This document shows positions 1-57,836 of a stretch of 57,836 bases of DNA, one piece after another. The notes under the pieces are model-generated. The model was not told the DNA's origin and made no database searches. It saw only the letters and a list, made by a program, of their open reading frames with translations. This DNA comes from Anaerolineae bacterium CG2_30_57_67 (GTDB taxonomy: Bacteria > Chloroflexota > Anaerolineae > Anaerolineales > Villigracilaceae), in the NCBI GenBank assembly GCA_001872455.1, contig MNXJ01000070.1, positions 1 through 57,836 of the forward strand, given 5' to 3'. Each line of letters begins with the position of its first letter. Position 1 is the first letter of the stretch. The translations under genes and the position numbers were made by a program.

Positions 1-40
1 TGCGCGGGCCTTGCTCCACCTGCCCCGTTTTTCGGATAGA

Positions 41-120
41 CTCTAAAAATTGGCGTCAGCCAAATTTCAGCACGACATAAATGTCGTGCTACGGTGTATC
101 GCGTAGCATCAGTTAAAATC
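41..120. repeat. Dispersed palindromic repeat, copy related to 34953-35032
   Basis: The reverse complement of this 80-nt stretch aligns without gaps to 34953-35032 at about 65 of 80 positions, counted by eye. Its centre is the hairpin CACGACAT-AA-ATGTCGTG. It lies upstream of the bactofilin-like gene in non-coding DNA and belongs to the same family as the other GCGACAT-type palindromes in this window. A partner copy on its left side, if any, would be outside the window. Confidence 0.7.
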
Positions 121-209
121 TGGTTTCGAAACTTTTGAAGAGTATGAGCGTATATTTCAACGCTTACAAAATTAGCATTCCTGCTTTTATCGCATTTTAA
201 GGAGAAAAA

Positions 210-1568
210 ATGGTTCGCTTTCCCAAGATTCTTACTGCCGCGCTCCTGCTGGTTTTTCTGGCTGTCAGTGTGGCCCTGCCCGCTCGCGCTTTTGATGCCA
301 AAACCGGCGACACCGTGACAATTGGCAAAGACGAAATTATCAACGATGATTTGTACGTTGCCGCCGGCACCGTGATTGTGGATGGCACCATTCAGGGTGA
401 TTTGATTGCCGCTGGCAGCACAATTGTCATCAACGGCACAGTCGAAGGCGACCTGATTGCTGCGGGCGCGGAAATCACCATCAATGGCGCGGTGGGGGAC
501 GATGCCCGTATCGCCGGGGCCGCCCTGACGCTGGGAGAAAATGCCAGCATCGGCGATGACCTGGTCGGCGCGGGCGCCAGCTTTGAGAGCAAAATTGGCT
601 CCACCATCGGCGGCGATTTAATCATGGCCGACGCTCAAAATTTACTGATGGGTGACGTCACCGGAAACGCTGAACTTGCCAGCGCCGCCGTTGAAATTCA
701 CGGCAAAATTGGCGGCAATGTAATCGTTAACTTAGGAGTTTCCAACGGCAATCAGTCCCAAACCGTCCCAATGAACGTTTTTGGCGGGCGCGGGCAACAA
801 ATTCAGGTGCCGCAGGTCGAAACTGGTCTTACGCTGGCAGATGGCGCGCAAGTAGGCGGAAATTTGCAGTACACCTACGACCACGAAGTTGCCATTCCTG
901 CCGGAATTGTGGCCGGTACCGTCGAACGGATTGAACCGCAACTTACCCCCGAACAGCAGCGTCAAATGCGCGCGCTCAATCCGACTCCAGCGCAGCGTGT
1001 CATCAATAGCATCTTAGGGATTGTGCGAAACTTTATCACCATTTTGTTGGTGGGGTTGTTGTTGGGCTGGCTTTTCCCAACGATGGTGGACAAAATGGGG
1101 CAAACCATTCAACAGAAACCGCTTCCGGCGTTGGGCTGGGGCGTGGCCGCCTGGGTGGTTTTCTTTTTCAGCCTGTTGATGGTTATTTTGGCGCTGGTGC
1201 TGGGTGCGCTTTTCTTCGGCGCGCTGACGCTTGGCAGTCTCAGCGGCTTGTTCATTTGGGGCGGTCTGTTGGTTTTGTTTGCGCTGACTTTTAGCTTTAT
1301 CTTTGTCGCCATTTTTGGCGCACAGGTGATTGCCAGCCAGCTGGGCGGGAAACTACTTTTGGAGCGCATTCGCCCTCAATGGGCGGCTCACCGCGTGTGG
1401 CCGTTGGCCTTTGGTGCGTTGATTTTCTCGCTGATTTTGGCGCTGCCCGTTGTGGGTGGCTTGATCGCGCTGGTGGCGCTCTTCCTTGGTTTGGGTGCGC
1501 TGTGGATGATGGCCGCGCAATGGCGGCAGGCGCGCAAAAGTAGCGCCATCGTTAATGCTGCGCCGTAG
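210..1568 (+). CDS. Bactofilin-like (polymer-forming) membrane protein
   Basis: This 452-residue protein starts at an ATG 7 nt after AAGGAG. Residues 1-28 form a signal peptide or membrane anchor ending in ARA. Residues about 30-210 are short repeating beta-strand units with the pattern DGTIxGDLIAAG, typical of the right-handed beta-helix of bactofilins and related polymer-forming proteins. The C-terminal part (about 265-440) is very hydrophobic, with several membrane segments separated by Gly-rich turns. The expected role is an envelope-bound polymer or scaffold; bactofilins normally lack the multi-pass tail, so this is a membrane variant whose cargo is unknown. It stands alone, convergent with the MFS gene across a hairpin. 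The beta-helix fold is well supported, the function is inferred. Confidence 0.8.
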   Translation: MVRFPKILTAALLLVFLAVSVALPARAFDAKTGDTVTIGKDEIINDDLYVAAGTVIVDGTIQGDLIAAGSTIVINGTVEGDLIAAGAEITINGAVGDDARIAGAALTLGENASIGDDLVGAGASFESKIGSTIGGDLIMADAQNLLMGDVTGNAELASAAVEIHGKIGGNVIVNLGVSNGNQSQTVPMNVFGGRGQQIQVPQVETGLTLADGAQVGGNLQYTYDHEVAIPAGIVAGTVERIEPQLTPEQQRQMRALNPTPAQRVINSILGIVRNFITILLVGLLLGWLFPTMVDKMGQTIQQKPLPALGWGVAAWVVFFFSLLMVILALVLGALFFGALTLGSLSGLFIWGGLLVLFALTFSFIFVAIFGAQVIASQLGGKLLLERIRPQWAAHRVWPLAFGALIFSLILALPVVGGLIALVALFLGLGALWMMAAQWRQARKSSAIVNAAP

Positions 1569-1587
1569 CCGAATTTGCCTTCCCTTT

Positions 1588-1618
1588 TGCCGCCCCCATT
1601 TTCAAAATGGGGGCGGCA
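1588..1618. terminator. Bidirectional hairpin between convergent genes
   Basis: A perfect inverted repeat with arms TGCCGCCCCCATTTT and its complement around a single C lies 20 nt after the bactofilin-like stop codon. It is between two convergent genes, and the inner A/T pairs would open to form the loop. A short T-run does not follow directly, so efficiency as an intrinsic terminator is uncertain. Confidence 0.65.
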
Positions 1619-1671
1619 TGATTTAACGTTACCCGTTTTTTGCAATGACATGGCTGAATCGTTACGCCAAG

Positions 1672-2871
1672 TTATTTTCTCAAAAACAGCGTCAGGCCAG
1701 CGGCCAGCAGGGTGAGAGACGTTGTCAGCGCAAAAACTGGCGGCCAGCCGAAGGCGTCGGCAATTGGGCCGGAGAGTATTGTCCCCAATGCGCCCGCCGA
1801 GAAGATGAAGCCAAGCGTCAGCCCGGAAGCGGTTGCCATGCCCATCGGCAGGGCGCGCTGCGCCAGCACGACCACGATGCTGTGTACTGATCCGGTGAAT
1901 AGCCCCGCCAGCGGCACCACCAAATACAGCCACGGACTCCAGCCGATAAGGGCCACCAGCCCCAATGGCAGCGCCGCCAGCATCAGGGCGCTCATCGCCA
2001 CCCGTTGTTTGCCAAATTTATCTGCCAGGTTGCCGCCCAACACATTCCCCAGCGCTGAGCCGCCCATGAACAACCCGGCAATCAGCCCGTAGACGGCGGG
2101 CGATTGTCCCAAATCGGCCAGGTATTTTGGCACAAAGGTAATCATGTTTTGTTGCGCCCAGGCCTGCAACCCGCCCACCAGCGCCAGGGCAATGATGAAG
2201 CGGCGGTTGATGACTGCGCGCGGGCGGGCGGAATCGGCGGCGCGGTGCGCGGCGTGCGTGTCATGTCGTCCACGCAGTTGCCAGGCGGCGTTGAGACCTA
2301 CCGGCACGAGCAGGGTGGAGAGCGCCAGCAAGCCCAGGCTGCCGAAATGCTCCAGAAGCGGGCCGCCCACAATCGGGCCAAGGAAAAAGCCAAACTGCCC
2401 AAAAAAGAAAAACCACGATGCGGCGGTGGTCTCGCGTTCGGCGGCCATTTCGCGCCCTACCAGCGTCGATTCCATCGTCCCTGCGGGGTGAAAGGCGGCA
2501 GAGCCGAGGCTGGCAACAATCAGCGCGGCGATGGCCCACGGCCCGCTGATTGTCATCGCGAGCGCAAAAAAGCCGAACATCCATAAAATTCCCAGCGCTG
2601 CCAGCCAGCGCGGGCCAATTCGGTCGGCCAGCCAGCCGAACAGCGGTTGCGATGCCGAGGCCACCCAGACGTAGCCGCTGCTGATGGCGCCCAGGCTGGT
2701 GTTTGTCAGCCCCATTTGGGCGCTGAGAAACGTCAGCAAGACCGGGCGGGCGCCATTGAGTAAATCCACGCTCAAATGACCGAGCGCGACGGCAGAAAAA
2801 ACGTGGTTGAATAAAATTCCCGTGGCAGACAGCGGTTTAACGGTAGAGTTGATGTTGTTGGATGTAGTCAT
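1672..2871 (-). CDS. MFS transporter, fosmidomycin-resistance (Fsr)-like
   Basis: This 399-residue polytopic protein of the major facilitator superfamily has about 12 hydrophobic segments. The cytoplasmic loop 2-3 signature appears as GWLADRIGPRW, and the AFHPAGT stretch is characteristic of the fosmidomycin-resistance (FSR) branch. It therefore probably exports a small drug-like or hydrophobic compound by proton antiport; the substrate cannot be told. The ATG at 2871 is chosen because the longer reading (from 2934) would extend deep into nadD; the remaining overlap with the nadD 3' end is 35 nt. Close spacing and overlap with nadD suggest co-transcription. Confidence 0.8.
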   Translation of the reverse strand: MTTSNNINSTVKPLSATGILFNHVFSAVALGHLSVDLLNGARPVLLTFLSAQMGLTNTSLGAISSGYVWVASASQPLFGWLADRIGPRWLAALGILWMFGFFALAMTISGPWAIAALIVASLGSAAFHPAGTMESTLVGREMAAERETTAASWFFFFGQFGFFLGPIVGGPLLEHFGSLGLLALSTLLVPVGLNAAWQLRGRHDTHAAHRAADSARPRAVINRRFIIALALVGGLQAWAQQNMITFVPKYLADLGQSPAVYGLIAGLFMGGSALGNVLGGNLADKFGKQRVAMSALMLAALPLGLVALIGWSPWLYLVVPLAGLFTGSVHSIVVVLAQRALPMGMATASGLTLGFIFSAGALGTILSGPIADAFGWPPVFALTTSLTLLAAGLTLFLRK

Positions 2872-3436
2872 ACACTTTTTCGGGCAGATAATAGCGGAAA
2901 GACGCACCGCTTTGTGCGCGTTGGCGAATTTCACGCGAGGAAATTTCGAGCAGGGGCGCGTTGAGAAAACTGACCTGAGCGCTGATTCCGGGCAGTATCC
3001 GCTCCAGTGCAGCGAGTTCGATTTGGTCGCTGGGGCGGCGCATGACTCCCAGCCGACAAAGGCGAATCAGTTCGGCGGGGTCTTTCCAGCCGGGCAGGTC
3101 GCGCAGCGAATCGCCGCCCATCAGAAAAACCAGCTGCGCGGCGGGAAATTGCGTCTGGAGCAAACGCGCCGTTTCGATGGTATAGTGCGGGCCGGGGCGG
3201 TCAAGTTCGACCTGCGAAAGTTGGAAACGCGCTTCGGCGCTGATTGCCAGACGCAGCATTTCCAGCCGGGTTTGCGCCGGAGAAATCTCCAGCCCCGGTT
3301 TATGCGGCGGCTGAGGGGTTAGCACCCACAGCAGGCGGGTGAGCGCCAATTGATTGAGCGCTTCGGCTCCCAAAATTAAATGTCCCAAATGCGGCGGGTC
3401 AAATGTTCCGCCAAAAAAGCCAATTGTCTCGCGCAT
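2837..3436 (-). CDS. nadD: Nicotinate-nucleotide adenylyltransferase
   Basis: The 199-residue protein transfers AMP from ATP to nicotinate mononucleotide in NAD biosynthesis (cytoplasm). The N-terminal nucleotidyltransferase motif GGTFDPPHLGH is at residues 8-18 and the C-terminal ISSREIRQR matches the ISSTxIR signature of the family. Length is normal for NadD. An open frame continues upstream, but the ATG at 3436 places the GGTFDPPH motif at the usual distance from the N-terminus. The MFS gene overlaps its 3' end. The divergent conflict-module promoter lies just upstream. Confidence 0.95.
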   Translation of the reverse strand: MRETIGFFGGTFDPPHLGHLILGAEALNQLALTRLLWVLTPQPPHKPGLEISPAQTRLEMLRLAISAEARFQLSQVELDRPGPHYTIETARLLQTQFPAAQLVFLMGGDSLRDLPGWKDPAELIRLCRLGVMRRPSDQIELAALERILPGISAQVSFLNAPLLEISSREIRQRAQSGASFRYYLPEKVYDYIQQHQLYR

Positions 3437-3518
3437 AAGCGCCAAGTATATACCCTGCACGCGTTTGCCATGCAGCCTGCTCGGCGTGGGTGAATGTAAA
3501 ATTTGCGCCGCGCATTGC

Positions 3519-3548
3519 TTGCAATGCTCTTGTAATGAATTGTATAAT
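3519..3548 (+). promoter_or_regulatory. Sigma-70-type promoter of the CHAT/SIR2/nSTAND block
   Basis: TTGCAA at 3519-3524 and a perfect TATAAT at 3543-3548 are separated by 18 nt. The predicted start near 3555 gives a leader of about 40 nt that holds an AGCGAGG ribosome site before the ATG at 3596. It sits in the 159-nt space between divergent nadD and the six-gene block, so it probably drives the whole block. Confidence 0.6.
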
Positions 3549-3595
3549 GTCCTTACTGTTTTCCCCTTTTCCACCCTGTAAAGCGAGGTGTTTTT

Positions 3596-5038
3596 ATGGC
3601 AGAAATCAAGCAATTCTCACAGACCGACCCGGCCTGGAAGAGCAAATTACTCGGCTTCGACAAAGCATCGAACATTGGCAATTTTGGCTGTTTGTTGACC
3701 AGCATCACCATGCTTGCTTCCGGCTACGGCGTTAGCGAAACCCCCGACACACTCAACGAAAAAATGAAGAAAGTGGTCGGCTTTTCCGCCGGGACGGCTT
3801 TTCTCATCCCCGGCGCGATTTCAGCCGCCCTGCCAGGCATTCGCTACGTCACTTACAGCAACTGCTCTGGCGCGCCCGCCCCGCTGGCCGAAATTGATGG
3901 CTGGCTTGGGCGTGGTAAACCTGTCGTTGTCGAAGTAGACTGGTCGCCGCAGGCCGGGGTGCAGACGCACTACATGCTGGTTTACGGCAAGGAAAACGGC
4001 GACTATCTGGTGTATGACCCGTATCCCTTCCCCATCGCAAATGGAAAAATAAAACTTTCCCAGTCAAAATACGCCCAAATTGGCGGAACCAAAGACCCGG
4101 CCAAAATCATTACCGGCGTGATGTATTTCGACGGTCCCGGCGTGGCTGTTCCGCCGCCGTCCGCGCCGAAATTGGATAAGGGTGTCTACGCTTCCTTCCC
4201 GGTCTACGCCAGCGCAGACGAACTCGCCATCCGCTCGCAAATGCTGGTGGCCGAAAATACCCTGCTCAAGCGGGTGGCCGCCAATACCGAAATGAAAATT
4301 CTGGAAGCCGACGCCGTTGCCAAAGCCAAAATCGGCGTGCAAAACCAGTGGATTCCGGTCAAACTGACGGATGGCACGCAAGGCTACACCGCCGCCTGGC
4401 TGGTGAGCAAAACCAAAAACAGCGCCGCGCCCGCACCGGGTACGCCTCCGGTGGTGGCGCCGGTGTCAAAAAACGCGCCGGTGGTCAAAGCCAGCACGGA
4501 CGGCTTGAAACTGCGCTCGAAGCCCGACAGCACTGACGTTACCATTCTGAAAGTTTTGCCGATTGGCGCGGAACTCAAGGTGCTGGAACCTGCCTCTGAA
4601 GTACAGCGCAAAGTGGGGAAAATGTACGAATGGCTCAAAGTGGCCGACGTGCAAAACATTCAGGGCGTAGTTGCCGCCTGGTACGTCAACATTGTCAGCC
4701 TGGGCGCCGCCGCCTTCGGCCCCGAAGCCCAACGCCCAACTTCCGCGCCCAACTTTGCCATTGGCGAAGTGCCGCCGCTCATCTTGCGCGCCGCCGAAGA
4801 TGGCGTGGCAATGCGCTCCAAAGCCTTCATCTCACAGCGCACACTCATTCAGCGTCTTCCCCAGGGCGCTGAGCTAGTTGCTCTGGGGCGGCAGTCTACT
4901 GCCGCAAAGAAAATTGGCAAGGCTGGCAAATGGATTCGCGTCAAAGATGTCAAAGGCAACCGTGGCTACGTCGCCGCCTGGCTGGTGGAAGAACGTCCCG
5001 CAGATCCCGCTCCGCAAGTTTCGCCCAAAGACTGCTAA
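3596..5038 (+). CDS. C39-like cysteine peptidase with three SH3b domains
   Basis: This 480-residue protein has no signal peptide. The N-terminal domain (about 1-180) looks like the papain-fold peptidase C39-like family: GCLLTSITML with candidate nucleophile Cys32, then THYMLVYG (His125) and LVYDPYP (Asp141), in the right order for a Cys-His-Asp triad. Three SH3b-like repeats follow (about 195-270, 300-370 and 400-470), each ending in an AAWLV/AAWYV strand, joined by Pro/Ala linkers. SH3b repeats usually bind peptides or cell wall; without a signal peptide this one may act inside the cell or use another export route. It is the first gene of the conflict-like block, 21 nt before the CHAT-SIR2 gene. 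The substrate is unknown. Confidence 0.75.
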   Translation: MAEIKQFSQTDPAWKSKLLGFDKASNIGNFGCLLTSITMLASGYGVSETPDTLNEKMKKVVGFSAGTAFLIPGAISAALPGIRYVTYSNCSGAPAPLAEIDGWLGRGKPVVVEVDWSPQAGVQTHYMLVYGKENGDYLVYDPYPFPIANGKIKLSQSKYAQIGGTKDPAKIITGVMYFDGPGVAVPPPSAPKLDKGVYASFPVYASADELAIRSQMLVAENTLLKRVAANTEMKILEADAVAKAKIGVQNQWIPVKLTDGTQGYTAAWLVSKTKNSAAPAPGTPPVVAPVSKNAPVVKASTDGLKLRSKPDSTDVTILKVLPIGAELKVLEPASEVQRKVGKMYEWLKVADVQNIQGVVAAWYVNIVSLGAAAFGPEAQRPTSAPNFAIGEVPPLILRAAEDGVAMRSKAFISQRTLIQRLPQGAELVALGRQSTAAKKIGKAGKWIRVKDVKGNRGYVAAWLVEERPADPAPQVSPKDC

Positions 5039-5059
5039 ACGCCGACACCCGAGGCCGCT

Positions 5060-7120
5060 TTGACCCAATTCGCCGATTTCGAACTCAGTATTCACCGCCG
5101 CGACGGCACAAACACCTACAGCCTCGAAGGCCGTCTGTCGCTCCCTGGCGACGATGCCGACCAGCGCTTTGGGTTGGAAAAACCGCTCACTTTTCAATAT
5201 GATCCACTCGATTTTGAAAACCTGATTGAAATTCCCGAAGATTATGGCAAAGCTCTGACAGAGCGCTTTTTTAGCGACCCTAGTGTTCAGCAAATGTGGG
5301 CTTCCGTCACAAGCGCCGCCAAAGCCGCCGGAGCGAGTTTGCGCCTGCAGATGTTCATCGGCCCCAGCGCGGCAGAACTCAACGGCGTCTACTGGGAAAC
5401 CATGCGCGATACAAAAGACGGTTCCCCGCTTTTTACCGGTGAAACCCTGCTTTTCTCGCGCTATCTGAGTGCCTCGGAAATGCGTTTGGTTAACTTGCGT
5501 CCGCGGGGAGATTTGCGGGCGCTGGTCTTCGTAGCGAATCCGACCGATTTGGCGGATTACAAGCTGGCAGCGGTGGATGTTGCTGGGGAAACTGCCCGGG
5601 CGCGTGAGGCGCTTGACAAAATTCCGCTAGAAACGGTTCCCGCCAAGGACGGCGAGCGCGCCACTCTGAATTTGCTAATGAAACGTCTGCGCGATGGTTA
5701 TGACATCGTCTACTTTGCCGCACACGGCACGCTTGCCAACGGTGAGCCGTTTTTGTGGTTGGAAAATGACCAGGGGCAGGCCGACAAAATTTCAGCGGCG
5801 CAACTGGCAGTGCGGATGCGTGAACTGGCGCAGCAGCCGCGCCTGGTAGTGCTGGCATCCTGTCAGAGCGCCGGAAAAGGCAATGGCGAAACGCTTCAAG
5901 CCTTTGGGCCGCGTCTGGCGCAGGCGGGTATTCCGGCAGTGCTGGCAATGCAGGGCAATATCAGCATGGCGAGTGTCAAAAACTTCATGCCAATTTTCTT
6001 TACCGAACTTTTGCGTGACGGCCAAATTGACCGCGCCCTGGCGGTAGCGCGCGGAACCATCCGCGACGCGCACGACTTTTGGATGCCCGTCTTGTTCATG
6101 CGCCTGCTAAACGGGAAAATCTGGTATGTGCCGGGACAGGGCGGCGACGGCGAAGAATTTGACCAGTGGCCGGTTATTCTTTCCGCGCTGGAAAATGATA
6201 AATGCACCCCCATTTTAGGGCAGGACATTTATGAGCCGATGATGGGCTCGTGGCGGCAGCTGGCGGCGGCGCTTTCGTCCAAATATGATTTTCCGCTGGC
6301 AAGTTTTTACAGCGACGTTCTGCCGCAGGTCGCGCAATATATCTCCAGCAAATTTGACCCGGATACGCTCTCCACCAACCTTGAAGGCCAGATTCGCGCT
6401 GCCTTACAGCGCAATTTTATAGCCGACTTGCCAGACCCACTCAGAGGCCCCAAGGCAAATGTTTTACAACTGTTTACCGCGGTCGGCGCAAAATTCCGCG
6501 AACGCGAAAAATATGAACAGCACAAAATTTTAGCCAACCTGCCCATTCGTATTTACATCAACACCAACTATGATGATTTGATGTTTGACGCGCTCAGGGA
6601 AGCCAAGAAAGACCCGCGGCGCGTCATTTGCCAGTGGCGTAACGAATCGTTCGATACCGAATTAACCTACAACAGCGAGTTGGACTACCAGCCCAGCGTC
6701 GAGCGTCCGCTGATTTACCATCTCTTTGGTCATCTGAGCGTCCCAGAATCGATGGTGCTGACTGAAGATGATTATTATGAATTTCTGATGGGCTTTAACG
6801 CCAACAAAAAGCGAACGCCCGCCGTCATTCCCCCGGCGGTGCTGCGCGCGCTGGCCGATACGACCCTGCTGATGCTGGGCTTCAGTCTGGATGAATGGGC
6901 ATTTCACGGACTTTTCCGCATGGTGATGGTACAGCCGGGCACTGCGCGGCGCTCCTCCAACATTGGCGTGCAACTTGAACCGGACGACCTGCACAATGTG
7001 AACCCCAAAAAAGCGCGCAAGTACCTGGAAAAATACTTTGGCGATACCAAGACTAAAATTTACTGGGGAAAGTCGCAAGATTTCTTGCGCCAACTGGCCG
7101 AAAAGCGGACCATTCTTTAG
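5060..7120 (+). CDS. CHAT protease - SIR2-like fusion protein
   Basis: This 686-residue protein starts at TTG (5060), the start that keeps the whole open frame after the preceding stop. Residues about 150-355 are a CHAT (caspase-HetF-associated) domain: VYFAAHGT carries catalytic His222 and VVLASCQSA carries Cys268. Residues about 370-640 resemble the SIR2-like effector family: YINTNYDDL (499-507), YHLFGHLS (553-560) and SMVLTEDDYYEFL (564-576). The usual GAGxS nucleotide loop reads LGQDIYEPMMGS, so NAD binding may be altered. CHAT proteases are activated by upstream sensors in conflict and cell-death systems; SIR2 effectors of defence systems deplete NAD. Here both sit in one chain directly ahead of an nSTAND sensor-type gene (9 nt gap). 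Domain calls are firm, the biological role is inferred. Confidence 0.85.
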   Translation: MTQFADFELSIHRRDGTNTYSLEGRLSLPGDDADQRFGLEKPLTFQYDPLDFENLIEIPEDYGKALTERFFSDPSVQQMWASVTSAAKAAGASLRLQMFIGPSAAELNGVYWETMRDTKDGSPLFTGETLLFSRYLSASEMRLVNLRPRGDLRALVFVANPTDLADYKLAAVDVAGETARAREALDKIPLETVPAKDGERATLNLLMKRLRDGYDIVYFAAHGTLANGEPFLWLENDQGQADKISAAQLAVRMRELAQQPRLVVLASCQSAGKGNGETLQAFGPRLAQAGIPAVLAMQGNISMASVKNFMPIFFTELLRDGQIDRALAVARGTIRDAHDFWMPVLFMRLLNGKIWYVPGQGGDGEEFDQWPVILSALENDKCTPILGQDIYEPMMGSWRQLAAALSSKYDFPLASFYSDVLPQVAQYISSKFDPDTLSTNLEGQIRAALQRNFIADLPDPLRGPKANVLQLFTAVGAKFREREKYEQHKILANLPIRIYINTNYDDLMFDALREAKKDPRRVICQWRNESFDTELTYNSELDYQPSVERPLIYHLFGHLSVPESMVLTEDDYYEFLMGFNANKKRTPAVIPPAVLRALADTTLLMLGFSLDEWAFHGLFRMVMVQPGTARRSSNIGVQLEPDDLHNVNPKKARKYLEKYFGDTKTKIYWGKSQDFLRQLAEKRTIL

Positions 7121-7129
7121 CGAGGAATC

Positions 7130-10100
7130 ATGCCAACTTCTGCTGAAACAATTATTACACGCCCCAACCCATATGTTGGTCCACGCGCTTTTAAAAGAGG
7201 TGAAAAGCTCTACGGGCGTGAGCAGGAAACTTCGGAACTGCTCGATTTATGGATTGCCGAACGAATTGTCATGCTCTACGCGCCTTCAGGCGCTGGCAAA
7301 AGTTCTCTGCTGAATGCTTGCATTTTTCCCGGGCTGGAAACCAATGGTTTTGAGCCGCGGAGCACCATCCGGCTCAATCACGAGCCGCCCTCTGCCGCTG
7401 AATTGGACGATACTTTTAATCGCTATGTTTACAGCGCCCTGCTATCGATGGAAGAAGCGCTTCCGGCGCATCAGCGTTTTACGCCCAACGATTTGGCGAC
7501 TCTCACCCTGCAGCAATATCTGTTGCGCTACCGTGAGCGCGCCAAAGCGTTGTCGCCCGGCTACGATGACAGCCGCGCTGTGGCGTTGTTGATTGATCAA
7601 GGCGAAGAAATCATCACGGTTGACCCGGCCAACCGCGAGGCCAAACAGGGTTTTTTCAACCAACTGGGTCAGGTTTTGCGTGACCCAAACATCTGGTGTT
7701 TGTTTGCTCTGCGTGAAGATTACGTCGCTCGTTTGGACTCGTATATCAAACCCGTTCCCACCGGCTTTTCCACTCGCTACCGCTTGCGGCTTTTGCAGGC
7801 CACAATGGCGTTAGCTTGCGTTCAGAAGCCTGCCGCCGAACAGAATGTCGAATTTGTAAACGAAGCCGCCCAAAAACTGATTGACGATTTGCGCCAAATT
7901 CAGGTTCAGCAGTTAGACGGAACGATACAAGAACAACTCGGCTTGTATGTGGAGCCGGTACAAATGCAAGTCGTTTGCCGCCGTTTGTGGAGGGAATTGG
8001 ACAGCGCCCAGAACCAGATTACGCTGGAAGAACTGAAAAATTTTGGCGATGTAGATCAGGCGCTGGCCGACTACTACAACATTCGTGTTGCCGCGGTTGG
8101 TGTGCAGACTGGCGTGCGTGAGCGCGCCGTCCGCGAGTGGTTCGACCGAAAACTCATCACTGCGCAGGCCATTCGCGGCCAGGTGTTGATGGCGCCCAAT
8201 GCCAGCGACGGTCTGGAAAATGTAGCCATTTGGGCGCTGGAAAAAGATTATTTGATTCGTGCCGAAAAGCGCGGCGGTTCCACCTGGTTTGAACTGTCGC
8301 ACGACCGCCTGATTCGCCCTGTTCGCGCCAGCAACGAAACCTGGTTCGATGATCATCTTTCACTGGTACAACGCGCCGCTGACGTTTGGTCGCAGCAAAA
8401 CCGTTCTGAAGGCATGTTGTTGTTTGGCAAAGATTATCTCGAAGCCGAAAAATGGGCGGTTGAAAATTCAGACCAACTTCTGCCGGTGGAACAAGAATTT
8501 TTACACGCCTGCCATAGCTATCATCAGCAGCAACAGCGCGAACGCCGCACCAACCTGATTGTGCGTGCGTTGTTAGCCATCAGTTTGGTGGCGCTGGCGG
8601 TGGCCGTCTTTATGTTTGTTCGTGCTGTCAAAGCTCAAAATTTGGCTGAGACCCGCCAACTCGCGGCAGATTCGGTTGGAATTCTGGAAGTAGACCCGCA
8701 AAGGAGCGTTTTGCTGGCGTTTCAGGCCATGCAGCACACCTCGCCGCCGCGTCCCGAAGCGGTGGATGCCATGCACCGCGCTCTGCCCGCCGTACGTCTG
8801 ATTCGCATTCTCTCCGGCCACAGCGACCGCGTCTACGCCGTCAGCATCAGCCCCGACGGTCAGTGGGTTGCCTCCGCCAGCCGCGATGGTTCTGTCAAAA
8901 TCTGGAACGCCAGCGACGGCTCTATTGTTCAGGATTTTCTGATCAACCCCGACCCCAACCCTGAAAGTTACGGCGCGACAACCGTCGCCTTCAGCCCCGA
9001 CGGAAAGTGGCTGGCCGCCGCCGACGGACAGGGCGAAGTTATTTTATGGGATACCACCACCTGGCAGGAGCAGACGCGCAAACTTAACGCGCACGCCGGG
9101 GTCATTTGGAGCGTGGCCTTCAGCCCCGACAGCCGCTTGCTGGCCAGCGGCGGCGAAGATAACCTGGCAAAAACCTGGAACACGCCCGATTTGAGCGCGG
9201 CGCAAACCTTCAGCGGGCATCGCAAGCTGCTCGAGGCCGTCGCCTTCAGCCCCGACGGCTCACGCCTGGCAACCGCCTCCGACGACCGCTCCGCCAAAGT
9301 GTGGGATGTCGCCAGCGGCGCAGAAATCGTTTCCTTCACCATCCCCAACCGCTCCATCAACCAGCCGCGCGCCATGGGCGTCGCCTTCAGCCCCAACGGC
9401 TCACGGCTGATAGTCAGCTCCACCGACGCCAGCCTGTGGATTTGGGATATTCCCAGCCGTCAGCGGGTGATGCAAATTTGGGGTCACGAAGATTGGGTCT
9501 ACGGCGTGATGACGCTCAACGGCGGAGAAATCGTCTCGGCGGGCGCCGACCGCTCCATCCGCGTTTGGGATGGTCAATATGGCCGCTCGCTGATGGAACT
9601 GCGCGGCCACACCGACCAGGTCTTCGGCCTTGCCGTCAGCCCCGACCAGCAATGGCTGGCCTCCGCCAGCGCTGATAAAACCGTGCGCCTGTGGGATATT
9701 TCGTGGGCGGGCAACCGCGAAGCCTTTACCCACGACCTGCCCGGCTATTCGGAAGATATTGATTACAGCCCCGACGGCAGCTGGATGGCCGTCGCCGCCA
9801 CCGCCAACGGGGAAGGCAACGACCCCTCGTTTAACGAACCCGGCTCCGTGGCGCTGTACGACGCCGCCGGAGAGTTCAAAGCCACACTCCAGGGCCATCA
9901 GATGGCCGTCACCAGTGTAGACTTCAGCCCCGACGGAAAATCGCTCGTCTCCACCTCGTGGGATAAAACCGCCATTGTTTGGGACCTCGCTACCTACCAG
10001 CCGCGGCTGACCCTCAGCGGCCACACCTCCCAGGTTTTTTCTGCCGATTTTAGCGCAGACGGCGCCCGAATCGCCACCGGCGGCTACGACGGAACCGTCC

Positions 10101-10777
10101 GCATCTGGGACGCCGCCACTGGAAATTTGCTCCAAACCATTGACCTGGAGAAAACCCTGAAAAGCCGTCGCATTGTTCAGGTGCAGTACAACCCGCAAAA
10201 CAGCCTGTTGCTGGTTCTGGTGCAGGAGGATACCAGCCTGTATTTAATTGACCCGCAAACCGGCGCCCTGAAAATCCGTCTGATTGGTCAGGAAGACACC
10301 GTGCGCGATTTCGACTTCAGCCCGGATGGCAACTGGCTGGCCTCTGTGGGTGATGACGCCAATCTGATTGTGTGGGATTTGCGTCCCACAACGCCCGACG
10401 CCGCGCGCGCCGTGCGCAAATTCCGCGAACATCTCGGGACGATTTACAGCGTCACCTACTCTGGCGACGGCCAACGCATTCTGACCGGCGGCGCGGATGG
10501 TCTCATCAAAGTCTGGAAACTGACTGATGCCGTGCGCCAGACCTGGGAAATTGAATACACCCTGCGCGTTTACGCGCGCGGCAAAGACGACACCATTCTA
10601 GACATGGAAATTTCGCCCGACGGCCAACAAGTCAGCGCCGTCGTCAGCGACTGGACGCTGCGCGGCTACCTGCTCAACAACCAGCAGCTGATTGCCCTCG
10701 CCCGCCAGCGCCTGACCGCATCACTCCCCTGCGCCGAGCGGGTACGCTATTTGCAATCACGGGAGAGCTGCCAGTAA
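7130..10777 (+). CDS. nSTAND NTPase with membrane segment and 14 WD40 repeats
   Basis: This 1215-residue protein has the typical N-terminal leader NPYVGPRAF, Walker A SGAGKSS (53-59), a Walker B-like LLIDQGEE (153-160) and ALREDYVARLD (193-203), together the signature of the novel-STAND NTPases. One hydrophobic segment lies at about 475-498. From about residue 560 to the end there are 14 WD40 units, recognisable by FSPDG...IWD; two of them (8 and 11) are degenerate. Fourteen units would make two seven-bladed propellers. The protein would sense a ligand through the propellers and signal through the NTPase to the neighbouring proteases. Basic residues before the membrane segment suggest the NTPase is cytoplasmic and the propellers outside, which is inference. 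GAGGAATC precedes the ATG at 7130. Confidence 0.9.
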   Translation: MPTSAETIITRPNPYVGPRAFKRGEKLYGREQETSELLDLWIAERIVMLYAPSGAGKSSLLNACIFPGLETNGFEPRSTIRLNHEPPSAAELDDTFNRYVYSALLSMEEALPAHQRFTPNDLATLTLQQYLLRYRERAKALSPGYDDSRAVALLIDQGEEIITVDPANREAKQGFFNQLGQVLRDPNIWCLFALREDYVARLDSYIKPVPTGFSTRYRLRLLQATMALACVQKPAAEQNVEFVNEAAQKLIDDLRQIQVQQLDGTIQEQLGLYVEPVQMQVVCRRLWRELDSAQNQITLEELKNFGDVDQALADYYNIRVAAVGVQTGVRERAVREWFDRKLITAQAIRGQVLMAPNASDGLENVAIWALEKDYLIRAEKRGGSTWFELSHDRLIRPVRASNETWFDDHLSLVQRAADVWSQQNRSEGMLLFGKDYLEAEKWAVENSDQLLPVEQEFLHACHSYHQQQQRERRTNLIVRALLAISLVALAVAVFMFVRAVKAQNLAETRQLAADSVGILEVDPQRSVLLAFQAMQHTSPPRPEAVDAMHRALPAVRLIRILSGHSDRVYAVSISPDGQWVASASRDGSVKIWNASDGSIVQDFLINPDPNPESYGATTVAFSPDGKWLAAADGQGEVILWDTTTWQEQTRKLNAHAGVIWSVAFSPDSRLLASGGEDNLAKTWNTPDLSAAQTFSGHRKLLEAVAFSPDGSRLATASDDRSAKVWDVASGAEIVSFTIPNRSINQPRAMGVAFSPNGSRLIVSSTDASLWIWDIPSRQRVMQIWGHEDWVYGVMTLNGGEIVSAGADRSIRVWDGQYGRSLMELRGHTDQVFGLAVSPDQQWLASASADKTVRLWDISWAGNREAFTHDLPGYSEDIDYSPDGSWMAVAATANGEGNDPSFNEPGSVALYDAAGEFKATLQGHQMAVTSVDFSPDGKSLVSTSWDKTAIVWDLATYQPRLTLSGHTSQVFSADFSADGARIATGGYDGTVRIWDAATGNLLQTIDLEKTLKSRRIVQVQYNPQNSLLLVLVQEDTSLYLIDPQTGALKIRLIGQEDTVRDFDFSPDGNWLASVGDDANLIVWDLRPTTPDAARAVRKFREHLGTIYSVTYSGDGQRILTGGADGLIKVWKLTDAVRQTWEIEYTLRVYARGKDDTILDMEISPDGQQVSAVVSDWTLRGYLLNNQQLIALARQRLTASLPCAERVRYLQSRESCQ

Positions 10778-10869
10778 TCGGTTGTTCGGTTGTTCGGTTG
10801 TCCGGTTGTCCGGTTGTTCGGTTGTCCGGTTGTCCGGTTGTTCGGTTGTTCGGTTGTCCGGTTGTCCGG
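10778..10869 (+). repeat. 8-bp tandem repeat array, 11 units
   Basis: Immediately after the nSTAND stop codon a half unit TCGG (10778-10781) is followed by 11 perfect-length units of TTGTTCGG or TTGTCCGG (10782-10869), in the order 2T-2C-1T-2C-2T-2C by the variable fifth base. The array is in the intergenic gap before the C25-like gene. Reading from a TTG in the first unit stays open into that gene, so unit number would change the frame of any N-terminal extension. Confidence 0.95.
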
Positions 10870-10874
10870 TCTTC

Positions 10875-10915
10875 TCATCTTCTTATCTCCTCTCTTTTCA
10901 TCTTCTTATCTCCTC
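10875..10915 (+). repeat. 18-bp direct repeat, pyrimidine-rich
   Basis: The 18-mer TCATCTTCTTATCTCCTC occurs at 10875-10892 and again at 10898-10915. It lies between the 8-bp array and the GGAGG ribosome site of the C25-like gene. With the array it forms a nearly G/A-free CT-rich leader on the plus strand. No protein or RNA role is visible. Confidence 0.9.
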
Positions 10916-10931
10916 ACCCCCCGGAGGTCTC

Positions 10932-12908
10932 ATGCCCCAAGAACTGCACTTGAATGGAATCAATGCCGATGGCGCTTCGTTTGACGAAGAATTCGGCGCG
11001 CCCATCACCACCGAAATGATTGCCAAAGTGGCGCGCGGTCAGCGCCTGACGCCCGAAGACCTGCGTGACGCCAAAATGCGCCGCTCGCTCGACCAATCGG
11101 GCGGCGACCATTTCGGCGTCACCGAAGGGGTGGATGCCACCAAACTGGAGGAAGCCGGTTGGGCGGTCATCTTTCCCGCCGATTTGCCGCAAAAAAGCCT
11201 GGCTGCCATCAAGGAAGCGTTGCAGCCCCTGCTCACGTTGCGCAAAAAACAAGCCGGGGCGCTCTACCGCGAAGTCTCTGGCGCGGAAGGTTACCACAAC
11301 GGCGAAAGCAAAAACGACTTTCTCAAACGCTTTGGGCGCGGCCCCGGCCCGGCAGACCCTGAAAAATTCCCCTACTATGTGCTGATAGTCGGCTCACCCG
11401 AAACCATCCCCTTCACCTTCCAATACCAGCTCGACGTGCAGTACGCCGTTGGCCGCCTCTACTTTGACCGGCTGGAAGAGTATTACCAGTACGCCCGCTC
11501 GGTGGTCGAGGCGGAAACCAAGGGCGTCTCACGCGGCAAACGCGCCGCCTTCTTCGGCGCCGCCAACCCCAATGACCGCGCCACCCAAATGAGCTCCGAA
11601 AATCTCATCCAACCGCTGGCCGCTGGTTTTACCAAAAAACCGGCTGGCAAAGGCTGGAAAGTGGAAACCGTCGCCCCCGAAAAAGCCACCAAAACCAATT
11701 TGGCAAACTACCTGGGCGGAAAAAACACCCCGGCCCTGCTCTTCACCGCCAGCCACGGCATGAACTTCAAACTGAACGACCCGCGCCTGCTGCCGCACAC
11801 CGGCTCCCTGCTCTGCCAGGATTGGCCCGGCCCCAAAGCGCGCGTCCCCGTCACCGATAAAATGTACTTCTCCGCCGACGACATCGCCGCCGATGCGGAC
11901 GTTTTCGGCATGTTCGCCTTCATCTTCGCCTGCTACGGCGGCGGAATCCCAAAAAGCGACAACTTCTACCGCCAGGCCTTCGGCTCACCCAAAGAGATTG
12001 CCCCCTACGCCTTCCTCGCGCAACTTCCCCTGCGCCTGCTCAGCCACCCGCGCGGCGGCGCGCTGGGCGTCTTCGCCCACGTGGAACGCGCCTGGGGTTC
12101 GTCCATTATGTGGGACGGCAGCGTACGCGACGTGGAAACCTTCGACGCCACCCTGCAAGGCCTGCTCAACGGCAGACCCGCCGGCAACGCCATCGAATAT
12201 TTCAACCAACGCTACGCCGAAATTTCCTCCGATTTAACCGTCGAACTCGACGCCACCACCCCCGAAATTCAGGACGATGTCAAACTGGCGGGCATGTGGA
12301 CTTCCAACAACGACGCCCGCAACTACACCTTCCTCGGCGACCCGGCAGTGCGCCTGATGTTGAAAGACAAGGAAACCCCCGCCGCCGAACGGCAAAGCCT
12401 GGGCGCCGTCGTCTCGCAGCACCCGAAAACCGTCAGCGGCGGCGCCGCCGATTTTCAGCCGGATGTCGCCGTCCGCAGCGCCGCCGTCAAAAGCGCCAGC
12501 GGCGGCCCCGCCGCCAACTACGGCCTGGCCGAAATGCTGACCGGCAAAAAAGACGAAACGCCCGCCGCAGAGCGCAAACCCAACGCCTTTGCCGATGCCA
12601 TCGAAAAACTATCCAACAGCCTGAGCGAGGCCCTGCAAGACCTGACCAGCCTCGAAGTTTCCACCTACGTCGCCGACGACATGGCCTCCTTTGAAATCAA
12701 AGACAAAAAAGTTACCGGCGCAAAACGGCGCGCCTACACCTACGTCAGCCTCGACGGCGACACCGTCGTCTGTGTGCCAGAAGTGGACGGCGAAGTGGAC
12801 AAAAGCGTCTGGGAAATTCACCTGCAAATGGTCAAACAAGCGCAGGAAAGCCGCGCTGCGCTGGTCAATTCCATCGTCGCCGCCGCCGCCAGCCTGGCAA
12901 AGCTCTAA
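10932..12908 (+). CDS. Gingipain/caspase-fold (peptidase C25-like) protein
   Basis: The 658-residue protein starts at the ATG at 10932, preceded by CCGGAGG at ideal distance; a longer open frame upstream only translates the 8-bp repeat array. The middle of the protein resembles the C25 (gingipain) branch of clan CD caspase-fold peptidases: LFTASHGMN carries candidate His275, FIFACYGGG carries Cys334, and FLGDPAVRL near residue 475 matches the GDP motif that closes this domain. The last 170 residues are Ala/Lys/Glu-rich and not recognised. No signal peptide is present, unlike secreted gingipains, so a cytoplasmic caspase-like role fits. It is the third cysteine-peptidase fold of this gene block. 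Substrate unknown. Confidence 0.75.
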   Translation: MPQELHLNGINADGASFDEEFGAPITTEMIAKVARGQRLTPEDLRDAKMRRSLDQSGGDHFGVTEGVDATKLEEAGWAVIFPADLPQKSLAAIKEALQPLLTLRKKQAGALYREVSGAEGYHNGESKNDFLKRFGRGPGPADPEKFPYYVLIVGSPETIPFTFQYQLDVQYAVGRLYFDRLEEYYQYARSVVEAETKGVSRGKRAAFFGAANPNDRATQMSSENLIQPLAAGFTKKPAGKGWKVETVAPEKATKTNLANYLGGKNTPALLFTASHGMNFKLNDPRLLPHTGSLLCQDWPGPKARVPVTDKMYFSADDIAADADVFGMFAFIFACYGGGIPKSDNFYRQAFGSPKEIAPYAFLAQLPLRLLSHPRGGALGVFAHVERAWGSSIMWDGSVRDVETFDATLQGLLNGRPAGNAIEYFNQRYAEISSDLTVELDATTPEIQDDVKLAGMWTSNNDARNYTFLGDPAVRLMLKDKETPAAERQSLGAVVSQHPKTVSGGAADFQPDVAVRSAAVKSASGGPAANYGLAEMLTGKKDETPAAERKPNAFADAIEKLSNSLSEALQDLTSLEVSTYVADDMASFEIKDKKVTGAKRRAYTYVSLDGDTVVCVPEVDGEVDKSVWEIHLQMVKQAQESRAALVNSIVAAAASLAKL

Positions 12909-12913
12909 CAAAA

Positions 12914-13495
12914 ATGGATTTTCCTCTTTTGGAAGACGAGGTGAACGCGGCTTTTGCCGCGCTGGAAGCGCCCGCCCCGCCCACTGAAGGCGCCGTCTCG
13001 TTTGGGACGGAAGCCCCGGCTGAAGCGGCTGCGCTCACCCGTCTGCGCCAGTTGGCCGCCGAAGCCGAAGCGGCCCCGGCGGAGCAGGCGCTCAGCTTCG
13101 GCGTGGGTGAAAGCCTCAGCCCGCTGCAACAGGCCGAGGCGGAATTCGCCACGTTCCTGGAAAATCTCCAAAACGAGCTGCGCTTCCTCGGCGCAGTCAA
13201 ATCCAGCGAAAACGACCATCTACTGGCCCAAACCATCATGCACTGGAAAGGCGATACGCTGACGGTGCTGGCGACAGAAATTTCGACACAGCAGGCGCAC
13301 AAACACGCGCAAACGCTGAGCAACCACCTGAAACGCAAATTGCTCGCCCTGCGGCTGCTGACACTGCTGCTGGCCATGCTTTCGCGGGTCACTTTGTTCA
13401 CCGGTCTCACCGGGCCGCTGGCCTGGCTGACCGCCTACCGGCAGTTGAAAGAAGCCTCGGCCTTGTGGCGCGAGGCGGCTCAACTTTTTCTCTAA
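12914..13495 (+). CDS. Small helical protein of unknown function in the CHAT/nSTAND block
   Basis: This 193-residue protein begins 5 nt after the stop of the C25-like gene, so it is almost certainly translated from the same message. The first 75 residues are Ala/Glu/Pro-rich and probably disordered; about 75-140 is predicted amphipathic helix; about 140-175 is hydrophobic (LLALRLLTLLLAML and following) and could be one membrane hairpin, followed by an amphipathic tail. I do not recognise a family. By position it could be a membrane-directed effector or an adaptor of the block; this is a guess from context only. Confidence 0.7.
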   Translation: MDFPLLEDEVNAAFAALEAPAPPTEGAVSFGTEAPAEAAALTRLRQLAAEAEAAPAEQALSFGVGESLSPLQQAEAEFATFLENLQNELRFLGAVKSSENDHLLAQTIMHWKGDTLTVLATEISTQQAHKHAQTLSNHLKRKLLALRLLTLLLAMLSRVTLFTGLTGPLAWLTAYRQLKEASALWREAAQLFL

Positions 13496-13514
13496 TTTTC
13501 AAAAGGAGTTCACC

Positions 13515-13829
13515 ATGGCAAGCGCAGAATTGAAAGACGCTCTCAAAAAAGCCGCAGACAAAGTTGGCGAGTACGTCGCCAACGCCGCCACGCTGACGGT
13601 CAAAACCAACACGGTGGAAGTTGGCGCTGGCAAGCCAGAAGTTTTGGCCGCCAGCACGGTGATTGGCTTCGACGGCGACAACACCACCGTTTTGCCCACC
13701 GTCACCAACACCGAAGGGAAAATCGAAGTCAACGGCGTGCTGTACGATATTCACATGCAAAACGTACAGGCCGCGATTGACTATCGCCAGAAAATCATCG
13801 ACTCGGTGATTGGCATTTTGCTGCCGTAG
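13515..13829 (+). CDS. Small unrecognised protein, last gene of the CHAT/nSTAND block
   Basis: This 104-residue protein has a strong AAAAGGAG ribosome site 7 nt before the ATG, 19 nt after the previous stop. An N-terminal helix (residues 1-25, Ala/Lys-rich) is followed by a beta-rich middle with NGVLYDIHM and a C-terminal helix ending in IIDSVIGILLP. It has no signal peptide and no cysteines. I recognise no family. A hairpin 25 nt downstream closes the transcript, so it looks like an integral member of the block, possibly an abundant structural or immunity-type partner since its ribosome site is the best of the six. Confidence 0.7.
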   Translation: MASAELKDALKKAADKVGEYVANAATLTVKTNTVEVGAGKPEVLAASTVIGFDGDNTTVLPTVTNTEGKIEVNGVLYDIHMQNVQAAIDYRQKIIDSVIGILLP

Positions 13830-13853
13830 GCGCGGCTGGATGTAAATTTTGTT

Positions 13854-13889
13854 TCAACACAAAACGGGCGTAAGCCCGCTTTGTGTTGA
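13854..13889. terminator. Hairpin closing the six-gene block
   Basis: Arms of 16 nt (TCAACACAAAACGGGC against GCCCGCTTTGTGTTGA, one mismatch) enclose the loop GTAA. It lies 25 nt after the last gene of the block and before the convergent CDF gene. No long T-run follows, so it may equally be a member of the palindromic repeat population that acts as a bidirectional terminator. Confidence 0.6.
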
Positions 13890-14000
13890 TTGGACAGCCT
13901 GCCACAGTCGGTGGCTCATGCGCAGGTTTTCGCGCTGGTTCTCAATTTGGCGCAGAAAAGCGCCAACCCGGCTTTCATGGTGTTGAAGGCAGATCGCTGT

Positions 14001-14990
14001 CTACCCCGCCCGCGCCGCCACCGACAGATTATCGCCCTGCCCACAGGCTTCGCATTCGAGTTGAATGGTGACGTGTTCGATGCCGAATTTTTTCAGACGT
14101 TTTTTGAGTTCAGCCATCACGCCATCATTGGCAGTAATTTTCTCATCAGCGGTGATGACGTGTGCGCTGAGCGCGATGTGACCCGAGCAGATGCTCCAGA
14201 CATGCAGGTCATGCACATCCTTCACGCCAGACACGCCTGCCATACTCTGACCGATTTTCTCCACCGAGAGATGTTCGGGGACGCCTTCCACCAGAATGTG
14301 CAGGGAGGATTTCAGCACGCGCCACGAACTGAGCACGATGATGACGCCGATGAAAACGCTCATCAGCGGGTCCACCCATTCCCAGCCCGTCAGCCAGATG
14401 ACGCCCGCCGCGATAATGACTCCCACCGAGGAGACCGCGTCGCCGACGACGTGCAGGAAGGCGCTGCGGACGTTGAGGTCTTCGGCTTTTATATCGGACT
14501 CCAACGACTCCAGTCGTTGGGCATCCAAAGTCGGGAGACTTTGGACTCCGTGTTCTTCTTCATGCTCGTGTTCGTGCGCGTGTCCGCCGAGAACGAAGGC
14601 GACCACCAGATTGACCACCAAGCCGATGACGGCGATGACCAGCATTTCCACGCTCTTGACGGGCTGCGGGTTGAACCAGCGATGCCACGATTCGGTGAAG
14701 ATTTCGATGGCAATCGCGCCAAGCGTCACGCCGTTGATGAGCGCGGCGACCACTTCCAGGCGGTGGAAGCCGTAGGTATGACGGTCATCCGCGGGTCGGG
14801 CAGAGATTCTCAGGGCGAGGTAACTCAGCCCGAGGGCGAAGACATCCATGAAGACGTGCGCCGCGTCCGAGAGCAGGGCGAGGCTGCCCGTCCAGTATCC
14901 GCCGATGACTTCGGCGATGAGGATGGCGAAGGTCAGCGCCATGGAGAGGATAAAACGGTTTTCAATGGTTTTGTTGGGGTGGGGGTTCAT
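14001..14990 (-). CDS. Cation diffusion facilitator (CDF) metal exporter
   Basis: The 329-residue inner-membrane protein exports divalent metal (zinc, cadmium or cobalt class) by proton antiport. Six hydrophobic segments are visible; the metal site pairs are SDAAHVFMD in TM2 and HVVGDAVSS in TM5, the HxxxD pattern of zinc-type CDFs. The loop between TM4 and TM5 has a HEHEHEEEH run and then about 20 extra residues encoded by a palindromic repeat (see 14496-14549). A cytoplasmic C-terminal domain with DVHDLHVWSI follows. Its ATG overlaps the TAA of the NifX-like gene by one nt (TAATG), so it is the last gene of the ArsR-headed operon. Confidence 0.9.
   Translation of the reverse strand: MNPHPNKTIENRFILSMALTFAILIAEVIGGYWTGSLALLSDAAHVFMDVFALGLSYLALRISARPADDRHTYGFHRLEVVAALINGVTLGAIAIEIFTESWHRWFNPQPVKSVEMLVIAVIGLVVNLVVAFVLGGHAHEHEHEEEHGVQSLPTLDAQRLESLESDIKAEDLNVRSAFLHVVGDAVSSVGVIIAAGVIWLTGWEWVDPLMSVFIGVIIVLSSWRVLKSSLHILVEGVPEHLSVEKIGQSMAGVSGVKDVHDLHVWSICSGHIALSAHVITADEKITANDGVMAELKKRLKKFGIEHVTIQLECEACGQGDNLSVAARAG
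14496..14549. repeat. Palindromic repeat inside the CDF gene
   Basis: Two adjoining hairpins, CCAACGACT-CC-AGTCGTTGG (14501-14520) and CCAAAGTC-GGGA-GACTTTGG (14525-14544), are flanked by the direct repeat GGACTCC (14496-14502 and 14543-14549). The unit aligns with the intergenic repeat at 39706-39757 (CCAACGTC...GACGTTGG then CAAAGTC). It is read in frame in the CDF exporter, in the loop just after the His-rich run. Confidence 0.75.
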
Positions 14991-15394
14991 TAGTGTAGTT
15001 TTTCCTTTTGGTCGGTAATTGTACCCGCTGCGGCTTGCAGCGCGGCTTCGTCAATGCTGGCGATGTCGGTGATGACGGGGCGAATGCCGATTTGTTCCAT
15101 GCTGTAATACGCGCCAGCGCCCATACCGCGCGCCAGCAGAATCTGACAGTCGCGGATGGCTTCCGCCATTTGGAAGTGGCGGTCTTGTTCGGCGGGGGCA
15201 AAGCCGTGACCGCGCGGGTCTTTTTCTTCGGCATGTTCTTCACCCGCAAAATGGGCGTGTCCCATTTTTTCACGCTGCTCGCGGGCGGTGATTTGCCCGT
15301 TTTCGATGGTCAGGACGGTGTAGTATTTGGCGCGTCCGAAGTGCTGGCTGATGGTTTGTCCGTCATCGCTGACGGCGGCAATTTTGGTGGACAT
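14990..15394 (-). CDS. NifX/NifB-associated dinitrogenase cofactor-like protein
   Basis: This 134-residue protein has the small alpha/beta fold of the family annotated as dinitrogenase iron-molybdenum cofactor biosynthesis protein (NifX/NifY/VnfX-like): IAAVSDDGQTISQHFGRAKYY at the start and ILLARGMGAGAYYSMEQIGI later. A His/Glu-rich loop (GHAHFAGEEHAEEK) in the middle could bind metal. No nif genes are nearby; such stand-alone members occur in many anaerobes, and here the operon context (ArsR, CDF) argues for a metal- or sulfur-handling role instead of nitrogen fixation. TAATG overlap with the CDF gene. A ribosome site AAGGAG precedes the ATG. Confidence 0.85.
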   Translation of the reverse strand: MSTKIAAVSDDGQTISQHFGRAKYYTVLTIENGQITAREQREKMGHAHFAGEEHAEEKDPRGHGFAPAEQDRHFQMAEAIRDCQILLARGMGAGAYYSMEQIGIRPVITDIASIDEAALQAAAGTITDQKEKLH

Positions 15395-15429
15395 GAGAAT
15401 CTCCTTGTAGGATGATGTGCGCGGGCAAA

Positions 15430-15843
15430 TCAGAGATTTTCCCCACGTTCAATGACGAGCGCGCCTTGCGGCGTCAGCCCGTTGACGAGTGTATTCGTGA
15501 CCGTGCCCCACTTGAAGCACAGGTCTGCCAGTTCCTGTAATTTTTCGGGGGGTTCGGGGCTTTTGAGAATCAGCCGATAGCGGATTTCGGTCAGCGCGGG
15601 CGGTTCGTCGCGGCGGACGGCATCAAACTCAATGCGGGCTGATTCAACTTTCAGGCGCATTTTCTCGCTGATGGCGTTGACGTTGGTCAGAATGCACGCG
15701 CCGAGGGCGGCGAGCAAGGTCTCGGCGGCGTTAAAGCCCGCGTCGCCCGAACCTTTTTTGACGTTCAGCGTCAATTCGTGCCCGCGCGTTTCAATCAGCG
15801 CGTGCGAGTCATCTTGAATGGTGGCGGTGACGTGATAGTTCAT
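15430..15843 (-). CDS. OsmC family protein
   Basis: This 137-residue protein matches the OsmC/Ohr fold. A beta-rich N-terminus is followed by a central helix containing ALGACIL and a second cysteine in LADLCFKWG; in OsmC/Ohr enzymes two cysteines reduce organic hydroperoxides. GFNAAETLLAALGAC is the usual helix of this family (NPEELLLAALAAC-like). It sits in a metal-resistance operon with a small thioredoxin two genes upstream that could serve as a reductant. Peroxidase activity on a given substrate cannot be told from sequence. Confidence 0.85.
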   Translation of the reverse strand: MNYHVTATIQDDSHALIETRGHELTLNVKKGSGDAGFNAAETLLAALGACILTNVNAISEKMRLKVESARIEFDAVRRDEPPALTEIRYRLILKSPEPPEKLQELADLCFKWGTVTNTLVNGLTPQGALVIERGENL

Positions 15844-15871
15844 GTTATGCCAGTTCCGTTTTCTGTGGCGC

Positions 15872-15898
15872 GTAACGCAAGTCTGCGACTTGCGTTAC
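15872..15898. repeat. Intergenic palindrome
   Basis: GTAACGCAAGTC and GACTTGCGTTAC form a perfect 12-bp stem around TGC, in the gap between the OsmC gene and the TauE remnant. It resembles the sites at 17473-17502 and 36870-36887 (AAGTC/GACTT core). Confidence 0.85.
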
Positions 15899-15911
15899 AG
15901 CAAATCGAATA

Positions 15912-16055
15912 TCATTTTGCGGCGATGAGCCACAGCAGCGCGGCGGGGGTGGCTTCTGCCAGCGGCACGAACAGAAACGCCGCGCCCAGCCCAGCCATTG
16001 CCATCAGACCCGAAAAGACGAAAACGAGAATTGCGCTTACGATGTAGAGAGTCAT
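15912..16055 (-). pseudogene. Remnant of a TauE/SafE-type permease gene
   Basis: A 47-codon frame encodes one membrane segment with GLMAMAGLGAAFLFVPL followed by EATPAALLW. This looks like the first helix and the start of the second helix of TauE/SafE (sulfite exporter-like) permeases, which are normally about 250 residues, joined by a deletion. Its ATG overlaps the stop of the thioredoxin gene (TAATG), so it is still positioned as an operon gene. It could alternatively be a genuine small membrane protein; the deletion reading is preferred because VPLxxATPAALL is a recognisable but shortened family motif. Confidence 0.5.
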
Positions 16056-16297
16056 TATGCCAGCGCTTTGAACAACGCCGCTTCCACTTTTGCCGCGCCG
16101 GGGTGACCGGTCATTAGAATTTTTTCGTCCACCACCAGCGCAGGCGTGGAAAGAATGTTGTAGGACATGATGGCGGCAATGTCCGTGACGTATTCCACCT
16201 GCGCCTGCCAGTTGTTTTTTGCTACCAGCGTATTGACATCCGCCAGTAAGCGCTTGCAAGTGGCGCAGCCTGTACCGAGAACTTTGATGGTTGTCAT
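16055..16297 (-). CDS. Small thioredoxin-like redox protein (TM0996/MTH895 type)
   Basis: This 80-residue protein has a thioredoxin fold with CATC (residues 11-14) as redox motif in IKVLGTGCATCKRL, and cis-proline region STPALVV. Such short glutaredoxin-like proteins are common beside ArsR-controlled permeases. It may reduce the metal(loid) substrate or regenerate the OsmC protein. It lies between the permease (separated by a palindromic repeat) and the TauE remnant. Confidence 0.88.
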   Translation of the reverse strand: MTTIKVLGTGCATCKRLLADVNTLVAKNNWQAQVEYVTDIAAIMSYNILSTPALVVDEKILMTGHPGAAKVEAALFKALA

Positions 16298-16319
16298 AAG
16301 AAAATCTCCTGTTTTTTTT

Positions 16320-16375
16320 GTAATGCGACATTTATGTCGCTATGTTGACCAAACGCGACATAAATGTCGCATTAC
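16320..16375. repeat. Nested inverted repeat, 21-bp perfect arms
   Basis: GTAATGCGACATTTATGTCGC (16320-16340) is repeated in inverse at 16355-16375 with a 14-nt spacer. Each arm is itself a palindrome with the GCGACAT core, so alternative single-arm or full-length hairpins are possible. It fills the gap between the permease stop and the thioredoxin ribosome site inside the metal operon. Confidence 0.95.
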
Positions 16376-16385
16376 GAAACGATAA

Positions 16386-17450
16386 CTACATGACCAGATT
16401 GAACAGATAGCCCGTCAGGATAATCGCCACGCCAATCACGCCGATAAAGATGGCAATCAGTTGCGGCTTGAGCACGCGGCGCAGAATGATGGCTTCGGGC
16501 AGGCTGAGACCGACCACCGACATCATGAACGCCAGCACCGTGCCGAGCGAAGCGCCTTTGGCGAGCAGCGCGCTGACAATCGGGATGATGCCCGCGGCGT
16601 TGGAGTAGAGCGGGATGCCGACCAGCACCGAAACGGGAACGCTCCACCAGGCTTCCTTGCCCATGATGCCCGTCAGCGCGTTTTGCGGCACAAAGCCGTG
16701 AATAAACGCGCCGATGCCGATGCCGATGATGACGAACCAGAACACCTTGCCGACAATGTCTTTGGCGCTATCCCACGAGCGGCTGATGCGTTCTGCCCAG
16801 GTGAGTTTCTCTTCGACCATTTCAACATTCGCGCGCGGCTTCATGTCATAGACAAAACCTTCCACATAGCGCTCCAGTTTCATGCGTCCCAAAATTAATC
16901 CGCTGACAATGCCGATGGTGATGCCAGAGAGCAGATACAGCCCCGCGACTTTCCAGCCGAAGAGTCCAATCAGCAGCACGAAGGCGACTTCATTCATCAG
17001 CGGGGACGTTATCAGAAACGAGAAGGTGATTCCCAGCGGAATGCCTGCCTGCACGAAACCGATAAAGAGCGGCACCGACGAGCAGGAGCAGAAGGGCGTA
17101 ATCGCGCCGAAAATCGCCGCCATCAGGTTGCCCACGCCTTCGCCGCGCTTTTCCACCATCACGCGCACTTTTTGGGTGTCAATAAAGGTTTGCAAGAGCG
17201 AGATGACGAAAATCATGCCGCCCAACAACAGGAAGAGTTTGGGCGTGTCGTAAAAGAAGAACGCCAGCGCTTCGCCCAAACGCGAATCTTTTGGCATGGC
17301 GAGCAAGCCGTAAGACAGCCAGTTGGCGAAGGGCTCGATGACGTTGTACAAGTAAATCCAGATGACGGTGACAAGCGCCACCAACGTCCACGAGCGCACA
17401 TCGGGATTGCTAAAGAAAGATTTGTCTTGCTTGGTCAGGTCAGTTTGCAT
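16386..17450 (-). CDS. ArsP/DUF318-type permease
   Basis: This 354-residue membrane protein has about eight hydrophobic segments and the hallmark TPFCSCSSVPLF of the ArsP/YraQ (DUF318) permease family, plus SFLITSPLMNEVA and PLYSNAAGIIP. Members export trivalent organoarsenicals or, in some species, other metals. The cysteines of the CSCS motif are the likely substrate ligands. It follows arsR by 88 nt and is probably under its control. A ribosome site AAGGAG precedes the ATG. Confidence 0.88.
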   Translation of the reverse strand: MQTDLTKQDKSFFSNPDVRSWTLVALVTVIWIYLYNVIEPFANWLSYGLLAMPKDSRLGEALAFFFYDTPKLFLLLGGMIFVISLLQTFIDTQKVRVMVEKRGEGVGNLMAAIFGAITPFCSCSSVPLFIGFVQAGIPLGITFSFLITSPLMNEVAFVLLIGLFGWKVAGLYLLSGITIGIVSGLILGRMKLERYVEGFVYDMKPRANVEMVEEKLTWAERISRSWDSAKDIVGKVFWFVIIGIGIGAFIHGFVPQNALTGIMGKEAWWSVPVSVLVGIPLYSNAAGIIPIVSALLAKGASLGTVLAFMMSVVGLSLPEAIILRRVLKPQLIAIFIGVIGVAIILTGYLFNLVM

Positions 17451-17472
17451 TTGGTAAATCTCCTTGAGTTTT

Positions 17473-17502
17473 GTAGTGGCGCAAGTCTGTGACTTGCCCT
17501 AC
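17473..17502. repeat. Imperfect intergenic palindrome
   Basis: GCAAGTC-TGT-GACTTGC is the centre of an imperfect hairpin flanked by GTAG and CTAC, between arsR and the permease gene. It is a relative of the 15872-15898 repeat. Confidence 0.75.
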
Positions 17503-17538
17503 GTTATTCGTAAAACTGAATGTAGTTTGGCAAAAAAA

Positions 17539-17895
17539 CTAAATTTTTATCAACGCTTGTTCATGCTCGCCGCTGCAATTGGGGCAGGCGCAGACGCCAA
17601 TTTTGAATTTCGGCGCAGGGCGCACGCCCGTCACCTGGCGCATCGCGTCCATCACTGCGAAAATTTCGGGGCGGATGACGCGGTAGAAAATGTTCAGCCC
17701 TTCGCGGCGGACTTCCAACAGCCCTACTTCGCGCAAGACCATCAACTGCTGCGAGATGTACGCCTGCCGCCAGCCAAAAGCGGCTTCCATGTGACAGACG
17801 CATTCTTCACCCTGACGCAGCAGGTCGAGAATTGCCAGCCGCGCAGGGTGACTGAGCGCTTTATAAAGTTTGGTTTCTTGTTCGTATATTTCCAT
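17539..17895 (-). CDS. arsR: ArsR-family metal-responsive repressor
   Basis: This 118-residue winged-helix regulator has HPARLAILDLL (helix 2-3), the metal-binding ECVCHM, close to the ELCVCDL of arsenic-sensing ArsR, and the recognition region YISQQLMVLREVGLL. A C-terminal CACPNC adds two more cysteines that could form a second site. The ATG at 17895 is chosen because AGGTGA precedes it; the longer open frame from 17952 would place the N-terminus inside the promoter and operator. It is the first gene of the operon and would repress it until metal(loid) binds. Confidence 0.92.
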   Translation of the reverse strand: MEIYEQETKLYKALSHPARLAILDLLRQGEECVCHMEAAFGWRQAYISQQLMVLREVGLLEVRREGLNIFYRVIRPEIFAVMDAMRQVTGVRPAPKFKIGVCACPNCSGEHEQALIKI

Positions 17896-17906
17896 CGGTT
17901 CACCTA

Positions 17907-17952
17907 TATTCAATCTTTTGAATAAGTATAAGCCTGTACAGAAATATGTCAA
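17907..17952 (-). promoter_or_regulatory. arsR promoter with ArsR operator
   Basis: On the minus strand TTGACA (17952-17947) and TATACT (17930-17925) are spaced by 16 nt. Directly downstream is the inverted repeat TATTCAA-4 nt-TTGAATA (17907-17924), which resembles the TTGAA-type half sites of ArsR/SmtB operators. Repressor bound there would cover the transcription start. Confidence 0.75.
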
Positions 17953-18221
17953 GGATGAATTTTCTGGTGATTATCCACAAGACGCCAATTTTCGTCCTGC
18001 GGACAAAAGCGACATAAATGTCGCTTTGCAGGGGGTGGAGCAAAGATGTGGGTAATCAATCACCGGTGAGTTTTGTCAGAATTTTAGAGTAGAAGTGTCA
18101 CTGCTTGTGTCGGGTTTCCCCGACGAATAGTCAACTCACTTACGCCACCAAGCCAAGTCCCCTTAATCTGGCTTTGGTCGTTAAATGCGGGAAACAGTTG
18201 CTTCACCGCCGTTCAGGATGT
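17953..18221. other. Intergenic region with one palindrome
   Basis: With the arsR promoter this is a 326-nt gene-free gap. It holds the palindrome AAAGCGACAT-AA-ATGTCGCTTT at 18006-18027 and a weak CCAAGCC/GGCTTTGG pairing near 18150-18175 that could end the coiled-coil gene transcript. I see no tRNA and no credible coding frame in it. Confidence 0.6.
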
Positions 18222-18743
18222 TTATTTTTCTTCTTCCAAATCCGATTCCGGTTCGACCGGCGGCTCTTTGACCGCTGAGCCAGGCTGAGAAGCGTGCAAG
18301 CGTTCCTCTTCCAGTTTGCGCAGGCCGTTGCGCACTTGTGTCCCCAGGCGCGTGATTTCGGCATCCAACCCCTGCAGGCTGTCAATGACATAATCATCTG
18401 CGTCATGACGGGTGGCGGCAGCATCGTTGCGCGCCTGCGCCAAAATCTGCTCGGCGCGATTTTGGGCGCTTTTGACAATCGCCTCGCGCTCCACCATCTG
18501 GTCAGCCTTTTCGCGCGCCAGTTGAACAATGCGATTGGCTTCTTCCTGCGCTTGCGCCAAAATCCGGTCACGCTGGCTGACCAATTGCTGCGACTTTTTG
18601 ACTTCTTCAGGAATGGTGACGCGCATCTGGTCAATCAAATCCAGCATTTTATCTTCGTCCACCACCACGTTGCGGGTGAATGGGACGGCGCGGCTTTCGT
18701 TGAAAAGTTCTTCGAGGCGGTCCACCAGGTGGAGAATGTCCAT
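18222..18743 (-). CDS. Conserved coiled-coil protein, ATPase/DivIVA-like
   Basis: The 173-residue protein begins MDILHLVDRLEELFN and continues with a long charged helix, AQAQEEANRIVQLAREKADQ type, that resembles F0 subunit b or DivIVA-like coiled coils. Proteins of this type are found next to coaD in many Gram-positive-like and Chloroflexota genomes and are annotated only as hypothetical or V-type ATPase H-like. No catalytic motif is visible. The ATG at 18743 is preferred over that at 18794 because family-like sequence starts there. It ends in an acidic EEEK tail. Role unknown. Confidence 0.75.
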   Translation of the reverse strand: MDILHLVDRLEELFNESRAVPFTRNVVVDEDKMLDLIDQMRVTIPEEVKKSQQLVSQRDRILAQAQEEANRIVQLAREKADQMVEREAIVKSAQNRAEQILAQARNDAAATRHDADDYVIDSLQGLDAEITRLGTQVRNGLRKLEEERLHASQPGSAVKEPPVEPESDLEEEK

Positions 18744-18790
18744 AATGTCTCCGAAAATTGCTTGTGAGTCCACTGCAAAAAGGTCTTTCA

Positions 18791-18845
18791 ACACAAAGGA
18801 AACGACGTATACAAAGGATAAAAATGAGAAGAATTTCCTTTGTGT
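18791..18845. repeat. Inverted repeat upstream of the coiled-coil gene
   Basis: ACACAAAGGAAA (18791-18802) and its exact complement TTTCCTTTGTGT (18834-18845) flank 31 nt. It is followed by CCTTCGTGGTTAA, a phrase typical of degenerate intergenic repeats. It separates coaD from the coiled-coil gene. Confidence 0.75.
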
Positions 18846-18931
18846 CCCTTCGCAACCTTCGTGGTTAAGGGTTTTGCAGTACAGTCACTTGTGTAAGAGA
18901 AAATATAAAAGTTGTTTTATTCTAGCACAAA

Positions 18932-19450
18932 TCAATCGCGCAGCGCATTGGCCGGGCGCTGACTGTCGCTCATTTCGTGCAATTTTTGTTTGAGCGTGGC
19001 GTGAACGTAAGGCGGCACCATGCTGGAGATGTCGCCATCCAACGCGGCGATTTCGCGCACGGTGCTGGACGAGAGAAAGGTATGCTCTTCGTTGGTAATA
19101 AACGAAACAATTTCAATGTCGGGCGCCAGGCGATGATTGGCGAGCGCCATGCGAAACTCAAATTCAAAATCGGAAAACACGCGCAGACCGCGCACAATCA
19201 CCTGGGCGTCAATTTCGTGGGCAAAATTAACCGTCAGCCCGCTGTAACCGGTGACTCGGATTTTAGGGTTGTCGCCAAACGCGCGGCTCGCCAGAGAAAT
19301 CCGTTCTTCGGGCGTAAAAAGCAGGCTTTTGAGCGGTTTGTCGTAAACGGCCACCACCACTTCATCGAACAGGCGGGCGGCGCGCCGGGCAATATCCATG
19401 TGGCCGTAATGCACCGGGTCAAACGTGCCGGGGAAGAGGGCGCGAACCAT
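18932..19450 (-). CDS. coaD: Phosphopantetheine adenylyltransferase
   Basis: The 172-residue enzyme makes dephospho-CoA from 4'-phosphopantetheine and ATP. It has the nucleotidyltransferase motif FPGTFDPVHYGH near the N-terminus, QVIVRGLRVFSDFEFEFRMA in the middle and the FLSSSTVREIA (SSTxVRE) motif. Length is normal. The ATG at 19450 overlaps the TAA of recG (TAATG), which decides the start and suggests translational coupling. Confidence 0.95.
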   Translation of the reverse strand: MVRALFPGTFDPVHYGHMDIARRAARLFDEVVVAVYDKPLKSLLFTPEERISLASRAFGDNPKIRVTGYSGLTVNFAHEIDAQVIVRGLRVFSDFEFEFRMALANHRLAPDIEIVSFITNEEHTFLSSSTVREIAALDGDISSMVPPYVHATLKQKLHEMSDSQRPANALRD

Positions 19451-21945
19451 TAACTCACATCTCCTTTGCCACCCCAAAAGCGGGTGACAGCCTCAGCCAG
19501 CAGGGCGTGTTCCGGCGCGGATAAGTCGGGGTCGAGGTCGAACATGGCCTGAGCGTGGGTGCGGGCGTTCTCAATCAGGGCGACATCCGTCAGCGAGGTC
19601 ATTTTCAGGCCGTTGGTCGGGCCGGATTGCTGTGTGCCGAGGAATTCGCCCGGGCCGCGCTGATGCAAATCCAATTCGGCCAGTTCAAAGCCGTCGTTGG
19701 TGCGCGTCATGGCTTGCAGGCGTTCATTTTCAGCGGCGTCGCTTCTCTCCGGCACGAGCAGACAGAACGATTCGCCGCCGCCGCGCCCGACCCGTCCGCG
19801 TAGTTGATGCAGTTGCGCCAGGCCAAAACGGTTGGCGCCCTCAATCATCATCACCGTGGCGTTGGGAACATCCACGCCGACTTCGATGACGGTGGTGGAA
19901 ACCAAAATATCGTATTCTTTGTCGCGCATGGCTTTCATCACGCGCTCTTTTTCGTCGGGTTTCATCTTGCCATGCAGCAATCCCAAGCGCAGGTCAGTGA
20001 AAATTTCTTTGGAAAGGCGCTCGTGGTCGTCCACAGCGGCTTTTGCATCTTCCAGTTTTTCGCTTTCATCAATCAGCGGGTAGACGATGAAGGCCTGCCG
20101 CCCGGCTTTGATTTGCGAGCGAATCAGGCTGTAGCTGCGCTCGCGCTCCGGCGGCGTCAGCACATAGGTCGCCACCGGCTGCCGCCCGGCGGGCATTTCG
20201 TTCATGATGGACAGGTCGAGGTCGCCGTAGAGCGTCAGCGCCAGGCTGCGCGGAATGGGGGTGGCGGTCATCACCAGCAGGTGCGGATTTTGGCCCTTGT
20301 TGCGCAAGGCGGCGCGCTGTTCGACGCCGAAGCGGTGCTGTTCGTCAATCACCACCAGCTGCAAGTCATTGAAAAGGACGGGCGGTTCAATCAGCGCGTG
20401 CGTGCCGATCAGAATTTTCACTGCGCCGGAGGCCAGCCCGGCCAAAATTTCAGCCCGCTCGCTGGCGCTGGTATCGCCGGTCAGCAGGCGAATCTGACTC
20501 TCAGGCATCAGAGCGCTGAAACTCTTAAAATGTTGTTCGGCCAGAATGGAAGTCGGCGCCATGACGGCGGCTTGCGCGCTGCTTTCTGTCACCATCATCG
20601 CCGCCAGCGCGGCGACCACCGTCTTGCCAGAGCCGACATCGCCCTGCAGCAGGCGATTCATTGGGTGGCCGGCAAGCAAATCGTCACGGATATCGGCCAC
20701 AGCGCGGGTTTGCGCTCCGGTCAGCGTAAACGGCAGGGCGGCGACGCGCGCTTCCAGCCACGCATCCGGCGCGGAGAACACTCGCCCGCTGGCAGCCTGA
20801 ATGGTTTTCTTCTGGCGTAGCACGCCCATTTGAAGGTAGAAAACCTCATCAAACGCCAGACGCGCGCGCGCTTTTTTGAGCGCTTCCTGGTCGTCGGGAA
20901 AGTGCGCCTGATGAATGGCTTCGCCCAGCCCGTACAGTTCCGCCGCCTGACGCACGCTTTCGGGCAAAGGGTCCGAAACGCGCGGCGACCAGTAATTGAC
21001 GACCTGATCCATCAGGTTTCTCAACCATTTTTGGGTGATGTTGGCGGTCAGCGCGTAGATGGGGACGATGCGGTTGGTGTGCAAATGTTCGCTTTCCACC
21101 GGCTCCCAATCCGGGCTGCTCATCACCAGGCAGCCAAGATATTGTTCAATTTTTCCGGCAACGGCAATCGGCATGCCTTCTTTAAAGCGATTCGTCAGCC
21201 AGGGCTGATTGAACCAGGTGAGGCGCAGCGCGCCGGTACCGTCGCGGATGACGACTTCCACAATTTGCATTTTTCCGCCGCGAATGGGGCGGTTGATGAC
21301 GCTCTGAATTTGGCCGATGACCGTCACCACCTCGCCGTAAAATAGATCGCGGATGGGTTTCAGCAGGCTGTAATCATCGTAGCGGCGCGGGAAGTTATAA
21401 AGCATGTCGCCCAGCGTAAAAAGCCCCAGTTTTTCGAGCGAGGAGGCGTTTTTGGGGCCGACGCCCTGCAAAACCGTCAGCGCAGCGTTGAGCGCGATCG
21501 GCGTCTGGCTGGTTTGCGCGCCAGGGTAGGAAGACGCGCGGGGAGCGGGAGCGCGCCGGGGAGCGGGTTCGGCACGCGGCGCGGGTTCCGGCGCTCGGGC
21601 CGGGCGCGCCGCGGGGGAAGCCCGGGTTTCGGCTGGTTCGGACTCTGCGGAAGATGTTTCGGCGGCGTAAACCGGTTCGGGCAGAATACTTTCCCCATGT
21701 TGGCCCTGAATGCGCTTCCAGACGCCTTTGAGCGTATCGGCGCGCGAGGCAGGCGTCAGCCGGGCGTAATCGCGCAAGCGGCTGGCGACAAGTTGAATGA
21801 TTTCTTCAGAAACGCCCTCATTGCGGGCTTCGGCTTCCCAAAAATCCAAAATTTTTGCCAACCCGCCAATCACGGCGATGTTGGCATATTTGTTTTCGGC
21901 TTCGAGGCGGAAAAATTTACGGAGTTTTTCGATGGCTGGTTGCAT
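19450..21945 (-). CDS. recG: ATP-dependent DNA helicase RecG
   Basis: This 831-residue helicase remodels stalled forks and Holliday junctions. It shows an OB-fold wedge domain, then Walker A LLQGDVGSGKTVV near residue 440, VIDEQHRFGVEQR (motif II DEQH), TATPIPRSLALT and QLRGRVGRG. In front of the wedge there is an extra N-terminal helical region and an Ala/Pro/Arg-rich linker of about 45 residues, making it longer than the usual 690. A helix-hairpin-like LQGVGPKNASSLEKLG marks the start of the conserved part. The ATG at 21945 is preferred; one at 21987 in the same frame is possible. Confidence 0.95.
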   Translation of the reverse strand: MQPAIEKLRKFFRLEAENKYANIAVIGGLAKILDFWEAEARNEGVSEEIIQLVASRLRDYARLTPASRADTLKGVWKRIQGQHGESILPEPVYAAETSSAESEPAETRASPAARPARAPEPAPRAEPAPRRAPAPRASSYPGAQTSQTPIALNAALTVLQGVGPKNASSLEKLGLFTLGDMLYNFPRRYDDYSLLKPIRDLFYGEVVTVIGQIQSVINRPIRGGKMQIVEVVIRDGTGALRLTWFNQPWLTNRFKEGMPIAVAGKIEQYLGCLVMSSPDWEPVESEHLHTNRIVPIYALTANITQKWLRNLMDQVVNYWSPRVSDPLPESVRQAAELYGLGEAIHQAHFPDDQEALKKARARLAFDEVFYLQMGVLRQKKTIQAASGRVFSAPDAWLEARVAALPFTLTGAQTRAVADIRDDLLAGHPMNRLLQGDVGSGKTVVAALAAMMVTESSAQAAVMAPTSILAEQHFKSFSALMPESQIRLLTGDTSASERAEILAGLASGAVKILIGTHALIEPPVLFNDLQLVVIDEQHRFGVEQRAALRNKGQNPHLLVMTATPIPRSLALTLYGDLDLSIMNEMPAGRQPVATYVLTPPERERSYSLIRSQIKAGRQAFIVYPLIDESEKLEDAKAAVDDHERLSKEIFTDLRLGLLHGKMKPDEKERVMKAMRDKEYDILVSTTVIEVGVDVPNATVMMIEGANRFGLAQLHQLRGRVGRGGGESFCLLVPERSDAAENERLQAMTRTNDGFELAELDLHQRGPGEFLGTQQSGPTNGLKMTSLTDVALIENARTHAQAMFDLDPDLSAPEHALLAEAVTRFWGGKGDVS

Positions 21946-21988
21946 GGGATCTATTTTATCATGAGCGGCCAGCCCGCCGCCCGTCACG

Positions 21989-22654
21989 CTACGCGCCGCG
22001 CCGGAAGTTTTGTTCGGCGCGCCAGCGGATAACCCAGGCGGTCAGCGCCAGCAGCACGGCGAGCGCCGCCAGCAAAGTGGAAACCAGCGGCCAGGAAAAT
22101 TGCGGGGCGGGCGCGGGCGTTTCGGCAGAGGCGTTTGGCGCGTCGGCAGCGGGCGCGGCCAGTTTGGCGCTGGTCGGTTCGGGGGCCGCGGCACGCAGCT
22201 CGGCGCCAGGTTCGGCGGTCGCGGCGGGAGCGGCGGCGGCCAGCATCGGCGCTGATTCTTCGGTTGCGGTGGGCAGGGATTCGGCGGCGAAAGGCGCAGC
22301 GGCGGCCAACATGGGCGCTTCAGCGGCGGGCGCGCTCGCGGTCAGTGCATTCAGCCCCAGGCTGAAGAGAAAGAAAATCGCCGTCAGCGCCGAGGCCCAC
22401 TGAAAGAGCGGAAAAAGTCGCGGGGTCGGCGCGCGCACCCCGGCCATCTGCCGCGAGAGGGTGAAATTGCGCGGCGCGCGGCGCGCGGGCAGTTGGCGCA
22501 AAATAGCGCGCGCCTGCCGCAAATTTTGATAGGCGGCGCGCAGGTCGGGTTCCTGCTCCAGGCGGGCGCGCAGGCGGCGGGCTTCGTCTGCCGGTAATTT
22601 TTCATCCAGCAGCGCGGAGAGATTTTCGATGTCGGAAAAGTTGGGAGAAGTCAT
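21989..22654 (-). CDS. Putative anti-sigma factor, membrane-anchored
   Basis: This 221-residue protein starts within the last codons of the sigma gene (ATGA overlap). An N-terminal helical domain of about 60 residues (ENLSALLDEKLPADEARRL) resembles anti-sigma binding domains but lacks the HxxxCxxC zinc motif. One membrane segment lies at about 82-105 and a second at about 195-215, separated by a very Ala/Pro/Glu-rich extracytoplasmic stretch. Gene order and overlap are the main support for its role as partner of the ECF sigma factor. Confidence 0.75.
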   Translation of the reverse strand: MTSPNFSDIENLSALLDEKLPADEARRLRARLEQEPDLRAAYQNLRQARAILRQLPARRAPRNFTLSRQMAGVRAPTPRLFPLFQWASALTAIFFLFSLGLNALTASAPAAEAPMLAAAAPFAAESLPTATEESAPMLAAAAPAATAEPGAELRAAAPEPTSAKLAAPAADAPNASAETPAPAPQFSWPLVSTLLAALAVLLALTAWVIRWRAEQNFRRGA

Positions 22655-23259
22655 GGATGCGCCTCCGTTTTCAGACGAAAGGCGGCGGGCAGAAGTTCCC
22701 AAAATTCTTGCAAACATTCGCGCAGGCGCAGGCGGGCGCGCGCCAGGCGGCTCTTAATCGTCCCCAACGGGGCGCGAATGGCGGCGGCGGCTTCGCCGTA
22801 GTCCATGCCCTGCACGTCAGTCAGCACGACGACGGCGCGAAAATCCAGCGGCAGGGCGTTCAGACAGTGCTGAATGGCGTGCTCCAACTCATCGGCTTCA
22901 GCGCGTTGTTCGGGGGTCATCGAGGAATCTGCCAGCCAGCGCGGCGATTCCATTTCTTCGTCATCGTCACCGGCGGGTTCCAGCGGCGTGGTCGGGCGGC
23001 GTTTTTGGCGGCGCAGTTCATCGTAACAGGCGTTGGTCACCGTGCGTAGCAGCCAGGCTTTAAAAGAACCGCCGCGAAAACTGTTGATGTTGCGAAAGGC
23101 CGAGAGAAACGCCTCCTGCGTGGCATCCGCCGCTTGTTCAGAATCGCCCAACACGCGCAGCGCCGTGTTATAAAGCGCATCCTGATAGGCCAGCGCCAGC
23201 CGGTTGAAGGCGTCCAGGTCGCCCTGTTGGGCATCGTGAATCAACGCAATTTCATTCAT
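22651..23259 (-). CDS. ECF-type RNA polymerase sigma factor
   Basis: This 202-residue sigma-70 family protein has region 2 (DAFNRLALAYQDALYNTALRVLG, DATQEAFLSAFRNI, WLLRTVTNACYDELRR) and region 4 (LPLDFRAVVVLTDVQGMDYGEAA, LGTIKSRLARARLRLRE). The linker between them is longer than usual and acidic (DDDEEME). It lacks region 3, as expected for ECF. It overlaps its probable anti-sigma gene and follows cytochrome b561 by 9 nt. The signal it responds to is unknown. Confidence 0.93.
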   Translation of the reverse strand: MNEIALIHDAQQGDLDAFNRLALAYQDALYNTALRVLGDSEQAADATQEAFLSAFRNINSFRGGSFKAWLLRTVTNACYDELRRQKRRPTTPLEPAGDDDEEMESPRWLADSSMTPEQRAEADELEHAIQHCLNALPLDFRAVVVLTDVQGMDYGEAAAAIRAPLGTIKSRLARARLRLRECLQEFWELLPAAFRLKTEAHP

Positions 23260-23268
23260 GGGGCGATT

Positions 23269-23802
23269 TTACCCGTTTTTCTTGGGGCGGAACCATATCC
23301 AGGCCAAGGCGTTTTCGCCGCGCAAAAACTGGTAATAGACCCAGGTCAGCAAATGCAAAACCACCAAAATCACCAGCAGGGTGGAAAGCGTTCCGTGAAT
23401 GGCGCGCAAGGGAAAGGCGTAAAAATTGGCGGGCATGCTACGCAGATTTTCAGCATAACCAGCCTGCCAGGCCAGGCCAACGCCCGTCAGCGACATGAGC
23501 AAACTGGCGGCATATAGCAGAAATTGAACCGGCCGGGCGATTTGCGCCAAAAATGGGCGGGAACGGGCGAGGGGCGTTTTGCGCGCCGGACGGCGATTTT
23601 TTGCGCTACGCGCCCGGATGACGAGGCGGGCTGCCGTTAAAAGAAAAATTGCCAGCCCGAGCGCCATGTGCGCCCACAGCGGAACCAGTTTGGCGGGCGT
23701 ATTCGCCGCCGGAACCAGCGCCAGCGTCGCCAGGCCGAAGGTGATAAAAATCAGCGCGGCCAGCAGCCAGTGGAGAATGATGAGGGCGGGCGGGTAGCGC
23801 AT
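23269..23802 (-). CDS. Cytochrome b561-type membrane protein
   Basis: This 177-residue protein has four membrane segments with histidines placed as heme b ligands: IILHWLLA, WAHMALG, AIHGTLST and VLHLLTW. This matches the bacterial cytochrome b561/Ni-Fe hydrogenase cytochrome-b-like family that moves electrons across or along the membrane. The ATG at 23802 gives the usual MRYPPALIILHW beginning. It is upstream of and close to the sigma gene and may be part of the same transcript. Confidence 0.85.
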   Translation of the reverse strand: MRYPPALIILHWLLAALIFITFGLATLALVPAANTPAKLVPLWAHMALGLAIFLLTAARLVIRARSAKNRRPARKTPLARSRPFLAQIARPVQFLLYAASLLMSLTGVGLAWQAGYAENLRSMPANFYAFPLRAIHGTLSTLLVILVVLHLLTWVYYQFLRGENALAWIWFRPKKNG

Positions 23803-23834
23803 GGCGGCAAGTATAACAAGTTTCAATGCCAAGT

Positions 23835-23863
23835 TTGACATTCTGCCCGCCTCATACTAAAAT
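23835..23863 (+). promoter_or_regulatory. Near-consensus promoter of the coaE-cdaA-der-surE operon
   Basis: TTGACA (23835-23840) and TAAAAT (23858-23863) are separated by exactly 17 nt in the 120-nt gap between divergent cytochrome b561 and coaE. The transcript would begin close to 23870, at the start of a GC-rich hairpin. Confidence 0.75.
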
Positions 23864-23865
23864 GA

Positions 23866-23893
23866 AAGCGCGGCGTTTCTACACGCCGCGCTT
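23866..23893 (+). promoter_or_regulatory. 5'-leader hairpin before coaE
   Basis: AAGCGCGGCGT and ACGCCGCGCTT make an 11-bp stem with a 6-nt loop at the very start of the predicted coaE message. A T-run (ATTTTTG) follows 7 nt later, so it could be an attenuator or a 5' stabilising hairpin. CAGGAGA then precedes the GTG start of coaE. Confidence 0.5.
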
Positions 23894-23922
23894 GTGGCAT
23901 ATTTTTGTAGCAGGAGATTCCC

Positions 23923-25053
23923 GTGAGTGATCAATGGCCCGAAAAAATGATTATCGGTCTGACCGGCAATATCGCCACTGGTAAAAGCGTGGTGCGCAAG
24001 ATGCTTGAACACTTGGGCGCTTATGGCATTGATGCTGACGCGTTGTCTCATCGCGCCATTGCCCGCGGTGCGCCCGGCTATCAACCGGTAGTAGACGCTT
24101 TTGGTAAATGGGTATTGACGCCGGATGGCGAAATTGACCGCGCCAAACTGGGACGGTTGACCTTCGCCGACCCCGAAGCCATGAGCCGCCTAGAAGATAT
24201 CGTTCACCCGCTGGTGTTTCAGGCTATTGGCATGATGATTCGGCGCGCCGGACAAAAAGTCATTGTCATCGAAGCCATCAAACTTTTGGAAAGCGGTTTA
24301 CGCAACACCTGTGACTCCATCTGGACCGTTGATGTTCCTCAGCAAGCGCAGGTGCGTCGTCTGATGGAAAAGCGCGGCATGAGCCGCGACGAGGCCGAAC
24401 AGCGCATTCACTTTCAAAGTGAACAGTCGCAAAAAGTCAGCGCCGCCAGCATCGTCATTCAAAACGCCGGTTCGTTTGAAGAAACCTGGAGACAGGTAGT
24501 CACCGCCTGGAAGAAAATCACCCCGCAGTCGGACACCTTGCAAATGGTCAAACCTGCCGGGGGCGAGTTCACCGTCAGCCGCGGCCGTCCGCGTGATTCC
24601 GCTGCCATCGCTGAACTCATCAGCCGCCTGAGCGCGGGCGCAAAAACTATGACATCTGATGATATCATGGCCGCCTTCGGCGAAAAAGCTTTCTTGTTAC
24701 TCCACATGAACACGAATGTCGTCGGCATCGCTGGCTGGCAGGTGGAAAATTTGGTAGCGCGCACCACCGAGTTTTTCATTGACCCCGTTGTTTCCATTGA
24801 GTCAGCGCTCAAAGCGCTGATTACCGAAGTTGAGCGCGCGTCTGCTGACCTGCAATGCGAGGTCTCGTTGGTCTTTTTGCCGCCCGCCCTGGCCGCGCAC
24901 CAAACCATTTGGAAACAACTCGGGTACGAGGCGCGCGTGCCGCAATCTCTGGGCGTGCAGGCCTGGGCCGACGCCGCCATTGAATCCACTCAGCCCAATA
25001 CCAGTCTCTTCTTCAAACAACTGCGACAAGACCGGGTTTTGCGCCCGATTTAG
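23923..25053 (+). CDS. coaE: Dephospho-CoA kinase with extra C-terminal domain
   Basis: The 376-residue protein starts at GTG after CAGGAGA. Residues about 8-205 are dephospho-CoA kinase, the last step of CoA synthesis: P-loop GLTGNIATGKS, then DADALSHRAI, HPLVFQAI and RGMSRDEAEQRI. Normal CoaE is about 200 residues; here 170 more follow. The extra part (TVSRGRPRDSAAIAELISRL, VVGIAGWQVENLVARTTEFFIDP) looks like a degenerate GNAT acetyltransferase-like fold, an assignment by pattern only. It leads an operon with cdaA, cdaR, der and surE. Confidence 0.9.
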   Translation: MSDQWPEKMIIGLTGNIATGKSVVRKMLEHLGAYGIDADALSHRAIARGAPGYQPVVDAFGKWVLTPDGEIDRAKLGRLTFADPEAMSRLEDIVHPLVFQAIGMMIRRAGQKVIVIEAIKLLESGLRNTCDSIWTVDVPQQAQVRRLMEKRGMSRDEAEQRIHFQSEQSQKVSAASIVIQNAGSFEETWRQVVTAWKKITPQSDTLQMVKPAGGEFTVSRGRPRDSAAIAELISRLSAGAKTMTSDDIMAAFGEKAFLLLHMNTNVVGIAGWQVENLVARTTEFFIDPVVSIESALKALITEVERASADLQCEVSLVFLPPALAAHQTIWKQLGYEARVPQSLGVQAWADAAIESTQPNTSLFFKQLRQDRVLRPI

Positions 25054-25142
25054 AAAGGTTGCGGAGAATAGAGACGGGAAAATCGGCGCTGATGCGCGCC
25101 TCCGTTTTCGTGGCGCTTCTTTTACCCCAATCTCCCTTCTCC

Positions 25143-26003
25143 ATGGCTGAACTTCTCAACGACCTGTTTTTCATCTTCCAACGCCTTACCTGGCTCAGCG
25201 TGATTGATATTTTGCTGGTCACGCTGATTTTTTTTGCTTTGCTTTACCTGGTGCGCGACACGCAGGCGATGGTTTTATTACGGGGGATTCTCTCGCTGGT
25301 GGTCTTGGTGGCGTTGCTGACAACGCTGGTGGCGTTACCGGCTTTTTCCTGGCTGTTGCAGGCCACTCTACCTGCACTCTTGTTTGCCGTACCGGTCATT
25401 TTCTCCCCCGAAATTCGCCGCGCGTTGGAACGTATTGGCCGCGCGGGAACCTTCACCCCCGGAAATACCCGCAAACAAGACCAGGAAATTCAGGCCTGCA
25501 TTCAAGCGGTGGTGACTGCCGCCGCACGGCTTTCCGCCCGCCAGCACGGGGCGCTGATTATTTTGCGCCGCCTCGACAGCCTGGAAGAATACATCCGCAC
25601 CGGGGTCCAACTTGATGCGCGCATGACTCCTGAATTGCTTCTACAGGTTTTCTATCCAAATACGCCTCTGCACGATGGCGCGGTGATTGCTGAAGGGATT
25701 CGCCTGGTGGCAGCGGCCTGCGTCATGCCGCTTTCGGCCAGCGGCATTCTCTCGCGCTCCCCTGAACGCCAAATGGGTTTGCGTCATCGCGCCGCCCTTG
25801 GCATCTCGGAAGCCTCCGACGCCATCGCCGTGGTGGTTTCAGAAGAAACCGGCTCAATTTCCATTGCCCATGCCGGGCGCATGATTCGCCGTCTCGACTC
25901 GGAACGATTGGAGAACATCTTGCTGGCTTTTTATCGTCCGGAAGAACATCACAATGGATTTTTCCGACGCCATTTCCCGTACTTGTTTCGGCAGGAAGGT
26001 TGA
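25143..26003 (+). CDS. cdaA: Diadenylate cyclase
   Basis: This 286-residue membrane enzyme makes c-di-AMP from two ATP. Three N-terminal membrane segments are followed by the DAC (DisA_N) domain with LHDGAVIAEG and GLRHRAALGISEASDA, the DGA and RHR motifs of the active site. ATG at 25143 gives MAELLNDLFF, the usual CdaA beginning; TTG at 25059 would add 28 residues of no obvious family match. Its stop is 1 nt before the start of the YbbR/CdaR gene, the classical cdaA-cdaR pair. Confidence 0.93.
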   Translation: MAELLNDLFFIFQRLTWLSVIDILLVTLIFFALLYLVRDTQAMVLLRGILSLVVLVALLTTLVALPAFSWLLQATLPALLFAVPVIFSPEIRRALERIGRAGTFTPGNTRKQDQEIQACIQAVVTAAARLSARQHGALIILRRLDSLEEYIRTGVQLDARMTPELLLQVFYPNTPLHDGAVIAEGIRLVAAACVMPLSASGILSRSPERQMGLRHRAALGISEASDAIAVVVSEETGSISIAHAGRMIRRLDSERLENILLAFYRPEEHHNGFFRRHFPYLFRQEG

Positions 26004-26004
26004 T

Positions 26005-27231
26005 ATGAACTGGTTCCTGCGCAATGTGCGTACGTTTGGTCTGGCGTTTGCCTTGGCGCTGGTGGTGTGGATTTCTGCCGTTGTCGCCGCCGACCCTGAT
26101 GAAACTCGTGTGTACCCGCACGCGGTGACGCTGGAGATGGTTGGACAAGACCCGTCCATGGTGCTGACGGGCAAGCCGCCTACCCAAGTGACGCTCACCT
26201 TGCGTGCGCCGCGCTCGGTATGGGAACAACTGACGGCCAGCCCCGATCAGGTGCGTGTTGTGATTGATTTGGCCGGATTGGCCGCAGGTGAACACGCGCT
26301 TACGCCTCAGGTGCAGGTCAATGCCAGACCTGTGCGCGTCGTTGCCGTTTCGCCCGAAAAAACAACCGTTTTTTTGGAGCCCTTGGCAACCCAGGTTTTT
26401 GATATTCATTTCGAAACAACTGGCGAACCGGCCATTGGCTATCAGGCTGGCAGCCCCGCGCTGGATGTTCGGCGGGTGACCGTCTCAGGGCCGCAATCGC
26501 TGGTCGAGCAAGTCAGCCTCGTTCAGGCGCGAATCGCGCTTGCCAATGCGCGCGCCACGCTGGAGAGCGCGATTCCCGTGCAGGCGCTGGACGCTAACGG
26601 GCAGGCCATCAGCGGGCTGACGCTTACACCGGCGCAAATCAAAGTCAGTTTGCCCGTTACCCAGCAGGGTGGCTACCGTGACCTGGCCGTCAAGGTACTG
26701 GTGCGCGGACAGGTTGCAGATGGCTATCGGCTGACGAGTATTTCCGTCTTCCCGCCGACAATTACCGTTTACTCTGGCGACCCGGCGCTGGTGAATAACC
26801 TGCCTGGCTATGTGGAAACTGAAGCGCTCAACCTGAGCGGCGCCTCGCAACAGATTGAACGCCTCCTGTCCTTAACGTTGCCGTCCGGCGTTTCGGTGGT
26901 TGGAGACCAAACCGTGCTGGTGCAGGTTGGCGTGGCCGCCATTGAAGGCAGTTTGGCGCTGAATAACATGCAGGTAACGCTGGTAGGACTGGCGCCCGGC
27001 CTGTCAGTTCAAATTGCACCCGAAACGCTGGATATTATTCTGACAGGTCCGCTGCCATTTTTGGATGGCCTGACCGCCGCGCAAATCGAAATTACGATTG
27101 ATGTGACCGGCCTGGGTGCGGGTACCTATCAATTGACCCCTGAAGTGAAAATTTTAGTTTCCGACATTCAGGTACAATCTATCAATCCGGCGACGGTGGA
27201 AGTTATCATCGCGCCACCGGCAACGCCGTAA
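26005..27231 (+). CDS. YbbR-domain protein (CdaR-like cyclase regulator)
   Basis: This 408-residue protein has one N-terminal membrane segment (RTFGLAFALALVVWISAVVA) and then about four YbbR repeats in the extracytoplasmic part, each of about 85 residues (for example VTLEMVGQDPSMVLTGKPP). CdaR homologues bind and regulate the CdaA cyclase. In-line position right after cdaA supports this. Start at ATG 26005, directly after the cdaA stop. Confidence 0.88.
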   Translation: MNWFLRNVRTFGLAFALALVVWISAVVAADPDETRVYPHAVTLEMVGQDPSMVLTGKPPTQVTLTLRAPRSVWEQLTASPDQVRVVIDLAGLAAGEHALTPQVQVNARPVRVVAVSPEKTTVFLEPLATQVFDIHFETTGEPAIGYQAGSPALDVRRVTVSGPQSLVEQVSLVQARIALANARATLESAIPVQALDANGQAISGLTLTPAQIKVSLPVTQQGGYRDLAVKVLVRGQVADGYRLTSISVFPPTITVYSGDPALVNNLPGYVETEALNLSGASQQIERLLSLTLPSGVSVVGDQTVLVQVGVAAIEGSLALNNMQVTLVGLAPGLSVQIAPETLDIILTGPLPFLDGLTAAQIEITIDVTGLGAGTYQLTPEVKILVSDIQVQSINPATVEVIIAPPATP

Positions 27232-27252
27232 ATTGTAGTTTGGAGTAAATTC

Positions 27253-28623
27253 ATGTCAAAACCGATTGTTGCCCTTGTTGGGCGCCCAAACGTGGGCAAA
27301 AGTACGTTTTTCAATCGCCTGGCCGGAGAACGGTTGGCGATTGTGGATGATGTCCCTGGCACGACCCGCGACCGTATTTTTACCGACGCCGAGTGGAACG
27401 GGGTAACTTTTTCAGTGGTGGATACCGGCGGTATTGACCCAACGCATGGCGGCAAAACCCCCCTTTCGATTGGTTCTGCCGAATTCATCAAGGAAATTCG
27501 CGCCCAGGCCGCAGTTGCCATCCGCGATTCGGATGTGGTTTTGTTGATGTGTGACGGCGAAATCGGCTTAACCGCCGCCGATAAAGAAGTTGCCGACCTG
27601 CTCCGTAAGAGTCAGCACATGGTGGATGGTACGCCGCGCCCGCCGGTTTTCCTGGTAGTCAACAAATGTGACAATGAACAGCGCCGCAACCAGGCACCGG
27701 AATTTTACGAACTCGGCCTGGGCGACCCCTACCCCATCTCGGCCATTCATGGCGTCAGCACCGGTGATTTGCTGGATGATATTGTGACGGCTTTTCCGGC
27801 GCAGGAAGAAGAAGCGCCAGATGACTCGGTCAAAATCGCCATCGTGGGCAAGCCCAACGCCGGAAAATCTTCACTCCTCAACCGGCTGGTCGGCGCCGAG
27901 CGGGCGATTGTCAGCCCGATAGCTGGAACCACCCGCGATGCGGTTGATACCAAACTATCCGTGGGCGATATTCCCTTGACGCTGATTGATACCGCTGGCA
28001 TCCGCCGCCGTGGAAAAATTGAACCGGGCGTGGAGAAATACTCGGTGCTGCGTTCCTTCAAGGCCATTGAGCGTGCCGATGTTGTCTTGCTGCTGATTGA
28101 CGCCGAAGTCGGCATCAGCTTGCAAGACGCGCATATCGCCGGGTACATCCTTGACGAATGGAAATCCTGTGTGGTGCTGGTCAATAAGTGGGATGCCATT
28201 GTCAAAGACAATTACACCATGGAAGAATATACCAGCGTGCTGCGCCAGCAATTGAATTTCATGGATTACGTCCCGATTCTGTTCATTTCGGCCAAGACTG
28301 GACAGCGTGTAGACCAGGTTTTGCCGCTGGCCTTGCGCGTGCAAGAAGAGCGCTTGGCGCGGTTGACGACCTCCAAACTGAATATTTTGCTGCAAAAAGC
28401 CCAGGATATTCACCCCGCTCCCAGCCATGCCGGGCGGCAGTTGAAAATTTACTATGCCACCCAGGTACGCTCCGACCCGCCTACTTTCCTGCTTTTCGTC
28501 AACGACCCGGCCCTGATACACTTTTCGTACCTGCGTTTTTTGGAAAATCGCATTCGTGAAGAGTATGGTTTTGTGGGCACGCCCATTCGCCTGGTAGCCA
28601 GGCCGCGCCGCGAGGAAGATTAA
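27253..28623 (+). CDS. der: Ribosome-assembly GTPase Der (EngA)
   Basis: This 456-residue essential GTPase has two tandem G domains: GRPNVGKS (10-17), DTGG and NKCD in the first; GKPNAGKSS near 200, DTAGIRRRGK and NKWD in the second; and the C-terminal KH-like domain (LKIYYATQVRSDPPTFLLFVND). It acts in 50S subunit maturation. It follows cdaR by 21 nt with a GGAG ribosome site. Confidence 0.97.
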   Translation: MSKPIVALVGRPNVGKSTFFNRLAGERLAIVDDVPGTTRDRIFTDAEWNGVTFSVVDTGGIDPTHGGKTPLSIGSAEFIKEIRAQAAVAIRDSDVVLLMCDGEIGLTAADKEVADLLRKSQHMVDGTPRPPVFLVVNKCDNEQRRNQAPEFYELGLGDPYPISAIHGVSTGDLLDDIVTAFPAQEEEAPDDSVKIAIVGKPNAGKSSLLNRLVGAERAIVSPIAGTTRDAVDTKLSVGDIPLTLIDTAGIRRRGKIEPGVEKYSVLRSFKAIERADVVLLLIDAEVGISLQDAHIAGYILDEWKSCVVLVNKWDAIVKDNYTMEEYTSVLRQQLNFMDYVPILFISAKTGQRVDQVLPLALRVQEERLARLTTSKLNILLQKAQDIHPAPSHAGRQLKIYYATQVRSDPPTFLLFVNDPALIHFSYLRFLENRIREEYGFVGTPIRLVARPRREED

Positions 28624-28630
28624 GGTTTTG

Positions 28631-29392
28631 ATGCAAATTTTAGTCACCAATGATGACGGCGTCGCCGCGCCTGGTTTGCTTGCGCTAACGCAGGCGATGC
28701 GCGCGCTGGGCGATGTGACCGTGTTGGCGCCTGACCACAACTGGAGCGCCAGTGGTCACGTCAAGACGATGGAGCGCCCTTTGCGCGTCAATGAAACCCG
28801 CCTGGCAGACGGAACAAAAGCCTACGCCAGTGATGGCGCGCCCTCCGATTGTGTGGCGCTGGCGTTGTTGGGGCTGTTGCCGCAAAAATTTGGCCTGATT
28901 ATTTCGGGCATCAACCCGAATGCCAACCTGGGGCATGATGTCACCTACTCTGGCACGGTGACTGCGGCGATGGAAGCGGTTATCGCTGGCGTGCCGGGCA
29001 TTGCCGTTTCGCTGGATTCTCCCCCGGAGCATGGCCTGCTCGACTACACCCTCGCCGCTGAAATTGCTTTGCGCGTGGCGCAGCGTGTTGCCCGCGAGGG
29101 CCTCCCCGCTGGAACTTTGCTCAACGTCAACGTGCCGTATCTCCCCGCCAGCGAAATGCGCGGCGTGATGGTCACCCGTCAGGGCTTGCGCGTCTATCGC
29201 GACGCGCTCGACCGGCGCGTTGACCCGCGCGGCAAACCCTACTACTGGATTGGCGGCGAAGTACCCACCGGCGTGGACGAGGCCGGGACAGATTTTGGCG
29301 CTCTCAAAGCCGGTTATGTTTCCATCACCCCGCTGCAACTGGATTTGACCGCCTTCGATATGCTTGAAAAACTAAAGGGCGAGTGGAAGTAA
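28631..29392 (+). CDS. surE: 5'/3'-nucleotidase SurE
   Basis: This 253-residue metal-dependent phosphatase hydrolyses nucleoside monophosphates. It has the N-terminal LVTNDDGV metal motif (DD), APDHNWSASGH, SDGAPSDCVALAL and SGINPNANLGHDVTYSGTVTAAMEA motifs typical of SurE. It starts 7 nt after der and is the last gene of the operon. The in-frame TTG just before the ATG is ignored. Confidence 0.95.
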   Translation: MQILVTNDDGVAAPGLLALTQAMRALGDVTVLAPDHNWSASGHVKTMERPLRVNETRLADGTKAYASDGAPSDCVALALLGLLPQKFGLIISGINPNANLGHDVTYSGTVTAAMEAVIAGVPGIAVSLDSPPEHGLLDYTLAAEIALRVAQRVAREGLPAGTLLNVNVPYLPASEMRGVMVTRQGLRVYRDALDRRVDPRGKPYYWIGGEVPTGVDEAGTDFGALKAGYVSITPLQLDLTAFDMLEKLKGEWK

Positions 29393-29424
29393 ATAGTATC
29401 AGTAACCAGTAAACTGATAACTGA

Positions 29425-29838
29425 CTACTCCTCCCCGCTCCCCGGCTGTACCACGCTGACTACGTGACCGTTGTAGTCAATCAGCACTTTGAAACCGGTC
29501 ATGCCCAAATAGGCGCGCATCTCCTCTGGAAACCCGGCCTCGAACAGCGAATCAAACTGCTGGTCGAGGTTTTTTAATTGCTTTTCGATGATGGCGCGGC
29601 TGAAAGGGTCGTCGCTGCCCATCATTTTGGCAGTTTGCGCGCTCAACGCATCTTCATTGCCACGCACCAGGCTGGCAATTTGATTCAGCACCTGGCGGTC
29701 AATTGGCTCGGAAGGGAGATGACGCCGGAAACCGGCGTCATTGATGACATAGCACGGTTCTGCGCCCACATAGGCGGTTTCCGCCGGGTGGTCAGCCTCA
29801 TCGAAAACGAGACCGGCAAAGAGCGCTTTGCGCGTCAT
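29425..29838 (-). CDS. Conserved hypothetical protein
   Basis: This 137-residue protein starts after AGGAA, 1 nt after the stop of the LURP-one-like gene, so the two are co-translated. It contains YVGAEPCYVINDAGFRRHLPSEPIDRQVL and a C-terminal strand-rich LIDYNGHVVSVV. No cysteine cluster, membrane segment or known catalytic motif is visible. I do not recognise a family; it looks like a soluble regulatory or structural protein paired with its neighbour. Confidence 0.75.
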   Translation of the reverse strand: MTRKALFAGLVFDEADHPAETAYVGAEPCYVINDAGFRRHLPSEPIDRQVLNQIASLVRGNEDALSAQTAKMMGSDDPFSRAIIEKQLKNLDQQFDSLFEAGFPEEMRAYLGMTGFKVLIDYNGHVVSVVQPGSGEE

Positions 29839-29839
29839 A

Positions 29840-30418
29840 CTATTCCTGCCGGCCTTCGATGATGGCTAATAGTGTCGCCGCCGCAAGCCCCAGACGGTGG
29901 TCAAATTTATGTGCGCTGTCCATGCTGAAATCAATGTCCAGTTGGTAGCTGAAGGGGTTGAATTTTTGTTTCAAATCTACCACCTTATCAGCACCGAGGG
30001 TTAAATCATAGTTTTGCGGCAACCATGACCCAAATACAAAACGGCGCAACATTGCCAGCGCCATGTTGTCCTCGAAGAGCAGGCCCACTGCCTGCTCATT
30101 TAAGTCCAACACTTCCCACTCGTCGCGCAGAATGGATTTCAGGCCCTTGCGGCGCAGCGTGCCCACCTTTTCGCCGCTGACGCTGTCAGTCACGTCGTAG
30201 GCTGCCGAAAAATCAATGATTTGACGCGCCTTAATCGCCAGCACTTCCTGCGTTTTGGCCTCGTCGGCGTATAGGCGAATGTCCTCGCGCAGTTTGAACA
30301 TTTTCTGTTCGCTAAACAGCGCCAGTCCGCCTTGTGGATTGTAAAAACGCAACTTGCCCGTCAGCGCAAAAACCTGACGTTTGAGAAGGTATTGGTCGAA
30401 TTGAAATGAAGCGTGCAT
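29840..30418 (-). CDS. LURP-one/Tubby-like (scramblase-related) protein
   Basis: This 192-residue protein has the beta-barrel-like pattern of the LURP-one-related/phospholipid scramblase superfamily: KLRFYNPQGGLALFSEQKMFKLREDIRLY, YDVTDSVSGEKVGTLRRKG and LRRFVFGSW. The C-terminal helix is consistent with the central helix of the Tubby-like fold. Bacterial members are uncharacterised. A ribosome site ACAGGAGAAC precedes the ATG; its stop is 1 nt from the next start. Confidence 0.8.
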   Translation of the reverse strand: MHASFQFDQYLLKRQVFALTGKLRFYNPQGGLALFSEQKMFKLREDIRLYADEAKTQEVLAIKARQIIDFSAAYDVTDSVSGEKVGTLRRKGLKSILRDEWEVLDLNEQAVGLLFEDNMALAMLRRFVFGSWLPQNYDLTLGADKVVDLKQKFNPFSYQLDIDFSMDSAHKFDHRLGLAAATLLAIIEGRQE

Positions 30419-30464
30419 GTTTTGTTCTCCTGTGGGGTGGGGGAAACTGACGCTAACACGCCAG

Positions 30465-31541
30465 TTAGTAATGAACGTTCACCAGCAAACTGGATGGTGA
30501 CCAGTTGAAGACCCATTCTGAATCTGGAATGCTCATATTGACGCAGCCATGGCTCATGGGCGTGCCAAAATTATTGTGCCAGTAGGTGCCGTGAATGGCA
30601 TAGCCTTGATAAAAATATTGTGTATTGGGCACATCGGGCAGATAATATCCGGGCCCGCTCATGTCCGTATATTTATAACGCGCATAGACATGGTAATCGC
30701 CGGTGACGGTAGGGTGTTCCCAGGTTCCGGTGGAAACGACAAACGAAGCCACTAAAGTATTGCCTTCCCAGGCGTAGAGCATTTGTTGTGTCAGGTTGAC
30801 TTCCACCCAACGCTCACTGTTGGCGCCCGCCGCAGGTGGAAGGGGCGTGGGCGGCTGGTAGGGAACAGGCGTCTCGCTTGGTAAAGGTGTCTCGGAGGCC
30901 GTGGGCGTTTCGCTTGGCGTCAGCGTCGGGCTGGCGGTGATCGTTGGGCTGGGCGTGATGGTGAAAGTGGCTGTTGGTGTAGGTGTTGCCGTCGCGGTTG
31001 GGCTGGGTGTGAAGGTGGCGCTGGGTGTGGCTGTTGGTTTGCTGATTTGCGCTGGGGACCAGGCTGCGCCGCTTTGCGGTAGCGTAAGCGCGTTATTGCC
31101 AAGAGCGGCTAATACCGGGCTGATGCCGTACCAGGCGGTGAAGGCGAGCGCCGCGCATAGAATCGCAACCAGCAACGCAACGTACGGCATCCGCAATGCT
31201 TGTTTCTGGCGCGTGCTGGAGGCTGGCAGGGACGAGATGTTCCTTGCGGTGGGTGGAAAAACTGGCTTGCGTCTTGGCTGTTCGCGTAGCCGCTTTATCG
31301 CCCACTCCATCCCTTTACGGGCGCGCTCGCTTTGCGGGTTGATTTCCAGCGCGTGGTTGAGGTAGGCCAGGCTGGCGCGCGGCGCGGCCAGCGCCGCCAT
31401 CATCAGCCAGACTTCTTCCATGTCTGGCGCAAGTTGTGCGGCTTGTACCGCATAATGCCGCGCGGCTTGTTTCTCCCCGCGTTGCATGGCGGTTTGGGCC
31501 TGTTGGAGCGCTCCGTAAGCGGCGATATGGTTGGGATTCAT
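30465..31541 (-). CDS. Membrane-anchored L,D-transpeptidase with TPR-like N-terminus
   Basis: This 358-residue protein has a TPR-like helical part (about 1-85), a membrane segment (about 118-140), a Pro/Thr/Ser-rich stalk (170-240) and a C-terminal YkuD domain with HGTYWH and SHGCVNM, the His-Cys of the active site. YkuD enzymes cross-link peptidoglycan (3-3 links) or attach proteins. The TPR-like region would be cytoplasmic. The ATG at 31541 follows the amidase stop by 2 nt, so the two form an operon for cell-wall remodelling. Confidence 0.9.
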   Translation of the reverse strand: MNPNHIAAYGALQQAQTAMQRGEKQAARHYAVQAAQLAPDMEEVWLMMAALAAPRASLAYLNHALEINPQSERARKGMEWAIKRLREQPRRKPVFPPTARNISSLPASSTRQKQALRMPYVALLVAILCAALAFTAWYGISPVLAALGNNALTLPQSGAAWSPAQISKPTATPSATFTPSPTATATPTPTATFTITPSPTITASPTLTPSETPTASETPLPSETPVPYQPPTPLPPAAGANSERWVEVNLTQQMLYAWEGNTLVASFVVSTGTWEHPTVTGDYHVYARYKYTDMSGPGYYLPDVPNTQYFYQGYAIHGTYWHNNFGTPMSHGCVNMSIPDSEWVFNWSPSSLLVNVHY

Positions 31542-31543
31542 CG

Positions 31544-32275
31544 TTATGGCACGATACTTTCGTTGTTGACAAAGCACAAAATTCCGTTGACGATGCCAGT
31601 GGCAACCAGGTCAGGTTGCTCGGTCAAAATCTTGTAATCCAGGTTGAGGAAGCCGGTTTCGATGATGGCGGCAGTGGTGTATGGGCTGATTTCGTCAAAA
31701 GCGTGATAAAGCGTCATATCGTTGGTCAGACTGCTGTGCCAGGGCATGCCCGTTGTGCGCTGATAGCGGTCGCGCATACAAACGGCCAGCCGATTGGCCA
31801 GGTTGGCGTCGCTGGCGCTCATCGCCGCGGCGACTTTGAAGCCGGTGGCCTGGTCATTGACGTAGTCGCACGAATCGTTATGGATGGAAATGAGCGCTGC
31901 AGCGCGGTAACTTTGCAGGCGCGGGTCAAATTCTTCCAGCAGGTCGGTTTCAAAGCCCAGCGCGGTTAATTTTTGCTGCACCAGCGTGGCGATTTTGAGA
32001 TTGGCGGCGGCCTCGGTGGTACCGTTGGCGCAGACCGCCCCCGAATCGTTGCCCATGTGACCGGCCACAATGCCGATGCGCACGGTGGGCAGCGGCGTGC
32101 CGTTGGCTGTCAGCAGGCCCTCGTTTTGCGGCGTCAGCAACAGCGAAAGCTGCCCGGTCAGGTTGCCGGAGAGAAAATCGGCGGGGCTGAAGGCGGTGAA
32201 AAAAGTTGCCAAAAGCGCGGCAATAATCAGCGCAGTTTGCAGGGGACGGGGGCGTTTGCGGGGCGTGTCGGTCAT
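31544..32275 (-). CDS. N-acetylmuramoyl-L-alanine amidase
   Basis: This 243-residue protein has an N-terminal membrane segment or signal (LQTALIIAALLATFFTAF) and an Amidase_3 domain: VAGHMGNDSGAVC (first His zinc ligand), ISIHNDSCDY and IIETGFLNLDYKIL (catalytic Glu). It cleaves the peptide from muramic acid in the wall. Unlike usual members with HPGHGGxDxGA it has AGHMGNDSGA. The ATG at 32275 is favoured over an upstream frame that has no family match. Confidence 0.9.
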   Translation of the reverse strand: MTDTPRKRPRPLQTALIIAALLATFFTAFSPADFLSGNLTGQLSLLLTPQNEGLLTANGTPLPTVRIGIVAGHMGNDSGAVCANGTTEAAANLKIATLVQQKLTALGFETDLLEEFDPRLQSYRAAALISIHNDSCDYVNDQATGFKVAAAMSASDANLANRLAVCMRDRYQRTTGMPWHSSLTNDMTLYHAFDEISPYTTAAIIETGFLNLDYKILTEQPDLVATGIVNGILCFVNNESIVP

Positions 32276-32468
32276 GGCGGTATTATAGTACCTTAAAAAG
32301 ACCCGCCCGCGCAAGCGATTTGGAGTGGTTTGGGGTGAATTGTTTTTTGATTGCACCTTGCAGCGTTGTCAGGTTGGCGTAGGGCAAGCGTAGGTTAAGC
32401 GTCAAGCACATTTTTTAGGGTCGGAGTAAGATAGACGCATAGGTGATTTCTCTTCTCCTCCTTTGAAG

Positions 32469-32499
32469 AGAGAGCCGGGGTCGGCGTCCCCGGCTCTCT
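32469..32499. terminator. Hairpin between the divergent amidase and prephenate dehydrogenase genes
   Basis: AGAGAGCCGGGG and CCCCGGCTCTCT form a 12-bp stem around TCGGCGT. The neighbouring genes are divergent, so it does not end either of them; it may shield the tyrA-like gene from read-through or be part of its leader. Confidence 0.5.
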
Positions 32500-32515
32500 T
32501 GATTCTATCCGCGGG

Positions 32516-32521
32516 TATAAT
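32516..32521 (+). promoter_or_regulatory. Possible -10 element of the prephenate dehydrogenase gene
   Basis: A perfect TATAAT sits 25 nt before the GTG start, with no good -35 at 16-18 nt. A leader of about 20 nt with AAGGAG would result. The same GGTATAATCC phrase occurs at the opp operon 1 promoter (39955-39964). Confidence 0.35.
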
Positions 32522-32546
32522 CCAAAAATTCAAACAAGGAGCAAAC

Positions 32547-33506
32547 GTGACCACTATCGTTACCCTGATTGGCCTCGGCCAAATTGGCGCATCCATCGGC
32601 CTGGCGCTACGCCCCTACGCCGGGCGCATTCAGCGCCTCGGCCACGACAAAAACCCGGAAGTCTCGCAGTGGGCGCGTCAGTTGGGCGCGGTGGATAAGG
32701 TGGATTTCAACCTGCATCACGCCGTTGAACCGGCAGACCTGGTGATTTTGGCGCTGCCCGCGCATGAAATTTTGCCCACACTGGCGCAAATCGCCCCCGA
32801 CCTGCAAGCGGGTGCCGTCGTTTTGGAAACCTCCCCGCTGAAAACGCCGTTGCAGGCCCCGGCCCAGGAGATGATTCCGGCTGGGAGATATTTCCTCGGC
32901 CTGGTGCCCACCATCAGCCCGGCGCTGCTGACTGAACCCGGCCACGCTCCCCGCGCCGATTTTTTCTCCCACGCCACGCTGGGCATTGTCGCCCCGCAGG
33001 GCACGCCCACCGAGGCACTGAAACTCGTCACCGATCTGGCGCAACTGCTGCAGGCCGAGCCTTTCTTCCTCGAAGCCGCCGAAGCCGACAGCCTGATGGC
33101 CGCTGTCCATCTTTTGCCGCAGTTGATGGGCGTGGCACTGCTTAATCTCACCACGGGCCGCCCGGGCTGGAGCGAAGGCCGCCGTCTGGCTGGCAGACCC
33201 TACACCGGCGTCATCTCCGCCCCGCAGGAAACGCCCGAATCGCTGGCGGCGCTGGCGCGGCTCAACCGCGTTTCTGCACTGCGGGTGCTGGACGAGGCGC
33301 TGGTTGAATTGCAAAAACTACGGGCGGCAGTGGCCGCCGATGATGAAAATGAGTTGCTGGATATTTTGGCGGGCGCCAATCAGCAGGGTGAACGCTGGTT
33401 TCAAGAGCGTCAAACCGGTGACTGGCTGGCGGTGGAAATGGGGAAAAAATCTCTGCCCGAAACCCCCGGTTTCTTTGGCAATCTGTTTGGCAAACGAAAA
33501 AAATAA
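32547..33506 (+). CDS. Prephenate/arogenate dehydrogenase family protein
   Basis: This 319-residue protein starts at GTG after AAGGAG. It has an N-terminal Rossmann fold with LIGLGQIGASIGLAL (NAD(P) site), ETSPLKTPLQ (the SVK-like segment) and a helical C-terminal domain, as in TyrA. TyrA makes 4-hydroxyphenylpyruvate or tyrosine by oxidative decarboxylation. An aminotransferase lies two genes away. No ACT or mutase domain is fused. The usual catalytic His of TyrA (GHPMFG) is not obvious here (FLGLVPTISPALL), so it may be a divergent paralogue. Confidence 0.75.
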   Translation: MTTIVTLIGLGQIGASIGLALRPYAGRIQRLGHDKNPEVSQWARQLGAVDKVDFNLHHAVEPADLVILALPAHEILPTLAQIAPDLQAGAVVLETSPLKTPLQAPAQEMIPAGRYFLGLVPTISPALLTEPGHAPRADFFSHATLGIVAPQGTPTEALKLVTDLAQLLQAEPFFLEAAEADSLMAAVHLLPQLMGVALLNLTTGRPGWSEGRRLAGRPYTGVISAPQETPESLAALARLNRVSALRVLDEALVELQKLRAAVAADDENELLDILAGANQQGERWFQERQTGDWLAVEMGKKSLPETPGFFGNLFGKRKK

Positions 33507-33769
33507 TGGCGTTTTTTTGCTACATTCTGCGCTGCGCCGATGGGTCGTTTTACACCGGCTGGACGACTGACCCGCCGCGCCGCGAGCGTCAGCATAACGC
33601 CGGGCGGGGAGCGCGTTATACCCGCACTCACCGCCCGGTGAAATTGGTGTATGTGGAAGAAGTGGCCGATAAAAGCGCCGCGCTCAAGCGTGAGCGGGCC
33701 ATCAAGAACCTGTCGCACGCGCAAAAAGCGCGGCTGGCGGGCGAGGCAATCAGCCGTGCCGCTCCATGA
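33506..33769 (+). CDS. GIY-YIG nuclease family protein
   Basis: This 87-residue single-domain protein of the UPF0213/YhbQ type has CYILRCADGSFYTGWTTD (GIY-YIG core as YIL-YTG), RxxxHN, and KSAALKRERAIKNLS. It starts one nt into the previous stop (TAATG). Its 3' end overlaps the convergent aminotransferase by 20 nt. The function of these small proteins in vivo is unclear. Confidence 0.92.
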   Translation: MAFFCYILRCADGSFYTGWTTDPPRRERQHNAGRGARYTRTHRPVKLVYVEEVADKSAALKRERAIKNLSHAQKARLAGEAISRAAP

Positions 33770-34925
33770 ATTTTTCCATGCGGCGCAAGGCTTCTTCAAT
33801 TTTCTCGTACGAAGTGGCGTACGAACAGCGCACAAATCCCGCGCCGCCCGCGCCGAAGGCGCTGCCGGGCACCACGGCGACATGCTCCTCGGCCAGTAGT
33901 TTTTCGGCGAAGGTTTCATCGTCCATGCCGCTGGCCGCAATGTTGGGGAAAGCGTAAAAAGCGCCGCGCGGCTCGAAGGTTTTCAGCCCCAGTTGATTCA
34001 ATCCATTCACAATTAAGTGGCGGCGGCGGTCGTACTCGGCCACCATTTCGAGCACGTAGGAATCGCCCTTCAGGGCTTCGATGGCCGCGTCTTGGGCTGT
34101 CGTCGGCGCAGACATGATGGTGTATTGGTGAATGCGTACCAGCCCGGCGATAATTTCGGCGGGCGCGGCGGCGTACCCGATGCGCCAGCCGGTCATGGCG
34201 TGGCTTTTGGAGAATCCGCCCAGCAGCACGGTGCGCTGTTTGATGTCCTCGCCCAGGCTGGGAAAGCAGACGTGTTTGAAGCCATACACCAGCCGGTCAT
34301 AAATTTCATCCGAAACCACTATCAGGTCGTTTTCGATGGCGATTTTGGCAATTTCCAGCAGGGTTTCGCGCTCGGCGACGGCGCCGGTGGGGTTGCTGGG
34401 GTAGCCGATGAAAATGACTTTGGTGCGCGGCGTAATTGCCTTGCGAATATCCGCCGGGTCCACCTGAAAGTTATTTTCCATGCGCGTGGCAATTTCGACC
34501 GGCACGCCGCCTGCCAGGTAGACTTCGGCCTGGTAGGAGACGAAGCACGGCGTGGGAATAATCACCTCGTCGCCGGGGTCGAGCAGGGCGGTGAAGGTCA
34601 GGTAGAGGGCCTCGGATACGCCGACGGTGGCGATGATTTCGGTGGCGGCGTCATAACTCACGCCGTAGAGATTTTTCAGGTTGGCGGCCACCGCCTGGCG
34701 CAGTTCCAGCTTGCCAGCGTTGGAGGTGTAGTGCGTTTCACCCGCCTGCAGCGAGCGAATGCCCGCTTCGAGGATGGGCTTGGGGGTGGTGAAATCCGGT
34801 TCGCCGATGCCGAGGGAAATGACATCCTTCATGGTGGCGACGATATCAAAAAACTTGCGGATGCCGGATGGCTTGAGATTGGCAGCGCGTTGGGAAAGGT
34901 GATTTTTGACTGTGGTTGTTTGCAT
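33750..34925 (-). CDS. PLP-dependent aminotransferase, class I
   Basis: This 391-residue enzyme has NPTGAVAERETLLEIA, SDEIYDRLVYG, and the PLP-binding lysine in LGGFSKSHAMTGWRIGYAA, as in AspC/AlaA-like aminotransferases of fold type I. Which amino acid it uses cannot be told; proximity to the TyrA-like gene suggests an aromatic or branched amino acid. GGAGG 5 nt ahead decides the ATG at 34925 over an upstream ATG at 34979. Confidence 0.9.
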   Translation of the reverse strand: MQTTTVKNHLSQRAANLKPSGIRKFFDIVATMKDVISLGIGEPDFTTPKPILEAGIRSLQAGETHYTSNAGKLELRQAVAANLKNLYGVSYDAATEIIATVGVSEALYLTFTALLDPGDEVIIPTPCFVSYQAEVYLAGGVPVEIATRMENNFQVDPADIRKAITPRTKVIFIGYPSNPTGAVAERETLLEIAKIAIENDLIVVSDEIYDRLVYGFKHVCFPSLGEDIKQRTVLLGGFSKSHAMTGWRIGYAAAPAEIIAGLVRIHQYTIMSAPTTAQDAAIEALKGDSYVLEMVAEYDRRRHLIVNGLNQLGLKTFEPRGAFYAFPNIAASGMDDETFAEKLLAEEHVAVVPGSAFGAGGAGFVRCSYATSYEKIEEALRRMEKFMERHG

Positions 34926-34952
34926 GATTCCTCCGGGGAAATTTGGTTTTAT

Positions 34953-35150
34953 CTTTCTAACTGATGTTACGCGGTGCACCGTAGCGCGACATTTATGTCG
35001 CGCTGAAAATTGGCTTCAGCTAATTTTCAGACGCCTGAAGCCAATCAAACGACCCTGTGATAAAGAAAAATGTGCGTCTCCGATTTTCCCGGCATAACCG
35101 CGACATGAATGTCGCGCCACAGGGTTCTTGTTGCGTAACATCGGTTTCTA
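34953..35150. repeat. MITE-like inverted pair of dispersed repeats
   Basis: The left unit (34953-35032) and the right unit (about 35085-35150) are related inverted copies. Outer ends AACTGATGTTACGC and GCGTAACATCGGTT form imperfect terminal inverted repeats. Each half holds a GCGACAT palindrome (34985-35004 and 35099-35116) and the left half is followed by a TTGGCTTCAG/CTGAAGCCAA inverted repeat. The right end runs into the stop codon of the nucleotidyltransferase gene. No coding capacity. A related half is at 41-120. Confidence 0.7.
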
Positions 35151-36158
35151 AAAATGAATGCTGGAATTATCGCCGATGTTGAGCGTGGTGGTTTTGCCTT
35201 TGACGCGCGCCTGCCGTCCGATGAATGAACCTGTCAGCACGGCATCATCCACCACCGCGCCGTCGTCCAAGATACTTTCGCGCAGAATGCAGCCGTTTAC
35301 TTCGCATTCCGCGGCGATGGAGACGTGCGGCCCGATGACGGAATGTCCGACCCGCGCGCTGGGGTGGATGAAAACCGGCGGCACAATGCTGATGCCGGGG
35401 CGTTTTTCCGCTTCGGCAGAATTGTCGCGCCCGTGGTCGAGCATGTAGCGGTTGGTTTCCAGGGTCGATTCGATGGTGCCGGTATCCAGCCAGGTTTCTA
35501 CGCTTTGGATGCGCATCTGCGCGCCGTGTTCGAGCAGGATGTTGATGGCGTCGGCCAGGAAATATTCGCCTTTCAGTTGAATTCCGCGTTTGATTTGCTC
35601 ATCAATCGCGGCAATCAGCGTCTCGCCTTTTTTGAAGTAGTAACAGCCCACCAGCGCCAGGTTGTTTTCCATGGTTTGCGGTTTCTCAATCAGTCGGATG
35701 ATGTTGCCATCTTTGACTTCGGCCACGCCAAAGCGGCGCGGGTCGGGCACGGCTTTGACCCAGGCAACGCCGTCGGCGGGTTCGTTTTTCAGGAAAGAGA
35801 AATCGGTATTCAGCAGGGTGTCGGAAAAAACCATCAGGGTGGGGCCGGTGAGTTGATGGCGCGCCAGCCACATGGCGTGGCTTTGTCCCTTCATCTCCTC
35901 CTGCACCACAAAATGGGCTTTGATGTCCGGGTAATTTTTTTGCACATAAATCGGAATTTGTTCCCCCAAAAATGGGCCGATGATGAAGATGAATTCTGCT
36001 TTTTTGGGGTCCGGCAGGCTTTTGAACATGTCCATCAGGTGGTCGAAGGATGTTTTTCCGGCCACGCTGACCAGCGGTTTGGGTTTGCTCCAGGTGTGCG
36101 GGCGCATGCGCGTGCCCCACCCGGCCATCGGAATGATAACTTTCAGTGTTTGGGTCAT
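35148..36158 (-). CDS. Sugar-nucleotide (NDP-sugar) pyrophosphorylase
   Basis: This 336-residue nucleotidyltransferase has IIPMAGWGTRMRPHTWSKPKPLV at the N-terminus, the G-x-G-T-R-x-x-P-x-T...KPK signature, then GVAWVKAVPDPRRFGVAEV and a left-handed beta-helix-like C-terminal repeat (VFIHPSARVGHSVIGPHVSI). It forms activated sugars (glucose-1-P thymidylyl/uridylyl type) for wall or exopolysaccharide. The ATG at 36158 starts the conserved part. Its stop codon lies in the edge of the MITE-like element. Confidence 0.9.
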   Translation of the reverse strand: MTQTLKVIIPMAGWGTRMRPHTWSKPKPLVSVAGKTSFDHLMDMFKSLPDPKKAEFIFIIGPFLGEQIPIYVQKNYPDIKAHFVVQEEMKGQSHAMWLARHQLTGPTLMVFSDTLLNTDFSFLKNEPADGVAWVKAVPDPRRFGVAEVKDGNIIRLIEKPQTMENNLALVGCYYFKKGETLIAAIDEQIKRGIQLKGEYFLADAINILLEHGAQMRIQSVETWLDTGTIESTLETNRYMLDHGRDNSAEAEKRPGISIVPPVFIHPSARVGHSVIGPHVSIAAECEVNGCILRESILDDGAVVDDAVLTGSFIGRQARVKGKTTTLNIGDNSSIHF

Positions 36159-36159
36159 G

Positions 36160-36237
36160 GTTTCCTTAATCGGACAGGATGAAAGGGATGAATAGGATGG
36201 AAATAGGCAGGATGAAGGGGAGCAGTGGAATGGAAAG
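36160..36237. repeat. Imperfect GGATGAA-type repeats
   Basis: The gap between the nucleotidyltransferase and chromate transporter genes contains several degenerate copies of AGGATGAA/GGATGGAA (about 36172-36217). Such A/G-rich runs are low-complexity; no role is visible. Confidence 0.5.
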
Positions 36238-36834
36238 TTAGCGGTAGATGAAAAAGCCAAGCAGAGCGGCGGCGATAATTAAAAAAACCGGGTTGAGACT
36301 GGTCAGGGTCAGCGTGCCGAAAGCGACCAGCGCGATCAGGGCTTTATCCCAATTTTGGGCGAGCGCGCCGCCCCAGCCGAGTGTTGGGACGCTGAAAACG
36401 GTTTTTGCCATCTCGTAGGTGGTCCAGAGCAGCAGCCCAATCACTACCGGGCGCACGGCCTGCAACATGGCTTTGACGTTGGGGCTGTCTTTGACGCCGA
36501 AAAAGAAAACGACCATCACCAGCATTAGCAGGGTGGTCGGTAAAACCGTGCCGGTGACGGCGGCTACTGCGCCCGGCATTCCGGCCAATTTGTAGCCGAT
36601 GTAGGCCGAAACTTGCGGGGCGATTGGCCCGGGCAGGGCGTTGCCCACCGCCAGCGCGTCGGCAAATTCCTGGGTGGTGAGCCACGGCTGGGGCGTTGGG
36701 CTGCTGGGCGGAATCCACAGCGCGGCGGTGGTTTCACGCTGCATCAGCGCCATGGAGGCTGGGCCGCCGCCCCACGAAACCAGGGCGACGCGGGTGAAAA
36801 CGAGAAACAGGTCCCACAATAAATTCCAGTTCAT
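36238..36834 (-). CDS. Chromate transporter (half-size CHR)
   Basis: This 198-residue membrane protein of the CHR family has FLVFTRVALVSWGGGPASMALM and the family-typical NALPGPIAPQVSAYIGYKLAG with the PGP motif and an extended loop. It is the single-domain, short type, which usually works as a pair of homologous halves; no second half is adjacent, so it may homodimerise. Chromate export is known only for some members. Confidence 0.85.
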   Translation of the reverse strand: MNWNLLWDLFLVFTRVALVSWGGGPASMALMQRETTAALWIPPSSPTPQPWLTTQEFADALAVGNALPGPIAPQVSAYIGYKLAGMPGAVAAVTGTVLPTTLLMLVMVVFFFGVKDSPNVKAMLQAVRPVVIGLLLWTTYEMAKTVFSVPTLGWGGALAQNWDKALIALVAFGTLTLTSLNPVFLIIAAALLGFFIYR

Positions 36835-36860
36835 GATTTTATGAGTCCGTTTTGAGTGCC

Positions 36861-36897
36861 CAATTGCGGCGCGACTTGAAAGTCGCGTTACGCAATG
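36861..36897. repeat. Palindrome abutting the pcrA stop codon
   Basis: ATTGCG and CGCAAT arms surround CGCGACTT-GA-AAGTCGCG (36870-36887). The right arm runs over the pcrA TAA (36888-36890), so the repeat forms part of the last codons. It can act as a 3' end hairpin for pcrA. Confidence 0.8.
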
Positions 36898-39068
36898 ATT
36901 TTTAATTTTGCCAAACTGGCAGCCAGGCGTTTGAAGCCGACGCTTTCAAAAGAAACATCCACAATTTCGTCATCGCTCTGGATGCGGCTTTCCAGCACGA
37001 CGCCCTCGTTCCAAACCGGATGGCTGACGCGCATTCCGGGGCGGAATTGGGCGCTGAGGATGGGCGCCGGGCGGCTGGGAGCGGGCAAACTCCAGGTGGA
37101 GGCGGCCTGCGGGCGGAATCCGCTGCGCGCGGCGGGGCGTCCGCCGCGGCTTTTTCCGCTCAACAATTCGGTGGGGATGTCGCGCAGGAAACGCGATTCG
37201 ATGGTGTCTTCGGTGTAGCCGTGTCCGCCGCGGCGCATGGCGCGCGTCAGATACAGCCGTTCTTTGGCGCGGGTAATGCCGACGTAGAACAGGCGGCGTT
37301 CTTCCTCCATTTGGTCGGGTTCGTCAAAGGAACGGCTGTGCGGCAAAACGCCGTCATCCAGGCCGGTGATGAAGACGACGCCAAATTCCAGCCCTTTGGC
37401 GGCGTGCATCGTCAGCAGGGTCGGGACGTTGCCCTCGCTGAGGGTGTCCTGGTCGCTGACGAGCGCCACATTTTCCAAAAATTCAGAGAGGCTGCGCGTG
37501 CTGTATTCTTCGGCCAGGCGGCGCAGTTCCAGCAGGTTGCCGAGGCGTTCCTTGCCCTCGTCGGTGCCGTCGTCGAGGTGTTCCTTTAAGTTGACATCCT
37601 GCATGATGCGGTCGAAAAGTTCCGGCACGGTGGCCGTGCTCAGCAAACCGCGCCAGGCGGCCAGCGTTGCGCCGAAATCTGCCAGCGGGAGGACGGCCCG
37701 GTTGGTGAAGCGCGCCCAGTGCGGCGAATCGGAGCCGCGCGCCAAATCCAGCAAAATCTGGCCGGGGCTGGTTTTTGCGGCGCGCCCGGCTTCGTGCAGG
37801 GCCAGGATGGTTTTATCGCCAATGCCGCGCGGCGGAACGTTGATCACCCGGTCGAGCGAAATTTCGTCATCGGGGTTTTGCGCCAGGCGCAGGAAGGCAA
37901 TCATATCCTTCACTTCGCGGCGGCCATAGAAGCGCTGGGCGCCGACCAGCCGGTAGGGCAGGCGGGCGGCTAAAAAGGCTTCTTCCAGCAGGCGGCTTTG
38001 GGCGTTGGTGCGGTACATTACCGCGCAGTCGCCGGGCTGCGCCTGTTGGGTGGCGACCAGGTTGGCGATGGTGTCCACCACAAAACTGGCTTCGCCGTAA
38101 TCGTCGGCGGCTTCGTAGAAAATGGCTTTTTCGCCCTGTCCGCGCTCGGTGAAGAGTTCTTTTTTGCGCCGGTTGTGCGCCTTGTCAATCACGGCCATGG
38201 CGGCATCGAGAATTAATTGGCGCGAGCGGTAGTTTTGCTCCAGCAAAATGACCTGTGCACCGGGGAAATCCTGTTCAAAGCGTTTGACGTTGCGATAATC
38301 GGCGCCGCGCCAGGCGTAAACGCTCTGGTCGGGGTCGCCGACGACGAAAATATTGTTGTGGATGGAACTGAGCGCTTTGAGCAGGGTGTATTGCGCGATG
38401 TTGGTGTCCTGAAATTCATCCACCAGCACATGATGGAAGCGGCTGGCGTATTTTTCGCGCACGTCGGGGTTTTCCTGCATCAATTTGGTGGTCATCAGCA
38501 ACAGGTCATCAAAATCCACGCCGTTGGAATCTTGCAATAACTGCTGGTAACGTTCGTAAATGCGTTTGACGGCTTCGTCGCGGTAGGTGACCACCGGGAA
38601 ATTTTTGGGTTCAAGTAATTCGTTTTTGGCGTGGCTGATTGCGGCGTGGACGACGACCGGGCGATAGAGCTTGTCGCTGAGATTTAACTCCTTCAGGGCA
38701 GATTTCACCACGGAGAGTTGGTCGTCGCTGTCGAAGATGACGAAGTCGCTGGAGACGGGCAGGCGGTCGGCTTCGCGGCGCAGGATGCGGGCGCAGGTGG
38801 CGTGGAAAGTTCCCAGCAGCAGGCCGCGCGTCATTTCCTCGCCGAGCAGACTCTGTACGCGGTGTTCCATCTCTCGCGCGGCTTTGTTGGTGAAGGTGAC
38901 GGCCAGCATCTGATAGGGGCGGGCGCCCTCGTAACCAATCTGATAGGCGATGCGCTGGGTGAGCACGCGGGTTTTGCCAGAGCCGGGGCCGGCCAATACA
39001 AGAACCGGGCCGTCACCAGCGGTGACGGCGCTTTTTTGAGCGGGATTTAATTTTTTGAGAAAGTCCAT
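36888..39068 (-). CDS. pcrA: UvrD/PcrA-type DNA helicase
   Basis: This 726-residue superfamily 1 helicase has LAGPGSGKTRVLTQRIAYQIG (motif I), FQDTNIAQY (motif II), VGDPDQSVYAWRGADYRN (motif III) and LTMHAAKGLEFGVVFITG (motif V region) plus RRLFYVGITRAKERLYL (motif VI). It unwinds DNA in repair and replication. The C-terminus has a Tudor-like tail (GMRVSHPVWNEGVV) as in PcrA. Length agrees with the family. Confidence 0.96.
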   Translation of the reverse strand: MDFLKKLNPAQKSAVTAGDGPVLVLAGPGSGKTRVLTQRIAYQIGYEGARPYQMLAVTFTNKAAREMEHRVQSLLGEEMTRGLLLGTFHATCARILRREADRLPVSSDFVIFDSDDQLSVVKSALKELNLSDKLYRPVVVHAAISHAKNELLEPKNFPVVTYRDEAVKRIYERYQQLLQDSNGVDFDDLLLMTTKLMQENPDVREKYASRFHHVLVDEFQDTNIAQYTLLKALSSIHNNIFVVGDPDQSVYAWRGADYRNVKRFEQDFPGAQVILLEQNYRSRQLILDAAMAVIDKAHNRRKKELFTERGQGEKAIFYEAADDYGEASFVVDTIANLVATQQAQPGDCAVMYRTNAQSRLLEEAFLAARLPYRLVGAQRFYGRREVKDMIAFLRLAQNPDDEISLDRVINVPPRGIGDKTILALHEAGRAAKTSPGQILLDLARGSDSPHWARFTNRAVLPLADFGATLAAWRGLLSTATVPELFDRIMQDVNLKEHLDDGTDEGKERLGNLLELRRLAEEYSTRSLSEFLENVALVSDQDTLSEGNVPTLLTMHAAKGLEFGVVFITGLDDGVLPHSRSFDEPDQMEEERRLFYVGITRAKERLYLTRAMRRGGHGYTEDTIESRFLRDIPTELLSGKSRGGRPAARSGFRPQAASTWSLPAPSRPAPILSAQFRPGMRVSHPVWNEGVVLESRIQSDDEIVDVSFESVGFKRLAASLAKLKIIA

Positions 39069-39085
39069 GGTGAGGTGATTATAAC

Positions 39086-39120
39086 AAAGCAGGGGCGATG
39101 CAACGCATCGCCCCTGCTTT
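39086..39120 (-). terminator. mscL terminator
   Basis: A perfect 16-bp stem AAAGCAGGGGCGATGC with loop AAC lies 10 nt past the mscL stop on the minus strand, with A-rich upstream and T-rich downstream flanks (CTTTGTTATAAT). It is immediately upstream of pcrA, whose only -10-like TATAAT lies just after the hairpin, about 12 nt before the pcrA ATG. Confidence 0.8.
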
Positions 39121-39130
39121 GAAAATCAAC

Positions 39131-39577
39131 TTACAGTTGGGATGTGCAATGCGGGCAGCGAGTTGCCGCCAGGGGAATTTCTGTCGCGCAGTAGGGGCAG
39201 GCTTTGGTGGTCGGCTCTGCCGGAGCGGCGGCGGCTTCCTGTTTCTTCAGGCGATTCATGACCCGGATGACCAGAAAAATGGCAAAGGTGATGATCAGAA
39301 AATCAATGATGGCGCTCAGAAATGCGCCGTAGTTCCAGGTGATGGCCCCGGTGATGGCTTTGGCTTCCGTCAGCGGCATTCCGGCGGGAATTTCACCTTT
39401 AAGCACCACATACAGGTCAGTGAAATTAACTTTTCCGAGCAGCAGGCCGATGGGCGGCATCAAAATATCATTGACAAAGGACGTGACGATTTTCCCAAAA
39501 GCGCCGCCGATGACGACGCCCACTGCCAAATCAATCACGTTGCCGCGCATGGCGAAATCACGAAATTCTTTAAGCAT
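39131..39577 (-). CDS. mscL: Large-conductance mechanosensitive channel with zinc-ribbon tail
   Basis: This 148-residue protein has two membrane helices and the conserved N-terminal [31 protein letters not shown] of MscL. The gate segment is [15 protein letters not shown]. After TM2 and the cytoplasmic helix it carries [22 protein letters not shown], two CxxC pairs forming a zinc ribbon not found in standard MscL. It relieves osmotic shock. Ribosome site AGGAG before the ATG. Confidence 0.95.
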
Positions 39578-39682
39578 GATGTTTCTCCTGATGGTAAGAT
39601 GCTCTATTCTATCTTTCTTGTTCGAGCATTGTCAACAGCGACACCCTGGCGATACCCGCATTTTTGCTATGCCCTGTAAAGC

Positions 39683-39808
39683 CAATACTGTTTAGTTAAC
39701 GTTGTCGGAGTCCAACGTCTTCCGACGTTGGACTCAAAGTCTGGTTTTGGAGTGCCTTATCTAAACAGTATTGCCTGTAAAGCGACATAAATGTCGCTTT
39801 ACAGGCAA
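39683..39808. repeat. Composite inverted-repeat element
   Basis: CAATACTGTTTAG (39683-39695) is inversely repeated at 39761-39773. Between them lies a perfect 12-bp hairpin GAGTCCAACGTC-TTCC-complement (39708-39735) related to the repeat inside the CDF gene. Adjoining on the right is a 38-nt palindrome (39771-39808) centred on GCGACAT-AA-ATGTCGC. The whole is a mosaic of two of the window's repeat families. Confidence 0.85.
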
Positions 39809-39934
39809 ATAACGTGAATGAGCAAATTCCACAAATTTTATTGGGGTTATTCGCGCCATTCGTCAATTCGCACTATTCGTGATAAAAAAAGCATCGTGAC
39901 TTTAAGGAATCCCTGATCACAAGTAGCAAGATGA

Positions 39935-39962
39935 TTGACGGAAATTTTAATTCAGGTATAAT
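39935..39962 (+). promoter_or_regulatory. Promoter of opp operon 1
   Basis: TTGACG (39935-39940) and TATAAT (39957-39962) are separated by 16 nt. The transcript would start near 39969, giving a leader of about 55 nt before the ATG of the first ATPase gene at 40024. Confidence 0.7.
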
Positions 39963-40023
39963 CCTTAAGCCCGATTTAATTTTCAAAGTTGCGGCAGAAA
40001 CCGACACAAAAAGGATAACGCGG

Positions 40024-41013
40024 ATGTCCGATTTGCTTCTTGATGTTCAAGGGCTCGAAACTCAGTTCCGCACCCCCGATGGCATTGTTCATGCCGTCAA
40101 TGGCGTTTCTTTTGGCCTGAAAGAAGGTGAAACGCTGGGGGTGGTGGGCGAGAGCGGTTGTGGCAAAAGTGTCACCATGCTTTCCGTTCTGCGCCTGATT
40201 GCTTCGCCTCCCGGTAAAGTTGTTGCGGGGAAAGCCTTTTATCGCGGGCAAGACCTCCTTCAAATGTCCGATGAAGAGATTCGCCATATTCGCGGTGCGC
40301 AAATGGCGATGATTTTCCAGGATCCGATGACTTCCCTCAATCCGGTCATGACCATTGGGCGGCAACTGATTGAGCCGCTCATGTTGCATTTGGGCATGAA
40401 CAAAGACCAGGCCAATGCCCGCGCCGCCGAGTTGTTGGAGATGGTTGGCATTCCTCATGCCAGCGAACGCCTCAGCGATTACCCGCATCAGTATTCCGGC
40501 GGCATGCGTCAGCGCGTGATGATTGCCATGGCGCTTTCCTGCAACCCGCAAATTCTCATCGCGGATGAACCGACGACCGCGCTGGATGTCACCATTCAGG
40601 CGCAAATCATTGAACTGGTCAAACGCCTGCGCGACGAACTTGGCATGGCGATTATTTGGATTACCCATGACCTGGGCATTGTCGCCGGGCTGGCTCAACG
40701 CGTTCTCGTCATGTACGGCGGCTTCATCATTGAAGAATCTCAAGTCATAGACCTGTATGCCAACCCCAGCCATCCTTACACCATTGGCCTGCTAGGAAGC
40801 CTGCCGCGCCTGGATGAAATTGAGCGTCAGCGCCTGTTCTCAATTGAAGGCATGCCGCCCGTTTTGTATAACAAGCCGACCGCCTGCCCATTTGCGCCGC
40901 GTTGTAAATGGGTAATGGATCGTTGCTGGCAGGAAAACCCGGCGCTGACAGAAGTCAGCCCGGAACATCGTGTCGCCTGCTGGGTGGACGTCAAAACCGG
41001 GAAGGCGCGCTAA
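40024..41013 (+). CDS. Oligopeptide ABC transporter ATPase (OppD/DppD-like)
   Basis: This 329-residue ATPase has Walker A GESGCGKS (42-49), signature YSGGMRQRV, Walker [13 protein letters not shown] and THDLGIVA. The C-terminal oligopeptide-type extension holds [14 protein letters not shown] and a late C, the cysteine pattern of DppD-type [4Fe-4S] tails. It powers import with the permeases at 44309 and 45386. Start at ATG 40024: an upstream open frame overlaps the promoter. The stop overlaps the next ATG (TAATG). Confidence 0.95.
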
Positions 41014-42002
41014 TGGAAAACACTCACCAAGTCTTGCTTCAGGTCAAAGACCTGAAAAAACATTTTCCCGTTTTCCGCGGTGTGTTCCAACGGCAGGTCG
41101 GCGCCGTGCGCGCGGTGGATGGCGTCAGTTTTGATGTTTATCGGGGCGAAACGCTCGGTCTGGTGGGCGAATCGGGTTGTGGAAAATCCACCACCGGACG
41201 CACCATCCTCCAGTTGTACAAGCCGACCGCTGGCAGTGTCGTCTTTGATGGTATTAATTTGGTCACCCTCAAAGGCGAAGATATGCGCCACATGCGTCAG
41301 CGCATTCAGATGATTTTTCAAGACCCATACGCCAGCCTCAATCCGCGCATGACGGTCGGCGAAATCATCGGCGAACCCATCATGGTGCATGAATCTGCCG
41401 TCACCGCCAAGCAAATCGAAGAGCGCGTGGCGGCGCTTCTCAACAAAGTTAATCTCAACCCGGCCTTTGCCTCGCGTTATCCGCATGAATTTTCTGGCGG
41501 GCAGCGTCAGCGCATCGGCATCGCCCGCGCCCTGGCGCTCAAGCCGGATTTTATCGTTTGCGATGAGCCCATCTCGGCGCTGGATGTTTCCATTCAGGCG
41601 CAGGTGGTTAATCTGCTCGAAGATATGCAGCAGGAATTGGGGCTGACGTATTTGTTTATCGCCCATGACCTGTCGATGGTCAAGCATATTTCTGACCGTA
41701 TCGCGGTCATGTATTTGGGCGTGGTGATGGAGTTGGCTGACCGCGCCAATCTGTACGCTGAGCCGATGCACCCCTATACGCAGGCATTGCTCTCTGCGGT
41801 GCCGATTCCCGATCCGCGCCTGGAAGCGCAGCGCCGTCGCACCATCCTCGAGGGCGATGTGCCTTCGCCGGTCAACCCGCCCTCCGGCTGCCGCTTCCGC
41901 ACGCGTTGTCCCATTGCTGAAATCGGGTTGTGTGACCTCAGTCAGCCCGAATTTCGTGAGGTGAAACCAGGTCACTTTGTGGCCTGTCACAAAGTATCTT
42001 GA
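41013..42002 (+). CDS. Oligopeptide ABC transporter ATPase (OppF/DppF-like)
   Basis: This 329-residue ATPase has [12 protein letters not shown] (Walker A), [15 protein letters not shown] (signature), [12 protein letters not shown] after VCDEP (Walker B) and AHDLSMV. The C-terminal part has CRFRTRCP and FVACH cysteines. It forms the second subunit of the heterodimeric ATPase with the preceding gene; the two are translationally coupled. Downstream is a leader with a perfect Shine-Dalgarno-like run and then the solute-binding protein. Confidence 0.95.
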
Positions 42003-42106
42003 TGAAAGGAGGTGATTGCGTTCCGTTTCACACCCAATTCATGTTCGATACAGTCCCTTTTATCCGATTCACTAGATTCACTAGATTCAAATGAGGAGAA
42101 GAAACA

Positions 42107-44167
42107 ATGCGTAAGTTATTTGCTATTTTGAGCCTGCTGGTTGTGGCGAGCATGGTGCTGGCCGCCTGCGGCCCGACCACTGCCCCGGTGACTGAAGCCC
42201 CGGCTGCCCCCGCTGCGACTGTCGCTCCGGCCCCCGCCGTGACCGAAGCCCCTGCTGTTGCGACGTTCACGTCCAAAGACCCCACCACCTTCACCGTGGC
42301 TGAGTCGGATGTCTCCATTGACACCCTCGACCCCGCCCTGGCCTACGACACCGCTTCTGGGGAAATTCTGCAGAACACCTACGAAGGCCTGGTCTTCTAC
42401 GATGGCGAAGCCACCGATAAATTCGTGCCGCAGCTGGCCGAATCCTGGACGACCTCCGCTGATGGCACCGTCTGGACCTTCACCATCCGCAAGGGTGTCA
42501 AATTCCACAATGGCGACGAAATGACCGCCGCCGATGTGGCCTATTCGTTCCAGCGCGGCCTGCTTCAGGGCGGTTATTCCTCCCCGCAGTGGCTGCTGGC
42601 CGAGCCCTTCTTCGGTGTTGGCAATGATGACATCACGATGATTATCGATGAGGGCGCTTCCGCTGACGCTCGCGATACGCTTGTCGCCAACGACCCGGCC
42701 GTCTTGACTGCCGCTTGTGATAAAGTCCAGGCCGCCATCGTCGCTGATGACGCTGCCGGCACCGTCACGATGACCCTCGCCCAACCGTGGGGACCTTTCC
42801 TTGCCACCATCGCTCAAAGTTGGGGTTCGGTGATGGACAAGAAATGGGTCATGGATAACGGCGGCTGGGATGGCACTTGCGCCACCTGGCAGAACTTCTA
42901 TGGCATGGCTTCCTCCGATGACCCCTTCTCTGCGATTGAGAACGGCACCGGCCCCTTCAAACTGGACAGCCTCAAGCAGGGTGAAGAAGTTGTCATGGTT
43001 CGCAATGACGCCTACTGGCGTGACCCCGCCAAACTGGAGCGCGTTGTTCTCAAGAGCGTTCCCGAATGGGGCACCCGCTTCACCATGATGCAGGCCGGTG
43101 ATGCCGACCTGGCCACCGTCCCGCCTGCCAACCGCTCGCAGATGGACGAATTGGTCGGCGCCTTCCAGGTCTACGATGCCGCCAGCAACACCTACGGCCC
43201 TGTCGCTGATGTTTGCAACTACGACTCGACCGCTCTGGCCGCCGCCAAGTACACCGCCTGCGCCGCTGGCGAGGCTGGCAATGGCGCGCCCTTCCTGGGC
43301 CGCTTTGGCCGCCCAGGCATTTCGCAGGATGTCATCCTCTTCAACTTCGCCATCCAACAGCCTGAAGGCGGCAACCAGTACATCGGTTCTGGCGCCCTTG
43401 ATGGCAATGGCGTCACCCCCGATTTCTTCGCTGATGAGCACATCCGCAAGGCCTTCGGCTATGCCTTCGACTGGGAAACCTTCATCACCGATGTTTGGAA
43501 AGGCGAAGCGGTACAGTCCCTCCAGCTGACTCTGCCTGGTATGCCCGGCTTCTTCCTGGATACCCCGCACTATGCCCTTGACCTCGACAAAGTCACCGCT
43601 GAATTCAAGCTGGCTGACCTCGACCACGACGGCATTGCCGCTGGCGACGACCCCGAAGGCGACGTTTGGACGACCGGCTTCCGCGTTCAGATGGCCTACA
43701 ACCAGGGCAATAACACCCGCCAGACCATTGCCGAAATTCTGGCTGGCAATCTGTCCGGCATCAACAACAAGTTCGTCGTTGAAACCCTCGGCCTGCCGTG
43801 GGCCGCTTACCTGCGCGCCCAACGCGCCAAACTGCTGCCGATTATGACCGGCGGCTGGTTGGAAGACATTCACGACCCGCACAACTGGTACCAGCCCTAC
43901 ACCACCGGCACCTATGGTGGCCGCCAGAACCTGCCCGCTGACATCAAGGACCAGTTCAAAGCCTTCCTTGACCAGGGCGTGGCTGAACTTGACCCCGTCA
44001 AACGCGGCGAAATCTACAAACAGGCCAACCAGCTGTACTACGACCTGGCCGTTGGCATCCCGCTCGTTCTGACCACCAGCCATGGCTACAGCCAGCGCTG
44101 GGTGGACGGCGTCATCCTGAACCCCATCTTCCCCGGCAACTACTACTACACCATCTCCAAAAAGTAG
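42107..44167 (+). CDS. Oligopeptide-type ABC solute-binding lipoprotein (SBP_bac_5)
   Basis: This 686-residue extracytoplasmic lipoprotein has the lipobox VLAAC (Cys21), a Thr/Ala/Pro linker, and the SBP family 5 pattern: YEGLVFYDGE, LAESWTTSADGTVWTFTIRKGVKFHNGDEMTAADVAYSF, FKLDSLKQGEEVVMVRN, and KAFGYAFDWETFI. It delivers peptide or similar solutes to the permeases of operon 1. It is longer than the usual 500-550 residues because of a calcium-loop-like insert (DLDHDGIAAGDDPEGD). The GAGGAG ribosome site is 9 nt before the ATG. Confidence 0.93.
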   Translation: MRKLFAILSLLVVASMVLAACGPTTAPVTEAPAAPAATVAPAPAVTEAPAVATFTSKDPTTFTVAESDVSIDTLDPALAYDTASGEILQNTYEGLVFYDGEATDKFVPQLAESWTTSADGTVWTFTIRKGVKFHNGDEMTAADVAYSFQRGLLQGGYSSPQWLLAEPFFGVGNDDITMIIDEGASADARDTLVANDPAVLTAACDKVQAAIVADDAAGTVTMTLAQPWGPFLATIAQSWGSVMDKKWVMDNGGWDGTCATWQNFYGMASSDDPFSAIENGTGPFKLDSLKQGEEVVMVRNDAYWRDPAKLERVVLKSVPEWGTRFTMMQAGDADLATVPPANRSQMDELVGAFQVYDAASNTYGPVADVCNYDSTALAAAKYTACAAGEAGNGAPFLGRFGRPGISQDVILFNFAIQQPEGGNQYIGSGALDGNGVTPDFFADEHIRKAFGYAFDWETFITDVWKGEAVQSLQLTLPGMPGFFLDTPHYALDLDKVTAEFKLADLDHDGIAAGDDPEGDVWTTGFRVQMAYNQGNNTRQTIAEILAGNLSGINNKFVVETLGLPWAAYLRAQRAKLLPIMTGGWLEDIHDPHNWYQPYTTGTYGGRQNLPADIKDQFKAFLDQGVAELDPVKRGEIYKQANQLYYDLAVGIPLVLTTSHGYSQRWVDGVILNPIFPGNYYYTISKK

Positions 44168-44191
44168 TCGTCTGCTGAAGTGTGCATGATG

Positions 44192-44219
44192 GTTGGGGGT
44201 CTGGGAACAGACCCCCAAC
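44192..44219 (+). terminator. Intercistronic hairpin after the operon 1 SBP gene
   Basis: A perfect 12-bp stem GTTGGGGGTCTG with a GGAA tetraloop is 24 nt after the SBP stop and is followed by TTTCCC. It sits between the SBP and the permeases, which argues for partial termination or 3' end protection giving more SBP than permease. Confidence 0.7.
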
Positions 44220-44308
44220 TTTCCCTGATTTCGCCCCGCCGTGTAAGATGAATTTTTTGGTTTCATCCTAGACCGCGTGTCAAAATCCATTCTTAAACGA
44301 GGTTGCAA

Positions 44309-45373
44309 ATGACGACCTACATTATCCGCCGCCTTTTGCTGGTGCCATTCCTGCTGATGGGCGTAACGATACTCATTTTTGGAATGCTGCAGTTCCTTTC
44401 ACCAGTGGAACGCTCCGCGCTGTATGTGCGTGACTTTCCCAAAAACGAAAAAGCGTTGGATGCCATCATCAAACGTTATGGCCTTGACCGCCCCATGTAC
44501 GAGCAGTACTGGCGCTGGCTGGTGGGTGTGGTGGATGTAGCCACAGGCGAGCGCAGTGGCGGTATTTTGTTCGGTGATCTGGGCTATTCGCGCACCTCTT
44601 CTCAGCCGGTCATTGACTTGATTTTGAGTCGTTTTCCCAACACCCTTGACCTGACCATCTGGGCGGTTGCTCCGGTGATTTTAGTGGGTATCTGGCTGGG
44701 GGTGCAGGCGGCTGTTCATCAAAATGGAATTATCGATCAGGCCGCGCGTATTTTTAGCATCATTGGCACTTCTTTTCCAACCTTCGTGTTTGGCTTGCTG
44801 ATGTTGATGATTTTTTACGCCAACCTGGGATGGTTCGAGCCGGGGCGGCTTGCAGATGAATACATGCGTGTGGTCAACTCGGACGCTTTTCGTCATTACA
44901 CGTCGCTCATCACCTTTGATGCCCTGCTCAATGGTCGCTTTGATATTTTCATTGATGCCTTGCGTCACATGTTCCTGCCCATTTTGACGCTTTCCTACAT
45001 CAGTTGGGCGACCTTCCTGCGTGTTACCCGCTCCTCCATGCTGGAAACCTTGCGCATGGAATATGTCACGACTGCCCGCGCCAAAGGCCTGCCAGAGCGC
45101 GATGTCATCTTCAAACACGCTCAACCCAATGCCATGATCCCGGTTGTAACACTGGCAGGCGGTAGCGTTGTGGGTTTGTTGGGGGGCGTGGTCATTACCG
45201 AAACCGTTTACAACTATCCTGGCATTGGCGCCGCTGCTGCCAAGGCCGCCACTACGCTGGATGTCGTCACCATGTTGGGCTTTGCGCTCTTCAACGGCAT
45301 CATTCTCATTGTCGCCAACCTGGTTGTCGATATTCTCTATGCGACGGTTGACCCGCGCGTGCGTCTTTCGTAA
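44309..45373 (+). CDS. ABC transporter permease (OppB/DppB-like)
   Basis: This 354-residue permease begins with MTTYIIRRLLLVPFLLMGVTILIF as in OppB, has six membrane segments, GLDRPMYEQYWRWL in the first external loop, and the EAA loop RAKGLPERDVIFKHAQPNAMIP that contacts the ATPases. Its last segment ends in YATVDPRVRLS. It pairs with the next gene. Confidence 0.93.
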   Translation: MTTYIIRRLLLVPFLLMGVTILIFGMLQFLSPVERSALYVRDFPKNEKALDAIIKRYGLDRPMYEQYWRWLVGVVDVATGERSGGILFGDLGYSRTSSQPVIDLILSRFPNTLDLTIWAVAPVILVGIWLGVQAAVHQNGIIDQAARIFSIIGTSFPTFVFGLLMLMIFYANLGWFEPGRLADEYMRVVNSDAFRHYTSLITFDALLNGRFDIFIDALRHMFLPILTLSYISWATFLRVTRSSMLETLRMEYVTTARAKGLPERDVIFKHAQPNAMIPVVTLAGGSVVGLLGGVVITETVYNYPGIGAAAAKAATTLDVVTMLGFALFNGIILIVANLVVDILYATVDPRVRLS

Positions 45374-45385
45374 GGAGATTTTTCC

Positions 45386-46426
45386 ATGGCTGAAATCAAA
45401 CCCAGTGGTGACAATACTCTTTTGAAGGATACCATTTCTATCCGTCCAATTGGCCGTGTCGAACGTTTTCTTGGCCCTGAAAACTACCGCATCGTTACCG
45501 GCCTGTTAAAAACCCCCGCCTCGTTTATCGGCTTTGTGCTGATTGGATTCTTCATCTTCATCGCCGTTTTCGCCCCGCTAATTGCCCCGCCGCTCGAAGG
45601 CCGCGACCCCTACCAAATTCCACGAGACGGCTTCAGTTCGGACCCCAGACCCATGGGCACCGAATGGAAGCGCAACCGCCCTGAAATGCCCTTCTGGTAT
45701 CAGCCACTCACCGGTCAGACCCAATGGGTTCACCTGTTGGGTACATCGGAAGGCCAATATGATATTTTCTACGGCATCATCTGGGGCACGCGCACCGCTT
45801 TCTTCACCGGCCTGGCGGTAACCTTTGCCACCCTGTTGATTGGAATCGTGGTCGGCTCGGTTTCTGCCTACTATGGCGGCTGGGTAGATAACATCATCAT
45901 GCGCGTCGTAGACGTTCTGCTGATTCTGCCCGGCATCCTGGCGGCGCTTATTTTGGCGGCGGTGCTGACGCCGAGAATTGGCAAAAGTCTGATACCCACG
46001 ATGGCGGCGTTGATAGCCTTTGGCTGGATGGGCTACTCGCGCATCATCCGCGGCGATATTCTCTCCGTCAAAGAGCGTGATTACGTCATGGCAGCGCGCG
46101 TCATCGGCGTTAAAGACAGCCGCATTCTTTTCCGTCACATCATTCCCAACGCCATCTTCCCCACCCTGGTGCTGGCTTCGCTGGCTGTCGGTGAAGTAGT
46201 GCTTTCCTTCGCCGCACTTTCCTTCCTTGGCATCGGCACCGAAGTCGGTTATGCTGACTGGGGCCAGGTGCTTTCCTTTGCCCGCAACTGGATTACCAGC
46301 CTCAACACCTACTGGTACATCGTCGTCTGGCCGGGTGTGACTCTGGTCTTGTATGTGATGGGTTACAACCTGGTTGGTGACGCCTTGCGCGATGTCCTTG
46401 ACCCGCGCATGCGTGGACGCAGTTAG
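45386..46426 (+). CDS. ABC transporter permease (OppC/DppC-like)
   Basis: This 346-residue permease has the N-terminal OppC_N segment (LKTPASFIGFVLIGFFIFIAVFAPLIAPP), a 70-residue external loop that includes GTEWKRNRPEMPFWYQPLTG, and the membrane core with the EAA loop RVIGVKDSRILFRHIIPNAIFP. It forms the channel with the preceding permease. A hairpin terminator follows, ending operon 1. Confidence 0.93.
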   Translation: MAEIKPSGDNTLLKDTISIRPIGRVERFLGPENYRIVTGLLKTPASFIGFVLIGFFIFIAVFAPLIAPPLEGRDPYQIPRDGFSSDPRPMGTEWKRNRPEMPFWYQPLTGQTQWVHLLGTSEGQYDIFYGIIWGTRTAFFTGLAVTFATLLIGIVVGSVSAYYGGWVDNIIMRVVDVLLILPGILAALILAAVLTPRIGKSLIPTMAALIAFGWMGYSRIIRGDILSVKERDYVMAARVIGVKDSRILFRHIIPNAIFPTLVLASLAVGEVVLSFAALSFLGIGTEVGYADWGQVLSFARNWITSLNTYWYIVVWPGVTLVLYVMGYNLVGDALRDVLDPRMRGRS

Positions 46427-46442
46427 CCCGAAAAAACACCCC

Positions 46443-46474
46443 AAAAAGCGCCGATGATAAATCGGTGCTTTTTT
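46443..46474 (+). terminator. Terminator of opp operon 1
   Basis: AAAAAGCGCCGAT pairs with ATCGGTGCTTTTT (one G-T pair) around GATAA, followed by further T residues. It is 17 nt after the OppC-like stop: a classical intrinsic terminator. Confidence 0.9.
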
Positions 46475-46512
46475 GTCCCATTCCCCACCGAGAATTTGGG
46501 TAAAATAGCCGG

Positions 46513-47214
46513 GTGATTCCTTTTCCCCGTTTTTTCCTCTTATTCATCCCCGTTGGATTGTTCTTCCTGGCCTTCAACGCCCCGCGCGCCCAGGCGCAAA
46601 CCCGCCTTCTAGCCGCCACCCCCACCATTGACCGGCTGGCAAAACCCACCGTCCCGGCCAACCCATCGCAGGCCGATTTGGGCGCGCAGGATTACTGGTT
46701 GTACTGCTCACCCTGCCACGGTGACCAGGCGCAAGGGTTGACCGATGATTTTCGCCGCCAATATCCGCCCGAAGACCAGAATTGCTGGAAGTCGGGCTGT
46801 CATGGCCGTCGCCCCTACCCAAACGGTTGGACGATTTCCACCCCCGTTCCGGCGCTGGTCGGGCCGGGAGCGCTGATGAAATTTTCTGACGCCGCATCTG
46901 TTTTTGCGTACATGCGCGTTGCCATGCCCTTTCAGAAGCCCGGCTCGTTGGACGATGATACTTATTGGCGCATTACCGCGTTTGTGATGCGCCAAAACGG
47001 CTACCGCCAGGATTCCGCCCCGTTGGACGCGGCCAACGCCCCCGCGGCGACCATCCCGCGCAGCGCCACGCCCCCGGCGGCGATGCCCACCCCAGCCGCG
47101 CCTGCTCCCCCGGCGCAATCGTTCGCTTCCGCCGATTGGTTTGCCGCGGGCGCTTTCTTCGCCCTCCTTCTTTTGATTATTTTCCTGATTCGCCGTTCCG
47201 GGACAAAATCATGA
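46513..47214 (+). CDS. Membrane-anchored c-type cytochrome
   Basis: This 233-residue protein starts at GTG and has an N-terminal signal peptide (LLFIPVGLFFLAFNAPRAQAQ). The heme motif CSPCH occurs in QDYWLYCSPCHGDQAQGL; a second CWKSGCH (CX4CH) follows 33 residues later. Candidate axial methionine is in MRVAMPFQKPGSL. The rest is a Pro/Ala-rich stalk and a C-terminal membrane segment (FFALLLLIIFLIRR). It is an outward-facing electron carrier. Its stop overlaps the next ATG (ATGA), linking it with a solute-binding lipoprotein. Confidence 0.88.
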   Translation: MIPFPRFFLLFIPVGLFFLAFNAPRAQAQTRLLAATPTIDRLAKPTVPANPSQADLGAQDYWLYCSPCHGDQAQGLTDDFRRQYPPEDQNCWKSGCHGRRPYPNGWTISTPVPALVGPGALMKFSDAASVFAYMRVAMPFQKPGSLDDDTYWRITAFVMRQNGYRQDSAPLDAANAPAATIPRSATPPAAMPTPAAPAPPAQSFASADWFAAGAFFALLLLIIFLIRRSGTKS

Positions 47215-49154
47215 ACCGAAAACTTCTTCTGCCCACCTTTTTTTTGCTGATGACGGCTGGCTGCAGCCTGCCTTTTGCGCCGCAGGCGGCTGCCACGCAG
47301 ACAGCGCCAGCCCCGCAAGAGGCAACCCCTACCCTGGCCGCGACTCTGACCCCCGCGCCGCCCGCTACGTTGACAATCTGCCTGGGGCAAGAGCCCAACA
47401 CGCTCTACCCTTACGCCAGCCCGAATATGGCCGCGCGTGATGTCTTGGCGGCTATTTATGATGGCCCGGTGGATGTGTTTTCCAACGGCTACCAGCCGGT
47501 GATTTTGGAGAAAATTCCATCGCTCGCCAATGGCGACGCGCAGCGTGTCCCCGTCAAGGTCAAGCGTGGCGACCCGGTGTTGAATGCCAGCGGTCAATCG
47601 GTTGCGCTTGATACCGGCGTGAAAGTTTTCCCGTCTGGCTGCACCGATTTGGCCTGCGTGGTGCGTTTTGACGGCCAGACGGAACTGGAACTTGATCAGA
47701 TGGTGGTCACATTCCGGCTGAAGACCGGCCTGCTCTGGTCGGATGGCGCGCCGCTGACCGCCGCCGACTCGGTTTACGCATTTACCCTGGCTTCTGACCC
47801 CGCCAGCGCGGTTTCCAAATACCTGATTGACCGCACCCAATCCTACGAGGCGGTGGATGATCTCACTGTGCAGTGGTGGGGACGCCCCGGTTTTATTGAT
47901 ACCGCCTACGCCGATAATTTTTGGGCGCCCCTGCCCCAACATGCCTGGGGAGAAAAATCTGCCGCCGACCTGGCGCGCGCCGATTTGACTGCGCGTCCGC
48001 CGCTGGGCTGGGGGGCGTATGTTTTTGAAGAATGGGCGCCGGGCGATTTTATCCGCCTGTCAAAAAATGACAACTACTTCCGCGCCGCTGAGGGCTTGCC
48101 CGCTTTCGATGCGCTCGTTTTCCGCTTTTTGCCCGACGCTGAAAGCGCCATCAGCGCCCTGACGGTGGGAGAATGTGACCTGCTCAATACCAGCCTGCGG
48201 TTGGAAGGCCAATTGAATTTACTGACGCAGTTGGAAAACAAGGGTCAGGCGCGTGTGGCGATTGCGACAACGCCGCTGATGGAACGCCTCGACCTGGGAA
48301 TTGCGCCTGCTTCGTATGACGATGGTATTGGTCTTAACGACCGCCCCAACCTGCTGGGTGACGTGCGTACCCGTCAGGCAATTGCGTTTTGCCTTGACCG
48401 TCAAAAAGTGGTTGATACCGTTTTTGGCGGCCTGACCAGCGTCCCGGATACATTTGTGCCGTCTACGCATCCGTTTTATAGCGCCCAGACCGTCCATTAC
48501 GCGCACGATGCCAATCAGGGCATCGCCTTGCTTGAACAAATTGGCTGGAAAAATGTGGACGATAATCTGCTCACCCCGCGCACGGCGCTGAATGTGAGCG
48601 GCGTGCCGAACGGAACCGCGCTGATGCTGAAATATGCCACCACCGGCGCCACCCAGCGCCGTCAGGTCACTGAAATTCTCTCCGCTTCGCTGGCCGAATG
48701 CGGCATTGGTGTGACGCTGGAATACTTTGACCCGAATACGTTTTATGCGCCGGGGCCGGGCGGGGAGCTCTTTGGCCGTCAGTTTGACCTGGCCGAGTAC
48801 GCCATTACAACGGCGGGTTCTGACCCCGCTTGCGCCGCCTTTACCGGTGACGCCATCCCAGATGCCAGTAACGGCTGGCTGGGAGTCAACATCAGCGGCT
48901 ATAAGAATTCCGATTTTGATACGTTGTGTACCCAAAGCCAGCATACATTGCCCGAAGACGCGCAATCCGCCGCCTTGTGGACACAGATGCAGGCCATTTA
49001 CGCCAATGATTTGCCGTCCATTCCGCTTTATCAGCGTCTGAAAGTGGTTGTCGCCCGCCCCGATTTCTGCAACCTGAGCATTGATTCCACCACCCTGTTC
49101 GATTTGTGGAATCTGGAAGAGTACAGCATTGCCGCCACATGCGCTGGACAGTAA
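47211..49154 (+). CDS. Solute-binding lipoprotein (SBP_bac_5), orphan
   Basis: This 647-residue lipoprotein has lipobox MTAGC (Cys18) and the family 5 pattern (ATLTICLGQEPNTLYPY, FRLKTGLLWSDGAPLTAADSVYAF, GWGAYVFEEWAPGDFIRLSKND, RTRQAIAFCLDRQKVVDTVFGG). The ATG at 47211 overlaps the cytochrome stop (ATGA). No permease or ATPase gene belongs to this unit, so it may use those of the neighbouring operons or work in sensing. It is coupled to a cytochrome, which is unusual. Confidence 0.92.
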   Translation: MNRKLLLPTFFLLMTAGCSLPFAPQAAATQTAPAPQEATPTLAATLTPAPPATLTICLGQEPNTLYPYASPNMAARDVLAAIYDGPVDVFSNGYQPVILEKIPSLANGDAQRVPVKVKRGDPVLNASGQSVALDTGVKVFPSGCTDLACVVRFDGQTELELDQMVVTFRLKTGLLWSDGAPLTAADSVYAFTLASDPASAVSKYLIDRTQSYEAVDDLTVQWWGRPGFIDTAYADNFWAPLPQHAWGEKSAADLARADLTARPPLGWGAYVFEEWAPGDFIRLSKNDNYFRAAEGLPAFDALVFRFLPDAESAISALTVGECDLLNTSLRLEGQLNLLTQLENKGQARVAIATTPLMERLDLGIAPASYDDGIGLNDRPNLLGDVRTRQAIAFCLDRQKVVDTVFGGLTSVPDTFVPSTHPFYSAQTVHYAHDANQGIALLEQIGWKNVDDNLLTPRTALNVSGVPNGTALMLKYATTGATQRRQVTEILSASLAECGIGVTLEYFDPNTFYAPGPGGELFGRQFDLAEYAITTAGSDPACAAFTGDAIPDASNGWLGVNISGYKNSDFDTLCTQSQHTLPEDAQSAALWTQMQAIYANDLPSIPLYQRLKVVVARPDFCNLSIDSTTLFDLWNLEEYSIAATCAGQ

Positions 49155-49195
49155 GAGTCTTGCGCCTGTTGTCTAGATGTTTGACGGCTTTTTTC

Positions 49196-49224
49196 TTGAC
49201 GCTTGCCAACCCTTGTGCTATAAA
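49196..49224 (+). promoter_or_regulatory. Strong promoter of opp operon 2
   Basis: TTGACG (49196-49201), 17 nt, and TATAAA (49219-49224) preceded by TGC, an extended -10. The message would start near 49231, leaving about 200 nt of untranslated leader before the ATG at 49432. Confidence 0.75.
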
Positions 49225-49288
49225 CAGTCATGCCGTTTTTTTATGACAATTTTGCAAACGCCCAACGTTTTTGCGATTTACATGCCTT

Positions 49289-49312
49289 GCCGGGCGGGTT
49301 TTCCCGCCTGGC
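49289..49312 (+). promoter_or_regulatory. Leader hairpin of opp operon 2
   Basis: GCCGGGCGGG-TTTT-CCCGCCTGGC forms a 10-bp stem with one G-U pair in the 200-nt leader. It lies about 60 nt after the predicted transcript start. A strong AAGGAGGTGG site without a following gene lies at 49344-49353. I see no recognised riboswitch. Confidence 0.5.
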
Positions 49313-49431
49313 TGGTTGTGTTTAATTCGATGCGCGGTGCGGTAAGGAGGTGGTGTTCAACTCGCGTAAGCAAATAAGATTTCCCCATTGTATCCATCCT
49401 TTTTACATTTTCTCTCAGGAGGAGAAAAATC

Positions 49432-52266
49432 ATGTCGAAAAACCGATTAATGTCCATTTTGGGCTTGCTCGTCGTCGTCAGTATGGTGCTGGCCGCTTGC
49501 GGCCCCGCCGTCACTGAAGTTCCGGCGACGGCTGTCCCTGTCGCAACTGAAGCCCCCACCGCTACCCCCGTCCCGGTTCGCCAGGGCGCGTGGGTTGACA
49601 GCGTGGTATTCACCAGCATTGACAATGCCGATGAAGCCGTCAAACAGCTTCAGGCTGACCAGATTGATGTCTTTGCCGAAACGGTTGCCAACCCCAACAC
49701 CTTCAAGACCGTTGCGGCAGATGCTAATCTGTCTTACGCCACCTCCTTCGGTTCCTACACCGAGTTGACCTTCAACCCGGTTTTGACCTTTTCGGATGGC
49801 CGTCTCAACCCGTTTGGCGATGCCAAAATCCGCGAGGCGATGAACCAGCTGATTGACCGCAACTACATCGTGCAGGAAATCTACGGCGGTCTGGCCTCCA
49901 CGAAACTGCTGCCGCTCAACTCGGCCTTCCCCGATTATGCCCGCTATGTGGATACCGCCCGCGCATTGGAAGCCAAGTACGCTTTCAACGCCGATGCCGC
50001 CAAAGCCACCATCGCCGCCGAAATGCAAGCCAACGGCGCGACCTTGGGAACGGATGGCAAGTGGATGTTCGACGGCAAACCGGTTACCATCATCTTTGTC
50101 ATCCGCATCGAAGATGAGCGCAAAGCGATTGGCGATTACATTTCCGGCATTCTCGAAGACGCCGGTTTCACCGTAGACCGCCAGTACAAGAGCCGCTCGG
50201 ATTCTTCTCCCATTTGGTATCGCAGCAACCCGACCGACGGTCAGTGGAATATTTACACCGGCGGCTGGATTACCACGGCTGTTTCGCGTGATGATGCCAC
50301 CAACTTTGCCTTCTTCTACACCAATCTGGGCCTCGGTTCGCCCTTGTGGCAGGCGTATGCCCCCAGCGAAGAATTTTTTGCCGTTTCTGAACAACTCTGG
50401 AACAGTGACTTCAAAGACATGGACGAGCGCGGCCAGCAGTTCCGCCAGGCGATGGAACTGGCCATGCAAGATTCCGTGCGCGTTTGGCTGGCTGACCAGC
50501 AAGCCTTCAGCCCCTTCAAGGCCAACGTCAAACTGGCGTATGACCTGGCGGGCGGCATCTCTGGCTCCCGCCTGTGGCCCTACACCCTGCGATTCACCGA
50601 TAAAGAAGGCGGTGAAATGCGCGTCGCCATGTCGGGCATTTTGACCGAACCCTGGAACCCCATCAATGGCTCCAACTGGATTTCCGACTCTTCGGCCAAC
50701 CGCGCTACCGGCGACGTGGCCGCCATGCCCGACCCGTACACCGGTCTGGTTTGGCCGCAACGCATCGAAAAAGCCGAAGTGGTTGCCAAGGAAGGCCTGC
50801 CCATCACCAAGAGCCTCGATTGGGTTGACCTGAAATTCCAGCCTGAAGTTACCGTTCCGGATGACGCCTGGGCCGATTGGGACGCCAACACCCAGAAATT
50901 CATCACCGTCGGCGAAGCCAAAGCGATTGCCGCCAAAGTGACCGATTTTGAAACCCAGGCTGCTGCTCTGGCTGGCGCGGTGGATTTTGCCGCGTTGGAC
51001 GATGCCGCCCTGGTTCAATTCGTCACGGACTACGCTGCCAAGTACACCGAAGTCACCGGCTATGCCGTGGATGTCGCCCCGTCCTTCGAGTCGGAAGACG
51101 CCAAAGCCGCCGTCACCGCTACAGTGGAAGAAATCAAAGCCGCCGCTGCTGAAGAGCAGGCCGCCACGTTGCTGGGATTTGCCAAAGACACCGTTGCCGC
51201 TCTCGATGGCGGCGAAGCCTTTAGCATTGCCTCGCGTGATTTCTCCACCGCCTTTGCGAAAACCGTTGTCTATTACCCCGCCGACCTGTTCACCTCTGTC
51301 AAGTGGCATGATGGCTCCCCGCTTACCATGGGCGACTTTGTCATGGGCATGATTATGACCTTTGACAATGGCAAACTGGGCAGCGCTATCTATGACGAAA
51401 ACGCCGCCTCCAGTGTGGACAGCTATCTCTCTCACTTCAAGGGTGTCAAAATCGTCTCCACCGACCCGCTTGTCATTGAAACCTACGATGACTTCTATCT
51501 GCTCGACGCCGAGACGATGATTAGCACCTGGTGGCCGGTTTACTCCTACGGTCAGGCGCCCTGGCACAACCTGGCGCTTGGCGTCCAGGCCGAAACCGAC
51601 AACAAATTGGCTTTCTCCTCCGGTAAGGCCGAAGCCAATCAGATAGAGTGGATGTCCTTCGTGGCCGGCCCCAGCCTGGAAATCCTCAAGGGCTATCTCG
51701 ATGCTGATGTTTCCAGCGGTTTCATCCCCTACGAGCCGACCCTCGGCCAGTATGTGACCACGGATGAAGCCAAAGCCCGCTTTGTCAACCTGCAAACTTT
51801 CTACGGCGCGCACAATCACTTCTGGCTCGGCACCGGCCCCTTCATCCTCGATAAGGTCTTCCCGGTTGAAAGCACGCTCACGCTCGTCCGCAACCCAGAC
51901 TTTGTTGACCCGGCGGATAAATGGGCTGGCTTCGGCGAACCCAAACTGTCCACCGTCATCGTGGACGGCGCTGGTCAGGTGACGATTGGCGCGGAAGCCA
52001 CCTTTGATGTTATGGTGACTTACGCTGATGCGCCCTACCCCGCCGCCGAAATTGCTGGCGTCAAGTACCTGGTCTTCAACGCCAAAAACGAACTGGTCGC
52101 CACTGGTGAAGCCACCCTGGTGGAAGACGGCAAGTATCAGGTCGTGCTCAGCGCCGACGTGACCAAGGGCCTCGAAGCCGGTTCCAACAAAATCGAAGTT
52201 GCTGTTTCCTCGAACGTGGTCAGCATTCCCACCTTCGCCAGCTTCGAATTTGTAACCGCCCCGTAA
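49432..52266 (+). CDS. Solute-binding lipoprotein with circularly permuted SBP_bac_5 lobes
   Basis: This 944-residue lipoprotein has lipobox VLAAC (Cys23) after an AGGAGG ribosome site. Right after the linker it starts with the segment that is normally in mid-protein (WVDSVVFTSIDNADEAVKQL then FGDAKIREAMNQLIDRNYIV). The segments usually at the N-terminus come later: VKWHDGSPLTMGDFVMGMIMTFD near residue 625, GTGPFILDKVF and LVRNPDFVDPADKW near 800-830. So the two halves are exchanged in order. An Ala/Glu-rich helical insert (about 490-600) separates parts of the second half, and an Ig-like domain (about 845-944) ends the protein. Expected to bind peptide-like solutes for operon 2. Confidence 0.88.
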   Translation: MSKNRLMSILGLLVVVSMVLAACGPAVTEVPATAVPVATEAPTATPVPVRQGAWVDSVVFTSIDNADEAVKQLQADQIDVFAETVANPNTFKTVAADANLSYATSFGSYTELTFNPVLTFSDGRLNPFGDAKIREAMNQLIDRNYIVQEIYGGLASTKLLPLNSAFPDYARYVDTARALEAKYAFNADAAKATIAAEMQANGATLGTDGKWMFDGKPVTIIFVIRIEDERKAIGDYISGILEDAGFTVDRQYKSRSDSSPIWYRSNPTDGQWNIYTGGWITTAVSRDDATNFAFFYTNLGLGSPLWQAYAPSEEFFAVSEQLWNSDFKDMDERGQQFRQAMELAMQDSVRVWLADQQAFSPFKANVKLAYDLAGGISGSRLWPYTLRFTDKEGGEMRVAMSGILTEPWNPINGSNWISDSSANRATGDVAAMPDPYTGLVWPQRIEKAEVVAKEGLPITKSLDWVDLKFQPEVTVPDDAWADWDANTQKFITVGEAKAIAAKVTDFETQAAALAGAVDFAALDDAALVQFVTDYAAKYTEVTGYAVDVAPSFESEDAKAAVTATVEEIKAAAAEEQAATLLGFAKDTVAALDGGEAFSIASRDFSTAFAKTVVYYPADLFTSVKWHDGSPLTMGDFVMGMIMTFDNGKLGSAIYDENAASSVDSYLSHFKGVKIVSTDPLVIETYDDFYLLDAETMISTWWPVYSYGQAPWHNLALGVQAETDNKLAFSSGKAEANQIEWMSFVAGPSLEILKGYLDADVSSGFIPYEPTLGQYVTTDEAKARFVNLQTFYGAHNHFWLGTGPFILDKVFPVESTLTLVRNPDFVDPADKWAGFGEPKLSTVIVDGAGQVTIGAEATFDVMVTYADAPYPAAEIAGVKYLVFNAKNELVATGEATLVEDGKYQVVLSADVTKGLEAGSNKIEVAVSSNVVSIPTFASFEFVTAP

Positions 52267-52284
52267 ACATCGTCTATCTTTCTA

Positions 52285-52322
52285 TTGCCCGGCAGGGGAG
52301 AATCACCGCCCCTGCCGGGCAA
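52285..52322 (+). terminator. Intercistronic hairpin after the operon 2 SBP gene
   Basis: A perfect 14-bp stem TTGCCCGGCAGGGG with a 10-nt loop lies 18 nt after the SBP stop and just before the permease ribosome site (ACAGGAG). It matches the position of the hairpin at 44192-44219 in operon 1, so read-through into the permeases is probably partial. Confidence 0.75.
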
Positions 52323-52346
52323 CTTTCACTTTTACAGGAGAGCGCA

Positions 52347-53474
52347 ATGACTGAAACGCTCCAACCTTCGCCTGTTCGCAAACCATCTCGCTTTGGCGCC
52401 CTGACGCGCATCGCCAAATATACCGCCGTGCGCCTGGTGACCTTGCTTTTCACGGTTGTGGTCGGCGTTTACCTGACGATTATGATTGCCAACATGGGCG
52501 GTTATGTGGATGAAATTCGCCGTGGCGAAATTGGTGAAAAAATTCAGATGTTGGCGTTAACCGATAAAACCATCAAAAACCTGCCGCCCGAAGCGCGCGC
52601 CAAACGCCTGGCCGATTTAATCCGCCTGGAAGAAAAACGCTATGGTCTCGACCGCCCCTTTGTTGTCCGCAGCTTCAGTTACCTGGCGGATGGTCTGACG
52701 CTCAACCTGGGACGTTCACAAAATATGACCAGCGACAGCGGCTCACGTCAGGTGCGTCTGATTTTGCTGGAACGCCTGCCATCCACGTTGATTTTGTTCG
52801 GCACGTCTAACCTGTTTTTGTTTTTTCTCAGTCTTTTTTGGGGACTTTCGCTTTCGCGCCAGTACGGTAGCTTTTGGGACAAACTGGTGATTGCCCTGTC
52901 GCCGCTTTCCGCAGCGCCCGGCTGGTTTTACGGCATTTTTTTGATAGTTTTGTTCGCCGCCTACTGGAAAATTCTCCCTTTTGGCGGCATGGTTTCCTCG
53001 CCACCGCCCGCCGAACCGTTGACCTATTTCCTCAGCATGCTCGTGCACATGATTCTGCCGGTTCTGGCAATTACCCTCAGTTCTATTTTCATCAGCACCT
53101 TCGCCGACCGAACTTTTTTCCTCATCTACTCCAGCGAAGATTATGTCGAAATGGCAAAAGCCAAAGGGTTGGAAGCCAAAGACATTGAACGCAAATACAT
53201 TTTGCGCCCCACCCTGCCCAACATCATCACCAATTTTGCCCTGCTGCTGATTGGTTTGTGGACAGGCGCCCCCATTTTTGAAACCATCTTCAACTGGCCC
53301 GGCCTGGGACGGGTTACCTTCCAGGCGGTTGGGCTGTACGATACGCCGGTCATCGTCGCCTCCACTGTGCTTTTTGCCTACCTGTTGGCGATTACCGTTT
53401 TCCTGCTCGACTTCATCTACGCCCTGGTTGACCCGCGCGTAAAAATCGGCGGCGGAGAAGGAAAAGCGTCATGA
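52347..53474 (+). CDS. ABC transporter permease (OppB-like)
   Basis: This 375-residue permease starts with a cytoplasmic tail, then ARLV-type first helix (AVRLVTLLFTVVVGVYLTIMIANMG). The first external loop is long (about 60-110). GLDRPFVVRSFSYL and EAA loop KAKGLEAKDIERKYILRPTLPNI follow, and it ends LVDPRVKIGG. It is the partner of the next gene, which starts within its stop (ATGA). Confidence 0.92.
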   Translation: MTETLQPSPVRKPSRFGALTRIAKYTAVRLVTLLFTVVVGVYLTIMIANMGGYVDEIRRGEIGEKIQMLALTDKTIKNLPPEARAKRLADLIRLEEKRYGLDRPFVVRSFSYLADGLTLNLGRSQNMTSDSGSRQVRLILLERLPSTLILFGTSNLFLFFLSLFWGLSLSRQYGSFWDKLVIALSPLSAAPGWFYGIFLIVLFAAYWKILPFGGMVSSPPPAEPLTYFLSMLVHMILPVLAITLSSIFISTFADRTFFLIYSSEDYVEMAKAKGLEAKDIERKYILRPTLPNIITNFALLLIGLWTGAPIFETIFNWPGLGRVTFQAVGLYDTPVIVASTVLFAYLLAITVFLLDFIYALVDPRVKIGGGEGKAS

Positions 53475-54814
53475 AAACTATCAAACGAACTTTCGCCGAA
53501 CTGGCGCAATACCCTTCCGCCGTGCTTGGCCTGGTGATTATCGCCGTCTTTGTCGTCATCTCCATTTACGCGGTCATCGCCATCCCCTACCAGAAAGCCG
53601 TGGATTTGTGGCGCGGCGGCGAAAGAATCTGGTACAAAACCCCAAAAATGGTGCCGCCCACCTGGGTCAACCTCTTCCGCGCCGAAAAATTACCCGACAC
53701 CTTCAGCCTCAACACGCTGGATGACGCCTCCACCAAACAGGCCACCCCCTCCGGCGACGGCCAGAAAATCACCATCACCCTCGACTTTGATTACAACTAT
53801 GACTCCTTCCCCCAGGAACTCTCGTTGTATTTCACTTCGACTTTTGCCCAAAAAGCGCCTTTCGTTTCCGCAGTTTGGGTTGCGCCGGATGGCCGCCAAA
53901 CCCGCCTGGTAGATTACGCCCTGCAAAGCCCCAAACAAACCTTCCGCTTTTCGCAGGATAAAAAGCTGGTCACGCGCCTGTTTGGGAAACTGCCTCAAGA
54001 AGCCCTGTTCGCCGTCCCCAAATCGGACCCGCTCACCCCGCTGAAAGGGAAGTACCAGATTCAACTGCAGGTGACCACCTTTGAAAAAGACTCCACCGTC
54101 GACGTGGAATTTGTCCAATACGGCCAGGTATACGGCATGGCGGGCACCGACCATCAACGCCGCGACCTGTCGATTGCCCTGCTGTGGGGCATGCCGGTTG
54201 CGCTCTCCTTTGGCCTGATTGCCGCCCTCGGCACCTCGCTTGCCGCCATGGTGATTGCCGCCTTCGGCGCCTGGTACGGCGGCTGGATTGACGAACTCAT
54301 TCAGCGCATCACCGAGGTCAACCTGGTGCTGCCCTTCCTGCCAATTCTCATCATGATTGGCACGTTCTATGACCGCAGCATCGTCACCATTCTGACAGCC
54401 ACCATCCTGCTCAGTATTTTTGGCGGCTCTATCAAAGGCTACCGCGCCATCTTCCTGCAAGTGCGTGAAATGCCCTACATCGAGGCCGCGCGCGCCTACG
54501 GCGCCGGTGACGCCCGCATCATTTTGCGCTACCTCTTGCCGCGAATCATCCCCCTGCTGATTCCCGCGCTGGTGACCGGCATTCCCGGCTACGTCTTCCT
54601 GGAGGCCTCGCTGGCCGTGCTTGGCCTGGGCGACCCGGTGCTGCCCACCTGGGGCAAAATTATTCAGGATGCAGAATTTAACGGCGCACTGTTCAACGGC
54701 CTCTATTACTGGATTTTGGAACCCGCCGCCCTGCTGATGATTACCGGCCTGGCCTTCTCCATGCTCGGCTTTTCCCTCGACCGCATCTTCAACCCCCGCC
54801 TGCGAGGTCTGTAA
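53471..54814 (+). CDS. ABC transporter permease (OppC-like) with large external domain
   Basis: This 447-residue permease is about 100-150 residues longer than usual. TM1 (YPSAVLGLVIIAVFVVISIYAVIAIP) is followed by an external domain of about 180 residues that is beta-rich (KITITLDFDYNYDSFPQELSLYF, KYQIQLQVTTFEKDSTVDVEF), then the conserved core with GTDHQRRDLSIALLWGMPVALSFG and EAA loop RAYGAGDARIILRYLLPRIIP. The insert may dock the large permuted solute-binding protein. Confidence 0.92.
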   Translation: MKTIKRTFAELAQYPSAVLGLVIIAVFVVISIYAVIAIPYQKAVDLWRGGERIWYKTPKMVPPTWVNLFRAEKLPDTFSLNTLDDASTKQATPSGDGQKITITLDFDYNYDSFPQELSLYFTSTFAQKAPFVSAVWVAPDGRQTRLVDYALQSPKQTFRFSQDKKLVTRLFGKLPQEALFAVPKSDPLTPLKGKYQIQLQVTTFEKDSTVDVEFVQYGQVYGMAGTDHQRRDLSIALLWGMPVALSFGLIAALGTSLAAMVIAAFGAWYGGWIDELIQRITEVNLVLPFLPILIMIGTFYDRSIVTILTATILLSIFGGSIKGYRAIFLQVREMPYIEAARAYGAGDARIILRYLLPRIIPLLIPALVTGIPGYVFLEASLAVLGLGDPVLPTWGKIIQDAEFNGALFNGLYYWILEPAALLMITGLAFSMLGFSLDRIFNPRLRGL

Positions 54815-55770
54815 TGGCTGACCAACCTTTACTTCGATTGGAAAATCTCACCCTGCACTTTCGCACCGGCAAAGGCATCGTCAAAGCGGTGGATGGCATC
54901 AACTTCAGCCTGGGCTACAAAGAAGCCGTCGTCGTGCTGGGCGAATCGGGCTGCGGCAAAAGCTCGCTCGCCAAAGCCATTTTGCGTCTGCTGCCGCGCA
55001 ATGTGGATAGTTACTCTGGCAAAGTTTATCTGGAAGACCAGGAACTGATGGCGCTTTCGGATGAAGAATATCGCAAACAAGTGCGCTGGGTGCGCATGTC
55101 CATGGTGCCGCAAGCGGCCATGAACGCGCTCAACCCGGTGCTGAAGGTGGGTGACCAGGTGGCCGAACCGATGATGATTCATCACGGCGTTGGCCGCGAG
55201 CAGGCGCTGGAGCAGGCCGCGAAAATGTTTCAGCACGTTGGCGTTCCGGTGGATTTTATTGACCGCTATGCTTTTGAATTGAGCGGCGGAATGCGTCAGC
55301 GCGTTGCCATTGCCATGGCGCTCATCACCGCCCCCAGCCTGATTATCCTCGACGAACCGACTTCTGCGCTGGATGTCATTACCCAGGCCAACATCTTCAA
55401 CGTTCTTAAGCGCATCAAAAAAGAACTGGAAATCAGTTTTGTGCTCATCACCCACGACATCGCCACGTCCAGCGAGCTGGCCGACCGCGTAGCCGTCATG
55501 TACGCCGGGCAAATCGTCGAAGTGGGTGACGCTGCCAGCTTTTTTGAAGAACCCCTGCATCCCTACTCGCGCATGTTGATGGCTTCCGTCCCACGCCTGC
55601 GTGGCGAAACCGAGCCAGAATTCATCGTCGGCCAGCCGCCCAGCCTGCTCGACCTGCCGATCGGCTGCCGCTTCGCCGATCGCTGCCCGCTGCGCTTTGA
55701 AAAATGCGCCCAAGAGCCGCCCGTGTTCGAAAAATCGGGCAGCACCGTCAAGTGCTGGAAATACGCTTAG
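54814..55770 (+). CDS. ABC transporter ATPase (OppD-like)
   Basis: This 318-residue ATPase has [12 protein letters not shown] (Walker A), [26 protein letters not shown] (Walker B) and ITHDIATS. The Q-loop is SMVPQAAMNALNP. C-terminal cysteines CRFADRCPLRFEKC and VKCW are the oligopeptide-type tail. TAATG overlap with the preceding permease start/stop shows translational coupling. Confidence 0.94.
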   Translation: MADQPLLRLENLTLHFRTGKGIVKAVDGINFSLGYKEAVVVLGESGCGKSSLAKAILRLLPRNVDSYSGKVYLEDQELMALSDEEYRKQVRWVRMSMVPQAAMNALNPVLKVGDQVAEPMMIHHGVGREQALEQAAKMFQHVGVPVDFIDRYAFELSGGMRQRVAIAMALITAPSLIILDEPTSALDVITQANIFNVLKRIKKELEISFVLITHDIATSSELADRVAVMYAGQIVEVGDAASFFEEPLHPYSRMLMASVPRLRGETEPEFIVGQPPSLLDLPIGCRFADRCPLRFEKCAQEPPVFEKSGSTVKCWKYA

Positions 55771-55779
55771 GAGTCAATC

Positions 55780-56793
55780 ATGGTCGCACCCGCTCCCATT
55801 CTCACACAAGAAGAAACAGCCGCGCCCCTGCTGGAAATTAATGACCTGCACGTTTGGTTTGAACTGCGCCGCTGGGGATTTAGCCACGCTGGTTACGTCA
55901 AAGCCGTCGATGGCGTCACCTTCAACCTGAACTACGGCGAATCCATCGCCGTCGTTGGCGAATCGGGCTGTGGAAAATCCAGCCTGATGAAAACCATTCT
56001 CGGCATCAACAAACCGACCGGCGGCCTCGTCCGCTTTCAGGGCCGCGACATCAACCACTTTTCCCGCGCCGACTGGCACGCCTACCGCGCCCAGGTGGGC
56101 TATGTGCAGCAAGACCCGTTTGGCGCCCTGCCGCCTTTCATGAATATTCACCAAATTTTGGAAGAACCGCTGATTGTACACGGCGTCAAAGATTCGACGG
56201 AGCGCGACCGGCGCGTGCGCAAAGCCATGGAAGAAGTGCGCCTGACCCCGGCGGATGACTTCCTGCAAAAATTCCCGCACATGCTCAGTGGCGGACAGCA
56301 ACAGCGCGTTGTCATTGCCCGCGCTATTATTTTGGAGCCAAAAATTATTGTCGCCGACGAGCCGGTTTCCATGCTCGACGCCTCGGTGCGCGTGGAAATT
56401 CTCAAACTGCTGCGTGGCTTGCAGCAGTTGCACAACCTGGCCGTCATTTACGTCACCCACGACCTCTCCACCGTGCGCTATTTCTCCGAGCGAGTCTTCG
56501 TCATGTACGCCGGTAATGCCGTCGAAAAGGCGCCCATTCTCAACCTGCTGCGCACGCCGCTGCATCCCTACTCGCAGGCCTTGCTGGACGCCACCTCGGA
56601 CCCCGACGCCAACAACGCGTTGACGTTTCGTGAACTGCCGCCCGGCGAGCCGCCCAGCTTGGTCAATCCGCCCAGCGGCTGCCGCTTCCATCCGCGCTGC
56701 AGCAAAATGATCGCGGGATTGTGCGACGTGGCAAAACCGTCAGAGATTGAGCGCACTCCTGGTCATCAGGTGGCGTGCTGGCTCTACAAATGA
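55780..56793 (+). CDS. ABC transporter ATPase (OppF-like)
   Basis: This 337-residue ATPase has [41 protein letters not shown] and THDLSTVRYFSERV. The tail has CRFHPRCSKMIAGLC and VACW cysteines. It completes the ATPase pair of operon 2. Its stop overlaps the start of a small membrane protein gene. Confidence 0.94.
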   Translation: MVAPAPILTQEETAAPLLEINDLHVWFELRRWGFSHAGYVKAVDGVTFNLNYGESIAVVGESGCGKSSLMKTILGINKPTGGLVRFQGRDINHFSRADWHAYRAQVGYVQQDPFGALPPFMNIHQILEEPLIVHGVKDSTERDRRVRKAMEEVRLTPADDFLQKFPHMLSGGQQQRVVIARAIILEPKIIVADEPVSMLDASVRVEILKLLRGLQQLHNLAVIYVTHDLSTVRYFSERVFVMYAGNAVEKAPILNLLRTPLHPYSQALLDATSDPDANNALTFRELPPGEPPSLVNPPSGCRFHPRCSKMIAGLCDVAKPSEIERTPGHQVACWLYK

Positions 56794-56990
56794 AATCGCT
56801 GACCCCCGTTCAGATTCTCTGGCTGGCGTTTGCGCTGGTGTTCACCGGCTGGTTGATTCCCATTTTCATCGTCCTGAAGTTTTTGCCGTCCACGTTTCTG
56901 CTCAATTTTTTGGCTTATGGCGCTTCCATGGCCGGTGTTTTGATGGGCATAACCGGGGTTGCTTTGTATAATCGCGCCCGCCGCAAGTAA
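56790..56990 (+). CDS. Small two-helix membrane protein in opp operon 2
   Basis: This 66-residue protein begins within the stop of the preceding ATPase gene (ATGA). Two membrane segments ([23 protein letters not shown] and [21 protein letters not shown]) are joined by a short loop; the C-terminus is basic (NRARRK), so the ends are probably cytoplasmic. I do not recognise a family. By position it may be an accessory subunit of the transporter. Confidence 0.75.
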
Positions 56991-57075
56991 AACTGCGGCA
57001 GCCCAATTCGGTGAAGGTGATATAAAATACAGCTTCAATCGCATTCATCCAACTCAACCTCTGCGGAGCGTGTTC

Positions 57076-57836
57076 ATGGAACAAAAAGGCCCGTTGCTCG
57101 AAGTCAAAAACCTGAAAACCTACTTCTTCACCGAAGATGGCGTGGTGAAAGCGGTGGACGGCGTGGATTTTTACGTGCGCCCCGGCGAAGTGCTCGGCCT
57201 GGTGGGCGAATCTGGCTGCGGAAAAAGTGTCACCTCGCTTTCAATTATGCGCCTGGTGGGCGCCCCCGGCAAAATCGTCTCGGGCGAAATCATTTTTGAC
57301 GGCAAAAACCTGGTCACTGCCAGCGAAAATGAGATGATTCAAATTCGCGGCAACCGCATTTCGATGATTTTCCAGCAGCCGCAAACTGCCCTCAACCCCG
57401 TCTTCCGCGTTGGCGACCAAATTGCCGAAGTGCTGGGCATTCATCAGGGCATGAACAAACAAGCCGGGCGCGCCCGCGCTGTGGAACTGCTTCAAATGGT
57501 CGGCATCCCCGAACCGGAACGCCGCGCTGAAGCCTACCCGCACGAACTTTCCGGCGGCATGGCCCAGCGCGTGATGATTGCCATGGGCCTGGCCTGCGTC
57601 CCAGCCCTGCTCATCGCCGACGAACCCACTACCGCGCTGGATGTCACCATTCAGGCGCAGATTCTTGACCTGATGCGCAACCTGCGCGAGAACATCGGCA
57701 CCGCCATCATTCTTATCACGCATGATTTGGGCGTTGTCGCCGAAATGTGCGAGCGTGTGGCGGTGATGTACGCCGGCCAAATCGTGGAGGAAAGTGACGC
57801 TGTCAATCTCTTTGGACATCCCCTGCACCCGTACAC
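57076..57836 (+). CDS. ABC transporter ATPase (OppD-like), 3' truncated by window end
   Basis: The open frame from ATG 57076 runs to the window end without a stop. The 253 visible residues have [21 protein letters not shown] (Walker A), [12 protein letters not shown] (Q-loop), [33 protein letters not shown] and [21 protein letters not shown]. It is closest to the OppD-like ATPase of operon 1 ([13 protein letters not shown] against [13 protein letters not shown]). It may be the second ATPase set of operon 2 or start a further unit; the rest is beyond the window. Confidence 0.93.

What the first reader, a model, noticed from the sequence alone, without database searches (positions are those of the whole stretch)
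49432..52266. Circularly permuted solute-binding protein
Family 5 binding proteins normally run GLAESW...VKFHDG...GTGPY...NPDYW...LDxIVF...VRxAxxxAIDR. Here the protein starts with the IVF/VRxA half and the WHDG/GTGPF/NPDF half comes afterwards, followed by an Ig-like domain. The cut falls between NPDF...KW and the VDSVVF strand. The permutation, the size of 944 residues and the long permease insert suggest a distinct transporter class.
Basis: partly seen in the sequence, partly recalled or inferred. Interest (0 to 1): 0.72.

Follow-up and report, generated by a model that had tools for sequence, protein, structure and literature searches.

The report
Repeatedly reshuffled peptide-binding transport protein
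The binding protein of a bacterial nutrient importer has its two halves in swapped order, this is shared by a large family, and within that family the chain seems to have been re-cut at a second fixed place more than once, which makes it a good natural test case for how proteins become circularly permuted.

Summary
Confirmed. The 944-aa protein (49432-52266, +) is a circularly permuted family 5 solute-binding protein. Residues 53-293 match PF00496 profile 146-360 and residues 623-833 match 27-142; two classical proteins in the window match in one stretch. The closest solved chain, Thermococcus OppA (7fi3), shows the same swapped blocks. AlphaFold2 gives one confident fold (pLDDT 90.2, pTM 0.85); model 49-392 lies on 7fi3 335-756.

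It is no assembly artefact: 102 of 117 fetched family ORFs have this order, most with OppB next (78 of 93).

New: six relatives carry a second permutation, cut at a turn matching residues 213-216 here, and one 5'-truncated gene ends in the classical order. The second order is not one clade (AU p 1e-56; by segment 0.035, 3e-45, 6e-6), so the chain was probably re-cut, or reverted, several times; gene conversion is the rival.

A natural permuted binding protein was known (TpMglB-2, PMC4990184); a family 5 case I did not find in print. Peptide import is inferred.

The parts
49432..52266 (+). gene of the circularly permuted family 5 solute-binding protein, 944 aa (order 'A': Ce-Cl-N plus C-terminal domain)
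   Evidence: ORF; Pfam; family
49432..49503 (+). signal peptide with lipobox LAAC (residues 1-24; read by eye, motif recalled)
   Evidence: sequence; predicted helix 5-19 at low confidence
49576..50610 (+). classical C-terminal half, here first (residues 49-393)
   Evidence: PF00496 profile 146-360; 7fi3 335-756, Z 27.1, rmsd 2.5, 339 aligned
50068..50079 (+). residues 213-216: turn between two strands at which order-B relatives are cut
   Evidence: DSSP of the model
50611..51927 (+). classical N-terminal half, here second (residues 394-832)
   Evidence: PF00496 profile 27-142; 7fi3 64-307 by profile
50908..51231 (+). helical insert (residues about 493-600), skipped in most relatives
   Evidence: gap between q495 and about q605 in most relatives; helices at moderate confidence
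51952..52263 (+). C-terminal beta-rich, Ig-like domain (residues 841-944)
   Evidence: detected in 87 of 102 order-A ORFs
52347..53474 (+). OppB-type permease
   Evidence: PF00528; best NCBIfam matches below cut-off; downstream of 78 of 93 order-A ORFs
53471..54814 (+). OppC-type permease, 447 aa
   Evidence: PF00528
53591..54115 (+). insert of about 175 aa in OppC
   Evidence: not covered by a significant Pfam match; matched in 29 of 46 loci
54814..55770 (+). OppD-type ATPase
   Evidence: best NCBIfam matches below cut-off; gene order
55780..56793 (+). OppF-type ATPase
   Evidence: best NCBIfam matches below cut-off; gene order

Best explanation
This is a binding protein (by its lipobox, lipid-anchored) of an Opp/Dpp-type ABC importer whose chain has been circularly permuted. 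It begins at the strand that follows the NPDxW segment (classical second half), runs to the classical C-terminus, continues into the classical N-terminal half, and ends where it began, with an added Ig-like domain. Shown here by computation: the order of the blocks, its conservation, one confident predicted fold, and the neighbouring OppBCDF-type genes. Inferred: it closes on a ligand like other family 5 proteins and hands it to OppB-OppC. By the nearest solved relative (Thermococcus OppA with a bound pentapeptide) the ligand is probably an oligopeptide (about 0.5). The permutation most likely arose by duplication and trimming in an ancestor (inferred, no intermediate seen), and a related clade has been re-cut at a second place at least three times, or re-cut and reverted.
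For: Swapped Pfam blocks with colinear controls. Swapped blocks on 7fi3. AF2 pLDDT 90.2, pTM 0.85. Model 49-392 on 7fi3 335-756, Z 27.1. Order A in 32 of 34 loci of the first scan, 1 uninformative (L041), 1 order B (L042); 102 of 117 fetched ORFs. OppB within 2,500 bases downstream in 73 of 81 order-A ORFs with the Ig-like domain, 5 of 12 without, 4 of 5 order B and 1 of 1 classical order, counting ORFs with at least 600 bases held downstream. Order-B model pLDDT 89.5, pTM 0.87, residues 216-754 on 7fi3 34-530, Z 28.2, i.e. across the order-A cut. B not one clade.
Against: No ligand or transport was tested. Binding-protein NCBIfam models score far below cut-off (28 of 650 bits). The aligners used keep chain order, so no single superposition of all parts was made (Foldseek's whole-model match to 7fi3 has TM 0.30/0.38 and rmsd 7.0), and predicted aligned error was not seen. 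Only 5 of 12 order-A ORFs without the Ig-like domain have OppB near. Three order-A ORFs fused to other domains (two kinases, one matrixin-like) have no OppB after them, so not all members feed a transporter. The search profile was built from order-A proteins, which may favour finding order A. Where a record is named, it is nearly always a metagenome-assembled genome.
Confidence: 0.9

Rival explanations
1. The swapped order is an assembly or rearrangement artefact, or two unrelated incomplete domains.
Against: Same order in 102 of 117 fetched ORFs; one confident predicted fold; both blocks match the same chain 7fi3 in complementary parts.
Confidence: 0.01
2. Order B arose once; its scatter over the tree is due to gene conversion between A and B paralogues in one genome, not to repeated re-permutation.
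For: A and B genes share genomes (G393, G403, G922). The Ce segment rejects one clade only weakly (p 0.035), and L073 sits with different neighbours in the three segment trees.
Against: Each of three segment trees rejects one clade of B, and all three put L042 and L136 by L072, and L143 by L107/L129/L134/L138; conversion would have to act on separate tracts in the same pairs.
Confidence: 0.2
3. The importer carries something other than peptides (oligosaccharide, opine, metal chelate).
For: Family 5 proteins with sugars, chitin oligomers, opine-type compounds and nickel complexes also appear in the structure lists.
Against: The best match in sequence and structure is a peptide-bound OppA.
Confidence: 0.4
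4. Proteins of this family are mainly sensors or scaffolds rather than transport proteins.
For: Two ORFs are fused behind a protein kinase and one behind a matrixin-like domain, none with OppB after it.
Against: 78 of 93 order-A ORFs with enough flank, and the window's own gene, stand before an OppB-type gene.
Confidence: 0.07

Closest known systems
Thermococcus kodakaraensis OppA (PDB 7fi3), family 5 / cluster C binding protein
   Same: Both halves match by sequence and, in parts, by fold
   Different: Classical order; the window's protein starts at the equivalent of chain position about 313 (entry residue about 335) and adds an Ig-like domain
TpMglB-2 (Tp0684) of Treponema pallidum, 'Type Ic / cluster Bc' (PMC4990184, passages read)
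   Same: A natural circularly permuted lipoprotein assigned to an ABC importer, with the order conserved in relatives
   Different: Cluster B glucose-binding fold, permutation within the N lobe; one permuted order described in the passages read; kinship to the window's protein was not tested
DNA methyltransferases (named in review PMC3320104, passages read; details recalled)
   Same: A protein family with natural permutations and documented intermediates
   Different: Enzymes, whereas here the orders occur among binding proteins of one operon type, five of the six order-B ORFs in one bacterial order
E. coli DppABCDF (PMC12136057, passages read)
   Same: Gene content and expected mechanism
   Different: Classical binding protein (recalled); an insert in the C permease like the one here was not looked for in it

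Membership tests
Solute-binding protein family 5 (PF00496) | significant match to the family profile | tested here: met
   104.7 bits, cut-off 32.4
Solute-binding protein family 5 (PF00496) | colinear match in the classical order | tested here: not met
   profile 146-360 comes first, 27-142 second
Solute-binding protein family 5 / cluster C | bilobed cluster C fold | tested here: met
   in parts: first half of the window's model (Z 27.1); second half by profile and through the order-B relative's model (Z 28.2); no single superposition of the whole
Opp/Dpp-type ABC importer system | two permeases and two ATPases of the Opp type in the operon | tested here: met
   PF00528 above cut-off for both permeases; NCBIfam best matches are Opp/Dpp models, below their equivalog cut-offs; gene order kept in relatives
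Opp/Dpp-type ABC importer system | binds and imports peptides | not testable with these tools
   needs binding and uptake assays
NCBIfam Opp4A / Opp5A equivalogs | score above curated cut-off | tested here: not met
   28 of 650 and 25.6 of 600 bits
TpMglB-2 class (Type Ic / cluster Bc) | cluster B sugar-binding fold with permuted N lobe | tested here: inconclusive
   not compared directly; a list of best structure matches cannot exclude it
Naturally circularly permuted protein | both blocks homologous to one unpermuted protein, in swapped order, in one chain | tested here: met

The most novel reading that the evidence does not exclude
A single operon-encoded protein family in which circular permutation is an ongoing process: an old permuted order (A), at least three switches to a second order (B) through the same turn after loss of the C-terminal Ig-like domain, and one gene (L089) that has returned to the classical order or is caught as a partly duplicated intermediate, mostly serving the same type of importer.
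Probability: 0.65. Interest if true: 0.82.

Novelty: new variant of a known kind. Interest (0 to 1): 0.7.

Why it matters
Natural circular permutation is usually met as an old event between distant families (recalled). Here orders A and B, and perhaps the classical order, occur among relatives in the same operon setting, A and B in some cases in the same genome, so that the mechanism (duplication and trimming, intermediates, choice of cut site) and its cost can be followed by sequence and tested in the laboratory. It also adds family 5 to the binding proteins with a natural permuted form, useful for sensors built by permutation, and warns that order-based annotation may split or truncate these proteins.

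Tried and rejected
Assembly artefact and two-unrelated-domains readings: rejected by conservation and by the complementary matches to one chain. Profile comparison of A1 with the classical neighbour P0002 by hhalign aligned only 25 columns of signal peptide: it failed as a dot-plot-like control, and the order rests on Pfam and 7fi3 instead. hhalign of A1 with the order-B protein shows only the colinear part, as one alignment is printed. Search for duplicated segments inside one ORF, as intermediates of duplication: none among the 117 ORFs. Search for more classical-order members in the order of G553: 1 of 15 genomes, the same one; in the order of G403: 2 of 101 genomes, G403 itself and one weak hit. 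Papers on the 7fi3 structure itself: two papers holding one of the terms once each (further tries). Searches on natural permutation of binding proteins; apart from PMC4990184 I saw nothing on point in the listings, which for searches show only 15 of 1,498 and 12 of 63 papers. No cluster B chain is among the rows listed; this is not evidence against kinship. A tree including 7fi3 was not made; the tree (FastTree) was rooted by my choice on the most divergent members, so order A as the older state rests on those members and the 17-row deep group being A. Census limits: only fetched loci were classed; some matches were not fetched (for example second copies in G332, G392, G397, and copies in G402, G404, G406 and G407). 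ORFs under 100 bits were dropped before the count of 117, among them weak partial matches to ordinary binding proteins of about 540-600 aa (L083, L084, L121-L125).

Full report
What was checked. The ORF at 49432-52266 (+) is intact and codes for 944 aa. Cut in pieces, residues 1-394 match PF00496 (SBP_bac_5) at profile 146-360 (residues 53-293, E 9.9e-22), and residues 395-840 match it at profile 27-142 (residues 623-833, E 2e-7; 30.9 bits, just under the curated 32.4); the last 104 residues match nothing significant. The whole protein scores 104.7 bits in two stretches. Two classical binding proteins in the same window (42107 and 47205) match the same profile in one stretch each. The internal join (about residue 393/394, window 50610) is where a classical chain would end and begin. 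A further control, profile comparison with the 42107 protein, found only the signal peptide.

Nearest solved relative. phmmer and the family profile both give Thermococcus kodakaraensis OppA, 7fi3, as the best chain, with two swapped blocks: profile 478-731 on chain 64-307 and profile 56-306 on chain 313-583, E 2.2e-48; the next chain is at E 7.6e-11.

Structure. AlphaFold2 with the 33-row alignment A1 gave pLDDT 90.2 and pTM 0.85. Confidence is low in the signal peptide and the linker after it, and moderate (block means 56-86) in the helical stretch of about residues 493-600, an insertion that most relatives lack. In a structure comparison that keeps chain order, residues 49-392 lie on 7fi3 335-756 (Z 27.1, rmsd 2.5, 339 aligned; next chain Z 23.1). 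Foldseek also puts 7fi3 first (E 3.4e-20), with low TM-scores (0.30/0.38, rmsd 7.0). Residues 841-944 are beta-rich; 'Ig-like' is plausible but was not tested by a fold search of that domain.

Conservation. The scan of genome contigs gave 34 loci; by tblastn order 32 have order A, L041 is cut and uninformative, and L042 has another order. Whole-genome searches with A1: 40 of 400 genomes of the phylum, 9 of 9 genomes of chosen loci, 21 of 245 of the class of G393, 17 of 199 of the phylum of G400, 1 of 15, 2 of 101, 8 of 84 of the order of G393 and 3 of 8 of the order of G784; these sets overlap and some matches are weak partial hits. The window's own genome holds one copy; its other eight matches lie within query residues 1-79, the signal peptide and linker. 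From the loci fetched, after removal of identical or contained ORFs and of ORFs under 100 bits, 117 ORFs remained: 87 order A with the C-terminal domain, 15 order A without it (one, L027, cut by a contig end), 6 order B, 1 with the classical order, and 8 fragments that do not show the order. Of 88 ORFs in which the C-terminal domain was detected, 87 are order A and one (L116) is a fragment. Some matches were not fetched and are not in this census, and the profile was built from order-A proteins.

Neighbourhood. The gene set is OppB, OppC with a long insert, OppD, OppF types, in that order. The insert was matched in 29 of 46 loci examined; six loci of the deep-branching order-A group (L076, L078-L082) matched OppC at 27-31% but not the insert, so there it is either diverged or absent. 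OppB lies within 2,500 bases downstream of 73 of 81 order-A ORFs with the C-terminal domain, 5 of 12 without, 4 of 5 order-B ORFs and the classical-order ORF, counting only ORFs with at least 600 bases held downstream. The order-A exceptions are two proteins fused behind a protein kinase (L012, L022) and one behind a matrixin-like domain (L039) (Pfam), further genes in tandem with another family gene (second of L022, L072, first of L079), and others with about 700-1,500 bases of flank (L091, L092, L096, L102, L107, L118, L134, L138, L146).

A second permutation. In six ORFs (L042, L073, L135, L136, L140, L143) the order is Cl-N-Ce. In the five whose start is held (L140 lacks its 5' end; L135 has only a TTG start near the contig's edge) the match begins at about residue 214-216 of the window's protein, after a hydrophobic signal-like segment (by eye); it runs through both halves across the order-A cut, and ends at about residue 205-214. 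The order-A ends are joined inside these chains by a short linker. In the model of the window's protein the new cut lies in a turn between two strands. The order-B protein of L073, predicted with other B proteins and unchanged fragments of A proteins as rows, gave pLDDT 89.5 and pTM 0.87; its residues 216-754 lie on 7fi3 34-530 (Z 28.2, rmsd 3.1, 469 aligned; next chain Z 15.1, 359 aligned). L042 comes from a genome labelled Rhodobacteraceae; as the other five order-B ORFs lie in Chloroflexota genomes, mis-binning is likely but untested.

A return to the classical order. L089 (genome G553) begins inside the gene at the contig's edge; what is held is the end of the N half, then the whole C half to the position of residue 393, seven more residues, a stop, and then OppB. 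This is the classical order, or an order-A gene followed by an extra half; the missing 5' end cannot tell.

History. A careful tree of 38 rows (15 order A without the C-terminal domain, 6 B, the classical-order row, one fragment, and 15 of the 87 order-A rows with the domain) puts order B in separate places: L042 and L136 with L072 (order A); L143 with L107, L129, L134 and L138 (order A); L073, L135 and L140 in a clade with L039, L133, L142 and L146 (order A) and L089 (classical, beside L135 and L140). The label B needs 4 changes, and the well-supported branches force 4; holding B together costs 364 log-likelihood units (AU p 9.8e-57). One of the four depends on L089. Trees of the three segments apart, made from 34 rows without L089, reject one clade with p 0.035 (Ce), 3.3e-45 (Cl) and 6.5e-6 (N), with 3, 5 and 4 changes. 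The Ce result is weak, L073 sits with different neighbours in the three trees, several rows differ in composition, and the counts cannot tell gain of B from return to A. The most divergent members are order A (rooted by choice), so A is probably the older state within the family, and the whole family is permuted relative to classical proteins such as 7fi3. Gene conversion between paralogues remains a rival, as A and B occur in the same genomes (G393, G403, G922).

How it works. Inferred from established knowledge of family 5 proteins and of DppABCDF (PMC12136057, passages read): the anchored protein closes on its ligand between two lobes and docks on OppB-OppC, and ATP binding drives release and import. 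A permutation that joins the old ends and opens a surface loop should leave lobes and hinge intact. As the new N-terminus and the C-terminal domain start at neighbouring points of the fold, the anchor and the Ig-like domain should leave the binding protein side by side; what the Ig-like domain does is not known, and its absence from all six B forms suggests, no more, that it hinders re-cutting.

What is known. TpMglB-2 of Treponema is a natural permuted binding protein of another cluster, with solved structure and measured glucose binding (PMC4990184, passages read). Permuted binding proteins also appear in listings of sensor engineering papers (listings only). The review PMC3320104 (passages) gives duplication and fission-fusion as models and names DNA methyltransferases as a family with intermediates. 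I found no paper on a natural permutation of family 5 proteins in the searches, whose listings are in part capped, in a library that lacks most subscription journals.

Verdict. New variant of a known kind, interest 0.7.

Noticed in passing
L012:6726-10478 (+) and L022:3203-6853 (+): Order-A binding protein fused behind a protein kinase domain (PF00069 plus PF00496), with no OppB downstream: looks like a kinase with a permuted binding protein as outside sensor.
   Followed up: partly
L039:7008-10232 (+): Order-A binding protein fused behind a matrixin-like metalloprotease domain (PF00413, E 8.2e-6, HEIGHTLG in the sequence), no transporter genes found beside it; the same genome holds an order-B gene (L073).
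   Followed up: partly
L022, L075 (the first copy is also L072), L079: Neighbouring copies of family genes, the arrangement expected before permutation by duplication.
   Followed up: partly
window 53591-54115 (+): Insert of about 175 aa in the OppC permease without a significant Pfam match, found beside binding proteins of orders A and B.
   Followed up: partly
window 46513-47214 (+): Small protein with a signal-like start and a CSPCHG haem-binding-like motif (by eye) between two Opp-type gene sets.
   Followed up: no
L042 and L129 (genome G403): Genome labelled Rhodobacteraceae carries family genes whose relatives here are mostly in Chloroflexota; possibly mis-binned contigs.
   Followed up: no
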